From Acorus gramineus (lineage: Eukaryota; Streptophyta; Magnoliopsida; Acorales; Acoraceae), in assembly GCA_030737835.1 (NCBI GenBank), contig CM060852.1, positions 21,933,868 through 21,997,867 on the forward strand: 64,000 nt of DNA. Reading direction: 5' to 3'. The notes under the pieces were generated by a model. That model saw nothing but the letters and a program-made list of their open reading frames with translations. It searched no databases and was not told where the DNA came from. Every line of letters begins with the position of its first letter. The first letter of the stretch is position 1. Position numbers and translations under genes: made by a program. Shown piece after piece: positions 1-64,000 of this stretch.

Positions 1-1227
1 CTACTTTGAGGTTAATATGAGTGTGTTGGTTGCTGTTATGCATGTGTGTGATATCTCGATGAGCGAGTATCGAGAGTGGTTACTTTCCATTGGGTTTCGC
101 TTTGAGAACATGGGATCGTTCTCCCCTTCATTTGGATCCGATGTAGGGACTCCCCAGCGTTGGCTATACCTGTCAAAGGACTAGGCGGAGGCCACGAGGG
201 TGGGAGAGGCTACCGGTGGACCAAGGGTAAGAGCGGTGAGTTGAGGAGATCGGGTTGTAGATACTACCCGGGAGAGGGTTATTGAATGATGTCGCGAGCG
301 TGGAATCGTTCTCCCCTTCGTTGGATCCGAGTAGTGACGATAAGCGTATTATTTGCACATTTAATTCCCTTAATTTAGTTTTCTATTTCCTAATTTTATG
401 TGTAATAATGACTAATATTCAGAATTTATTTGTTATTGCAGGTAATTGAGATAAATGATGATTATCAATGCAAAATATTCTATAAAGCATTTAAAGATAT
501 GAAGGAGAATCAAGAGGATTCTTGAAGATCCAAAATTATGCTAGATAAAGATTTATGACATCCCAGGCGTTAGACAGGCTATCCTGGCAGAGGGCTCCCA
601 TCTGTAGGTACCTCCGATGTGTTCGGACAGTGCTGATCGTGGGAGTATACTAGATAAGCTACGAAGCGGGGAGAGGCTACCGGTGGGGGTGAGGTTGGTC
701 GCACCGCCGCGTGATCCAATTATCTTGGGTTTCTACCCATGTTTTCCTTGAAAGGAAATTGATTGTGTATTGAACTGTAGAATGGTGATTGGTTTCCAGC
801 CACTCACTGAGCTTGTAGCTCACCCCTCGCATACTGTTTCTTTTCAGGGGCAGTGTTGGGCGTGGAGCTGGAGCTTCCTGTGGCGTGGTCTTATGGGCGT
901 GGAGCGTTCTGCTGGCGGGTGGCGTGTGCGAGGCTGTCAGCATTCCTAGAGTCATTTTATGCTTTGTAAATCGTGCATGTGGCACAGGTTGTATTTTCTT
1001 TGGTCTAGACTTGGCTTTCACAGGACATTGATTGTGTATTCGGGTCTGTAATAATGTTTTTGATTTACAGACATTGTTATATATTATGCTTCCGCTTTTC
1101 AGTCAGTTATCATTATCTTGCTTTGCCGCCTTGTGTATTGTTGTTGGTGTCCTTATTGACCTCAGGTATTGATAGCTGATATTACTATTATTATTGTCAC
1201 GTCTCGGGGACGCCTGGGGCGTGACAA
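1..1227 (+). mobile_element. Gypsy-type LTR fragment, 3' part (left end outside window)
   Basis: The block holds a segment with a 'cactgagcttgtagctcaccc' phase near 807 and ends in GGGGCGTGACA at 1227, a typical TG...CA-type LTR end. The same 3' half recurs at 6310-6748, 6975-7431 and 8035-8466, and more distantly at 26200-26644. The first 350 bases match the region around 5500-5800. No coding sequence is credible. This is an old LTR copy, seen as a fossil; the family (Ty3/gypsy-like) is inferred from the LTR form, not from a polymerase. Confidence 0.6.
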
Positions 1228-3027
1228 TAAAGTACTATGGTAGACACATTGAAGCTGGAAGAGCTATAGGTCCATTTGGTAGGTTCCTTAAAGGATGTGG
1301 AATTCAGGCACAATATTTCATGCCAGGTAGACCTAATCAAAATGGTGTTGTCAAAAGAAGGAATCACACTCTTTTGGAGATGGTTAGGAGTTTGATTAGT
1401 AATTCTTCACTTCCTTTGTTCTTGTGGAGTGAGGCCTTAAAGACTATCATTTATTTGTTAAACAGGATTCCTTCGAAGGCTGTACCAAAAAAATCTTTTG
1501 AAATATGGACATGAAGAAAACCTAGTTTAAATCACCTACATACGTGGGGTTGTCAGGCAGAGGCTAGGTTATATAATCCACATGAAAGGAAATTAGATTC
1601 TAGGATAGTAAGTGCACATTTTATTAGATATCCGGAAAGATCCAAAGGATATAATTTTACTGTCCTTCACTCCAAACTAGAATAGCGGAAATTGATGTAG
1701 CAAAATTTTTTGAGGATGATTTAATCAGTGGGAGTGTGGAACCTCGAAACATTGTATTCGAGAAAATAATAGAAATGACACCTGATGTTGTTGATAGTTT
1801 GATGGTTCCATATCCAGTAATTCAACAACGAATTGTGGAACCACAAACTATTGTTCAAGATCCACCTCATCAAGAACCTGAACCGGTAAATGAAATTCCT
1901 CCTCCATTTCAAGAGACAATTCAAATACCATTAAGAAGATCTTCAAGAGAAAGAAGGAAAGCTATATCAGATGAATATGTTGTGTATCTACACGAAGGCC
2001 ATGAATTAGAAGATCCTATTTCATTTTCACAAGCCATAAATAATAGAGATTCAGCTAAGTGTACGATGCTATGAAAAAAGAGTTAAATTCTATGCAAAAG
2101 AACAATGTCTGGGATCTTGTTGAGTTTCCTGAAGGAGTTAAACTCGTTGGGTGCAAATGGGTCTACAAGACCAAAAGGGACTCTAAAGGCAACATAGAGA
2201 GACATAAAGCCAGACTTGTAGCAAAAGGTTTCACTCAAATTGAAGGCATCGACTATATAGAGACCTTCTCTCTAGTCTCCTAGAAGGACTTCCTTAGAAT
2301 TATTATGGCATTGGTAGCTCATTTTGATTTAGATCTTCACCAAATGGATGTGAAAACAACATTTTTAAACGGAGATCTTTATGAGGAGGTATATATGGAT
2401 CAACCTGAAGGCTTCTCATACAAAGACAAGGAATATCTAGTATGTAGATTAAGGAAGTCGATATACAGACTTAAACAAGCCTCCCGGCAATGGTACCTCA
2501 AATTCAATGAGGTAATTATGACGTATGGTTTTAAGGAAAACATTGTTGATCAATGCATATATATCAAGGTCTGTGGGAGTAAGTTTATATTTCTAGTTCT
2601 ATATGTCGATGAGATCCTGCTTGCTAGTAATGATTTAGGGTTATTTCATGACACTAAGAACTTTCTTAGCCAAAATTTTGAGATGAAGGATATGGGTGAA
2701 GCCTCTTATGTTTTAGGCATAGAGATTCATAGAGATAGATCTAAGTATTTACTTGGACTATCTTAAAGGACCTACATCACTAAAGTGCTTGAAAGGTTCG
2801 GCATGAGTAGCTGTAAACCATGTGTGGCTCCTTTTCAAAAGGGTGACAAATTCAATAAAGCTCAATGTCCAAGGAATAAACTTGAAACTCTAGAGATGGA
2901 GAAATATCCTTATGCTTCCGCTGTTGGCAGTCTGATGTATGCTAAAACATGCACTCGTCTTGACAATGCCTATGTAGTTGGATTACTTAGAAGGTATCAA
3001 AGTAATCCAGGCATAGAGCATTGGAAG
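1228..3027 (+). mobile_element. Ty1/copia retrotransposon fossil, internal fragment
   Basis: Translated pieces show part of the integrase core with the copia feature 'GRPNQNGVVKRRNHTLLEM', then the reverse transcriptase with '[20 protein letters not shown]', 'QMDVKTTFLNGDL' and the catalytic 'LYVDEILLAS', and the start of the RNase H region ('AVGSLMYA', 'GIEHWK'). The order integrase then reverse transcriptase is diagnostic of copia. The element is broken by several lesions, lacks its LTRs here, and is bounded on both sides by gypsy-type LTR material. It is an old inactive copy. Confidence 0.85.
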
Positions 3028-3509
3028 TGTTGTGCCTGTGTCATTTGGAGCGCTCTGTTTGAAAATTTGGAACATAATTTTTTCTTAGAAGTTATGTATT
3101 CTTGATTTCGTATTTGGATTTGATTTTGTTAAAATCCAAGATGAAGGGGTTTAAATATGATTTTACTATGAGATGTTCAGTTTTGAGTTAGCTTTCGCAC
3201 AGAAGTAAAATTAGATCAACTGGATTCTTGTAGTAAAAGTTATGGGTATTTTTCCAAGTATACCCCGGGGATGAAAATTCTGGCAGCAGCCCTGCTCTAT
3301 GTTTAGCTCTAATTTCGGATTAGCTAAAGAGATTATTTGATCTTGGCATAAACATGAAAGTCGTAGATAATCTTCTTAGCTTTCCAACGGACTTGGAATT
3401 GAGCAATTCGGAGCTATATCGAGGAAGTTATGGCTGTTCCAGTGAAGCATGCGCAGAATTTCTAGTCAAAGGGCGACTAGGTCTTTTCTCCTTAGATATT
3501 TGTGATAAA

Positions 3510-3511
<2 letters not shown>

Positions 3512-3541
<30 letters not shown>
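3512..3541. repeat. (CT)n microsatellite
   Basis: About 15 uninterrupted CT units, followed by further pyrimidine-rich DNA with poly-C at 3723-3733. Confidence 0.95.
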
Positions 3542-3544
<3 letters not shown>

Positions 3545-3969
3545 TCTCACTTCCACGCCAATTTCATTTTCTCTCTTTCTCTCTTTCAAACACACCCCCC
3601 ATGTGTTTGTTTTAAATCCCCAATGAGAAGAGAAGGTGGAGGTGCTAGTGCAAGTGAGTCTTTGTCCATGTGTTGTTGTTGTTGTTTGTTCCTCTCTCTC
3701 TCAAGCTCCCTTGCATGATCTTCCCCCCCCCCCACTGATTGCAGCCATAGAGGGCTGAGGAGGCCGAGGTGGTGGTGGTGGTGGTGGCGGTTGAGGTGGT
3801 CGCGGGTGCGTCGAGGGCCCCCGAACCTCCCCCTTTTGTTCCCCCTCCAAGGTGAGCTCCTCCCCTTCTTTTCTTGGTTTTTATGGCTTAAGGGGTTGTG
3901 GGAAAGTCATGCATGCTAGGTAAATGGGTTAGGGTGTGTGTGAGGAGTTGGGGAGGGTTAAAATGAGGT

Positions 3970-4450
3970 TGGGACGGGCTGGGCGGGCGCTGGCAGGCAG
4001 CAGTCGGGCGCGCAGACGCGCGCGGGTGAGCGGGTGCGCGCGGGTGCTAGCGCTAGCGGGGGTGCGAGCGGGGGTGCGAGCGGGAGTGCGCGCGAGTGCG
4101 CGCGCGGGCAGTGCGCCTGGGCATGTGCCTGGGCGCGGGGCAGGGGACCAGTGCGCGCGCGATCGTGCGTGCGCGGACGTGCGCGTGCTGGGGCGTGCGC
4201 GGGTGCTGCGCGAGGGCGCGGGCTGGACGTGCTGTGTGTGCAGGAGCGTGCTAGAGTGCGCGCGCGTGCGGCAGCGTGTCTGGGCGCGCGGGTAGGCGCG
4301 CGGCAGTGCGCCGAGGGTGCTGGGGTGCGTGCGTGCGTGCGTGCGCGTGCGGGGGGCCATGCGTGTGGCTGCCCAAGGGTTCGGGTAGGTGTCGGGGCAC
4401 TCGGACTCGCGTGCGCACGTGCGTGCTCGCATGCGTGCGAGTCCGTATGC
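3970..4450. repeat. GC-rich CG/TG/GCGGG low-complexity block in LTR
   Basis: This stretch is dominated by gcgcgtgcgggcg-like units and stands out sharply from AT-rich flanks. It creates long open frames on both strands rich in Arg, Ala, Cys and Pro that are artefacts of composition. A matching block lies at 25020-25320, after which both copies share 'gtgtcggggcactcggact' and the following 100 bases, so the block is a fixed part of this LTR family. Confidence 0.85.
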
Positions 4451-6748
4451 ATGCTTGTCCGAGTATTTGGGCATTTCTAATGATTTCTTATGTGTAAATT
4501 GTGTTGTTACTCACCAGTTCGATGCCCCTACCTTGCAGATCTCGTCGGATGGGATGCGCGAGGTCCCGGAGTGTAAGGTGAGTGGTTTGATTCCAACCCC
4601 CCCCCCTCTCTAGGGATGCGCTCGACCGCGTAGACGGGCGTCGCGCATCGATGGGCCCCCCTAACTAATATGTAGATATTTTGCATGCTAGGGATATACA
4701 TCCATGTATCGTGTATAGAGGCCCGTACATGCCTGGACACCATGTCCTGTACTTAAAAGCCTTGATCTATGCATGATCAATATGATGTATCCATGCCACC
4801 TTAGACTTGTATGCTAGGGATATGAACCCTAATGTTGAGGATAGAGACCTATGCATCCTGATACCATGTTTTCATGCTAGGAAAGCCTCGACCTATGCAT
4901 GTTCCCATTTAGTTTAATTTATTTAAATCAAGATGGGATTATGTGATTATACTGTTGTAAGCATGCCTTAGAGAATATTATAACCTTGTGGTTATAATAT
5001 ATGTTTCCCCGCATCTTAGTTATGCGCCCTGGAGGAATTCTTGAGAATTCATGACATTAGAAATGTTAGGAAGCGTTGTCGACGGATCCAAGAGGATCAT
5101 ACGCGCGTGGGTAGGCTGTTTCTCTTCCCTTCGTTGGATCCGTGTAGGGACTCCCCAGCGTTAGACAGGCTGTCCTGACAGAGGGCTCCCATCTGTAGGT
5201 ACCTCCGATGCGTCGGACTGTGCTGATCGTGGGAGTATACCAGGTAGAGGCTACGGAGTGTGGGAGAGGCTACCGGGTGGACCAGGGGTGGAGAGCGGTC
5301 TAGTCTGTCCCAAAAGGCCCATGACACCCCTAAAGGGTGAGCGTGGGGTGGGTCGGCGATGTTACGACCCTCCAACTTGTGTAGTTACTCCCGTATAGGG
5401 ACTATGACTACTTTAAGGTTAATATGAGCGTGTTGAGTATTGTTATGCTTGTGTTTGATCTCTCGATAAGTGAGTATCGAGAGTAGTTGTTTTCCATTGG
5501 GTTCGCTTTGCGAACATGGGATCGTTCTCCCCTTCGTTGGATCCGATGTAGGAACTTCTCGGGTTTAGTTGTCCTGACAGAGGGCTCCCATCCGTAGGTA
5601 CCACCGATGCATTCGGAAGAGTACTGATCGTGGGAGTATACCAGGTAGAGGCTACCCAAGGAAAGGGCTACTGGCGGACCAAGGGTGTAGAGCGGTGAGT
5701 TGAGGAGATCGGGTTGTAGATACTACCCGGGAGAGGGTTAACGAATGATGTTGCGGGCGTGGGAATCGTTCTCCCCTTCGTTGGATCCGAATAAGGACTT
5801 CCCGGCGATTACAGCTGTCCTGACAGAGGGCTCCCGTCCGTAGGTACCACCGACGCGTTCGGAAGAGTACTGATAGTGGGAGTATACCAGGTAGAGGCTA
5901 CGCGGGAGAGGCTACCGGTGGACCAAGGGTGTAGAGCAGTCTAAGCCTCTTCCAAAAGTCCCAATAGTCTCCCTCCTGGAGTGAGGGTAAGGATGAGGTG
6001 AAGACACATCGCCGCGTGACCCATTCGTTGTTCGACCGTTCCCATAGTTGTTGGATCTGGTGTTGTTTCGATGTTTAAAGGCATCGTTTGAGCAATTATC
6101 TAGATGTAGATGATCCAGTAGTGTTGTGTAGACCAGTAAATCCGAGTCTCTTCGACCGACGGTATGGTCTCTCCCCAAAAGTCCCAAAAGACTCCCTCCG
6201 GGAGTGAGGGTGAGGGTGAGGTTGGTCGCGCCGCCGCGTGACCCAGTTATCCATGGGTTTCCACCCATGTTTTTCTTGAAAGGAAATTGATTATGTATTG
6301 AACTGTAGTATGGTGATTGGTTTCCAGCCACTCACTGAGCTTGTAGCTCACCCCTCGCATACTGTTTCTTTTCAGGGGCAGTGTTGGGCGTGGAGCTTTC
6401 CTGTGGCGTGGTCTTATGGGCGTGGAGCGTTCTGCCGGCGGGTGGCGAGTGCGAGGCTGTCAGCATTCCTAGAGTCATTTTATGCTTTGTAAATCGTGCA
6501 TGTGGCATAGGTTGTATTTTCTTTGGTCTAGACTTGGCTCTCACAGGACAGTGATTGTGTATTCGAGTCTGTAATAATGTTTTTGATTTACAGACATTGT
6601 TTATATATTATGCTTCCGCTTTTTAGTCAGTTATCATTATCTTGCTTTGCCGCCTTGTGTATTGTTGTTGGTGTCTTTATTGACCTCAGATATTGATAGC
6701 TGATATTTTATTATTTTTCCACGTCTCGGGGACGCCTGGGGCGTGACA

Positions 6749-8466
6749 GTGAGGGTGAGGGTAAGGGTGAGGTTGGTGATCCAATAGTGTTGTGTTGACC
6801 AGTAATTCCGCGTCTCTTCGACCAACGGTATGATCTCTCCCCAAAAGTCCCAAGAGTCTTCCTCCAGGAGTGAGGGTGAGGGTGAGGTTGGTCGCGTCGC
6901 CGCGTGACCTTGTTATCCATTGGGTTTTCACCCATGTTTTCCTTGAAAGGAAATTGCCTTAACCTTGAACTAATGTAATGGTGATTGGTTTTCAGCCACT
7001 CACTGAGCTTATAGCTCACCCCTCGCATACTGTTTCTTTTCAGGGGCAGTGTTGGGTGTGGAGCTGGAGCTTCCCTTGTGTGTGGTCTTATGTGCGTGGA
7101 GCGTTCTGTCCGACGGGTGGCGAGTGTGAGGCTGCCAGCAGTCCTAGAGTCATTTTATGTATTATAAATCGTGCATGTGGCACAGGTTGTATTTTATTTG
7201 GACTAAACTCTGCTCTCAGAGGACAGTGATTGTGTATTCGAGTCTGTAATAATGTTTTTTGTTTGCAGACATTGTTGATATCTTATGCTTCCGCTTTTCA
7301 GTCAGTTATCATTTATCTTTGCTTTGCCACCTTGTGTGTTGTTGTTGGAGTCTTTGTTGACCTCAGGTATTGATAGCTGATACTTTATATATTGCTGCGT
7401 CTCAGGGACGGCCGCCCTGGGGTGCGTGACAAATGTACCGATCATGGAAAGCCGACAGGTAGAGGCTACGCAGGAGAGGGTTACCGGATGATATTGTGAG
7501 CGTGGAATCGTTCTCCCCTTCTTCGGATCAGCGTTGAAGCTACCCGACGTTAAAGCTGTCCTGACAGAGGACTCCCACCTGTAGGTACTATCGATGCGTT
7601 CGGTAGATGTACTAATCATGAGAGAATACCAGGTAGAGGCTACTCGGGAGAGGGCTACCGAATGACGAAGGGTGTAGAACAAAAGGTTTTCTTCCAACAG
7701 TCCTGTGTCACCCTTAGGGGTGAGGGTGAGGATGAGGTGAAGTCACGTCACCGCGTGACCCATTCGTTTTCGTCCGTTCCCATAGTTGTTGGGTTCGGTT
7801 ACGTATCGATGTTCAAAGACATCGTTTAGCAGTCATCTCAATGTAGATGATCCAGTAGTGTTGTGTAGACTAGTAATTCCGCATCTCTTCGACCAACGGT
7901 ATGATCTCTCCCCAAGAGTCTCCCTCCGGGAGTGAGGGTGAGGGTGAGGTTTGTTGCGGCGCCGCATGACCTTGTTATCAATTGGGTTTTCACCCATGTT
8001 TTCCTTGAAAGGAAATTGCCTTAACATTGAACACTTACTGAGCTTGTAGCTCACGCCACGCATACTGTTTCTTTTTCAAGGGCAGTGTTGGGCGTGGAGC
8101 TGGAACTCCCTGTGGTGTGGTCTTATGTGCGTGGAATGTTCTGTCCGGGGGGTGGCGAGTGCGAGGCTGTCAGCAGTCCTGGAGTCATTTTATGTATTGT
8201 AAATTGTGCATGTGGCACGTGTTGTATTTTATTTAGACTAGACTTGGCTCTTATAGGACATTGATTGTGTGTTCGAGTCTGTAATGATATTTTTGGTTTA
8301 CAGACTTATTGATATTTTTATGCTTCCACTTTTCAGTTGAGTTATCAGTTATCACTGCTTTGCCAGCTTGTGCGTTATTTATTCGAGTCATTGTTGACCT
8401 CTTGTACTTGATAGCTGATATTTTATATATTGCCGCGTCTCGGTGACGGCCACCCTTGGGCGTGAC
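6749..8466 (+). mobile_element. Two further copies of the LTR 3' end, near-tandem
   Basis: After the LTR end at 6748 the sequence repeats the last several hundred bases of the same LTR twice more, ending GCGTGACA at 7431 and at 8466. Each unit carries 'gtgttgtg..accagtaattccgc' and 'cactgagcttatagctcaccc'-like segments in the same order. A partial segment with 'taccaggtagaggctac' separates them at about 7440-7750. No genes are seen. They could be stacked solo LTRs or unequal-crossover products. Confidence 0.6.
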
Positions 8467-8644
8467 ACCATCACGCGGCGGGGACCGGAACCCACTCAAA
8501 AATATGGTTTCCCGATGAGGAAGAAAAGTTCCCACTCAAGAAGAAAATTTGAAGACGTTATATAAAACAACAATTGTTTGAAAAGCTATCAAAACAATGT
8601 TTTTCAAATGCTGGATTTTAATGGCTGGATTTTCAGAACTCGAA

Positions 8645-8973
8645 CGTTTATAGAAGAGCTTGTTTGTTATGAAGAACAACGGCCTGCTTGCGAAGACCGC
8701 ATCTTGCGTCTTCAATATCTCTTTGGCTAACTCCGAGGATGTGATCACAACAGTGACGAGGAGTCCTAGTTGAAGGAGCATTATGTGTCCATGTTTTTGG
8801 GAGAGGGCATGGAAGGCACGATGAGCTATTGGAGAACTTATTTTGTGAAGGTGACCTATAATGGGAATCTTGGAAGGTGATGGTGGGAGGTTGGATTTTT
8901 TGGTGGAAAATATTTCATGGAGGATGAGGAGGAGTGGAACTAAGAGGAGAGCTAGCAGTATCTCATGGCACAT
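8645..8973 (-). pseudogene. CYP71-type cytochrome P450 pseudogene, N-terminal relic
   Basis: The minus strand encodes about 108 residues that closely match the start of the intact P450 at 41953-44361: a hydrophobic membrane anchor, the proline hinge 'LPPSPSKIPIIGHLHK', then 'AHRAFHALSQKHG' and 'TNKLFY'. Similarity ends abruptly near 8645, just after 'NKLFY', and the frame then runs into unrelated DNA next to LTR material. Everything from the B-C region on, including the I helix and heme loop, is missing. Similarity also continues upstream into the promoter (to about 9065), so a genomic copy rather than a processed one was broken. It is host DNA and non-functional. Confidence 0.88.
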
Positions 8974-9103
8974 TTTTTTGTCTCCTATATGTTAGATATA
9001 TAAACCAGTTCAATCAAAGATCAAGACCTCCGTATATAGGGGGAAATAATTGTTAGGTGCATGATTGAAATATACGTCTAAATCAATTGATTAATATGAA
9101 TAT

Positions 9104-9251
9104 TGTTAGACTTCAGGGAAGAAAGAATAATGAGACCTAATCCATTAAGAGAGGAATCAAGCCCTATATTAATAGTACAAGACCTAATACACGTATAATA
9201 CAGTAATACACGTGTAACACAGTAATAATATAATACACATGTAATCTAACA
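9104..9251 (-). repeat. Short copia LTR (3' LTR of the minus-strand element)
   Basis: On the plus strand this segment starts TGTTAGA and ends TCTAACA, a perfect 7-base inverted repeat of the TG...CA type. Immediately beyond 9251 is a purine run on the minus strand (read as cccccgctcaaactc on the plus strand), the expected polypurine tract. The matching 5' LTR is not in the window, so the outer boundary is inferred; a start at 9051 is also possible but that base run is shared with the P450 promoter. Confidence 0.65.
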
Positions 9252-12200
9252 CCCCCGCTCAAACTCAAGGTGGATCAAACAACGTGAGTTTGCGAATTAG
9301 AGATTGAAATCTAAGAACTGGATGAGACTTCGTGAAGAAGTCCGCGATCTGTTTAGTAGAGGAAATGTGCGGAAGCGTAAGTGTCTGAGCAAGGAAGTGT
9401 TGACGGGCAATGACAGTCAATCTCAATATGTTTAGTTCTCTCATGAAAAACCGGATTACTGGCAATCTGAATAGCACTCCGATTATCACAGTAAAGTGGA
9501 GAAGGACTTGTAACATCAACTCCAAGATCGACTAAGAGACGTCTGAGACGAACGATCTCTTTAGTCGTGATGGCCAAAGCTCGATACTCGGCTACTGTGC
9601 TGGAAAGATAAACGACATCTTGTTTCTTGCTGCGCCAGGAAATAAGAGAATCTCCAAGAAATATGCAAAAGCCAGTAGTGGATCGATGAGTAGTTTGATC
9701 TCCCTCCCAGTCAGTGTCAAAGTAAGCTCAAAGAACAAGAGATGAAGATGATGACAAATAGAGTGATCTAGTAATAGTCCCACGTAAATATCTGAGGATC
9801 CTCACGAGAGCACTATAGTGAACCGAACAAGGAGTGGAGACGAACTGACTAACGATGCTGACTGCATGAGCAATATCAGGTCTGGTGATGCAAAGATACA
9901 CTAGCTGACCCACGATCTGCCTGTATCGTGTAGGATCTGAAAGAAGCTCTCCATCAGTAGGACGGAGCTTTACATTAAGCTCAAGGGGAATATCAGCACT
10001 GCGAGTGTCAGATATAGCGGCACGATCAATAATATCTGTTGTCACGATCAATAATATCTGTTGTGTACTTCTGTTGGGAGAGAAGAATCCTCCGCTTACT
10101 CTGAGCAATCTATAGCCCTAAAAAGTAGTGAAGAGTACCGAGATCTTTCATCTGAAACTGACTACTGAGGTGACGCTGAACAAGAGTAATACCAGCTGAG
10201 TCATCACAAGTGATGATCATATCATACACATATAGAAGTAGAATCACACGACCCTGCGATGATGATCGTACAAACAAAGAGTGATCCTGAGAGCTCTCAA
10301 CGAAACCAGCTGATAGAATAACACTGCTCAAACGCTCAAACCACGCTGGAGACGACAGACATGTTGTGGGGCAGTACGAAGACCAGGAGGTAGTTGCATG
10401 TAGACCACTTCTGATAAATCCCCATGAAGAAAGGCATTCTTCACATCCATCTGAAAGAGAGGCCAGTGACGAATAGTAGCAACTACAAGAAGTGTGCGAA
10501 TAGTGGTCATCTGTGCAACCGGGGCGAAAGTCTCCTCATAATCGATCCCATATTCCTGTGTGAAATAGCGAGCAACTAGACGAGCCTTGTGTCATTCTAT
10601 GGATCCATCAGGTCGATGTTTGACCTTAAAAATCCATTTGCAACTGATAGGCTCAACACCGGCGGGAAGAGGAACAATATCCCATGTATGAGTCTCCAGG
10701 AACGCCTGAAACTCCTCATCCATGGCCTTACGCCACTCAGGGTGCTGAATTGCCTCTTGATATGACCTAGGTTCCCGATGTGTATTAATAGCTGCAAGAA
10801 AAGCCTGAAGTTGTGGAGAATAAGAGCTCATTGTGAAAAAACCAAACTGATCAGAGGGTCCACTATCAAAACTGAAACGGGGAGGTGGACGACGCTCATG
10901 CTGAGGATAGCGAGCGACGCAACTCGGATCCACAGCCGGGAGAGGGGCGTCAGGCACAGGAGGCGGAATACCTTGAGAAGTATCTATAGTAACAAGGGGA
11001 GGACTAGGAGAGGGTAAAGACACAGAAGATGATGGACGAAGGGAAAAAGACTCAATAACAGGACATGGCCGAACAGAAGGAGACGTAGGAGAAGTGGGCT
11101 CATGGGATGCAGACGAAAAATAGGGAACATCCTCAACAAAGGATAAATGACGAGCAAACAAAAAACGATGACCCACAGGATCATAACAACGATACCCCTT
11201 ATGCTCAAAACTTATTCCTAAGAAAACACATCGAACCGACTGAGCAGAGAGCTTGGTGCGAGCATGAGGAGGAAGAAGAACATAACACGTACAACCGAAA
11301 ACTCAAAGACGACTGTAATCAGGACAAGAAGAATAGAGGCGTTCATGAGGAGACACGCCAGAGAGAACGGTGGAGGGAGTGATATTAATGAGGTGAACAG
11401 AAAGAAGTGCTGTGGAACAGACGAGGACAGTAAGAGAGAGCGAGCTGTCTCAGGAATGTGACGATGTTTACGTTCTGTAACACCATTCTGTTCATGAGTG
11501 TAGGGACAAGACTGCTGAAAGATTGTACCATGAGACTGGATCAGAGAGCGCATTGTAGACTATATATATTCCTTAGCACAATCAGATCGAAAGGTTTTGA
11601 TTGGAGCCTAAAATTGGGTGTGAATCATGGTAGTAAAAAATTCATAGATGTAAGCAACCTCAAAGCGATCACGTAGTAAATAAATCCACGTAAAGCAAGA
11701 ATAATCATCAATGAAGCAGATATAATAAGAAAAATCACTCAGAGAATGTACGGGAGCAGGGCCCCAAATGTCAGAATGCACTAACTCAAAAGGACTGGTG
11801 GACTGATTATTACTAGAACTAAAAGGTAGGGACACATGTTTTGCCAATTTACAGCCCACACACACAGACAAAGGAGAAAAAGAAGTAGATCCTAACACAC
11901 CATACTCAAAAAGACCTTTAAGGTGAGACTTAGAGACATAACCTAACCTTCTATGCCACAGATCAGCATTAGAAGTGATGCTACCACAAAAGATAGAAGG
12001 GTCTAGAACTGGGAGATGCAGATACTCCATGAAGTACAATCCACCGACTCTACGCCCAACGCCAATCCTCTGCGACTCTACGCCAAACGCCAATCCTCCC
12101 CCCGAGTGTGGATCCTGCACAAAACAACCAGAGGAAGTGAAAGAAATGGACAGACCGGAATCACAAATCTGACTAACTGAAATAAGATTCATACAGAGAC

Positions 12201-12483
12201 CCGGAGCATGTAAAAAAAATGGAATGGAAAGACGACCAGTTGGATCAGAGGTGGTGGTGATAGATCCACACTAGGCGATAACTTAAGTGGAACCATCAGC
12301 AGTATGAATTGGAGGCAAATGAGCAGGTGCAGGTGAACATGCGGTAAGTATGGAACTATCAGGTGTCATGTGATGGGATGCACCAAAATAAAAAATCCAA
12401 GAAACTTAATTACCCGGAGTAGAAGAGAAGGCTGAGGGAGCAGTAGACTCAGACTGAAGTGGATGCTGTAAGAGCTGATCAAG
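9104..12483 (-). mobile_element. Ty1/copia retrotransposon fossil, minus strand
   Basis: Read on the minus strand the pieces come in copia order. They are a protease-like region with 'GASHHMTPDS' (about 12370-12410), a gag-pre-integrase segment ('MNLISVSQICDSG', 'LWHRRLGYVS'), an integrase core ('SPFELVHSDIWGPAP', 'YTHEQNGVTERKHRHI'), a long Pro/Ser linker, a reverse transcriptase ('[16 protein letters not shown]', '[18 protein letters not shown]') and RNase H ('YCDNRSAIQIASNPVFHERTKHIEID'). The element ends in a polypurine tract and a 148-bp LTR at 9104-9251. The gag and 5' LTR are not present beyond about 12483, where Harbinger DNA begins. It is broken by several lesions and is an inactive fossil. 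Confidence 0.88.
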
Positions 12484-12492
12484 TATGGAATG

Positions 12493-13507
12493 TTATTAGT
12501 AAAGACGGCAGTTGAAGAACAACAACAGGCTAACGAGAGGCGTACATAACGTCCTCTTGGTTCTGTTCCAGGCCACGCTGTCATTCAACGTGGTAGAGTT
12601 CAAGGTCACGAAAGACTTTATCGCGACGATTTTACTGAAACGCCTGTATATCCTCCACATCTATTCCGGAGGAGATTTCGAATGAATCAATCACTTTTTT
12701 ATCGGATTCAATCTGCGGTGGAAAACCAAGATCCTTATTTTGTTCAAAGAAGGGATGCTTGTGGAATTGTTGATTTATCTTCACTTTAGAAGATTACTGC
12801 TACTTTGAGGATGCTTGCTTATGGAGTATCAGCAGTTTCTGTGGATGACTACATGAGGATCGGTGAAAGCACCTCCATAGAGAGTCTTAAAAGGTTTGTT
12901 AAAGCAGTTGTTGCAATGTTCGGTGATGAGTATTTGAGGCCACCAAACAATGTCGATATTACTAGATTGTTAGTGCTTGGCGAACAACATTGCTTTCCTA
13001 GGATGTTGGGGAGCATTGATTGTATGCATTGGAAATGGAAAAACTGTCCAACTGCGTGGCATGAGATGTATACTGGTCATGTTCATGAAACAACGATTAT
13101 TCTGGAAGCGGTAGCTTCATATGATCTCTAGATATGGCATGCCTTCTTTGGGTTACCTGGATCTCTTAATGACATTAACGTGTTATACCGATCTTCTGTT
13201 TTTGCTAAACTAACTGAAAGGCGTGCTCCTCCTCTTAGATATTTAATTAATGGTCACTAGTACACAATTGGTTATTATCTCGCGGATGGTATATACCCCT
13301 CATGGTCAACATTTGTAAAAGCAATTCCATCTCCACAAGGAAATAACAGAAAGAATTTTGCTGCATCTCAAGAGTCGGCTCAGAAGGATGTCGAGCGAGC
13401 ATTTGGGGTGCTTCAAACACGTTTTGCGATCATATGTTGTCCAGCACGTTTTTGGGATCAAGAAACACTCAAAGATATTATGACAGCGTGCATAATAATG
13501 CATAATA
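12493..13507 (+). pseudogene. PIF/Harbinger transposase, 5' portion (DDE_Tnp_4 type)
   Basis: The translation gives 'RRRFRMNQSLFYRIQSAVEN', then a helix-rich region 'LRMLAYGVSAVSVDDYMRI', the first catalytic Asp in 'MLGSIDCMHWKWKNCP', the second in 'GSLNDINVLYRSSVF' and the Glu in 'DVERAFGVLQTRF'. The family moves by cut and paste, with this nuclease working beside a Myb-like partner. The frame contains four in-frame stops (TAA at 12547, TAG at 12787, 13129 and 13258), so the protein is not made. The N-terminus is missing at the junction with copia DNA. Coding sequence runs up to the LTR element at 13508 and resumes at 19150 in the same frame ('CIIMHN' / 'MIVENE'). Confidence 0.9.
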
Positions 13508-15699
13508 TGTAACAACTGCATATTTTATATAATTATATATTATATATAATTATATATTGAGAGAAATAATAATTTATTATTTTGTACAGTTGCTTAGGTC
13601 AAAAGATTGGTATTTTATTTTCAATGGGCTTTAATAGAGGTTGTTAGCTTGTTAATTGGATCTGGGGACCCAGTTGTAATTATTAGATTTTGGGTTAGCC
13701 AGGGAAGGACCTGTTTGCAAATTTTAATTCTGTCTGGACCTATCCGAAATTGTCCCTCCAATTTTCCATATCAGAAATTTTAACAGCCCAGATTTTAAGA
13801 GATTTTGATTTCAAATTAACCCCTTTAAATACCCCTATTACCTTCCCCATTAACCCTAATTCGAGTTGAGGATTTGAGGCATTGTCATTGTCAATCTAGG
13901 TATGTTTCCTTCATCCCTTCTCTCTTGAATCTTTTATTCTTTTGGTTCTTGATCATGATCTTCTTAGTTTTCTTTTCTTTTCATGGTGGTTATGAGGTTT
14001 GGGTTTTAGATATTAGATTTGGATGGTTGGAATAAAGATTTATTATGATTGTGAAGATGATTAATTATTAATTGTTTTGGGTGATTGTGTTATGGAAGAA
14101 TGTTTTTTATTGATTATCTTTTGTATTTGGGTGTGAGAGAAGAGAGAGATGTGGGTATTGGAAAGAGGAGGAGAAGAGGAAAAGAAGTTTAAAAAGAGAG
14201 AGAGAGAGAGAGAGAGGATTGAGTCGCCGGCGGACCTCCGATCGGTGGCCGGCGGTGGGTCTGGAGGAGGAAGGGTGATGGTTGTGGTGATGGGTTTGAA
14301 GTTTCCATGGTTGGGTAGAAGAGGTAGATGAAGGAGGAAGGAGAAGAAGATGAAGGAGGAAGAAAGGAATATATGGGTTTGGGTTGGTCCAGAATTTCTG
14401 GACAGTGGGCCTGGGCCCAACCCGACTGGCCCGTGGACCAGTGGGTCTTTGGCTTTGGGTGTTCTGGAATTTTTGTTTTGTTGGGCAATGGTTCTAGGTC
14501 CAACCAGATTGGCTCATAAACCAGTGGGTTCTAGAGGCCCATTGTCCAGTGTGGGCTATTGGAATAAATGGGTTAGAATAATGGGTGGTTTATTTAATAT
14601 GGCTTTTCAATTTATTTTTATTTTTATTTATTAGAATTATTATTCTATTTCAGGAGTTTCGTATTCGGATTAGCCCGATATTGTGTCACACATATTGTCG
14701 TTGAATCGGAGGTGAGTGGACTTGAGTTTCATATGTATTTCAAAGAATATATTATGTATTCATGCTAGGACCAACTTATTTTCTGGAATATGATTGTTAG
14801 TTTCGATATAAAAATATGAGCATGCTTTTGTTGATATATGCATCATTATGGTTTGTATTTTGAGATCGTACATGCTCTGTCTTTTCATGGTTTGAAGATG
14901 TGGTAAATTAGCAAATGCATACATTCCGTCTAGGTGGTCGGTCTTGGTGGCCAACGTCTAGGTGGGCGTACGTCTACGTGGCCAGGTCCGAGAACGTAGG
15001 ACCCAAGTCTTTGTGGCTATGTCTACGTGGCCATGCCTGTTAAAGGCCCCGCGAGCTAGGTGCTGCGAAGACGGACATGCGTGTTCGTGGTGTTGCATGC
15101 ATCATGTTGGATAGGATTTGTGTGCGTGTGTATATATATTATTGCATGTCTTGGTGGCCTTGTTGTATATTTATTTTCTTGATATATTACATGTCTGTGT
15201 AGACATATTACGATATTGATATTTTGAATATAAATGTACTAACGGGATGATGATGGTCCATTCACTGAGCGTGTTGTAGCTCACCCCTCCTTTTCCCCTT
15301 TCAGATTTGAGGATCGAGTAGTAGCGTTGTGAATCTCGAAGGCGTTAGCAAGATCAAGTTTGGGTCGTCATCCTTTATCGTCTAGCTTTGCTTTCATTAG
15401 GGTGAATAAAGCTTTTCTTTGGCATGTAGTAGACTTTCCTTAGCTCTATCAGCAAAAACCGTAGAGATTGTTACGTTTAATAATTATTATGTGTGTAATC
15501 ATCCAAACTTGGGATGAATTATTGATAGATCCTGGTGACGTCTTAAGTAATGAGTTATTAGTATAGTTTAAATTATTATTTAATTATGCTTGGTTGAATA
15601 ACGGTTAATTTCCTTAGATTACCCTAAGATTTGAGGTTTATGTCACGTAGCGCACCGTCTTTCTCGCCTAATATGGGTGGCTGATTCGGGGGCGTTACA
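13508..15699 (+). repeat. 5' LTR of the gag-only element
   Basis: It is 2192 bp long, with TGTAAC...GTTACA ends. Contents include a purine repeat (GA)n at about 14190-14217 and a 'tcactgagcgtgttgtagctcacccc' stretch near 15260. That stretch is shared in form with the gypsy-type LTRs elsewhere in the window, which suggests a Ty3/gypsy relationship. Confidence 0.95.
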
Positions 15700-15702
15700 G
15701 AG

Positions 15703-15714
15703 TGGTATCAGAGC
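15703..15714 (+). promoter_or_regulatory. Primer-binding site, initiator tRNA-Met type
   Basis: TGGTATCAGAGC begins three bases after the 5' LTR. This is the standard complement of the 3' end of plant initiator tRNA-Met used by many LTR elements. Confidence 0.93.
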
Positions 15715-15827
15715 CTAGGTTTTTCCTGTTAGGGCTAGGGAATAGGAATATGAATAGAAGACATAAGCTTGCATGCATATAGGACACGTTCTAACTGTGC
15801 GTTGCTTCATAATAGGAGAAACAGAAG

Positions 15828-16898
15828 ATGGCGGGAAATCACAACGCTTTACGTCAGGATCTCCAAACCCTGACCGATTTGGTGGCACAGTCAATTCGAC
15901 ATCAGAATGACATGACGTTGCGTCGTTTGGGTGAGAATCAAAACCAGCCAGAGCAATTGGTGATGCGGTTCAAGAAGATGGATCCGCCAATGTTTCAAGG
16001 TGTTGGCACCAATCCGTTGGCCCCAAAGCATTGGATCACCGAGCTAGAGCAAATCTTCAAGTCGATGCAGGTGACAGATAGCCGACGTATCCTCTTAGCG
16101 GCTCATCAATTACGAGGAACTGCTATCCAATGGTGGAACGTTCATCAACAGTCCCTAAACCGTGGGATTGAGCTGCTCACTTGGGAGGAATTCGTGGAGA
16201 TGTTCTACAAGAAGTATTTCCCTCCTGCGGAGCGCGATCGCATGGTTCAAGCATTCTTAGAGCTTCGCCAGACACAAGACATGACGGTGGCCCAATACGA
16301 GGAGAAGTTCTTGGAGTTGTCAATTTTTGCACCCCAGTACATTCAAATCGAGAGTGAGAAGTGTCGGCGCTTCCAAGAAGGGCTAAGGAGCGACATTCGA
16401 CATAGAATACGGAACCTTCGAATTCGCGTCTATGAAGAATTGAAGGATTGTGCATTGGTCACAGAGCAAGATTGTGATGAATGGATCAAGGAACGTCAAG
16501 CACGAAACAAAAGGAAGGATGAGCGATCATCGGAAGAGAACCACGGGTCGATCAAGCGTCAAAGAAGGGAATCATCTGAACATGATGCTGGACACGGTCG
16601 TGGGAGCAACGGAAAGATCATGTGTTACAACTGTAGGGAGTATGGACACAAGTCGATCGAGTGTCCCCAAAGGCGATTCGATAGTCGTGCATGCTACAAT
16701 TGCGGCAAGCTTGGACATCGTCAAGCAGAATGCATCGAACCAAAAAAGGAGCGCGGTGGAGCTCAAGTCGAACAAAACATTCAATCTACAAAGGGTGGTC
16801 AAGACACAACGGGTTTGAACCAGCCACGTGGAAAAATCAATGCCCTTTCTATCAGTGACCTACACGATACTCGTGAGGTTTTTCAAGGTACGCTTTGA
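15828..16898 (+). CDS. Gag polyprotein of the gag-only LTR element
   Basis: This is a single open frame of 356 residues. Residues about 65-190 form a retrotransposon gag (capsid) domain with 'HWITELEQIFKSMQV', 'LRGTAIQWWN' and 'WEEFVEMFYKKYFP'. A basic linker follows (about 218-262). Two CCHC zinc knuckles sit at about 265-278 ('CYNCREYGHKSIEC') and 288-301 ('CYNCGKLGHRQAEC'), as expected of a nucleocapsid that binds RNA. The known role is forming virus-like particles around element RNA in the cytoplasm. Unusually for a Ty3/gypsy-type gag, no protease or polymerase follows; the polypurine tract begins about 20 bases after the stop. The frame looks intact; whether it is expressed is unknown. 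Confidence 0.93.
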   Translation: MAGNHNALRQDLQTLTDLVAQSIRHQNDMTLRRLGENQNQPEQLVMRFKKMDPPMFQGVGTNPLAPKHWITELEQIFKSMQVTDSRRILLAAHQLRGTAIQWWNVHQQSLNRGIELLTWEEFVEMFYKKYFPPAERDRMVQAFLELRQTQDMTVAQYEEKFLELSIFAPQYIQIESEKCRRFQEGLRSDIRHRIRNLRIRVYEELKDCALVTEQDCDEWIKERQARNKRKDERSSEENHGSIKRQRRESSEHDAGHGRGSNGKIMCYNCREYGHKSIECPQRRFDSRACYNCGKLGHRQAECIEPKKERGGAQVEQNIQSTKGGQDTTGLNQPRGKINALSISDLHDTREVFQGTL

Positions 16899-16920
16899 AT
16901 TTAGAGGACTAAATTCCTAT

Positions 16921-16933
16921 AAGGGGGGAAGAA
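16921..16933 (+). promoter_or_regulatory. Polypurine tract of the gag-only element
   Basis: AAGGGGGGAAGAA lies directly against the 3' LTR, the expected position for the plus-strand DNA primer. Confidence 0.9.
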
Positions 16934-19149
16934 TGTAACAACTGCATATTTTATATAATTATATATTATATATAATTATATATTGAGAGAAATAATAATT
17001 TATTATTTTGTACAGTTGTTTAGGTCAAAAGGGTTGGTATTTTATTCCCAATGGGCTTTAATAGAGGTTGTTAGCATGTTAATTGGATCTGGGGACCCAG
17101 TTGTAATTATTAGATTTTGGGTTAGCCAGGGAAGGACCTGTTTGCAAATTTTAATTCTGTCTGGACCTATCCGAAATTGTCCCTCCGATTTTCCATATCA
17201 GAAATTTTAACAGCCCAGATTTTAAGAGATTTTGATTTCAAATTAACCCCTTTAAATACCCCTATTACCTTCCCCATTAACCCTAATTCGAGTTGAGATT
17301 TTGAGGCATTGTCATTGTCAATCTAGGTATGTTTCCTTCATCCCTTCTCTCTTGAATCTTTTATTCTTTTGGTTCTTGATCATGATCTTCTTAGTTTTCT
17401 TTTCTTTTCATGGTGGTTATGAGGTTTGGGTTTTAGATATTAGATTTGGATGGTTGGAATAAAGATTTATTATGATTGTGAAGATGATTAATTATTAATT
17501 GTTTTGGGTGATTGTGTTATGGAAGAATGTTTTTTTATTGATTATCTTTTGTATTTGGGTGTGAGAGAGAAGAGAGAGATGTGGGTATTGGAAAGAGGAG
17601 GAGAAGAGGAAAAGAAGTTTAAAAAGAGAGAGAGAGAGAGAGAGAGAGGATTGAGTCGCCGGCGGGTCTCCGGCCGGCGGACCTCCGATCGGTGGCCGGC
17701 GGTGGGTCTGGAGGAGGAAGGGTGATGGTTGTGGTGATGGGTTTGAAGTTTCCATGGTTGGGTAGAAGAGGTAGATGAAGGAGGAAGGAGAAGAAGATGT
17801 TGGAGGAAGAAAGGAATATATGGGTTTGGGTTGGTCCAGAATTTCTGGACAGTGGGCCTGGGCCCAACCCGACTGGCCCGTGGACCAGTGGGTCTTTGGC
17901 TTTAGGTGTTCTGAAATTTTTTTTTTGTTGGGCAATGGTTCTAGGCCCAACCAGATTGGCTCATAAACCAGTGGGTTCTAGAGGCCCATTGTCCAGTGTG
18001 GGCTATTGGAATAAATGGGTTAGAATAATGGGTGGTTTATTTAATATGGCTTTTCAATTTATTTTTATTTTTATTTATTAGAATTATTATTCTATTTCAG
18101 GAGTTTCGTATTCGGATTAGCCCGATATTGTGTCACACATATTGTCGTTGAATCGGAGGTGAGTGGACTTGAGTTTCATATGTAGTTTCAAAGAATATAT
18201 TATGTATTCATGCTAGGACCAACTTATTTTCTGGAATATGATTGTTAGTTTCGATATAAAAATATGAGCATGCTTTAGTTGATATATGCATCATTATGGG
18301 TTGTATTTTGAGATCGTACATGCTCTGTCTTTTCATGGTTTGAAGATGTGGTAAATTAGCAAATGCATACATTCCGTCTAGGTGGCTATGTCTTGGTGGC
18401 CAACGTCTAGGTGGGCGTACGTCTACGTGGCCAGGTCCGAGAACGTAGGACCCAAGTCTTTGTGGCTATGTCTACGTGGCCATGCCTGTTAAAGGCCCCG
18501 CGAGCTAGGTGCTGCGAAGACGGACATGCGTGTTCGTGGTGTTGCATGCATCATGTTGGATAGGATTTGTGTGCGTGTGTATATATATTATTGCATGTCT
18601 TGGTGGCCTTGTTGTATATTTATTTTCTTGATATATTACATGTCTGTGTAGACATATTACGATATTGATATTTTGAATATAAATGTACTAACGGGATGAT
18701 GATGGTCCATTCACTGAGCGTGTTGTAGCTCACCCCTCCTTTTCCCCTTTCAGATTTGAGGATCGAGTAGTAGCGTTGTGAATCTCGAAGGCGTTAGCAA
18801 GATCAAGTTTGGGTCGTCATCCTTTATCGTCTAGCTTTGCTTTCATTAGGGTGAATAAAGCTTTTCTTTGGCATGTAGTAGACTTTCCTTAGCTCTATCA
18901 GCAAAAACCGTAGAGATTGTTACGTTTAATAATTATTATGTGTGTAATCATCCAAACTTGGGATGAATTATTGATAGATCCTGGTGACGTCTTAAGTAAT
19001 AATTTATCAGTGTAGTTTAAATTATTATTTAATTATGCTTGGTTGAATAACGGTTAATTTATCTTAGATTACCCTAAGATTTGAGGTTTATGTCACGTAG
19101 CGCACTGTTTTCCTCGCCTAATATGGGTGGCTGATTCGGGGGCGTTACA
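16934..19149 (+). repeat. 3' LTR of the gag-only element
   Basis: It is 2216 bp long and nearly identical to the 5' LTR. The main length difference is a short repeat unit of about 17 bases near 17660 plus a longer GA run. Confidence 0.95.
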
Positions 19150-19363
19150 TAATATGATCGTGGAGAATGAGCAACATTCAAACAAGTTTGACTTCAAGTA
19201 TGATTCAATTGATGAAATTCCATCTGTGTTAGTGTCTCATGAGCGTACACTTGAATTACTTGAATTTATTCAAATGCATCATCGCATCATAGATAGAAAA
19301 ACTCATTCTCAACTTCAATCAGATCTTGTTGAGCACATGTGGAATTTACATGGTAGAGATTAG
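19150..19363 (+). pseudogene. PIF/Harbinger transposase, 3' portion
   Basis: After the target duplication TAATA of the LTR element, the transposase frame continues with 'MIVENEQ' and ends with 'LQSDLVEHMWNLHGRD' and a stop at 19361. 'HNMIVE(D/N)E' followed by a charged tail and 'LVEHLW' is the normal C-terminal end of plant Harbinger transposases, so this is the true end of the gene in 12493-13507. Confidence 0.88.
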
Positions 19364-19521
19364 AAAGTATTTCGTATTTTGTTGTATTTAAAAAGTATTT
19401 CCTAAGTTATGTATTGCATTTGTAATTTATGTTCTCAACTGTTGTATTTGTATTTGAAGGGCCTTGTAATAATAAGATAGATTGTCATTTTTCTAAGTAC
19501 AATACAACATAATTAAAACTA

Positions 19522-20630
19522 CTATAAAATTAAAACAACAACATAATGAAAACTACTACAAAACGATTGTTGCATCCTTTTTGCAATGATTTGCATTCGG
19601 AGGGCCTTGTAATAATCTGCTTGTAGTGAATGCATGTTAGAAGTACCAATCACCATTATTCTCTCCTCTTTGATTTCTTTCAGTCGAAGTTTTTCTTTCT
19701 TAATAAAAATCATCTCCTGCTCTTGAGCATATAATTTGTCAAACTGTTCCTTTCTCTCTTGTTTGGCCAGTTTTTGCTCTTCCTTGTACTCTTCAAATAA
19801 CTTCGTGATGGGCATTCCATCCATGTTCTCAGCTATTTGTTTGCCTTTTCCCCGTTTCAGTCGCTCCTTAGCAGCCTTTCTGCCTAATGGTCTCTCCAAA
19901 CCAACAACAGCATCATCAACATCTGGACTAGCATTATCTTATCCTAAATTTATTGAATCTGGAGTTGAAGGACAAGATGTTGCAGGACTAGCATTTCTTG
20001 TATTTTTAGACTTCTTGGAACTTTCGGTGCACCACTTTGGCGAATTTTTTTAATTCATTCCAACAATGTAAAAATTGAAATGTTGAATGATGAAAACTTA
20101 GATACATTTCCATTGCTTGACAGAACTAATTTTAAAAAAATACATAAAATAATTTAATTATAAAATTGAAAAAATAATGAGTATAAACTTGTGAATTTAA
20201 AAAAAATAAATACCTTGTCTTGTTCATTGATACGACTTTGCTGTCTTGCTTCAATTTGCATAAAATAGCCATGAAACTTACCTACAGCGAGTTGAATTGA
20301 AGACCAACGATGCATCAGAGAATTGGCAGTACGCTCAGATTTAAATTGTTTGTACTGTTGATAATAGGAATGGACCCGTTCCAAATATGTGTGATTTTTT
20401 TTCTCAGCTCCATACACTGCATCTATGCTAATATTGAGCCACGCGGATATAAGCATCATGTCTTCTTCAACTAAAATTTTTTTTGCTCGTGTGTTTTTCT
20501 TTTGGGTAGATTCTTCTTTGACATGAATTTGAGATGACCTGGAGGGTTGAGTGGAATATTCACCAGATAGATTAAAAGAGTACTCATTGTTTAGAAGATC
20601 ACTGTAAAATGCATTACCACGATAATCCAT
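19522..20630 (-). pseudogene. Harbinger second gene, Myb/SANT-like with C-terminal NAM-associated region
   Basis: Minus strand, starting at 20630. The first exon shows a trihelix/SANT-like DNA-binding region: 'VEEDMMLISAWLNISIDAVYG', 'YLERVHSYYQQYKQF' and 'SERTANSLMHRWSSIQLAVGKF'. After an intron the second part (19899-19522 and just upstream) has 'RPLGRKAAKERLKRGKGK' and a long charged coiled-coil tail, as in plant no-apical-meristem-associated proteins. In PIF/Harbinger elements this protein binds the element and brings the transposase to the nucleus. The second exon carries disruptions, including a stop just before 'DNASPDVDDAVVG' (about 19935), so it is probably dead. It converges on the transposase, the usual Pong arrangement. 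Confidence 0.82.
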
Positions 20631-20639
20631 CTACACGAA

Positions 20640-20999
20640 AACAATTAAAATAAACTAACAAATATAATACTTGAAAAAAAAAATGATAACAGATGAGAAA
20701 TTCATAAAAATGTAAAATTTAGAGAGCAAAAACAAAAAACCTTAATTTTGGAACAACAAAACTTGTAGATTGAGAGTGTAAAAATTATATGAATGAGGAT
20801 GGGGTTAAATAGATGTGTTATTATATCCGTTGAGATATAACCGTTACAAATATACACACAAAGCAAATTTTTTTTTTTAAATTTTATGTGGGACCCACCA
20901 AAATTGAAATGAAAAAAATAATATTTTTTACTTTTTTATGTTGTTGATCCACGAGGAGGCCATTGGAGCATATTTACCTCCAGCGCTCCTCAACGTGGT
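20640..20999. other. Harbinger noncoding 3' flank
   Basis: AT-rich DNA between the start of the Myb-like gene and the CACTA element. It includes 'gaggaggccattggagcatatt', similar in style to Harbinger subterminal DNA. No gene is seen. Confidence 0.5.
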
Positions 21000-21309
21000 C
21001 ACTACAAGGAAATTCAGGCATTAGCTGCGAAATAATTCGTAGCAAAAGTTCGTTACAATTATCGTCGTAGAAGCCACTTATGGGATTCCCTTTTACTACG
21101 AAATATTAGTTTCGTAGTAAAAGGAACCTTTTGCTACGAAAGATATTTCGTAGTTAAAGGAACCGTTTGCTACGAAAATATTTCGTAGTTAAAGGGATAT
21201 TTTCGTAGCTAAATTTTCGCTACAAAATTAGTGTCATAGCCCATGGCTAGATTTTACTACGAAATTAATTTTCGCAACAGAAAGACACATTTTGCTACAA
21301 AACTTTTTC

Positions 21310-23255
21310 GCAGCTAAAAATTCTTAAAATCTAATAAAAATTTTTAAAGACCTTTCACTGAAATATTTCACAAGAAAAGGTCACATTTCATAGAGAAAAC
21401 ATTTTTTTAGTTTTCTAAATATTTTTATATTACAATTAAATAAATATTTAATGATGACAATAATGATAAAAACAATCCATATATTAACAAAAGTAATTGT
21501 ATACATTACAAATTGTTATAATATCTTTGAAAAGAAAATATAACAATAAATGCTAGGAAAGGATCTTCAGAAAAGTTGACTCTCTTTCAACAGTAGACTG
21601 GACTGTAACTGTCTTAGTTCCTCCATCTCTCGCTACAAAATAGATTTTCACAATAAATTTAAAATCTCAATTGAAAATCCTTACAACATAGGCACCAAAT
21701 CAAAACACAACATAATTCCCTCTTATGCATGCAACCTCCTACTTTCAACAAGCATAATAGGTACCAAATTAATAATGTCCAACAAGTATTACTATATTTT
21801 ACTTCATACTTAAATGTTCTAAAATTCAACATACCAAGAGGATCCGATGCAAATAATGTAAGTAATATTTTAAATTAAAAAAATGACAAATAAAATTTTT
21901 ATGCTAAAAAAGGGTCCCTCATTAGATTAATGGTTAAGTGCTCAGGCTAACATGACAAAGTAGTTTAAAACTCTTGAGAGTGTCCACTTTGTGCAAAAAG
22001 AATGCCAAAGATTGGGACTGTAACTAGTTTCTCCCCTCTCAATGCCCTTCTACATGTGGAACTGATCACGCATGTATGATGGATTCAAATATTCATTTTG
22101 AAGCATTCATGAATTATATCTACACTATCGAGTAATTGAAGGTCCATTGTAACATATACAATTTTCATGCAGTTAAATTACATGGACTAATCTGCCATAT
22201 TTTTCCATGCCGAATTAGTAAAAGTTTCATGTAACAATACAAAAATTAGCATCAGCTTTAGATTGGCCAATTATGAACTACATATTAAGTTGACAAATGT
22301 CGAGTTTAATGATGGTTTCCAAATTCCTTTTTTTGTGAGTTTTCCATGCACCCAAACAGTGCCAATGTAAATATATAAGATCATAACAAAAAATTCTTAC
22401 CTCTCGACCATTGTACTGGACAACCTTGGCTTCAATTCAGATCACCCTTTATGGGAAAACAACCCAACCAAGCAGGAACCACCTAGCAAACAGAACAGAG
22501 AAATGTTAAACATGCTTAATGCCAATCTATGTAGTCATAAAAAAAAGGTTATATTTGAAGAGAAATTTGGAAAAAAAATCTGGCTTTGGAACAAAGCAAG
22601 TATGGTCAAACTTCTAGGATTCAGTAACTAAAAAGAACAATAATAGAGAGTGCACGTCAAGTTCAAATAATTCAAAACATTGGAACCACATTATATTGTA
22701 CACATCAACTGCTACTGATCATCAGTGTGTCACGAGAAGAATATTTGGAGTCCACTCAAGCCATCATTCAAACCAATAAGAGACACAAACATAGGAAAAA
22801 AAGAAAGAAAAACTGGTGATGCCACTGCACATATTATGGTGACACATGTTCACATAGGGGTGTGTGTGTTTTATGAAATTTTTTAGGGCCAGCCATTGGA
22901 TGGCAATTTCAACTATATTGTGTGCATGATAAGTGACAATAACTGCACGGAAAATCTTTTAGCAGAAGTGAAAATTTGCCTCATTCCATGAAACATTACA
23001 TGAAAGCGACTATAAATGATCCTTAGTGCATAATGTTTCTATTGGGCGATCGAGGTTCTAATCCCACATTTCCAATCTAAAGCAATAAGAATTAAAAATG
23101 GAAAAATTCTTTTGGCAAGATTCAATAATTCAGCAGTCATCATGAATAAATTTTCCCACATCTTGATTAGTGTTGAAAAATAAATCATCTGACCTGTTTT
23201 GTCAAATCATACTGCCAAAAGAAAAATAATTTCAATCATATAAGGAGAATAATCC
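21310..23255. other. CACTA left interior, no gene recognised
   Basis: AT-rich sequence with no convincing protein match. It may include intron or 3' flank of the captured kinase gene. Confidence 0.5.
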
Positions 23256-24147
23256 AAACCTGAGATATTTCTTCCTTCTTTCCATCTGGAATTTTCTATT
23301 GCTCAATCATGTCATCTTCTTTCAGCTGTTTTGGAGTCATAAGAAAAGAGAGTACATGTAAAGAAATAAATGAAGATACCCATTATTATAAACCAGATCA
23401 AGTGAGAACCAGTTTTCCCTACCTTCAACTCTTTAAGGTGATCTCCAAGAGTAGGCAAACCTTCTAAAATTGTACGTACAATATAATCTTGCGACCTAGC
23501 TTGCTTAAAGACAGAATGTCTTAGAAGTCGCTCTGCAGAAGGCCTTGCTTGCGGATTTTTCACCATGCACATAGAAATCATAGCCCTAAAGGACTACAAA
23601 TAAAGATCACTGTAAAAAGAATATTCTATCAAAGAACAGGATTGACTGAAAGCAAGTTTAGAAGATACATTCGAGAATTTTTTCTCCCGATTTATGTGGA
23701 GTACCGGTGGTGCATTTTGCATTGTCATGAGGAAAACCTGTCAAATGTTTTAAACTAAACAATGTTTCAAATTGTTAAGAATATGGTGCAGTAATCATCT
23801 AGTAGACAAATGATGACCTTCATAGGAGGATGCTTAGAGAGAGGTGCATGACCATGGGAAGGCTTCAAGGCAGTTATCCTAAAAGACCACATATCTGCCC
23901 TGTGAGAAATTATATGCACAAGCAAATAGCATCAAATTAACTGTGGACAGTGACAAAACAAAGAAAGGACACCGATAATTAGTAAAACGGATCATTCAGT
24001 CACCGACTTGAAGTCATCACCATTCAATTGCCCCATCACCTCAGGGGCCATCCTAAGAACAAACAAATAAAGGGTTTGTCATGATTACTGCATGCATTGC
24101 AAAAGAACTTGATGAAATTAGGATATGCATGAATAATATTATATATG

Positions 24148-26644
24148 TGTCACTTTTAACCTTCTGGGCACCTTTGGAACATTTCTGATAGTTTTTCAAC
24201 TTTTTCTTTTTTCGATCGGAACCGCTAAAATTCTGGACTTTTAGCTATCTTCATGAGCTTGAGAACTTCGATTGAAAATCTAACTGCACATTATGTGTCC
24301 TGGTGCCATTTCAAACCACTCACGAAAATTTCATCAAATTCCGGTAACGTTTCAGAATTTGGCAGTTCCGAATCGTATCCGGGTTTTGACCGAGTGGGAA
24401 TGTCAAAGGGGGATTTGACCAAGTCAAGGAAGACTTTGACCAAGTCAAGTTTGACCATTAACTTGGTCAAACTCTTTTGTTTTGTTGTGTGGTTGGGCTG
24501 ACTCAAAGTCAATCCCCACCAAAAACCCTAAGTGTGTGAGTGTGTGAGTGTGTGTGTGTGTGTGTGTGCCCTAAAGTGGGCGTCCACCATTTCTTCTCTT
24601 CTCTTCTTTTCTTCATCTCTCTCACACATAAAATCCATCTCTCCCTCTTGTTGTTTGCCTCCATTAGAGGTAGTAGAAAGAAAAGAAAAAGGAAACCCTA
24701 TTAAGGGAAAAAGTGAGGTAAGGTTGTGATCTACCTCTCCATTGTCTTTGTTTGGTTTTCCCCTTTGTTGACCTCCCTCTCATGGCTTCTCCTCCCCCCT
24801 GTTTCAGCCATTTTTAGGGTCGAGGTGGTGGTGGTCTTGGTGGCGGCGATTTGGTGCGCGAAGGGCACCCGAGCTTCCTCCCTTTTTCTTCCTCTCTTTG
24901 GGTAAGTCTTCCTCCTCCCTTAGCTTGCTTAGATGCTTGTTTAGGGTGTGTAATTGGGTATGCATGCTATGCATGGGTGTTAGGGGGTGTGGGTGGGCTG
25001 AGGAGGGGGTGGAAGGGGCTTGGGCGCAGACGGGCGCGCGCGCGTACTCGCAGACGCGCGGGCGTGCGCCCGGAGTGCTGCGCAGGCGCGCAGTGCTCGC
25101 GGGTACACGCTGGCTGGGCGTGCGGTGCGCGCGGGCGCGCGTCTGGGCCAGCGGGCAGGGGCATAGGGGCGCGTGCGGGCGTGCGCGTTCGTGCGTGCGC
25201 GTGCAGAGGGCCATGCGTATGGCTGCCCGAGGGTTCAGGAGGGTGTCGGGGCACTCGGACTCGCGTGCGTATGCGCCTGCTCGCATGCATGCGGGTCTGT
25301 ATGCATGCTTGTCTGAGTGTTGGGTATTTCTAGTAAATTTCTTATGTATTTGTGTAGTTTACTCACCATATCGAATGCCCATATCTTGCAGATCTTGATG
25401 GACGGTCACGCAACGACCCGAGTTTCGGTGAGTGGGACAATCCGACCCAGTAGAGAGACGTTCGATGCACGTAGGCGTGCATTGCCCTCCCCTGGGGCAC
25501 CATAATTGTGTATTAACTTGTAATAAATGTATACTATGCATGCATGATTAATGTAATGTATCCATGCCACCTTACACTTGTATGCTAGGGATATGCACCC
25601 ATATATCATGTATACAGAGGCCTATGCATGCCCAAACACCAAGCCCCGAGCTATGCATGTTCCCATCTAGTATAATCTAATTAAATAAAAATGAGAGCAT
25701 ATAGTTACAAGCATGCCTTAGAGAATATGATAACCTTGTTGTTATAATATATGTTTCCTTGCATCTTAGTTATGCGCCGTGGAGGAATTTTTGAGAATTC
25801 ATGACATTATTAGCGTTACAAATCGGTGTCGACAGATCCAAGAGGATCGTATCCGTGTGAGTAGGCTGTCTTCTCCTTTTGGTTGGATCCGATGTAGGGA
25901 CTCCCCGGCGTTGGCTGACCTGACAGAGGGCTCCTGTCCGTAGGTACCTCCGATGCGTCGGACAGTACTGATAGTGGGAGTATACCAGGTGGAGGCTACG
26001 GAGTGTGGGAGAGGCTACCGGGTGGACTAGGGGCGGAGAGCGGTCTAGTATGCCCCAAGAGGCCCATGTCACCCTCAGTAAAGGATGAGGGTGAGGGGGG
26101 AGGTGGGTTGGCGATGAAACGACCCACTAGAATGTGTAGTTGCTCCCATTTTAGGGACTATAAATTATTTAAGGTTAATGTGAATTGTGATGCATGGGTT
26201 GTGCTATTCACTGAGCGTGTGGCTCACCCCTCGCATATATTTTTCTTCGGTTATATCTGAGTCGAATCTGAAGGAGGAGCTGCCCGAGGCACATCAGCAG
26301 TAGCGGAGCAGTATCACGTTATACGAGTGAGAGGCCATCAGCATTCCCTTTTTTTTGGATTGTATGTATTGTTTATCCGTGCTTGGGCACACGTTTGTAT
26401 TTTGATGTCGTCGTGTATATTAGCTCTCACAGGACAGTTGATTATGTATCAGGTCTGTAATATGTCTTTGAATTACAGACTCAATCGTTTAAGCTTCCGC
26501 TATTTGTATATATTATGTCAGCTACCTTATTGTTTGTGTTGTCATTTTCGATGTTGTTTAGAGTATTTTATTGATCTCCTGTATAGACTGCTAATATTAT
26601 ATATATTTGCCACGTATCGGGGACGGCCGCCCTGGGGCGTGACA
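24148..26644 (+). mobile_element. Solo gypsy-type LTR inside a kinase intron
   Basis: It starts TGTCACTTTTAACC and ends GGGGCGTGACA, lying within the intron between exons 26781-26657 and 24052-24008. It is collinear with the composite LTR at 3028-6748: GC-rich block (25020-25320), 'tactcaccatatcgaatgccc', 'ttatgcgccgtggaggaatt', 'cactgagcgtgtggctcacccc' and the same terminus. No internal region is present. A clean target duplication is not seen, so the left end is uncertain by some tens of bases. Confidence 0.7.
24538..24568. repeat. (TG)n microsatellite
   Basis: A tract of 'gtgtgagtgtgtgtgtg' form within the LTR. Confidence 0.9.
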
Positions 26645-26855
26645 AATAATATGCACCAGCAAGGTGTCCCAACAAATGTATTTCTCATGCATTGCCTATC
26701 ACCAGAATAAAAAAGATAGGCAGAGACGCCGAAGTCCCCAAGCTTAATTGCATCATGACTGTCAACAAGGATATTACCTGCCTGCAAGAATTACTTGATA
26801 AAATTAGTGATAAAATAGCAGGAAAAGGACTGCAGCGTGTAATGAGCTACATACA

Positions 26856-27479
26856 TCAATGTTTACAATATCGATATTTTCGATATATCGAAATACCCCC
26901 AAAAAGATATATCTATCGATATATCGATTTATCAATTGATATATCGATTTTGTTATTTTTTATTTATTTTTTTGCCAAAAAATGAGGAAAATGAAATAAT
27001 AACATATAAAATAAGAAAAAAATGTGAAAATAAAAGAAAAATGAAGAACAATAATGTCAAATAAATTTTTGGGGCATTTAGGAGGGTTTTGGGAGAATTT
27101 GTTTGTTAAATGTAAGTAGTAGAAAGTGTGTAGAAGAGATTGAGTAATACAGAAGAAGATTGTTATTGTTGTGATGAAAATGAAGGTTTGAAGAGTTATT
27201 TATAGCATAGGGAAAGTGAAGGGTTAAAATTAAAAACAAAAAAAAATGGGGAGAGGGTTTTTAAAAAAGAATTTTTTTTTTTATATGTAGGTTTATAGAT
27301 ATATCATCAATATATCGAAAATATATCAAATTTTTTTTATATATCGACGATATATTGAAAATTTATTGATGACGACAACATGACATCATCACAGAATTGT
27401 GATAAATCTCGCGAAGCGATTCGATTTTAGCGTTTCACTCGCCAAAATCGAATATATCGATCGATATTTTAAACAGAGG
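26856..27479. mobile_element. MITE with AATATCGAT-rich inverted ends
   Basis: The left end 'tcaatgtttacaatatcga' and the right end (reverse complement 'cctctgtttaaaatatcga') form an imperfect inverted repeat. The direct repeat CATACA lies on both sides (26850-26855 and 27480-27485). The ends are full of overlapping ATATCGATAT palindromes, the middle is AT-rich, and there is no coding capacity. It sits in the kinase intron between HRDVK and AGNIL exons. The superfamily is unclear. Confidence 0.62.
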
Positions 27480-28534
27480 CATACAGTGATTTAGAAGTAT
27501 CTGGACTAAAAAAATACTTCCATCAAATGATATAATTCAGATGCTACCAAAATAAATTCATCATTTTCGAAAAGTAAAATGCATAGTAAACCAACCCAAG
27601 ACAAAATAGACTATAATCCTATATTAATTTGAAGGGGCATTCGAAATTTCATATCAAATCAACTACTGCAACTCAAACTCTACTGCAGCAAGTTCTTAAA
27701 TTCACCAGATATATTCAACAGAATTTGTACCTTTCAATTTTGTAGAGGGGAATGGAAAGTGTAATTAAACGGAACATCTGGTGGAAATGTATCTAAAATC
27801 AATATTTCCAAAATAAAATGGAAGATAACATAAAAAAAACAGAGAAAAGAAATCCTTCTCCTATCAATTGTGATCAGCTGTGGAGCACATCTGAAAATAA
27901 ATTACCATAGGAATAGACATATCATTGATTATAAACTTGATATTAATCTAGAGGACTCTAGAATTTAGAATACCACACAAGACATATGCAGTTACACTCA
28001 TTGATTTCCATAACTCATAATATCAAACCTCACAAGCAAGCAGAGTTTCTTATTTTATTGTAATGCATATGGTGTGGTAATTGCATTGGTGGTATAACTT
28101 CCTAGTAAGTTTGTTTGGACTATGTAGGCCCCGGTCTAGACAACTCCCATGCGTTTAAAGAACTGTTTCTCCAATGTATCTATTATTCTTAAGCATACTC
28201 CAAAACATACAGAAAGAACTTACAAACTCATAATCAGGAAGAACAAAAATTAAAATGCACAAGTGATAAAATTATAGACCTTCACGTCCCGATGAAAAAA
28301 TCCTTGGCTGTGTAGATAACTGATCCCCTTTAACACTTCACGGAGTATAGTGGCGATCGCCGCCTCCTCCTCAAAATCATTTGGATGGGCATGCTTCATG
28401 ATATGAAGACACGATCCACCTGCCAAGTAAGGCATGACTACCCAAAGATTGTGATCATTTGCAAAGGTACAATGAGCCTTGAGAAGATTTGGATGATCCA
28501 CCAGGATCATGGTCTGAGCCTCACGAGATATATT

Positions 28535-29760
28535 ACCGTGGGGAAGACATGATTGAAATTAGAAAACACTTCACGTTATACTAAAGAAACAACTATCAAA
28601 AACAGAGAATATTCAACTAATGTGACAGCATATCAACTGTACATCAAATACTTGCTGTTAATGTGCTTATTTTACAAAAATTTATCCCTAACACTAATTA
28701 GTACATAATTCAAGTTAGAAACTTTCACTTTCAATTTTATTTATTGCTGACATGCTAGTAAAAGGCATCACTTATAGCAGGCAACACAACTAAGAAATTT
28801 ACTTCAATTACGAAAATATCCCAACATTGCTGAAGCTAAAATAAGTTAGGAGGGAGAGGTTTGATTTGACAAATGAAGCTGGAGCCTGACGGTTTCATGT
28901 CCTTATTGTTTTTTTATTTTTCAACCAGCACCATTATCATCCTTACATCATACCCCTGGATTTGTAAAGCTGGGTGAATCTGAGTGATCAAACCAAACCT
29001 CTCTACGTTCACCATTCTGAGATTATTCAACTGGTATGAGGATTAAATAACATGATCATCACTTCTGGCGAGCATGATTGCCATTGCAAGCCCCTAAACA
29101 ATGCATCCTTTTTATCAAACTCTAATGTGATATTTCATAAATTCACATAATCTGATAACATAATTTTTCATGTTATCAGTAAACATTACCTTGGAGATCA
29201 TCAAAATTTCAAAAAGCCAAAAGTAAACCCTAAAAGCATCCCCAAACATAGAAATCTTCACATGGAAACCCTAAAGTGCATTCATAATCTAGAAAAGCAT
29301 ACTTCTCACAGATGTGGTGAAAGATCAATACAGAATACTCATCAAAAATAAAACATTGGGTTACTAAAAAAACACAGAGGCACATCTCGAGTTTTGACAT
29401 TCGTCAATCCAAATATATTAATTCTCAAACATCCTATAAAGTACAAAAAGAAAGAAAGAAAACTTAATTTGCAGTAAGAATCAGCTCACGAATACATAGA
29501 GTCACGACTTCATTTTTTTTTTTTTTTTGGAAAAAGCGGTAGGCATTCATCTTCTATTGAAATAGAGTTACGACTTCATTATCCCAAAAGGGGGAAAATA
29601 CATTAAAACGATAACAAAAGCCCCTAGAAACCTCGGATGAAAGTGAGCAAAATAAACAATAAATCAATTATAAGAGATGCAGATCTAATGAACCCTAACA
29701 TTCCAGATTAAACAAAAAAAGATAGATCGATTAAACAAAAAAAACACAGATGCACACACC
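28535..29760. other. CACTA interior, no gene recognised
   Basis: AT-rich sequence upstream of the kinase exons. I looked for the missing kinase N-terminal exon (glycine loop, VAIK lysine) and did not find it. Confidence 0.45.
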
Positions 29761-29854
29761 GATTTGGAGATGCAGAGCTCCTTGGCTCGTTTGATGACCC
29801 TGGACACGATCTTCTTCACATCCACCTCCACAAACGGCAACACATCGGTCACCC
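29761..29854 (-). other. Possible exon of an unrecognised protein inside the CACTA element
   Basis: A 94-base open stretch has an AG acceptor on its 5' side and a GT donor on its 3' side. It encodes 'GVTDVLPFVEVDVKKIVSR' continuing to 'KELCISKS'. Codon content is unlike the AT-rich surroundings. It lies upstream of the captured kinase, in the same orientation. I do not recognise the protein; it could be a first kinase-gene exon, a second captured gene, or chance. Confidence 0.35.
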
Positions 29855-29909
29855 CTTCAAAAACCAAACCAAAGAATCAAAGAAAGAGAGAGACCCAAAT
29901 CAAAGAATC

Positions 29910-29936
29910 AGAGAGAGAGAGAGAGAGAGAGAGAGG
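29910..29936. repeat. (GA)n microsatellite
   Basis: About 13 GA units. Confidence 0.9.
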
Positions 29937-29989
29937 CATCAGCGAGGTCAATGACGGAAGTGGACGACAACGAGGTTGAAGGGAGGCTT

Positions 29990-31450
29990 GTTTGGAGAGA
30001 GTGAAAACGAGGGAGAGAGAAACCCTTTGTTTTGGAGAGAAACCCTAGATTGTTTTGGTGGCATGTTTTGTATTTTCAGAGAGAGTAAATGAGGGAAACC
30101 CAAATTTTGGTATGTTTGGATATTTGGTTGTTATTATGGCATATTTGTTTGGAGAATAAGGGAAGGAATAACTTGGTATAACATAGAATAAAGGGTTTAA
30201 AACTGTTTGAATAGTTGATATAGAATCTATATGTCAGAATAAAGTAGTATATAAATTCCAGTCAACCCATAAAATTAAGTTATTATATATTATTCAACCA
30301 AAAAAAATTGGTTGGTACACTATCAAATTAACTGTCACCACCTACTATAAATCAACTGTCAAACAAATATCATCGTTTTTTCACCTTTTATAAATCATTA
30401 TCTACACCTTATTCACATTTTATCCAAACAACAAAAATTTTATTATTATGTTTTTTAACGAGAATAATTCAAAACACAATGAAACACAAAATCATTTTAT
30501 CTTTATTTATACTAAAAAAAAGTCATAAACCTCAAAATAACTTAATTTGATCTCTATCCAAACGAGGGAAGTACTGTTTATTTGGTTTAGGCTTGCTAGA
30601 AATTTGGGCTGCATATTGTTTGTGTTCGCTCCTAATATCTACGCTAAAATATGTATAAGCTTTTTTTTGCTAAAGAATACAACAATTCGGAGTATTGTAA
30701 TATTATGGGTGTTTGCTCCTCTGGATTTTCTCATTTTATCTATATAAAAACTAATAAATTAGTCTTGTTATATGAATAATCATTTTATCTTTGACTGTAA
30801 TTTAATATAACATGTGCATGTTTTTTTTTAAATAATAATAATTTTATAAATTTGTTTTGGGCTTTGGGTTTGACTTTTTATAAATTTGTACTAGATATTG
30901 TTTGTGTTTGCTCCTAATATATACACATCATATATAGAAGCAATAACTAAAAATCTAACTTGACACTGGACTCATTAAAGACAATAACAAGCGAATTGTA
31001 TATAATGTCAAAATGTATATACTCAAATTTGATATCAACGAACCTTAATCAATTACATAATATCCTCTGGAAAGGAATTCATCAAACACATGCACGATAC
31101 AAATTATAATGCATGCCATTTCCGAATATCTAATTATAATAAACACAATTAATATAATAAATCATCTAATTCGATGATGGACTAGTGTGAAAAATAAAGT
31201 ATATATCTAGATTGAATATACTAATTTTTATCTTTATCCATTTTTTCTATTTATAAATATCTAAATAAGGAAAAATATATATGAAAAAGGGACCTCGATC
31301 GCTCTTTGTCCAGTATAACAAATAATGTTTAAATTTTGTTATTAATGTTGGAAACTAAATTATAGAAAGAATTTATAGTTAAAAGGATCTCAGTCTGATA
31401 GTGATGCAGTGTAGATCATATTTTGATTTCACAACAAATAAAATCTTCTG
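29990..31450. other. CACTA right interior, no gene
   Basis: AT-rich DNA with short poly-A and poly-T runs. No coding sequence is supported. Confidence 0.5.
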
Positions 31451-31881
31451 AAAATCTCTAAAGTCTTTTCTACGAAATTCAAATTCGCAGCTCAAAGTCA
31501 AGTATTGCGCAGCTAAACGTCAACGTTTTTGCTACGAAAATTAACTTCGCAGCTAAAAGTCATTTCTTTCGCTATGAATATCTTTGGCATAGCTAAAAGG
31601 CACATCTATTGTTACGAAATATCATTTCGCAGCTAAAAGATATATCTATTGCTACGAAATAAAATTATGTAGGTAAAACGTAAGACCTTTTGAGAAAAGA
31701 TATACCTTTTGCAACAAAATTAATTTTCGTAGACAAAGGTAAAACTATTTGCTACGAATTTATTTTTAGCAAGTAAGAGGCTCATTTAGTTACGAAAGTT
31801 AATTTCGTAGCTAAACGTTCGTAGCTAATAATGAAATTTATTGTAGTGGTCGAAGGAGTAGTCGACCCGTTGGAGATGCTC

Positions 31882-32278
31882 TTAGTCCCTATCCTCCACA
31901 ACTCTCATAGCACATTTAAGTGATATTAATTTATATTAAATACATAGAATTAAATTTTATATCATCTGGTCTATTCATTTAAATTTATATTTATGTCATG
32001 TAACCTAATGAAAGATATAGCAGCTTATTAGCTTGTTCTTTCAAATGTGATCTAACCCGAGTTGGTGAATTTTTGTCCCCTTCATATATAAAGTAAGTAC
32101 ATAGATAACGTTGGGTGCTGAAGACAGAACAAAAATGTGGTGTGTTTGTTTAATTAGAAGATTGGGAAAGATAAAAAAGGTTGAGCAATAAAAATAGGTT
32201 AATTTTTAAGGGGTATTTTTAACTTTTTATGTTAGGTACACCATGGAAACTATTTTTTCTAACCATACCGCATGGAAG
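31882..32278. other. Spacer between Harbinger end and LINE, no gene
   Basis: AT-rich flank beginning with the TTA that follows the Harbinger terminus. Nothing recognisable is seen. Confidence 0.5.
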
Positions 32279-35115
32279 TTTTTTTTTTTTTTTTTATTGG
32301 TAATCGATTTTTGTATTTCTATGAAGAGAGAAACAAAGTTTACAAAGAGTATGAAAAAGCACAAAAATAAGGATAACAAAAGAAATTTTAGTGATAACGA
32401 AAGAGGGAAAGTCGAAGTCAGGTCAACCTGCATCCCTTCACTATCATTAAACATCTCCTGAAGTCCTTAACTGAATCAAATCAAAACAAGAAGGTCTGCC
32501 ATTAGTGAACCCATGGGGATCGAAACAAGAAATCTGCCTTTAGTGGACTCAGGGGGAGAATAAGGGTGTCATCCTTTCTTGCGAATATAGGGAACACCAG
32601 ACTTGTCCTGCAAAACAGCTGCTCTAAGATCAGCCCAAATGTTGGAAGGATAGAGGACTGTTTCTCCTCTGGCAGATTGGAATGAAGCAATCAGGTCGGT
32701 AGGAGAATTCCCTTCACGCGGGATGTGTGATGCCTTCCATTCCTTTAAGCTAAGAAGACCATGTTGAATAGAACGAAGAGATCGGATTGCAGTCCAAGGA
32801 TGTGAACCCTTCCCTTTAACCCAAGCTATTGCGGAGGTGGAATCCGATTCGATCCACAAATTTTGGACCCCTGATTTGATGGCAAGCCATATTCCCACCT
32901 CGATCTCCTTGAGCTCTAAAAGATTAATAGATGGAAGATCATGTCTACCCGCTATACCACAAATAAATTCAGATTGGGCATTTCGAAGAAGTGCTCCATA
33001 GCCCCCCCTATCATCAGCCAATGACCCGTCAGAGTTTAGTGTTGTCCATCCACAAGGAGGAGGCAACCAAAGAACTTTTGTGTGGGATTGTTGGGGTTCC
33101 AAAACAGAGAAGCCAAAGAAGGAAGACATCTGTAGAACTTCTGGAGTTGTTTGAGACTTGAAAGTAATGGGGGAGAACCTGATCCGCATAGAAGCTTTGA
33201 TCCTTTGAAGTACTAGCTTCTTGTGGCAACTTAGATTCCTGGAAGCATGGGCATTTCGTTCAAGCCAGATATGCCATATAGTGGTGATGAGAGATATCTG
33301 TAGAATGGATTTCCAGATGGGGGAGGGTGCTGCCGTGTCCAACCAGCGAACTAGACTTGAGAACAGTCTAGGAAGAGGTGTGTGGATGTTCATAGCTTTG
33401 AGGAGGGAGCACAAAATAAATCTAGAATAAGAACATTTTAGAAAAAGATGGTCTACATCCTCATTACCGGCTTGACAAAGAAGACATGAGGACTCACGAA
33501 GAAGCCCTTTTCGCAGTAGGTGAGCTTTGGTAGGAAGTTTATCATGGAAAACTTGCCAGGCGCATACTGAATGTCGCGGAGTTTGATGGGGGAACCATAG
33601 CCATGGAGTCCATTTGAGCGGGGTCAAAAAGGAACAGATTGATTGCCATGCAGCGGATAGATTGAGTTTTCTATATTTGCATGGAGACCAGATAATCACA
33701 TCATCCGCCAAGCCCCCGATATCTAAAAGTTCAATTTCAGACCAGATGTATGTTATTTAGCGAGGAGGGCGAGCGGTCAGGTTTCTTCCATTTTCCTTTG
33801 TGAATTAAGCGATCCAAAGTAGCGGATTGAGGAGGACCCCAAATGTAGGATGAACGGCCTAAGAAATGCTTCAATCCTTTCCCATTGAGCCATGGGTCAG
33901 ACCATATATTAATTGTTTTGCCTCAAAGATGATATATCTAACTTTTGGTGCAATCCATTGTGTTGACTTCAATATTGAATTCCAGGAACTTGTGCTGTCC
34001 AAAGGAAAATGGACAGTCCAGATATTTCTGCCCTTCAAGTAACGAGTAAATATTCACTTGGACCATAAGGAGGAGTGATTGTTTAAGATGTCCCAGAATC
34101 GTACACCTGCTGCTCCCATATTCCAGTCCTTGATGGATTTAGTGCCAAGTCCTCCTTCCAGGCGAGGCTTGCAAACGGTAGACCAAGCTATATGGTGGAT
34201 CCTCCTTTTCAGTAGAATGACATTCCCAAAGAAAAGTCCTAAGAACCAATTCAATATCTCGTTGAACCCTTCAAGGATAATTGAATGAGGAAGACCAAAA
34301 CACATGAAAAGAAGAGAGCATAGTTTTAATGAGTTTGATACGGCCTGCACTTGAGAGGGAATGACCTAATTCCCATGAATGAATTCATTTGCGGATCTTG
34401 TCAATGAGAGGAAGGCAATGAGAGTACTTAAGAGTGCCATTCAATAAGGAGAGACCAAGATACCGCACAGGCAAGGAATGTTGGGAGATATTAAGCAAGT
34501 TACATAAGACCAGAGCGGCAGGACTACAAGAGGCGAATATTTGACTTTTAGATGTATTGAGGTGCAGTCCTGAAGAAGCAGCAAAGGAATTGAATAGATC
34601 AACCAGAGCATATGCTGAGCTTGTCTTAGTGTCAGAGAAGACAAGTAAGTCATTTCAAAAAGTGGCTAACATTGAGAGCACCTTTGATGTATGGACCCAC
34701 ACTTCCATCCGCTACTAGAGAGTTGAGTTGAGCAGAAAAAGACTCCATAACCAGTGTAAAGAGTAGGGGAGATAGCGGATCACCTTGGCAAATCCCACAA
34801 GAAGAGGAGAAGAAGCCATTAGGAGAACCATTGACTAGGACAGAGTATTTGGGAGAGGAGACACACTCCATGCATAGAGAAATCCAGTGCTCACTAAAGT
34901 TACACCTCCGAAGGACTTGTTCAAGATAAGACCAGTTCACACTATCAAATGCTTTTTTGAGATCGACCTTTATGCAAGCCTTTGATTTACCATGATTGAG
35001 GTACTTGATCAGTTCATGGGCAAGAAGAATACTGTGATCGATGCTTTGGCCCTTGATGAAAGCAGACTGATGTTGACTAACAGGCTTCGGAAGAAGGGGT
35101 TGTTGTCGAGACTCC
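32279..35115 (-). mobile_element. L1-type LINE, 5'-truncated, minus strand
   Basis: On the minus strand the sequence begins inside the reverse transcriptase ('QPLLPKPVSQHQSAFIKGQS', 'KACIKVDLKKAFDSVNWSYL', 'CGICQGDPLSPLLFTLVMES'). It continues through the thumb region and a zinc-binding zf-RVT segment ('HSVCAWQVFHDKLPTKAHLL', 'CLLCQAGNEDVDHLFLKCSY'), and ends with an RNase H domain ('LNSDGSLADDRGGYGALLRN', 'LWIESDSTSAIAWVKG') and a stop near 32569. A 3' untranslated region and a 17-base poly(A) (32295-32279) follow. The endonuclease and ORF1 are absent, as is usual for aborted LINE insertion. The RT is split across frames by several shifts (around 34650, 34440 and 34050), so it is inactive. 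A plant L1 lineage with RNase H. Confidence 0.88.
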
Positions 35116-35256
35116 AACTGATGTTCACTAAGAAGTTAACCGTGTGGTATGTTTGTGGAGGACCTTGTGCAAGTCCTTCAGGATGATTACAATGGAAAAA
35201 TATACAGTTAGCGTCTTGGAGATTGACCTGTGATTGCCTTGTTTTTGTTCTTCCTA
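35116..35256 (+). mobile_element. 3' tail of a second LINE, part before the MULE insertion
   Basis: This noncoding stretch, joined across the MULE with 41636-41768, ends in 'atgaaagatcatttacttgtt' and poly(A), the form of plant LINE 3' ends. It is therefore a short plus-strand LINE remnant lying head to head with the minus-strand LINE. Assignment rests only on the tail. Confidence 0.4.
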
Positions 35257-36135
35257 GGAAATTTTTTAAAATTAATCTTAATTTAATAATTATTTCTAAA
35301 AATGACCCTCTCCAATAATTATTTACAAAAATAACCGTCAACATTATTTGAACTAATTTTACAATGACACTTCAACATCACCCCGCCATTCGAATATTTG
35401 CAAAAACTATATAATCCGTCTCCTGTGTAAAATAGTCCCGTTGAAAATATGATAAAGTTGAATGACGACTGAACCTGGAGACGGCATATATATATACCGT
35501 CTCGGAGACGGTATATATATATACCGTCTTCAGGGCACGGCATATATAAGGCCCGTCCCCGCTGTCAAGCCCTAAAACCCCCATTTTTCACCCCTTTTGT
35601 CCCTCTTTCACCCACCCACCCACTGCCAACCTCGAAAAACCATAAAAAACAACTCTGAATCCAAAGGTAAACATCAAAACCCTAAATGTTCTTGAATTTT
35701 ATTATTTATTTATCAATTGTTTTGATTTTATTGATTAAATTTGGGTTTTTTTTTTTTATCAAAACCCTAAATGTTGAATGTTGAATTTATTTATTATTGG
35801 AATGTTGATTGTATGATGTTTTGTTAAGTGAAATGTGAATTTTTTTAGGGTTTTGGTTATTTTAAAATTTTTTATTTGTCAAAGTAAACTTTTAAATCTT
35901 AAAAAAATTTGAAAAATTTAATTGTCATATATAAATTTTTTTTTTAAAATTGTATGGCCTTAGAAAATAATTCAATGGCCCCTTAGTAAACATTTTAAAA
36001 AATCAAAGGCTATTTTTAGGAAATATGCTTTGTATGTGTTGCATGAATGTTATAGTGTTTAATGTGTGTGTTAGATGGATTTTATTATTATGAATTTAGA
36101 AATATATTTACTAAGTTGAATAATTTATGGTTTAG

Positions 36136-38878
36136 ATGGTAAAGAAATCCGATGTCCCGTTAATGTACTCTTTTAACGGGAGGATTGTTCAAGATACTTC
36201 ATTTTATGAAGGTGGTACCAGGAAAACTATCATCATACGTAAGAAGATCTCTTATGTCGATTTACTCCAAATGATGTACCATTTGACGAGGACCGATCCA
36301 AGTCTTTACAAATTGTCCATGAGTGCTGTGCAATACACTCTCGACGGAAAGAGTTTGGGTGCCCCTCTCGAAGATGATATGGGTGTGAAAGTGATGATAA
36401 TGTTGTACCCAAAGCACGCGCATGTCATTCAAATATGGTTAGAGAAAGAAGAGATCATACAAAGAGGTCGTGGCGCGATGAATTATGATGCAGAAGATTC
36501 ATATCCTTCCATTGTTCGTGAACCATATCAACCTTCATCGTCGTCGTTTGTTCCGTGCACCCAAGAGAATATGATTGATGCAACACCGACCAATGCCTAT
36601 GGGAGTGTGAATATACCACATTTGTAAGTATTGTGAATTTATAGGATGTTTTTGGTGGGTGTATTCATATGTGTAAGTATAATGTGTTTGCATTTATAGG
36701 TCCCCATTTCATGACATGGGTTGGGACGATATTCGTGAAGGAATTGAAGTGAACAATGAAGAAGAAGAAGATCAAGAAGAGGGAGAAGAAGAAGATCAAG
36801 ATTGGGGAGAAGAAGAAGAGGAAGTGGGAGAAGATACTGAAGAAGAAGAAGAAGAGGATCGTGAAGATGGCTGGGTTGAAGGACCTGATACTGAGGAGGA
36901 CCATGATGTGAGGAGAACTGCCATCAGTGAATATAGTGTTCCTCAAATGTTTCCTACACGTGAGCTTATGGAGCAGGCGGTGGCTGAAAATGTCCATCCA
37001 TGCATTTATGAAATCGGATCTTCTTCGTGTAATGAACTTGAGGTTGGTCAGCTTTTCGCGAATAAGAAGTCACTCATTAATGCTGTCCGAACCTGGAGCA
37101 TAAAGAAATGCGCACAATGTCATGTGGTGAAATCAAATGCAGAAAAATACGCCGTTAAGTGCATAAATGATGAATGTAATTGGAGATTATATGCGAGGAG
37201 GGTCGGTGGTTCAGAAATGTTCAAGATTTCCACTCTGAGAGTTCCTCATACATGCTTGGATCCTCTTCTCAGTTCAAATCACAGACAATTTAGTTCTGAT
37301 TATATCTCACAGCTGATTATGCCAACGATTCGTCATAATTTGAGAATCAGTGCTACTGAGATAATGGACAGGATACGTGCTGATCATCACTACACAATTT
37401 CATATTCAAAGGCAACCGTGCCAAATGGAAGGCTATGGAGAGGATATTTGGAAATTGGGAGGAATCATATGCTGAGTTGCCTCTATATGTTGATGCCTTG
37501 AGGAGGTCTAATCCAGGAACAAATGTGTTCTTCGAAGGCCCTGTCATACAAGAGAATAACATGGGCAGACCGATCCGACAGTTTGAACGTGTTTTTTGGG
37601 CATTCGGACCAGCCTTAGAGGCTTTCAAACATTGTCGTCCATTGGTTTGCATCGATGGAACACATCTGTATGGAAAATAAAGGAAATCTCCTGATAGCCA
37701 CTGCTTGCGATGCAGAAAATGGTTTGCTTCCGATAGCCTTTGCTATAGTTGAATCTGAGAACAGAAGCAGTTGGACCTTCTTCCTTTGGAACTTGTTCTT
37801 TTCTGTTGGTGGTATAAACAATTTGTGTGTCATATCTGATCGGCACTTGGGCATCATAGCAGGCATGAAGGATATTGAGGAATCAAGCAATGTAACATGG
37901 CACCATCGTTTCTGTATGAGACACATGATAGACAACTTCAAAAAAATGTAAAATCAAAGGAGTTGAGTGACCAGGTGTGGAGGGCTGCCACCTTGAAATG
38001 TCCAAATCAATTTGCTGATGAAATGCGAAAGATTCTTAGTGCCTCCTCACAAGCTCGCACATGGCTTGATCAAGTCCCTCCACAAACATGGGCCCTTTGT
38101 TATGACGATGGCCGTCGTCATGGCACGATGACCACCAATAGAGCAGAAAGCATGAACAGTGTCTTGAAAGGTGTAAGAGGATTGCCAGTCACTGCCATAT
38201 TACAACAGACATTCATACGAGTGTCAGAGTATTTTTATACTCGGCGTGAATCGGCCGAGAGCATGTCAGGTGAACATGTGCCATCTATGCAGCAACATTT
38301 GGAGAGAACTGCACATGATGCAAGGGCGATGTTAGTAAGAAGGCTTGATAGATCAGAATTCAATGTCCAAGACAAGAATGCGGTTATGTACATTGTTTTC
38401 CTATATTCTGACAATGCAGAATGTCAATGTCATGTTCCGAAGTTGTTTCACTATCCATGTGCACATGTCATAGCGGCCTGTGGGTATGCTCGTATTAGTC
38501 CTGGGAGATATGTGTCACATTGGCTTTCCTCAGAGTCATATAGACACACTTATGAACCCCGATTCCACTCCGTTGATGATAAAAGTCGTTGGCCGATTCC
38601 TACGGAAAACGATCCTATCTTCATCCCACCAAATGTTAGGAGACAAGCGGGGCGCCCTGTATCAACTCGCCGACGTATGCATATGGACTCCAGGGATCCA
38701 AGTCTGAGATATACATGTTCAATATGTCATGAGAAAGGCCATAGAAAAAATAAATGTCCACGTAGAAATACAAATGCTGGTAATTGATGTTAAATATGAT
38801 TGTGATATGATGATGAATGTTCAATTGTTTGAGTAGATATTAACTTGTGTTCAAATTACAGGTGATGAACATCCGTGA
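36136..38878 (+). pseudogene. MURA-type MULE transposase
   Basis: Exon 1 (36136-36623) encodes an N-terminal ubiquitin-like/PB1-like region. Intron 36624-36699 has GTAAGT...TATAG borders. Exon 2 begins with an acidic Glu-rich stretch, then the MuDR N-terminal zinc domain ('ELEVGQLFANKKSLINAVRT', 'CNWRLYARRV'). The MULE DDE core follows: Asp in 'VCIDGTHLYGK', Asp in 'CVISDRHLGI' and Glu in 'TTNRAESMNS'. Then come a SWIM zinc finger 'CQCHVPKLFHYPCAH' and a terminal CCHC knuckle 'CSICHEKGHRKNKC'. It excises and inserts the element. Three small indels shift the frame, near 37412 (after 'TISYSKA'), 37677 (after 'HLYGK') and 37945 (in an A-run), so this copy is inactive. An alternative last splice (donor 38781, acceptor 38861) would end it 'NAGDEHP'. 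Confidence 0.9.
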
Positions 38879-41089
38879 GTGGCATGGACCCGTCGTGGAT
38901 GATTTGCTGTATTTTCAGGGATCTCATAGGTCTCATCATGGATTCCAAGGCAAGGTATGACAAATGATGTGTTTTTCTCTAATGTTATTCTTCATATATG
39001 AATTTTTTTTTACTTGAATAAATAAATTCCTTAAACAGACCGACTCCTCCAAGTTTACGATCCACATGGTGGCATTGCGTCACTGGGTCATGGATCCACG
39101 CATCGAGCCATACGTGAGGGCATCAGGGTTGTATTATTTGACAGAGATGGGATATACCAGATCAGATCATCGACTTCTACAAGCACTGACTGAGAGATGG
39201 AGACCAGAAACCAACACATTTCATCTGCGACATGGCGAGATGACCATTACACTTCAGGACGTTGCTATTTTGACTGGACTACCCATTGATGGCAAGCCCG
39301 TGACTGGTATCACAGACCACGATGATTGGGCCAGCGTTTGTGAGGAGCTGTTAGGTGTTGGCCCCCCTGCAGATAAGATCAAGGGTGGAAGAATTTTTCT
39401 CTCGTGGCTTAAAGAAACCTTCAGCATCGTACCAGATGTTGAATTGGACGACGATATCCTCCAGCAGTATGCACGTGCATATATCTTATTTGTGCTTGGA
39501 TCAACCATCTTCGCCGATGGCACAGGAAATAAGATACATGCGTGCTACCTTTATTTATTCAGAGATTTTGAGGATGCTGGCCGATATTCATGGGGTGCAG
39601 CTGCTTTGGCCCACTTATATAGAGCATTGTACAGAGGTAGTGTGCTTGGAGAGAGGATGAGGATCTCATGGTTTTTATTCTTTGCTATAGGTAATATGCA
39701 AACCCCAATTTTCATCCATACATACTAAATTTGTTTTTTTTTCTGTGTTACAAGAGATTTTGTTCCAATGCAGCTATGGTCGTGGGAGAGATTACATGTG
39801 GGACGACCGTCATTGCATGATCCGGATTTTATTCTTGGAGATCGACCTTTGGGAGCAAGGTAATGTCAATATTTTCATCTTCTTTTGTCAATTCATAGAA
39901 GATCATATTTCATTAAATTCCTTATTTCAGGTGGAAGGTGACTCAGAGGTTTGATGAAAATTCGCGTGTTCTGATATACTATAGAGCACAACTGGACTAT
40001 CAGCTTCAGTCGCAGGTGACTATACAATTAGTCATATATTTCACAAATGATATATTCTATGTTAATTGTGATACTAATTATAAATTTGGTTTTTGGTAGG
40101 TTATATGGCAGCCTTATGCTGGGACATATGAGACACTACCACCTGCATGTATGGATCATATGGAGTTGTGGACGGCTAGGGTCTCACTCATTTGCTTTGA
40201 TATTGTGGAGATGCACATACCAGATCAAATCGCATGTCAATTTGGATGGCATCGGGATATACCATCTGATGTAGAGACCATCGACCGGGTAAACATATGA
40301 GGTAGATAGGATGTGAATTGGATAGTTTTTCACCAGACTTATATCGAGCGTTGGGACCAACGATTGGATCACATCCACCAATTCTCTCATACCCGGAGTT
40401 CGAGGAGATATATGGAGTGGTACTGGGAGAGAACAGTCAGACATATCACACCTCCACCACCCCCACAGTACCATCCAGGCTATGTCGCACCAAATTCGGT
40501 AAGAATTTTAAACGCGTGTTACATTTTTAGATAGTGATAAATGATTTTATAACTACTTATCATATTGAAACTTTTGTTAACAGGGGGAGTTACACAGAAC
40601 ATTACCGAGGTGCTTGCAAGGGGGTTGGTCTTATACCCCAACTGCGATGAGTGGGATCGTAGAATTCCTGTGGCACGTGACTATGCAGAGGCGATGATGG
40701 GAGACAGGGAACAACCTTCGAGTACCTCCAGTGCATCTATAGATGCTGATGATTCTAAGGATGTCGTAGATGATAGTTTCACTCACACCGAATTCACAAT
40801 TGATGAGTTCTTCAATGATGTACGACTCGATGCAGAGATCGATGAGCAACCACAACAACCAGCCCCAGCTCCTGATCGAGCTCCACAGATGACACTCCAG
40901 ACATATACTCGTGGACCACGCAGGGTTTGGTGTACTTCTACTACTGCCAGTCGGGGATCGGGCAAACAATTTACCACTCCACCACAATCAGGTGTGCCGC
41001 CATCCACAGCAACTGACGTACCCTCTTCATCAGCACCTCCTACTCCGAGAAAAGCTAAAAAGAAAGGACTTATGAAAATATTTGGATGA
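38865..41089 (+). pseudogene. Plant mobile domain (PMD) protein gene carried by the MULE
   Basis: Predicted exons: 38865-38954, 39039-39690, 39757-39859, 39931-40015, 40100-40498 and 40584-41089, all with GT-AG borders. The protein shows the PMD (MAIN/MAIL-like) pattern: 'DPRIEPYVRASGLYYLTEMG', 'ALTERWRPETNTFHLRHGEM', 'TITLQDVAILTGLPIDGKPV', 'LWSWERLHVGRPS', 'WQPYAGTYETLPP' and 'HQTYIERWDQR'. A Pro/Ser-rich tail ends in basic 'PRKAKKKGLMKIFG'. Host PMD proteins act in the nucleus in silencing and meristem upkeep; many PMD genes are transposon-borne. Exon 5 has two in-frame stops close together (TGA about 40298, TAG about 40307) at sites explained by C-to-T change, so the full protein is probably not made. 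Its role in the element is unknown. Confidence 0.85.
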
Positions 41090-41319
41090 TTGTATTTATG
41101 GGATGTAAGACATGTTTATTATATTTATGCATTTTCATTTGTGTTTATTGTATTTATGTATTTTCGTTGGTGTTTAGAAACAGGAGTCAAGTGATTATAA
41201 TGGATTTATGCAAATATCAATGCATTTTTATTATATTTATGCATGTTCAAGCAGAAATTTTTATACAGGTGAGATAACCAACAATCTATACAACCAAAAC
41301 AAAAAAATTAAGATGGAAA

Positions 41320-41490
41320 ACGGATTATATATAATCCGTCTCCAGAAGAATAACCCGTCTCCAGTGTAAATTCCCAATAAGGGGGTGATTTACACTGGAG
41401 ATGGATTATATATAATCCGTCTCCATTGTAATTGGGGCACATATGGGTTGCAACACTGGAGACGGATTATATATAATCCGTCTCTAGTGT
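41320..41490. repeat. Subterminal palindromic repeats of the MULE
   Basis: Three copies of a palindrome with core 'ggattatatataatcc', each beside 'gtctcca' and 'acactgga' pieces. Similar 'cggtatatatatataccg' palindromes occur at the left end (35485-35550). They are likely transposase-binding or hairpin sequences. Confidence 0.75.
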
Positions 41491-41635
41491 AAAATATCAG
41501 CGGGTCTAGTTTTTGTAAATATTCGGGTGGCGGGGCTATTTCTGCAAATATTCAATTTTCGGGGGCTAAAAGTGCTAATTACCCTAAAAATAATTACTAC
41601 GTTAAGGTTAATTGCAAAAATTTCCCTTCTTCCTA

Positions 41636-41768
41636 CATGTCTGGGGATCCAATTGGGTGAGTTGTTCTATCATTAGGGAGATGCATTTTAGCTTTGCTTA
41701 AAATTCATGCAATCCCTTTTGTATATTCGTTGATAGTTAATGAAAGATCATTTACTTGTTAAAAAAAA
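41636..41768 (+). mobile_element. LINE 3' tail, part after the MULE insertion
   Basis: Continues 35116-35256 across the MULE, starting with the second copy of the 9-bp duplication just upstream. It ends 'aatgaaagatcatttacttg' plus an 8-base poly(A). Confidence 0.45.
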
Positions 41769-41952
41769 TGACTCTAAAATTAAGTCCTTAAGTCCGTGAT
41801 AGATAACCTTTATTTGTTGATAGGCAAATCACACAACCAAGGCCCTTAAGTTCATGATATATAGATCATCTTTATTACACTCTAAACTCCCCCAACACAG
41901 AGAGAAATTGTACATGCCACATATACATATATATACACCAACTCACTTGCTA

Positions 41953-44361
41953 CTACTGATATGGTGTTGCGATGACACGAAGATTATATTTCCTCTTCAC
42001 GGTGATCCCCGGCTCTTCATCCATGTTCAAATCCTCCACTAATCCCTCCCCCTCTGGCAGCTTCCAATCGAACCTGTACAACAGGTTCGCCAGCGTTAGT
42101 TCAACCTCCGATACCGCAAAAGAAATCCCTGGGCAGATCCTCCTCCCCGCGCTGAACGGTATGAACTGGAAATCGTTCCCCTTGAAATCCAATGACCCCT
42201 CCAAGAACCTCTCCGGCCTGAACTCCTCCGGCGCCTCCCAGTATTTGGGGTCCCTTCCGATCGCCCACGCATTGATGATGATCCTCGTCTTCGCCGGGAT
42301 GTGGTAGCCTTGCACGGTCGCGTCTTTGAGCGACTCGTGTGGGATCAAAATTGGTCCCGGTGGGTGAATCCGTAGCCCCTCCTTCACCACTGCCTTCAAA
42401 TAGGGGAGCTTCACCATGTCACTCTCTCCGACGCTTGGTTTCCCGGCTTCCACCACCGACCTTACCTCGGCCTGCACCACTTTCATCACTCTGGGGTTTT
42501 TTATGAGCTGCGACATCGTCCATTCGAGTAGCACGAATGATGTGTCCGTTCCCGCGACGAACATGTCCTGCACAAGAAAGTGAGCGTCCATTTTTTTTTT
42601 TTTTTGCTAATTGAGTATGGAATCCATAATTTTCTGTTGGGATCGGATTATGCCTAAGTTAGTTAGACAATTTGGTTGTCCAATGCGTTCATGGCCATCA
42701 AATATTATCATTTAAATATAATATATTAAAGATTATAATGTGTGATTATCACTTAAAATCAAAATTTAATGACCAAATATATGTATGAATCACAATAACT
42801 TTTGATATGGCTATCTATATTTAGGTGATAAAATGAATTTTTTTCATATACCTTTCAACCAACTCTATAATGTAATATTACCCCATTTGAAACTTAAAAC
42901 TAATAATATCTTTTGAATGGATAAATAAATGCTTTCATGTACAATTTAAACATTTTTTATTGATATTATTGAAAATAACAAATCATTAGAGATATTTTAC
43001 TAAAATGTGATTCTGTAGAGGTATATATACAAAACAAAAATTCATTAAGATTTGGTGGATAAGGATGATATTATCTAATTATATATATATACAAAAAAAA
43101 TCAAGAATTAAATTACTCCTAAAATTCTTTAAAAATTAATAACTTTTCATGTATAACTCCAATTGAGGTAATCAATATCTCGTGGGAAAGAGCTTTCCGA
43201 TATAGATTTTTATCGAAAATAACTATTTCACGGTGAAAATTTGAGATCAAAAGTTGAAACTCAAATTTTGACATGAAATTAACTATTTAACAAATATATT
43301 TCATGATTATCTCAATTTAAATCTAATAAAAAATAATAACAATAAAGAAATATGATGATGCAACGGTCACCACTATTCATCCAATATATATTAAAAAAAT
43401 TCTTAATGTGATGAAATTGAAAATAATTTTAATAAGTAATATAGATAGATAGATGGGTAAATAGGATGATTACCATGATGATTGCTTTGATTTGGTCCAT
43501 CGTAAGAGAATATTGGCTAACATCTTGGTCCCGGTAACGGGAGAGCAGAATATCAACCAGGTCCTCAACCTTGTTATTATTTTCACCACCACCACCACTG
43601 TTGTTCTTATGATCTTCAATCACCTGGTCCAGTAAAACATCCCAGTCTCGAACTAGCCTCCCGATCCTCGCATCCATGCCATTGATCTTGTTCAACGCTG
43701 CCCCGACGAACGGGAAGTACTCGGTCATCAGGATCCACGAAGACTCGAACAATTCCGACACTGAGATAATCATCTCATTGAGCTTGTCCCCTCCTGTGAT
43801 TCTCCTCCCCACAGCCACTCTGGAGATCATGTTGTTGGTGAGGGAGTTCAATAGCCTGCTCAGATTCACCGGCCCCAGGGATGCTCTCTCATAGACCTTC
43901 TCGATGAGTCGCGCCACTTCGTCTTCCCTAATGTCTCGAAAAGATTGTACTTTCTTAGAGTTCAAGAGGTGTATAACGGAAATCTTCTTCACCTGCTTCC
44001 AATACTCCCCGTAACGCGTGAACGTGATGTCACGGTTGCCATAGAAGAGCTTGTTTGTTAGGAATAACGACGGCCTGTTTGCGAAGATGGTGTCTTGCGT
44101 CTTCAAGATCTCTTGGGCTAGCTCCGAGGACGTGATGACGACAGTGGGAAGGAGGCCTAGTTGGAGGTGCATGATGTCTCCATGTTTTTGGGAGAGGGCA
44201 TGGAAGGCGCGATGAGCCATTGGAGAACTTATATGGTGAAGGTGACCTATAATGGGAAGCTTGGAAGGTGATGGTGGGAGGTTGGATTTTTTGGGGGAAA
44301 ATATTTCACGGAGGATGAGGAGGAGTGGAACTAAGAGAACAGCTAGCAATGCATGCAACAT
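41953..44361 (-). CDS. Cytochrome P450, CYP71 family type, intact
   Basis: Minus strand, two exons: 44361-43474 (296 codons) and 42567-41953 (204 codons plus stop), with a phase-0 intron of 906 bp (ATG|GTAATC ... TGCAG|GACATG). The 500-residue product has a hydrophobic endoplasmic-reticulum anchor (residues 1-20) and proline hinge 'LPPSPSKLPIIGHLHH'. It also has C-helix 'WKQVKK', I-helix oxygen-binding 'AGTDTS', K-helix 'KEGLR' (ExxR), 'FRPERF', and heme loop 'FSAGRRICPG' with the cysteine ligand. Intron position and length are typical of CYP71-clan enzymes, which hydroxylate terpenoids, phenolics or alkaloids using NADPH and P450 reductase. No key residue is missing. A partial copy lies at 8645-8973. 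The substrate cannot be told; methyltransferase genes downstream on the same strand hint at a shared pathway. Confidence 0.95.
42568..43473 (-). other. P450 intron
   Basis: 906-bp AT-rich intron with short tandem 'atag' units near the donor. No other feature is seen. Confidence 0.9.
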
Positions 44362-44412
44362 TTTTATTTCTCTTTATGTTTGATAAATAAAAATTCAAAG
44401 ATGAACACCTCC

Positions 44413-44420
44413 CTTTATAG
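44413..44420 (-). promoter_or_regulatory. TATA box of the P450 gene
   Basis: CTATAAAG on the minus strand, about 52 bases before the ATG. The pseudogene copy has TATATA at the same place. Confidence 0.6.
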
Positions 44421-44697
44421 AGGAAGCAAATTGTTGGGTGCATGATAAACTGGATAGAGAGGGGCACTATTTTCATCAGGGAACTCCTAACCCCCTCTTC
44501 CTACTGGATCTGTTTTTCTTTTGAACTTCAAAGTCTTTATGTACTGACAAACCAAGGCTGGAACAAGTGTTGATGGTGAAATGGAACGAAGTCGATCCAC
44601 AGTTGCGTATCTCCTGTTTTTCCACCAAACATAAGTGTGCCTTCAAATCGAGAAACTTCAACCACCATTTGAGGTGTGACATAGAATTATTTGTTTC

Positions 44698-45032
44698 TAA
44701 TAGCTATATCGGGATAGATAACAATTTATGCAGAATAAATAATTTTTTGTTTGGTTGAATTTTCTATTTTTTTTAATGAAAAACATTAAAGTAACATTTT
44801 TGTTCTTTGATTCACCTTAGATAAAGTGAGTTAAGTGATGGATAAGAGTCTATGAATTTTTAAATGACAATTATATCCTTGCATAACTTGTTTGTGTGAG
44901 TGTTAATTGATATAATTAATTTTTTTAAAATGACGAGGAATGATATTTCAATCCATTAGAATAGATAAACCTTGATAAGCAATTCAAGCACCTCTATAAA
45001 ATCAAATTTTATCCTAGCTTCTTCTATTGGGA
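44698..45032. mobile_element. MITE, copy A of a family also at 57268
   Basis: It shares with 57268-57690 the ordered segments 'ggatagataacaat', 'tgattcaccttagataaagtg' / 'tggttcaccttggataaagtg', 'aaatgacaattat', 'ttttttaaaatgac', 'ataaaccttgataa' and 'ttatcctagctt'. The ends carry 'aatagctatatcggga' and 'ctattggga' in inverted order. There is no coding capacity. A further fragment is at about 46850-46950. Confidence 0.65.
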
Positions 45033-45321
45033 TTCTCTCATCTATAAATAAACTCTGTAATAACAAAAATAAATCAGATAATGATATTTTGAGTTTATTG
45101 TCTTTATTTATGTATTATTTTTTTTGTTATTCTTATAGAGAATCAACAAATTCGTTGAAGCATATCGTTGTAGCATTCTTTGCGAAGTATAAACAGATTC
45201 GTTGGAGTCTACAGATCTCACATTACTTTGTGCACGAATGTTGATTTTATCTGTGAAAGAGTGTATACCATAAGCTATATTAGTTGACATCAGAGCCTCT
45301 TTATCCCACATCAACAATCCT

Positions 45322-45326
45322 TTTCA

Positions 45327-45353
<27 letters not shown>
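45322..45353. repeat. (AT)n microsatellite
   Basis: A run of about 15 AT units. Confidence 0.9.
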
Positions 45354-45358
<5 letters not shown>

Positions 45359-45555
45359 TTTTTCTCTTCCCTCAGTTACCCCTCTCCTCTCCATCGAAAC
45401 CCCTTTTGTTTTTAAAAAAAATTAACATCCATACAAATTAACCCAAACCAGCACCTCATCCCCTCTTCTTATACCGACCCCAGCTATTAGGTAAAAAAAA
45501 AAAAAAATATATTCCACAGCCCATATCCAAACTAACCACAAGTCACATTCATAAG

Positions 45556-46030
45556 TAGGGCTAATAAACGAACCGAGCAGCTCAAGTTCCGCTCGGGCTC
45601 GGCTTGATTAAAGCTCATTCAGGCTTGTTCGATTAGAAAAACGAGACGAGCTTAAACAATTTTTAAAGGTCGGTCCCGAGCCAAGCTAAACTGAGCCCGA
45701 ACTTAAATAAGCTCGTTTACTTAACAGAAAAAATGGGAACGAGCCGAGCTCGAGCCTGAGCTTATGTTACTTTCACATGTATAAGGTGTTGTCATTTGTG
45801 ATATTTGACTTTTCAAATACTAAACACGATTTTTTTTTTAGCTAAACGAGCCCGAGCCGAACCTTGATTCGAGCTTCGACATAGCTTGTTTAATAAACGA
45901 GTCAAGCCGAGCTTCAATTGAGCTTGAACATGAAATGAAGTTTGGTCCTAAGCCGAGTCGAGCCTGATACTAAACGAGCCAAACCTGAACAAGTCAAAGC
46001 TTGGCTCGTTTGGCTAGTTTACCACTCCTA
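45556..46030. mobile_element. hAT-type non-autonomous element (475 bp)
   Basis: The left end TAGGGCTAATAAACGAACC and the inverted right end TAGGAGTGGTAAACTAGCC match as terminal repeats. The flanks are TTCATAAG (45548-45555) and TCCATAAG (46031-46038), an 8-bp duplication with one mismatch, as hAT elements make. The interior is repeated 'gagccgagc'/'gctcgtttac'-type sequence with strong self-complementarity. No gene. Confidence 0.8.
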
Positions 46031-46089
46031 TCCATAAGCCACGTCTCCCAAATCCTTTTTATTTTTTTGACGCAAACATTGTCACTACC

Positions 46090-47950
46090 ATTATATGATT
46101 AATTTTTAAAAAATCAAAATGGATTAGGGATGCATTTAGGATTGTTAGCGTAACGTTTTACAAAGTCAAGATTTTATTTGATTTAGGGTCTCTCATTATC
46201 TTGGACTATTGGAATACACGAGTCATTTTAAAATGACGGAATATATCATATGTCGGAAGTTGGTGGTTTAACTTCTAGCAACAGCTGGTGCAGCTTGCCA
46301 TGCTTTTCAAATATTGGATTTAAAATTGGCACAAAATATTAGATGAGAGAGCACGGCATTGAAAGATTATTGGGATGCAACGGCGTCGATCAACATCGAT
46401 GGCAAATTGTCAATTCATGTCCATGAGATGATGGACTTGAATTTAATATTAGCGTTGTTACACTCAACCCATTTTACCGTTTCACTTATAGCCCTATATA
46501 TTGTAACGATATATATATATATATCCTTAGAATTTTTTATAAATTATATATGAGTACATACAATTTATTGGAGTATATACTTCATTTTTTATAAAATTAT
46601 ATAACTCAGTAAATAAGGTATACTATTTTTTTTGTAAAGTAAAATATTAAAGCATTGCGACTACATTTGAGACTAGAAACAAGGTTGACTCTAACCTCTT
46701 CTATTTAATAATATGATGGGCCTATTGACTATCCATGGTGATGGATTTTTGTGAGTTAACCACTGAATGGTTGTTTTAGAGTCGCTTTCTGTTACGAATT
46801 CTGGGTCTTGGAATGCAATTGATTAAGAGAAAATTAAACAAATCAAATAAAATACACGAAGATTTTTTAAATAACAATTATACTCATGCATAACTTGTTT
46901 GTATGAGTATTATGTGAAATAATTAAATTTTTTAAAATGACAAAGAGTGACGGACCTGATCAAATAAAAAAGAAAAGGATATGGACCTGATCAAACAAAA
47001 AACAAATCAAAATCTGATGGAACACGTCGTTATATGATTGGACTACGTCACATTGGAGCCTACAGATCTCACATTCCTTTATGCGTGAAAATTGATCACA
47101 CATCATTATATGAGGTTTTAAAAAATCAAAATGGATGTGTGGAATTCATTTTGGATTGTTAGTGTAATATTTTTCAAAGTTAATATAAAATGTTCCATTG
47201 ATTTAGTTTCCTCATTACCTTGGACTATTGAGTCACCTATGACTACTTGAATGGTACGTGGGTTAACATAAACTTCCAGCAACACCTGGCTCAGCTATTC
47301 AAATGTTGGATTTGAAATTTCCTCAAACCATTGCTTCTCTGGTCCTCATGGATGAGATAGCACGGTATTTCGTAAGGTTCTTGAAATGTAACTGCATCGA
47401 TCAACATCCTGCTAAATGTTAGTCAGGAATAGACATGTGGAATGCATTTGGCATTAAACCTCAACCGTACATGCGGACCACATATTATATTGAAACATTG
47501 GTTATAACCAATTCTTACAAATAATGCAAAATTATATTGCGCGGCCATTCTTTTTCATTCCATCAATTTCTCCAATCTATCTGTGGAAGAAAAGAACGTT
47601 GTTACATGTAATTCCATCAATTACCTTGGACTACTTGAGTGGTAGATAAACTTCCAGCAATACTTTTTGCAGCTTCTCAAATATTGGATTTGAAATTTCG
47701 TCAAACCACTGCCTCTCTGGTCCTCATGGATGAGATAGCACGGTATTGCGAAAGGTACTCAGAATGCCACACTGACTGAGACTATTTGAGTGACCTTGGA
47801 CGGCTTGAGTCATTAAAACGGAATATCATACATGTCTCAATCTCGGTGGGTGGATTAACTTTAGCAACCTGTAGCGCTGCTTGCCGTGATTGTCAAATTT
47901 TTGATGCTGGGACAAGATATAAGCATCATAAGAAGGTTTTTTTCTTTATA
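46090..47950. repeat. Decayed low-copy repeats related to methyltransferase upstream DNA
   Basis: Three or four partial copies of one segment occur at about 46130-46400, 47130-47400, 47590-47760 and 47770-47950. They share 'ccttggactactt', 'cttctagcaac', 'caaatattggatttgaaatt' and 'tcatggatgagatagcacgg'. A related stretch lies at 54500-54740 upstream of the methyltransferase, including 'gatgctgggacaaga' followed by 'taagcat'. No coding sequence. They look like relics of duplicated gene flanks. Confidence 0.6.
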
Positions 47951-48583
47951 GACAAGTCAGCATCTTGCCCCAAAGTCAACACTTCTCTTCCCTACGCTGG
48001 GACAAGATATAAGCATAAACAAGGATCACCATCAAAGTGCAAAAAGGTTGAAGGGATGAGGGATGGTGTAGACTGTTCTTCCCTACTTTTGGCCCACGAG
48101 CTCTCCTTTGATGGTGGGTGAACAATTTTTGTAATATTTTACCTTGTTTTTTTTTACAAAAATATGAAATTTGATTAACAATTAAAAAAAAAAAGTGAAG
48201 GCTTTTTAGTGATTTTTTTTGTTTTTGGTAAGTAAACAATCAATTCTATTTCTCCGTGAATTGTATAAATATACAAAAGATAACAATTACAAAAATATTG
48301 TGAGAGGCCTTTATCCACAGCTCAAATATTATTTTTAGTCTATAAAATTATACTATAATGAAAACACATACACTAGCTAGTGAGCATTAAGGGTTCGGAT
48401 TCCATGTTTCCATTGGTAACAGGAAACAAGACTTTTATCCAATAATACACTTTCACGTGGATAATTAAACGGAAGGACTGACGGAGTAAAAAAATAAAGT
48501 TAAAACAAATCATGTCCGCATTAAAAATAAGCACTAGACCACGTCAAAAAAATAAACATTGCATTATATACCTCATATAATAA

Positions 48584-49990
48584 AACAAGGGGCTGTCGAT
48601 GGGGATATATGGACTCAGATTGGATTTGGTCTGCCTTTGTGAAGCACGCTCCCATTTTGAGGAGGGTTGCGACTCCATTTCAACATGGTGCTCCTTCACC
48701 ACTAGAGCAGGCATTGGAGGCCAAACCAGTGCCCCCCCCCCCTCCCCGAAACTCGTGGGCACTCACATGTTCCATTTGATGGGGGGCACCGGGGCCAACC
48801 AGGATCTGCTCCAACGGTTCTTGGAGGCTTGTGTAATGCTAGTTGGCCAGCTCTACTTTACTTTTGAGGTCCCAAATCACTTGGTTCAGAACCGGAGTTG
48901 CCTCAGAAGGTGGGTCTGTGACCTGCATGGGTTCCGCCTCCTCTTGTATGACCGGAGTTGCACGAGGAGGGGGAAGATGGGATGTTTCCACCACAGAGTG
49001 TGATAGGTCTCTCTCCAGATAATTAGTATGGAGTCCACTTCTGGTCTTCATCATCGGGGATGAGGATGGCAACACATCCTTTTGTCTGTGCTTCTGACAA
49101 ATGGTTCCAATTGAAGGTGGCGAATACCCTCATTAAAAGTGGTGATGCTGGAGTTCCGCCTTCGGGTGAAGATCCGAGTTCTCTTAATGATGAACCTGCA
49201 AACAAATAACCCTGGACACCAGTGTGGTGCCGGCCAAGGGGAGGCTAACGCTCACGACGGGGTGAGTGAGTACAACGCGGTGATTGGCGATGGCTTTCAA
49301 GAACAAGGGGCTATCAATGGGAATATCTAGACTCAGACCGGATCTGGTCCGCTTTCGTGAAGCACGCTCCCCTTTTGAGGAGGGTTGCGACTCCACTTCA
49401 ACATGGAGCTCCTTCGCCACTGGAGCAGGCATTGGAGGCAAAACCTGTGCGCCCCCCCCCTCCCCCCGAAACTCGTGGACACCCACATGTTCCATTTGAT
49501 GGGGGGCGCCGGGGTCAGCTAGGATCTGCTCCAACGGTTCTTGGAGGCGTGTGTAATGCTATTTGGTCAGCTCTACTTGACTTTTGAGGTCCCAAACCTC
49601 TTGGTTCAGAACCGGAGTTGCCTCAGAAGGTGGGTCTGTGACCCGCGTGGGTTCTGCCTCCTCCTCTTGTATGACCGGAGTTGCACGAGGAGGGGGAGCA
49701 TGGGCCGTTTCCACCATGGAGTGTGCTAGGCCACTCTCTTGGTTAGTATGGAGTCCACTTCTGGTCTTTATCTATGGGGATGAGGATGGCAACACATCTT
49801 TTTGTCTGTGCTTCTGACAAACGGTGCCAATTGAAGGTGGTGAATACCCTCATTAAAAGTGGTGATGCTGGAGCTCCGCCTTTGGGTGAAGATCTGAGTT
49901 CTCCTGATGATGAACTTGCACCCAAATGACCTTGGACACCACTGTGGTGCCGGCCAAGAGGGGGCTGACGCACAAGTTAGTGGAGAAGAA
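48584..49990. repeat. Tandem duplication, unit 718 bp
   Basis: Unit 1 (48584-49301) and unit 2 (49302 to about 49990) both begin 'aacaaggggct' and run through 'gaggagggttgcgactcca', a poly-C tract, 'ggatctgctccaacggttct', 'agttgcacgaggaggggga' and 'gtggtgccggccaag'. They are highly similar. Composition is GC-richer than the flanks. Open frames exist on both strands but none resembles a known protein. The tail 'gtggtgccggccaag...' has the style of plant LTR or LARD sequences, so an element origin is likely but not proven. Confidence 0.8.
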
Positions 49991-51931
49991 CGAGAAGTCT
50001 CTATAGAGTGGACAAGTAGAAAATGATTACTTTAAAAAGTGTGATCCCCTCTCTCATTCTTCGTTCCCTTTTAGCCGAGTGAGTGATCACTTTTTCCTAT
50101 CCAATTGTGCCTCTGTCTCAACAAATATCCTATGACATGTAAGAATCTGTGAGATACAACACTAAGAGTTCATTGTAATGTTGTGGCCACATGGTGTTGC
50201 CTCATTCACTCCAACTGTGACTGCGGTGGGCTATGGCAAACTGTTTTGTCTGATCTAGGGCACATCTCTGCCATTTCAACTGGGTAGAGTAGTGGTCTTG
50301 ACCTCGCCTTGGGGTCTCAGTGGTCCCCCTCTACTTGTAGCTAGGAGTGGGCCTGAACCTAGGTTTGACTGGTCGGTTTCAAAGATGCTTCATTGGTCTT
50401 GCTTTAGAGGATGTTTGAACAAGTTACTAATTTGGATCCTCCTCGGGTCATCATTGGTCTAGTTGTCCGCTCCTCTTCAACAAGTCTTTGGTATTATGCC
50501 TTCGACAAAGAACTAGTTATCTGAGCTATCCTCCTTGAGCAAGGGATCAATCATCCGAGCTGCCTTCCATGAGCAAGGGGTCAGTCTTCCGAGATGTCAT
50601 CTTTGGGTGAGGGGTTGGTCCCCTATGCTACCATCCACGATTAGTTTGTAACTAGTTGCGATCTTCTGGGTTAGGCTGAAATATCCGACAACACGATTCG
50701 TGTGGACATGTGGCACATTCGAGAATAGCGCGAGATTTTTCCTCTACAACATTTGTTTATTTATAGAGAAGAGAATCCTAACATTATAGAGTTTTTTTTT
50801 TATAGTGGTTGAGAAATCTCATGTATGATCTTCCATTGAGTGGAAAAGAAATGTGTGTGATCTCTATCTACTGTGACAATCAGGCGACCAATGCTGCTGC
50901 TAAGGGTGCTGTTGTTGAGGATGCATAGCTTGTTCAATGGAAGAAAGAGGACCATAGCTATCTGAATGAGTTGATTCGAGATTGCGTGATACCCACATGT
51001 CCACCAAATCTTTTTTCTTCTTTTACGGTTTTGCCACACCAAACCAAAACAAAACACTTTAATAGATTCTAAGCCACACGTTGATTTTAAAATATAAAAA
51101 AACCCATCAACCAGATTCAAATCCCCTCCAAAAAACCTCTAGTTTTTATATAGATTCAATTAGGACTTATTTTATGTTACCTGGAAATAAATAAAATCTC
51201 TTCAAAGGGATTCTAGAAGATTTTGGGTATTTTAAGAGATCCTATTTGTTGATTTTCTGCTTTATAAATAAACTCTATAATCACAAAAATAAATCAGACT
51301 ATGATATGATATTATGAGTTTAATCTATTTATTTTCTTATTGGTTTTTGTTATTCTTAGTGGTACAGTATTACTTTTAGTCAATAAATTTGCACCACAAT
51401 CAAAACACACACCTTAACACATTCGCGTGCGCACACACAGTGAGCATTAATAGTGATCCTAACTATGTATGTGACTGAGAATACGGAGTTCATAACAGCA
51501 GATAAAATTGAAGAAGAATCACAGGCGTAGAACCTCGTATGGAACCTCAAATTCATGACCCTCATATCCATAGTCAAGCTCTGTAGGTTCCAATGAATCT
51601 GTTGATTCTTTGCATAAAACACTAGAACAATGGACTTCATGAATTTGTTATTTCAGAAAGGATAAAAAAAACAATTAAAAAAAAATTAAAGAAACAAAAA
51701 CTCAAAATATCATTGTCTGATTTATTGACGTGATTATCAGAGTTTAAAAAACTAATCCCAAATAACCATACAATGAAAACCTGGATAAAATAGAGGAACT
51801 TGCATTGACTTTCACTGTCTTTATTACACAAACTACTTGGGAAAACTACACCAGATGCAACACTCAATCCTTCATAAACCTTTAATACTTAATAGGACAT
51901 GGGAGAGAGACATGAAAACAAACAAACAACT
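49991..51931. other. Intergenic, no gene recognised
   Basis: Bases 50000-50770 continue GC-richer repeat-like DNA after the tandem units. Bases 51230-51700 hold fragments of the dispersed repeats seen near 45030-45250 ('ataaataaactct', 'aataaatcaga'). The stretch 51770-51931 is the 3' untranslated region of the methyltransferase and contains AATAAA on the minus strand. Confidence 0.55.
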
Positions 51932-53687
51932 CTAGGGGTAGACCTCAATGAGGGAAAGCACGCCGGTTCCATGTGTTGCCTTATAGGTAGTGAAGCCAGC
52001 TTCAGTGAAGATCTTCTTCCACTCGTGCTCCTCTCTCTCCCTTCCACCGACGTCCACCATCATCAGCATGTCGAGGAAAAGCTGAGTCTCAGTTGCTTTG
52101 TGATCCTCAGTCTTTGAGTTCACTATCATGTCTAATATCATCACCTTCCCTCCCTTCTCTTTTGGAGGGATCGCCTTCTTGCATTGCTTCAATATCTTTA
52201 CACAGTCCTCGTCACCCCAATCGTGTAAAACCATCTGCAAATGCAATCCAAATGTGTTGGGTTGATGTCATTTTCATTTTAGTGTCTTGACGTCAAGGAA
52301 GAAGTCGACACTAAGGAGAACGGTCCGCTCTTACATACCTACGTATATTAATGTCAATTCTTTAATTTTTTATTATTATGAGTTGGGAATTATTTTTTAA
52401 GATTTTTTGAAGTATACATTTAAAAAAATCTCATTTTCTCAAAATACGTCTTATAAATTACTATTTGCAGCAATTCTCCTTAAAATATTAATTTGTGTAT
52501 GGATATTCTTTCAGTCGTGTATTTTGACAAAATTTAAACAATTAATCACTCAAAATAACGTCTATGTACAATTTATGCCTTTTTGAGAAGTATTGTTAGG
52601 AATAGAGTTTCATGTTGGTATTTGGACAGTCCAAGGCTTTTCAAAGCATATACAAATTTTTTTTATGATTGTGAGTTTTTTTATACAGATTTTGAGAGAG
52701 GGTGTATAATCCCCGCACAATCTGAGAATCTCTTACGTTTGTTTTTAATTGCCCAATTTTAACTTGGATAACATTGCAAGTACAGATAAATAATCTTGGG
52801 CTCACGCACCTTAAGAAGGACCGCGTCCGCCGGCGGGACGTGCTCAAACATGTTCCCTCCGACGAGCTCAACCACCACATCCTTTGGCGCATCGGCCACC
52901 ACGTGAGGGAGGTCAAGCACGGCGCATTTGATCGATGGAAAAGCCTTTGTGATTGTCTCTGCAAGACTCCCCGTCCCACCCCCGACATCGACGAGGGACT
53001 TCACCCCAACAAACGCGTCGTGGTGCAGCTCGACGAGCGCCTTCGACACGAGCCTCGAATCGCATGCCATCGCCTCATTGATCATGCGGTTCACACTCTC
53101 TGACTTCCTTGCCATCTCGAATATATCCACCCCGTGCGCCTTGGCGAACGCGGTCGGCTGGTCGCTGTGGAACCACTTGCTCAGGCTCTGCCAGGGGGAT
53201 TGCATGACCGGGTCCAGCTCGAAGAACAATAAGGGCAAGACCCCCGTGTCTTTGTCCTTTACAAGGAGACGCGAAACAGGGGTCAATGCATAATTTTCTT
53301 CTTCTCCTTCTTTGGATACATTTGCAAAGCAGCCTATGAAGACCAACATTTTTTTAGAGAAACTGTAGTTATATCTATTTTATCAAGAGAGGAACAAAAT
53401 AGATATGTCCGGAAATGGAGCATAAAGAAGAAAAGCAAAAAACCTTTGAAGATCAACATGCGCATCAGGCGGCGGAGGTAGTCGATCCGGTTGGGAGGGA
53501 TGGAGATCAAGGAGGCGAGGTGAGAGAGGGAGACGGGGCGGCCCTCATTGCGGTGTAGGATGTCGGGAATGCCGAGCTCCACCACGGATTTGAGGGACAT
53601 GGAGTTGACGAACTGGAATAAGTGGTTCCATATGAGGACTTGTGCTTGTAGTTCTTCCTCAACGTTGGCTGCTGTGGGGTGTGCCAT
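51932..53687 (-). CDS. SAM-dependent O-methyltransferase, COMT class, intact
   Basis: Minus strand, three exons: 53687-53444, 53333-52810 and 52234-51932, with introns of 110 and 575 bp and GT-AG borders. Total 1071 bases, 356 residues, the usual length. Exon 1 holds the dimerisation helices ('QVLIWNHLFQFVNSMSLKSV', 'LGIPDILHRN', 'IDYLRRLMRMLIFKG'). Exon 2 has 'YALTPVSRLLVKD', the SAM-binding motif 'LVDVGGGTGSLAETITKAFP' and 'VLDLPHVV'. Exon 3 starts 'MVLHDWGDEDC' with the catalytic His, and ends 'THGTGVLSLIEVYP'. Such enzymes move a methyl group from SAM to a phenolic hydroxyl in the cytosol; the nearest plant types are the resveratrol/isoflavonoid-like methyltransferases. The substrate is unknown. 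A near-identical tail of a second copy lies at 63895-64000. Confidence 0.95.
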
Positions 53688-53774
53688 GGAAACTAGAGAG
53701 AGGAATCTTGTTTAATTGAAACCAAAAAAAGAGGAAGAGATTTGTGTTGTTTGAAGGTTTCATTGATCCGAGGC

Positions 53775-53782
53775 ATTTATAG
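53775..53782 (-). promoter_or_regulatory. TATA box of the O-methyltransferase gene
   Basis: CTATAAAT on the minus strand, 88 bases before the ATG. Confidence 0.55.
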
Positions 53783-54489
53783 TGAAAATTTGGTGGTTGA
53801 ATAAATCAAGCCTGAGACTTATTTTGTTATGGTTGGTGGTGATGAAATAATATTAAGTCATGCATTATGGATTTCCACTTTGATGTACACAAAATTAAGG
53901 TAGATTTTGATAATTTTAAATTTATTTATTTATTTTCCTTTTTTTTGTTATTTTTGGTGGAATAGCAAATTCGTAAAAATTCTATTGTTTTTGATACTTA
54001 AGAAGAACAAACAAATTTGTTGAAACTCATCATCTTGACATTCTTTGTGAATAATCAACAGATACGTTAGAGTTTACAGATCTCACATATGTCAAAGTGC
54101 ATACCATACACTACATCAAGCATATCCTACGCTATATAGTTGCATGCGTCTCCTCATTTTCCCATGAAGCAAAAATCCAACTAGTTCTGCCCTTTGTTGA
54201 TTTTCTACATGTGGTTGAGAGGATTCACTTGAAGCCTATGATGTGTTGATTCTAGAAAGGGAGCTGGTTTTGGGTTTTAGCATGATTTAATGAATGTTGT
54301 TATAAACAATTCTATTTGTCATCTCATATATTTCTTTAATCACCTACATTCATAATAATGAATTATATGTATTATTAAATTTTCTTTTACATTTTATATA
54401 ATTGAATTCATAAAATATATATATTTTATGTTTTATAAAAATATGTATGTCACTGTACAAGGTATATATGTTAATTTCAAAAAATCAAA

Positions 54490-54760
54490 ATAAAAGCCAA
54501 ATGCATTTGGAATTGTAAAATGGAATGTGCGTGACATTTTCCAAAGACAAAGATGTTCCTCTGCTTTGGGGTCATTATCACCTAGGACTACTTTGAGTCA
54601 CTTTGGACTACCTGAGCCGTTAAAATGGAATAGTATACGTGGACTTTTCTGGTGGGTGGATTAACTTCTAGCAACCTTTTTCGCACCATGCCTTGCTTGT
54701 CAAAAATTTGATGCTGGGACAAGAAATAAGCATCGTAAGAATGTTTTCAAGTCAGTTTTG
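54490..54760. repeat. Upstream segment shared with 46-48 kb relics
   Basis: Carries 'actacttga'-like, 'ggtgggtggattaactt', 'tagcaacct' and 'gatgctgggacaaga' in the same order as 47780-47940. See the entry at 46090. Confidence 0.6.
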
Positions 54761-54965
54761 TTGCCCTATGAAAATAAACTATATTATACAAATATTAGGG
54801 AGCATATATTAATAGTTACATGCTAATCACCATGATAAAAATCTGTATTGTATATACCCGATCACGAGGAAGAGAAAGGAAAACAAAACCTCAAAACATA
54901 TTTGTCAACTAAGGTGGCGCAGACATCACACTATTAACACTTGTCACTCCCATACTTGAAAACAC

Positions 54966-54984
54966 ACACACACACACACACACA
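54966..54984. repeat. (CA)n microsatellite
   Basis: A short CA run just before the hAT-like insertion. Confidence 0.9.
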
Positions 54985-55020
54985 GTGAGCATTAATAGTG
55001 AGTGATCCTAACTTTGTGCG

Positions 55021-56672
55021 TAGGCCTGACAACGGATCGTAGGTTGATCCGGAACTAATCTAGACTTGACTCAATAAAAGATGTAAAACACCTGATCCGA
55101 AATATTCGAGTCCCAACATAGATTCAACCTGAAGGACCCAATCATTCAAACGGGACAGGTCCGAGTCTATCCCGATACGATCCTATGAACCCTTTGGACT
55201 TCATATTATTTTACATTCTAACTAGGAATCCTTATAATAAATAATAATCCTTCCCCTTCATTTTTTCTTTACTCAAGTATCTGGCTGAAGCACACTTAAA
55301 AGATGATTAGCATGTTTTGAAGGTTTTTTCGTCATTTGCTCAAATGAAATGAATAGTCTTGTAATTCCACAAAAATGGTTATTTCAGTCGTGTTTGCATC
55401 TTCTGGATTGTTCTCTCCATTAGGCCACCTGTTTTTTCTTTTTTTCATTTTTTTTTTTTTTTTTTTTTGTCTATTGTGCCACATCTCCTCCTCTCTCATT
55501 TTATTTTTTTATTTGGTTTGGGTTTGGACGAAAACCATATATTGCATTGAGTCACTGACGAAATCTCTCCTTCAATATTTCCTCTTCGACTCCAACTTCA
55601 ACTAACTTGAAGTCCTCAATGGAAATGGCGCCGAAGGCCACCGACCGACTGTCGAGATCTGTATCGGTCGTTCTGAAGTTTACAATTCTCCTCTGAATTT
55701 TTTAGTCTAAATGCTGAGAGTATTTTTTTTAAAAAAATTTAGGTTCGTTTTCTTTCTCTCCTCTGTTGCTATGACACACTCATCGCCTACAGTTTACCCG
55801 AATCGACCCAGACCCGACCTGAGTCCGCCTCATCCGGACCCGGGTCCGCTATTCTCTGGGTCTGCCAGGTGATGCAGTGTAGGGTTACACTCTTTTGCTG
55901 ATCCGATCAAACTTCAGGAATAAGAGATCTGTAGGCTCTAAAGACGCTGTTGATTAGTAAAGAATGTCAGGACGATGGGTTACAACGAGTCTGTTGATTT
56001 TTAAGAATATAAAAAATGATAAAAAAATCTATGTAGTTGTTAATCCTCATAGAATAACTAAATACAATGGAGAAAATAAAATTCTAATAATCAAAATCTG
56101 AATTAATCATGTGATTACAAGGTCTATTTATAGAGGGGAGAATCCTAACAAATTAGGATATCAATAAATCTTTGAAATCACAAATAAGTCCTGATTAGAT
56201 TCTAACTAATATTTAAATTCGAATTCAAATTCAAAAATTCAAATTCAAATACAAATAGAAATCCTTAAACAATGAGAGAAATCTTAACAAACTAAAAAAC
56301 TGCTAAAAATAGTAAACAACTTTCACCCATTGATTTGACAACCAAGATGATCTCAGATCGCTCTGAAATTTACCATAGTGGTATAGAGGCTACTCCTGTA
56401 GACCTCGTCGATACAAACATATGAACACGGAGATCGCTCAATTCTGATCGACGGTTTGAAAGTTATGGTCATTTGAAGTTATGGTGCTCGATCAGATGGT
56501 TTTTTCTTTTCTAGTCCATTTAATCTCGTCCATCTATGAAATTTGTAGCTATGATATATGTATCATCGGATCCCATCCAGAACCTGAGTCCGACGGACCC
56601 AAGCCCTGGTCGGGTTTGGGTCCACCCCGACCCGACCCAACCCAACCTCGACCCAACTCAATGACAGGCCTA
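55021..56672. mobile_element. hAT-type element (1.65 kb), no transposase
   Basis: The left end TAGGCCTGACAACGG and the inverted right end ATAGGCCTGTCATTGAG are alike. The flanks are TTTGTGCG (55013-55020) and TTTGTGAG (56673-56680), an 8-bp duplication with one mismatch. It contains 'gacccgacc'/'cgggtccg' runs near both ends (55800-55860 and 56590-56650), as in hAT ends of the 'ggcctgtcaa' type. Its interior includes sequence resembling the local dispersed repeats. It splits a repeat that is otherwise continuous with 51440-51490 ('gtgatcctaact', 'aatacggagtt'). Confidence 0.72.
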
Positions 56673-56680
56673 TTTGTGAG

Positions 56681-57267
56681 TGATCGAAAATACGGAGTTT
56701 CTAATGGCAGATAAACTCATTTAATTTTAGGGGGAAATCCATATAACCTTCGTAAAATACAAAAAATCATATAGCCCTTGCATTTTTCTTAATCCCAAAT
56801 AACCCTTTATAAACATATACAAAATGCAAATTACTCCTTTTGTCAGTTAAGTAAACCTCTTTTTAAACTGGATTTAACTATATATGTAAAGTTACAATTA
56901 TACCCCTCCCCCCAATCCAAATGTATAACCAGAACAACCAACCAAACCCTAACATTATCTCCATTGATTTCTCTTTCCCCTCTCTGATTTCCAGCCACAC
57001 CATCGCCGGCGGCATTGTTGGGAATGGTGGTCCATTCCATGAGAAGGTGGCCTTGGTATTTGATGCTTGCACTTAGTTCTTGGTGCATGTATTCATTACC
57101 TTGAGAACACAAGGTTGACTCTTAGAACCATGTATAAACTTATTGGTGTGGTCTCTTATGTCTTGGTAAATGAAAGGGTTGCCCCTTCTCAATGCATAGG
57201 AAGAGGTGTTCATTAAGTTGTTGGTAAAACACTAACCCCCCCTATGGGGTGTGACTTAGATTATTCA
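56681..57267. other. Spacer, no gene recognised
   Basis: AT-rich sequence including 'catatagcccttgcat' type repeat-like DNA and a GC-richer part at 56990-57060 without a clear protein match. Confidence 0.45.
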
Positions 57268-57690
57268 CTCCCGATAGCTATATTGGGATAGATAACAATC
57301 CAGGTTGAATAAGCAACTTTTTGTTTGTTTTTTTTTTTTATTATTCTCATTGGAAAACGTAAAAATGATTTTTTTGTTGTTTGGTTCACCTTGGATAAAG
57401 TGATGATAAATGGTTGATAAGGGATGAATAAGAGTTTATGATTTTTTTAAATGACAATTATACCCCCTGGGAATAGTGTGAGAGATATATGATTGATTTG
57501 ATAGATGTGACAGTTTTTGGAATCTGTGTGAGTCTGTTAGGTGAGATAATTTTTTTAAAATGACAGAGAAGGGTATTTTTATTCATTGGTATAAATAAGC
57601 CTTGATAAACAATTCTATAATTTCCTTAGAATAGTTATTTGAATTGTTATCAGGCCTTATCCTAGCTTATTCAGACATAACTATCGGGGT
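57268..57690. mobile_element. MITE, copy B
   Basis: The left end 'ctcccgatagctatattggg' and the right end 'cataactatcgggg' are inverted relative to each other, with TTATTC flanking both sides. Homologous along its length to 44698-45032. Confidence 0.68.
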
Positions 57691-57699
57691 TTATTCTGT

Positions 57700-58578
57700 C
57701 AAAACAAATAGCTTTTTTTTACTATTCTCCTGTATTCTTTTTTATTCTGGGCTTATTTCTCTGGGCATACGGGGGATAAGTGGCATATCCTCTCTATATA
57801 AAGGAGGGAGATGGGAGTGGAAAACTCAATCCAATCCAATCCAAGAGAAGAAGAAAGTAGAGAGAGAGAGAGAGTTCCTACTTGTAAATCCACTACACAA
57901 AAATTGTTGTGAGTAAGGTGTTCTCTTGAGAGTGTTTCCTCTAGTGAGTTCTAGAGAGAGATTGTAATCCCATTTTCTATAGTGAAAGTTTTTGGAGTTC
58001 GGCCCGTGGTTTTTTCCCTTTCATCTTGAAAGGGTTTTCCACATAAATTTGTGTGTTCTTTGGTTCTTCTTTCTCAACACATCTTTTCCAAACAAGTGGT
58101 ATCAGAGCAAGGTTGCTAGACTTCGTGTTGAGATGGAGACATCCACCGGTGGCGTTCAGATGCCTAGCTTGAACGGAGAGAATTGGGTGATATGGATGTC
58201 GAAGATGGAGGACCTTCTCTATTGCAGAGATCTCTATGCACCATTACAAGGTGATACCACCAAGCCGACAACAATGACACTAGAGGATTAAAAGACGCTC
58301 GATCGGAAGGCCATCGGCACCATTCGACAGTGGGTGGACGACTCCGTGTTTCATCATTTGTCGAATGTGACTTCGGCAAAAAGTCTATGGGAGAAACTTC
58401 AAGATCTCTATAAGAGGAAAACCACCGGAAACAAAGCTTTCTTGATTCGGAAGCTTGTCAATCTCAAGTTCAAGGAAGGTAACTCCATATCCGAGCATCT
58501 TAATGAAGTTCAAAGCATTGTTAATCAGCTTGCAGCCTTGAAGATGAGCTTCAAGCACTCCTCTTTCTTAGCTCACTG
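57700..58578 (+). mobile_element. Ty1/copia fossil: LTR end, primer site and partial gag
   Basis: An LTR 3' part with a TATA box ('ctatataaagg', 57795) ends ...AAACA at 58094. It is followed by TGGTATCAGAGC (58097-58108, initiator tRNA-Met site). From 58134 a copia gag reads 'MPSLNGENWVIWMSKMEDLL', 'SLWEKLQDLYKRK' and 'NKAFLIRKLVNLKFKEG'. It breaks off at about 58578 against LINE DNA, so all of pol is missing. The copy is broken. The left LTR boundary is not clear because a MITE adjoins it. Confidence 0.82.
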
Positions 58579-61500
58579 ATGAGCTTTGGAAGAAGAGATT
58601 GAAATCGCAAAGCCATAATTTTGGTAAAAAGCTTATAGAAGGTATTACACAGAGAGATTGGGCGATATTGATCAAGAGACTCTGCATCCAAAGACTTAGG
58701 AATTAGAGCAATGAATGAATGATTGACTTTCCTTAGTAGCTTCCCCTGAGAGAAGAAATAATTGATGGCATTGAGAAGATCCGTCTTGCACAGGTCCCAA
58801 AAATATTGATAAAATCTTGCCAGGAAACCATCTAGGCCTGGGGAGCTCAAGGCTTTCATTTGGAATAGCGCATATCGCACTTCGGCTTCAGTTACATTGG
58901 AGCAAAGAGATGAATTTTTCACCTCCGAGATACCTCCGAAAGCAAGAGAGGGGGACTGGGTCAAGCTAGAGTTTCTATTTAGCAATTCTTGGTAATACTG
59001 AACAATCAAATCCTTTATTTCCTCAGAGGAAGAGCAAAGATTACCATCATTCTGTTGGAGACAGCAAATAGAGTTCTTGACAGATCTAGACTTGATGGAA
59101 TTGTAGAAGAATTTGGTGTTTGAATCACCTGCCGCCAGCCATAGTTGCCTAGATTTTTGTCTTGCGAATATCTCCTCTTGATGCAAAGTATTCCTATACT
59201 TTAGCCTAGCCTCTGCTTCAGTAGCCATTGTGAGAGGATCATGTGGAGTCTGGCGCAGAGCCTTTTGAGCCTCCTCCATTTCACATCTATGGGAGACAAG
59301 GGTGTGATGGATGGGCCCATAAATCTCCTTGTTCCAACGTTTGAGGACCTGTTTAGTGTTAGCCAGTTTCTTTACAAACTTAAACATTGGATTACCTGCT
59401 ATTTCAATCTGCCAGGCCTCATGCACAGTAGTGGAGAAGGAGGTTGATGCTTCCCCAGCTTCAAAATATTTAAACGGGAGAGGTCCTGAGGGGATTGAGG
59501 GAGCACTGACTAACTTCAAAGGGAAGTGATCAGAAATTCTAGGCTGAAGATACTCCACAAATGAATGAGGATATGCTGAGATAAATTCTTGATTTCCCAA
59601 AACTCTATCAAGGCGACACATGATACGATTGTCCTAGCGATTAGTCCAAGACATAGAGTTCCCTACAGATTTGAGGTCTTCAATCCCTGCATGAAATAGG
59701 CAAGAGTTGAATCTACGGAGACGGCAGGAGTGCACAGCATTGCCACCAACCTTTTCATGACCGAAACACAATTCTTTGAAGTCCCCCCCTACCAGCCAGC
59801 AATGGTTCCCAACAAAGTAAGATAATTGTTTTATAGCATCCCAGAGAGCAAGGCGTTCTAAACTGTTATTCGAAGCATAAACTGACATGACCAGCACTCT
59901 CTCATTGGTTTGCTTGAAAAGAACAGAGCAGTGGAGGAATTGACGAGAGGATTCAATGACTTGGACCTCAATTAGATCAGGATGCCATAGAAGACATATG
60001 GAAGCTTCAGGACCCAAGATTGAAGATGGATAAAATCCTAGTTTTTGTTTCAAAATAAGCAAAGACAAGTCGTCCATCTTGGTTTCAAGTAAACTCACGA
60101 GATAAGACTTGTGTCCTTACAGAAAAGTTTTCAAATCTAGCTGCTTATCTTAACCTTTAACCCCCCTTATATTCTAGAAGATGCAATTCATCAAAACTGA
60201 TTTGAGTTGAGAGTAAATGGAATGCATCCCACTGATGAGGGATGTTAACTTTTAGGAGTCTCTTCCCCTTGAGTACTCACAGAGGAAGAACTTCTAGATG
60301 ACCTTGTTTAGCAAGGAGCCAAAACCTGTGGGTTGTGATTCTTACCCTTTCTCTTACTCTTGGAAGATGGGATCTCCCTTGTTTCATGCACTTCTTTGCC
60401 CATTCTTGTTGCTTGTGGTTGCGGAATGACAATTTTGTGTGTCCCTAGATTGGATTCAGCTTGCACTTTCTTCACTTGAGGATTTGTAATGGGAGCAGGG
60501 TCCTCTGAGAGGTCAATGATTAAATCTAGCTGTGGCTGAGACTGTGTATCATTATGAAGCGATGACTGGGACTGCATTTCAATCAATTGAGTTTGCAACT
60601 CCTGATGGGTCAAAACAATGGCAGTCTCCACAGAGAGAGGCTGGCATTTTCTACTTTTGGGGAAGCTTCGTCATTAGATTCGGGCTGCAATTCCAAAGAG
60701 CCTAACTGAATCACGACTTGAGAGACAAGTGGGCTATTATTCTCTTCAACTTGCTTCTGTTGGGAAACTTCTTCGAGGATCGGTTTCATTACCTCATGGA
60801 CCTCATCAACTGCATCAGACAAAACCTTAAAGGAATTTGCTTGACCCATCTTCTAAGGGTCATTAGAATTGTTGGAGACGTTTGAAGCAACACGCTTGAC
60901 AGGGACCCATTCACTTGAACTCCCACACCCTTGGTAGTGGTAGGACCCCTTTGTAGACTCTGGCCAGCTGAAACCCTTTCTACAATAATCTCTTTAGTCA
61001 AAGGGCATTGTGCCTCTGAGTGACCGAATGTGTTTCAAGCTTTGCAAGGAGAGGGTTTCCATTCATATTGCACCCTAATATCTTTTAGAATCCCATCCTC
61101 TTTAAGATGGATGAATTCCAGTAAGCTTGAATGTGCAGAGATCTCAACACAGATTCGAGCAAATTCAATTCGGGTATAATTGGTTGTAGCCGAGTCCATG
61201 AATAGGGGAATACCCACAACACTAGCAAGTTTACTAAGCATCCTTTTTTGCCAAAGGTGGAGTGGGAGTTGTGGAAGACGAATCCAAATTGGAATTGTTT
61301 CCAGTCGCTCCAATTCCATTTGCATTCCTCTATGCCATTTACGTAGTACTATGGGACGTCCCCCCATCAGCCAAGGGTCCCTCTATAACATTCTGCCAGT
61401 CCTCCTCACTGGAGAACCTTACCATGAAAAAGCCTCCTCCTCGTTGTAGATACCCCAATTTTGACCGTCCAAAGAGACAAAAAATACTTCAAGTAATACT

Positions 61501-63525
61501 CAAGAAATGATCACATTTTGGACATCTAAAAGAAAATTTCCTTAGAAACCAAAAAAACCCAGAAACTCTGGTCCAAACCCTTAGGAAAACCTAAGACCTG
61601 GACAGGGGCGGCTACTTGAGAATAGCCACCCATTGACCGACCCCAAACTGCCTTCCTGGATGGGACATAAAGCAAGCATGATTGCGGTGGATTGTCCCTT
61701 CTAGCCGCCCCATCTCAGTCGGTTCATCCTTAGTAACCGACCCAAGCCACCGCTTGTCAGAGATGGGACGTATGGCAGGTTATGATGGGGGCGGCTACTA
61801 GAGAGTAGCAGCCCCTCACTAGGCGGCTAGTTCCAACTAGCCGCCTTTCACCTGGACATTATTAGAGAACAAAGACCTAATGGGAGGTCAAATCAAGCAC
61901 CTTATTATCCATTTTTGATCTATTGTCCAGTGGACACTCCCCTACACCTCTTTTACTATAAATAGGGGGCATCCAATTCATATCCATAATCATCCTCAAT
62001 CACCAAAAATAACCAATTCATTCCCAATCATTCATTCACAAACCAACCCCACACCACCATTTCAAAAACCCTTGAGAGAGAAAGTGAGAGAGAAACCCAT
62101 TTTCTAACTAAATCCACTCTCCAAAACCTAGGTCAAACCCAGTTTATCCTCTGCCCAAACCCTAACTCATTTCCTACCCAGGTTCTGTCTAAATTGAACC
62201 AGACACCAGGCAGCTACTCCCAACTAGCCGTCGCCTACCAGGCGGCTAAATCCAACTAGCCAGCCCTTCCCTAGCCCACCTCAGTCTCAATTCTCCTTTA
62301 GTCAGGTTCTCGAAGCAGAAAATGATCCCTGTCTTCACCTCTGTGTATGGCATATCCGTGTCTCAGAGCGGAGACCCACATACTCCCTCACGAAGGCAAT
62401 CAAATCCACCCCAACTTTTCTTGCTTTTTTAAAAAAAGCAGGTGGCGATCACAACAACCCCTGAATCCTCTTGAGGACCCGTCGGCCACCTCAGCTAGGA
62501 ACGAAACAAACCCACCACCCCTTCCGAGAGACGATCCGACCGAGCCTTCCAAGGCGCAGCTCTCCGGATCCGAGCCTCCGAAGAACCCCCACACACGCAC
62601 AACCCCGAAGGACCAGGAGGAGGAAGAGAGGAAGGAAGGCTTCCCAGAGCACCCCCCCGCCTATCTTCCCTTTTTCCGAAATCCAATACCGACACTCGCA
62701 TAAGCAATTCAATGCTACCCTTTGATTTCCAGACTCTATACAAGAAATCAATGAAAGCTTTATCATAAGGTTTCTTGCTAATAACATACCCGAGAAGGGA
62801 GAGTCTCCAATGGTTGTCCATTTCCTCAAGGTCAGATTCCTCAGTGGGTACTACTGGGTCCCCATCTTCGAAGGATGGTTCAATGAAAGACAAATCATTC
62901 TTTTTGCAATTTTTTTCCATCGTGGGAAACAACTGGGCCCAGCTTTTACTTTCCATCGCCTGTTTGGGTTGGAGAGGAAGGGGACCTCCATTTTGCCTTT
63001 GAAACCCCTGCATTTGAGGCTTCCTCGAGTTCACTTGGGAGGGAGGGGCGGAAGGCGCTGCTTTGGACGATTCCCCCTGGGGAGCTTTACCTTTGTCGAT
63101 GATACTCCGTCGCTCCACAAGACCAGCGGAGCCCTGAGTGGTCAGAGAATCTTGCACAGGTCCAGGAGTGGGCTTGGAAGCTGTCTGACCAGAAAGGGCA
63201 AGAAGAACACCATCAATAGTTCCTCCTCGTGGAGGGGGAGGAGCTTTAGGGACCATAGGGACAGTCTGAGGAGCATCAGCAGACTGAGAGGGGTTCGCAA
63301 TCGGGGGAGGAGCAACATGAGGTGAAGAAGATGAAGGCGGATCCAAAGGGTTTGAAGTGGAGGGAACAGAGGGAACAGCAGGGGTGTTGCCCCCTATCTC
63401 CCCATCGGGAGCAGACATGGAGAAATCCGACGCCCAGAAGGACGCCGGAGAGGCTAACGAAGACGCTCGGCTCAGGATTCCGTTTCAGTCGCTCAGATGG
63501 AGACGCTCAGAAAATACAAGATTGA
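58579..63525 (-). mobile_element. L1-type LINE, minus strand, 3'-truncated and split by a solo LTR
   Basis: ORF1 starts at 63418 ('MSAPDGEIGGNTPAV') and holds a DUF4283-type domain ('WRLSLLGYVISKKPYDKAF', then after the LTR 'GGFFMVRFSSEEDWQNVIEG', 'PIVLRKWHRGM'). It ends in a zinc knuckle ('FGHSEAQCP', about 61020) with an in-frame stop inside the knuckle. ORF2 begins with an apurinic-type endonuclease ('SICLLWHPDLIEV', 'WLVGGDFKELCFGHEKVGG', 'CRLDRVLGNQEF', 'RISDHFPL') and runs into reverse transcriptase ('SSPGLDGFLARFYQYFWD', 'FIALIPKSLDAESLDQYRPI'). The RT is cut at 'LLPKLIS' near 58579, against copia DNA. Frame changes occur near 61350 and 60620 and a stop near 59634. Inactive. Confidence 0.9.
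61445..62694 (+). mobile_element. Solo LTR inserted in the LINE
   Basis: It begins TGTAGATACCCCAATTTTG and ends ...AATACCGACA, with flanks CTCGT (61440-61444) and CTCGC (62695-62699), a 5-bp duplication with one mismatch. LINE ORF1 reading is interrupted exactly here. A TATA box ('ctataaataggggg') at 61958 fits an LTR promoter in plus orientation. It carries repeated 'ggcggctagttccaactagccgcc'-like short repeats (61830 and 62240). The 'TGTAGATACCCC' start resembles Tat/Ogre-type Ty3/gypsy LTRs. No internal region. Confidence 0.78.
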
Positions 63526-63894
63526 AGTAAATATATTAATATATATTTTCATACCAAACATAAATTTGAAACTTTATTTTATGAAAAACTCTTTCAAAAC
63601 CCAACACTCATGAAATAGTGTATATATAGTCAGCATACATTAACACAGTATGCCCCGTACGAACACACAATACAAAATTATAGAAGACCTTTAAATTTGA
63701 CCTGTAGTTGAATTTTCAGACTCATGGATTCAATGAAAACCTGGATAAAATAGGGTGCTTGCATAGAGCTCCATTGTCTTTATTACACAGACTACTTGGG
63801 AAAACTATACCAGACGCAACACTCAATCTAGCATAAACCATTAATACTTAATAAGACATGAGAGAGACATGCATGAAAACAAACGAACATGACT
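63526..63894. other. Flank and 3' untranslated region of the second methyltransferase
   Basis: The stretch 63733-63894 is closely similar to 51772-51931, including 'tgaaaacctggataaaatag', 'tgtctttattacaca' and 'actacttgggaaaacta'. The rest is AT-rich without features. Confidence 0.75.
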
Positions 63895-64000
63895 CTAGGG
63901 GTAGAGCTCAATGAGGGAAAGCAAGCCGATCCCATGTGTTGCTTTATAGGTAGGGAAGCCAGCTTCAATGAAGATCTTCTTCCACTCGTTCTCCTCTCTC
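63895..64000 (-). CDS. Second O-methyltransferase, last exon, partial (cut by window end)
   Basis: Minus strand; stop TAG at 63897-63895. The visible 34 residues read 'REENEWKKIFIEAGFPTYKA' then 'THGIGLLSLIELYP', matching the end of the intact methyltransferase ('REEHEWKKIFTEAGFTTYKA', 'THGTGVLSLIEVYP') with a handful of changes. The 3' untranslated region is conserved too, so this is a tandem genomic duplicate about 12 kb from the first copy, in the same orientation. The catalytic His and SAM motif lie outside the window, so intactness cannot be judged. Confidence 0.9.
   Translation of the reverse strand, partial: REENEWKKIFIEAGFPTYKATHGIGLLSLIELYP

Follow-up and report, generated by a model that had tools for sequence, protein, structure and literature searches.

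To which element does the perfect 9-bp duplication around a two-gene MULE belong, and what does a plant mobile domain (PMD) gene do beside a MULE transposase? Both questions arise from the window, the whole 64,000-nucleotide stretch of Acorus gramineus DNA that was analyzed. The sequence-only reading described a two-gene MULE with the transposase 5' of a spliced PMD gene on the same strand, and took the clean duplication to suggest a relatively recent insertion. We found that the gene order was upheld: the element is a decayed copy of a PMD-MULE, transposase first and spliced PMD gene second on the plus strand. The duplication proved to belong elsewhere.

A PMD-MULE nested in a short non-autonomous MULE

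A genome search with PMD exon 2 (199 first-look candidates) gave 40 scored hits, the window at 100% and 39 others at 97 to 98%. We read 20 of these 39 high-identity copies, chosen by their PMD, as siblings. They terminate in GGGTAATTAGCACTTTTAGCC. The window has this end too, near position 41583, which is 43 bp short of the right end first claimed; the PMD element's own ends are GGGTAATTAGC. Twelve of the 20 siblings showed this pattern at both ends; of these, six carry a perfect 9-bp A+T-rich duplication (allowing one base of slack per end), one (L038) a 9-bp duplication with one mismatch, and five none. The siblings thereby show the terminal inverted repeats and the 8- to 11-bp target duplication of their own that define a MULE, while the window copy has lost its left end and one copy of its own duplication. 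The PMD-MULE family is multi-copy and young.

The duplication TTCTTCCTA is indeed perfect and lies directly outside inverted ends. However, those ends match the two unlike ends of a separate family of 0.8- to 1.6-kb elements. The stretch 35248-35407 has 41 listed genome matches, itself included, and five paired examples of this outer family (L051 to L055) were read. The right remnant, 41584-41626, is 81% complementary to 35257-35298. The features that follow from these comparisons are listed below.

35248-35256, no strand: left copy of the outer element's 9-bp duplication (from sequence)
35257-35382, plus: end A of the outer short non-autonomous MULE, GGAAATTTTTTAAAATTAAT... to CATCACC (genome matches, paired examples)
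35381-41583, plus: nested PMD-MULE, complete at its right end (...GCTAATTACCC) but lacking about 48 bp from the outer tip of its left end (20 siblings)
35474-35548, no strand: left subterminal palindromic repeats (ACGGCATATATATATACCGTC type)
41311-41492, no strand: right subterminal palindromic repeats (ACGGATTATATATAATCCGTC type)
41453-41583, minus: right terminal inverted repeat of the PMD-MULE, found inverted at the siblings' other end
41584-41626, minus: 43-bp remnant, end B of the outer MULE, reverse complement GGGAAATTTTTGCAATTAACC... (paired examples)
41627-41635, no strand: right copy of the outer element's 9-bp duplication (from sequence)

We considered whether the outer ends could have been swapped onto this element, so that GGGAAATTT would be the true end of its own subfamily and the duplication would date the PMD-element insertion. 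That the outer ends are inverted repeats with a perfect duplication fits this account, which is nevertheless extremely improbable: the 21-base GGGAAATTT pattern, with up to five errors, was at the ends of 0 of the 20 fetched sibling stretches, the outer left 126 bp belong to the separate family, whose two ends differ from each other as those in the window do, and the PMD-MULE terminus is intact inside the outer right end. GGGAAATTT as the PMD element's own end was thus rejected. It is also unlikely that the outer element transposed after the PMD-MULE had landed inside it, with the duplication dating the composite. The duplication is perfect despite the decayed inner copy, as such a history would predict, but it is simpler for the outer element to have been present first and hit later, and a single locus cannot decide. 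We conclude that the 9-bp duplication belongs to a short non-autonomous MULE, inside which the PMD-MULE is nested.

Two genes, both broken in the window

The gene features of the nested element were placed as follows, with inferred limits where stated.

35667-36135, plus: inferred 5' leader intron (AAAG|GTAAAC ... TTTAG|ATG; from sequence, with donor and acceptor compared in siblings)
36136-36623, plus: transposase exon 1, inferred
36700-38779, plus: transposase exon 2, inferred limits, holding three frame-shifting deletions
38862-38878, plus: last transposase exon, inferred, overlapping the PMD start codon in another frame
38865-38954, plus: PMD exon 1, ATG at 38865, inferred limits
39039-39690, plus: PMD exon 2, from which 5 bp present in siblings are deleted
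39774-39859, plus: PMD exon 3, inferred limits
39931-40015, plus: PMD exon 4, inferred limits
40100-40498, plus: PMD exon 5, with in-frame stops in the window copy
40584-41089, plus: PMD exon 6, a tail with no Pfam match

Transposase exon 2 contains acidic repeats, the DNA-binding domain (DBD), the MULE DDE domain, a weak SWIM and a zinc knuckle under the cut-off. Profile matches in the window (DBD_Tnp_Mut, E 3.2e-11; MULE, E 1.1e-10) and in a sibling (MULE, 2.9e-14; DBD, 1.2e-10) identify a MuDR-type DBD joined to a MULE DDE domain. The SWIM finger of the sequence-only reading was less secure than its order and strand, with E values of 0.0013 and 0.0031 (window and sibling) falling just under Pfam's cut-off and the zinc knuckle weaker still. 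For the second gene, window exon 2 gave a partial match to PF10536 (E 1.5e-48), and a sibling protein of about 607 aa by inferred splicing holds a complete PMD domain (3-346 of 347, E 1.2e-92). A search of the PDB with the PMD gave a best E value of 0.059.

Comparison with the frames of siblings reveals three frame-shifting deletions in the window transposase core, and in the window PMD a 5-bp deletion plus three in-frame stops. Neither gene is intact, and the copy is not autonomous. Because it is broken in both genes, the duplication, already reassigned to the outer element, is no sign of a recent working insertion.

In some siblings one of the two genes is still open. Of 17 siblings, 13 have a PMD lesion that falls no later than the end of the domain, and the catalytic part of the transposase was absent from the stretch read in 2 of the 20 PMD-chosen siblings (L039 and L049). 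Transposase lesions outside long runs are common to sets of copies; therefore, copies with a broken transposase have spread. One PMD lesion outside runs of four or more is common to L038 and L046, and three other shared ones lie in such runs. Inheritance of the common PMD lesions would mean that an element can do without its own PMD in cis.

One- and two-base deletions were tabulated with L034 left out (20 rows in the PMD, 14 in the transposase core). Since 27 of these 34 rows fall in runs of three or fewer equal bases, we rejected assembly error as the main cause of the frame damage. Single lesions and the three shared PMD deletions in longer runs may be errors or recurrent changes.

Linkage and selection across subfamilies

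We identified five subfamilies, A to E, with transposase then PMD on one strand and transposase identity down to 40%. Linkage outside A was tested with one upstream stretch each from B, C, D and E, and all four had transposase sequence just upstream of the PMD on the same strand. Transposase identity to A was 92% in B (213 codons, a truncated copy), 74% in C, 59% in D (88 codons only) and 40% in E; the corresponding PMD identities were 90, 71, 64 and 49%. A further PMD group had no such transposase upstream. Transposase and PMD genes of this kind are neighbors in five subfamilies whose ages differ widely. Between B and A, PMD dS was 0.37 to 0.38 but transposase dS was 0.17, and another B-like locus has an N-terminal transposase with 97% identity to A. 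Subfamilies may therefore exchange pieces, and the linkage is less than strict.

At one B locus (L071), a frame that we take to be R2R3-MYB-like lies beside the truncated transposase. A Pack-MULE subfamily carrying a MYB gene was rejected, as the matching stretch at L077, which has an equal PMD profile score, is transposase.

Between subfamilies, PMD dN/dS was 0.12 to 0.24 and transposase dN/dS 0.17 (A-C) to 0.26 (A-B). The individual PMD values were 0.14, 0.19 and 0.24 for A-B (the third from a copy with five stops), 0.15 for A-C (the C copy having four stops) and 0.12 for A-D (two stops, dS saturated); short N-terminal PMD pieces gave 0.09 (B) and 0.06 (C). Within family A, PMD variants present in at least two copies were 25 silent to 18 nonsilent, while singletons were 30 to 69 (Fisher p 0.0026), with the 22 variants unique to the window (3:19) excluded from the singletons. 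The contrast held with the window dropped (p 0.012) and at non-CpG sites (p 0.007). It lies in the PMD domain (shared 11:6 versus singleton 16:44, p 0.008) and not in the tail (p 1.0), and the transposase core had no such contrast (p 0.41 to 0.61). Thus, the PMD domain is under purifying selection in the lineages that transposed. The sequence-only reading had proposed such a test and named neutral evolution of the PMD in all siblings as telling against its interpretation; because the PMD has not evolved neutrally by either measure, that objection falls away.

These data bear on whether the PMD is a mere passenger, a gene captured from the host in the manner of Pack-MULEs and of no use to the element. 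The many siblings with PMD lesions, some of which recur in several copies, would suit a passenger. However, the low dN/dS for copies of three subfamilies, the excess of silent changes that shared variants show in the domain and lack in the tail, and the presence of the PMD beside such divergent transposases make this very unlikely, and we regard it as already disfavored. Pack-MULEs are alike in being MULEs that carry a host-related gene. They are non-autonomous, hold gene fragments and lack a transposase; here the gene is complete in siblings, selected and beside a transposase, which is present in the window and in all five subfamilies.

Proposed expression and role of the PMD protein

The window holds a decayed nested copy of an element whose PMD is under selection, and this PMD is probably a second gene that shares a terminal promoter with the transposase and helps in trans. 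As read from the sequence, the leader transcribed from one left-end promoter would have two possible acceptors, one immediately 5' of the transposase ATG and the other immediately 5' of the PMD ATG, and a single terminal promoter would then supply both proteins. Candidate acceptors lie directly before both start codons, although chance alone not infrequently puts an AG within three bases of an ATG. The single subfamily C copy has ACG at the expected PMD ATG. The weakest step is the last, in which the PMD protein would act in trans to the element's benefit; the likeliest route would be to disturb or mimic the control of silencing by host PMD proteins (MAIN/MAIL-PP7L). MAIN/MAIL1, which act with PP7L, share the PMD domain and are host genes; published accounts link host PMD proteins to silencing and gene expression. 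The fuller version, in which a long-kept, selected second gene made by two-acceptor splicing acts in trans as a dominant decoy of the host MAIN/MAIL-PP7L complex and a few copies keep many others expressed, is doubtful as a whole.

It is possible, though we would not favor it, that the PMD serves transposition itself (integration, excision or regulation of the transposase) and not anti-silencing. Selection close to that on the transposase and the shared linkage fit any second gene, and mudrB, the second gene of maize MuDR, is apparently required for integration according to Dupeyron et al. (2019, PMC6446971). Nothing specific speaks against this role; published accounts connect host PMD proteins with silencing and gene expression rather than with transposition.

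Neither PMD-bearing MULEs nor the anti-silencing idea is new to the literature. Dupeyron et al. (2019, PMC6446971) list PMD-bearing plant clades (VANDAL, MuDR-9_OS, MULE-Monocots, MDR, MUDRAVI2 and MUDR) that share with ours a MULE transposase, 9-bp duplications and a PMD within the element; their transposases carry SWIM/CCHC, for which ours gives matches under the cut-off. In several of these the PMD is antisense, whereas here it is on the transposase strand at all loci read in five subfamilies. Grass and Amborella MULE-PMD elements, with a suggested anti-silencing role, appear in Ikeda et al. (2017, PMC5418596). These also carry a PMD in a MULE, but as transposase fusion proteins, whereas here the PMD has a separate frame whose ATG overlaps the inferred transposase end in A and B. 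In A to D no single frame runs through both genes, as the reading frame changes at the inferred junction in A and B and a stop precedes it in C and D; in E, splicing could conceivably yield a transposase-PMD fusion. VANDAL21/Hiun, likewise a MULE, has an additional gene, VANC, to which an anti-silencing function is attributed. VANC is described as causing its own family to lose DNA methylation; the PMD-MULE is likened to it by description and not by sequence.

In the literature that we searched on PMD with MULEs, no earlier study described selection acting on a PMD carried by an element, although one may exist. What we add is linked inheritance and selection in one genome, together with candidate splice acceptors before both ATGs. 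The locus also carries a caution, in that a perfect duplication beside an element may belong to another element. The function of element-borne PMD proteins has been a matter of printed speculation since 2017. This family offers a usable case, with many near-identical copies, some having one gene broken and the other open, and with a PMD kept by selection about as tightly as the transposase. Because one genome holds both PMD-broken and PMD-open siblings, the anti-silencing idea can be put to the test.

Ends, duplication and nesting of the window element

We placed the element among the following features.

35248-35256 and 41627-41635: TTCTTCCTA, a 9-bp duplication
35381-41583 (+): PMD-MULE, a Mutator-like element with a transposase followed by a spliced plant mobile domain (PMD) gene
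35474-35548 and 41311-41492: several near-perfect palindromes of CCGTCTCC and TATATA at each PMD-MULE end, which may serve as transposase sites or give rise to hairpin RNA
32569-35132 (-): LINE-like element (RVT_1, zf-RVT, RVT_3), immediately left of the nest
41953-44370 (-): cytochrome P450 gene in two open pieces, its end about 320 bp from the nest
52759-53376: O-methyltransferase piece
21089-21195 and 31529-31678: a TTGCTACGAAA-containing unit in tandem copies, which may be the subterminal repeats of a different DNA transposon

According to the sequence-only reading, positions 35248-41635 hold a MULE with two genes and a perfect 9-bp duplication. The two genes on one strand and the duplication were confirmed, TTCTTCCTA being found on both sides immediately outside the inverted ends, but the duplication is owned by an outer element. 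On one strand, Pfam matched, in order, the MuDR DNA-binding domain, the MULE transposase domain, a SWIM finger (weakly), and the PMD (strongly); the window transposase is split across several frames.

A DNA query with PMD exon 2 against the genome (398.6 Mb, 137 contigs) gave 199 first-look candidates, and the 40 scored were the window and 39 others, matching at 97-98% over the full query. From the 39 we read 20, each over 7.3 kb. In these siblings (family A), the principal aligned segments fell between about 35408 and about 41596 of the window, mostly with 94-98% identity to it. Since siblings were picked by their PMD, the sample is blind to any PMD-less siblings and cannot show whether these exist.

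The end first taken for that of the PMD-MULE, GGGAAATTT (21 bases), was not found close to the termini of any of the 20 siblings with up to five errors allowed; their termini were GGGTAATTAGCACTTTTAGCC. Both ends were located by pattern in 12 of the 20, including L039 on a poor match with six errors. Perfect, A+T-rich 9-bp duplications flanked six of these 12 (L034, L035, L041, L042, L048, and L050; one base of slack per end), L038 had a duplication with one mismatch, and five had none. In the window, the GGGTAATTAGCACTTTTAGCC end is intact at about 41583, with 43 more bases beyond it. The left side (35248-35407) had at least 41 genome matches including itself, several as inverted pairs. Five such pairs of 0.8-1.6 kb each (L051-L055) were read; one end resembled the window left side up to ...CATCACC, and the opposite end resembled the window right side. 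Duplications around them were perfect over 9 bp in two of five, had a single mismatch in one and two mismatches in one, and were absent in one.

Because the ends of L051-L055 resemble the two sides of the window, we conclude that the PMD element landed in an end of a short non-autonomous MULE and that its own left end and the middle of the outer element were lost afterwards. Judging from these ends, 35257-35382 and the 43 bases right of about 41583 are foreign to the PMD-MULE, and TTCTTCCTA is the duplication of the outer element. With siblings ending in GGGTAATTAGCACTTTTAGCC and TTCTTCCTA assigned through L051-L055, we no longer take the clean duplication as the mark of a recent PMD-MULE insertion. 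Less probably, the whole nest moved as a composite.

State of both genes and selection within family A

Lesions were scored against the sibling reading frames. The window copy has three frame-shifting deletions in the transposase core, and a 5-bp deletion plus three in-frame stops in the PMD. Among the 16 siblings with an alignable transposase region (L036, L039, L043, and L049 were dropped), the 629-codon core was unbroken in five, a score that omits the acidic stretch and exon 1. The whole PMD was alignable in 17 siblings (L031, L032, and L045, with no 3' anchor, were dropped). It was lesion-free to codon 414, the Pfam domain end, in four and, by the same count, throughout in two; in one of these two the tail frame is uncertain because of a one-base difference in a run at the last splice acceptor. 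L039 and L049 (2 of 20) kept the PMD and were missing the catalytic transposase part in the stretch read. Other sequence, with long open frames, breaks up the transposase region upstream of the PMD in L043 and takes its place in L049.

Some frame lesions were common to several copies. Three of the four shared PMD deletions lay inside runs of at least four equal bases and could be recurrent. Because the shared transposase lesions lay outside long base runs, the copies with a broken transposase were probably mobilised in trans by others. The sets sharing lesions outside long runs, in either gene, were L033, L037, and L042; the window, L037, and L048; L031 and L047; and L038 and L046. Window-only substitutions (relative to 15 siblings for the transposase and 16 for the PMD) were clustered at 36136-36435 and 40130-40279 and absent from about 36886 to 38779, a pattern that would fit a mosaic origin of the window copy from two lineages.

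Between siblings, the PMD averaged dS 0.0265 and dN 0.0099 over 136 pairs; over 105 pairs, with L034 excluded, the transposase core averaged dS 0.0174 and dN 0.0067. Variants were counted as single-base codon changes, i.e., as sites rather than events. PMD singletons (30 silent, 69 not) had a neutral make-up (26% silent expected, p 0.36). Neutral evolution of the PMD had been named beforehand as evidence against the sequence-only reading; PMD variants in two or more copies (25 silent, 18 not) departed from the neutral expectation (p 1e-5). Shared and singleton variants differed (Fisher 0.0026; the 3 silent and 19 other window-unique variants excluded), a contrast that gene conversion between copies could blur. 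The corresponding values were 0.012 without the window (22:17 versus 33:68), 0.007 at non-CpG sites, and 0.008 for the PMD domain alone. No such contrast was found in the PMD C-terminal tail (p 1.0) or in the transposase core (p 0.41-0.61), where singletons were already rich in silent changes.

Other PMD-MULE subfamilies

Searching the genome with the PF10536 profile, we obtained 163 matches (117 of 1380 candidates scored) and read 15 of these places (L056-L070).

Assignment of the places read with the PF10536 profile
Family A: L060, L061, L064-L066
Subfamily B: L062, L063, L070
Subfamily C: L068
Subfamily D: L057
Subfamily E: L069
Distant PMDs (about 35-41% alike): L058, L059, L067
PMD about 32% alike: L056

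Upstream sequence was examined in one stretch each for B, C, D, and E and at two distant-group places. Transposase sequence of the PMD-MULE kind lay directly upstream of the PMD, on the same strand, in all four subfamilies; in the B stretch it was truncated to 213 codons of the C-terminal part, and in the D stretch the match was limited to 88 codons. No PMD-MULE-type transposase was found within 2.4-2.5 kb upstream in the distant group (L075 for L058, L076 for L067). Some open frames in this group (L058, L059, L067, and similar places) span 484-677 aa, and several places score near-equally. Beside the truncated transposase of the B copy lies a reading frame (L071:221-806, -) that we take to be R2R3-MYB-like; it was missing from the matching stretch of L077, one other place with an equal PMD score.

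Identity to A for B, C, D, and E was 92, 74, 59, and 40% in the transposase and 90, 71, 64, and 49% in the PMD, declining in step. Three B copies had PMD dN/dS values of 0.14, 0.19, and 0.24 against A (five stops in the copy at 0.24); the values were 0.15 for C (four stops), 0.12 for D (two stops; dS saturated), and 0.30 for L059 (dS saturated); dS was not estimable for E, L056, L058, and L067. Five further family A copies gave 0.26-0.64 to L033. Transposase dN/dS was 0.17 for A-C and 0.26 for A-B. Between B and A, dS was 0.37-0.38 in the PMD but 0.17 in the transposase, and a further B-like place had an N-terminal transposase 97% identical to A; pieces were therefore likely exchanged between subfamilies, and linkage of the two genes is not strict.

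Gene layout and possible role

The transposase ATG at 36136 stands directly after TTTAG, and a candidate leader donor (AAAG/GTAAAC) lies at 35666/35667. Its GT was kept in 15 of the 17 siblings with a leader found (L049 counted from a neighbouring copy; exceptions L031 and L046), AG/ATG at the transposase start in 15 of the 17 with a start (exceptions L037 and L048), and ACAG/GTGATG at the PMD in all 20. A candidate acceptor AG was present 0-3 bases upstream of the PMD ATG in A, B, D, and E; in the one C copy read, ACG replaces this ATG. These conserved candidate splice sites would be explained if one terminal promoter supplied transcripts to two acceptors, one before the transposase ATG and one before the PMD ATG. 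A two-frame message is an alternative to two-acceptor splicing, because the inferred transposase frame of A and B runs past the PMD ATG in a different frame.

The host PMD proteins MAIN and MAIL1 are described as partners of PP7L that function both in silencing and in the expression of genes (PMC7156037), partly via MORC1 (PMC9899485). The PMD-MULE type is already known from prior reports of MULE-borne PMDs: Ikeda et al. described them in grasses and Amborella and proposed an anti-silencing use (PMC5418596), an idea restated in a 2021 review (PMC8616336), and Dupeyron et al. recorded PMDs in many plant MULE clades (PMC6446971). It is a guess that the PMD might act as a decoy of the host MAIN/MAIL-PP7L complex. 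Beyond these reports, the present analysis describes the gene layout, corrects the ends and the duplication, and gives single-genome evidence of co-inheritance and selection.
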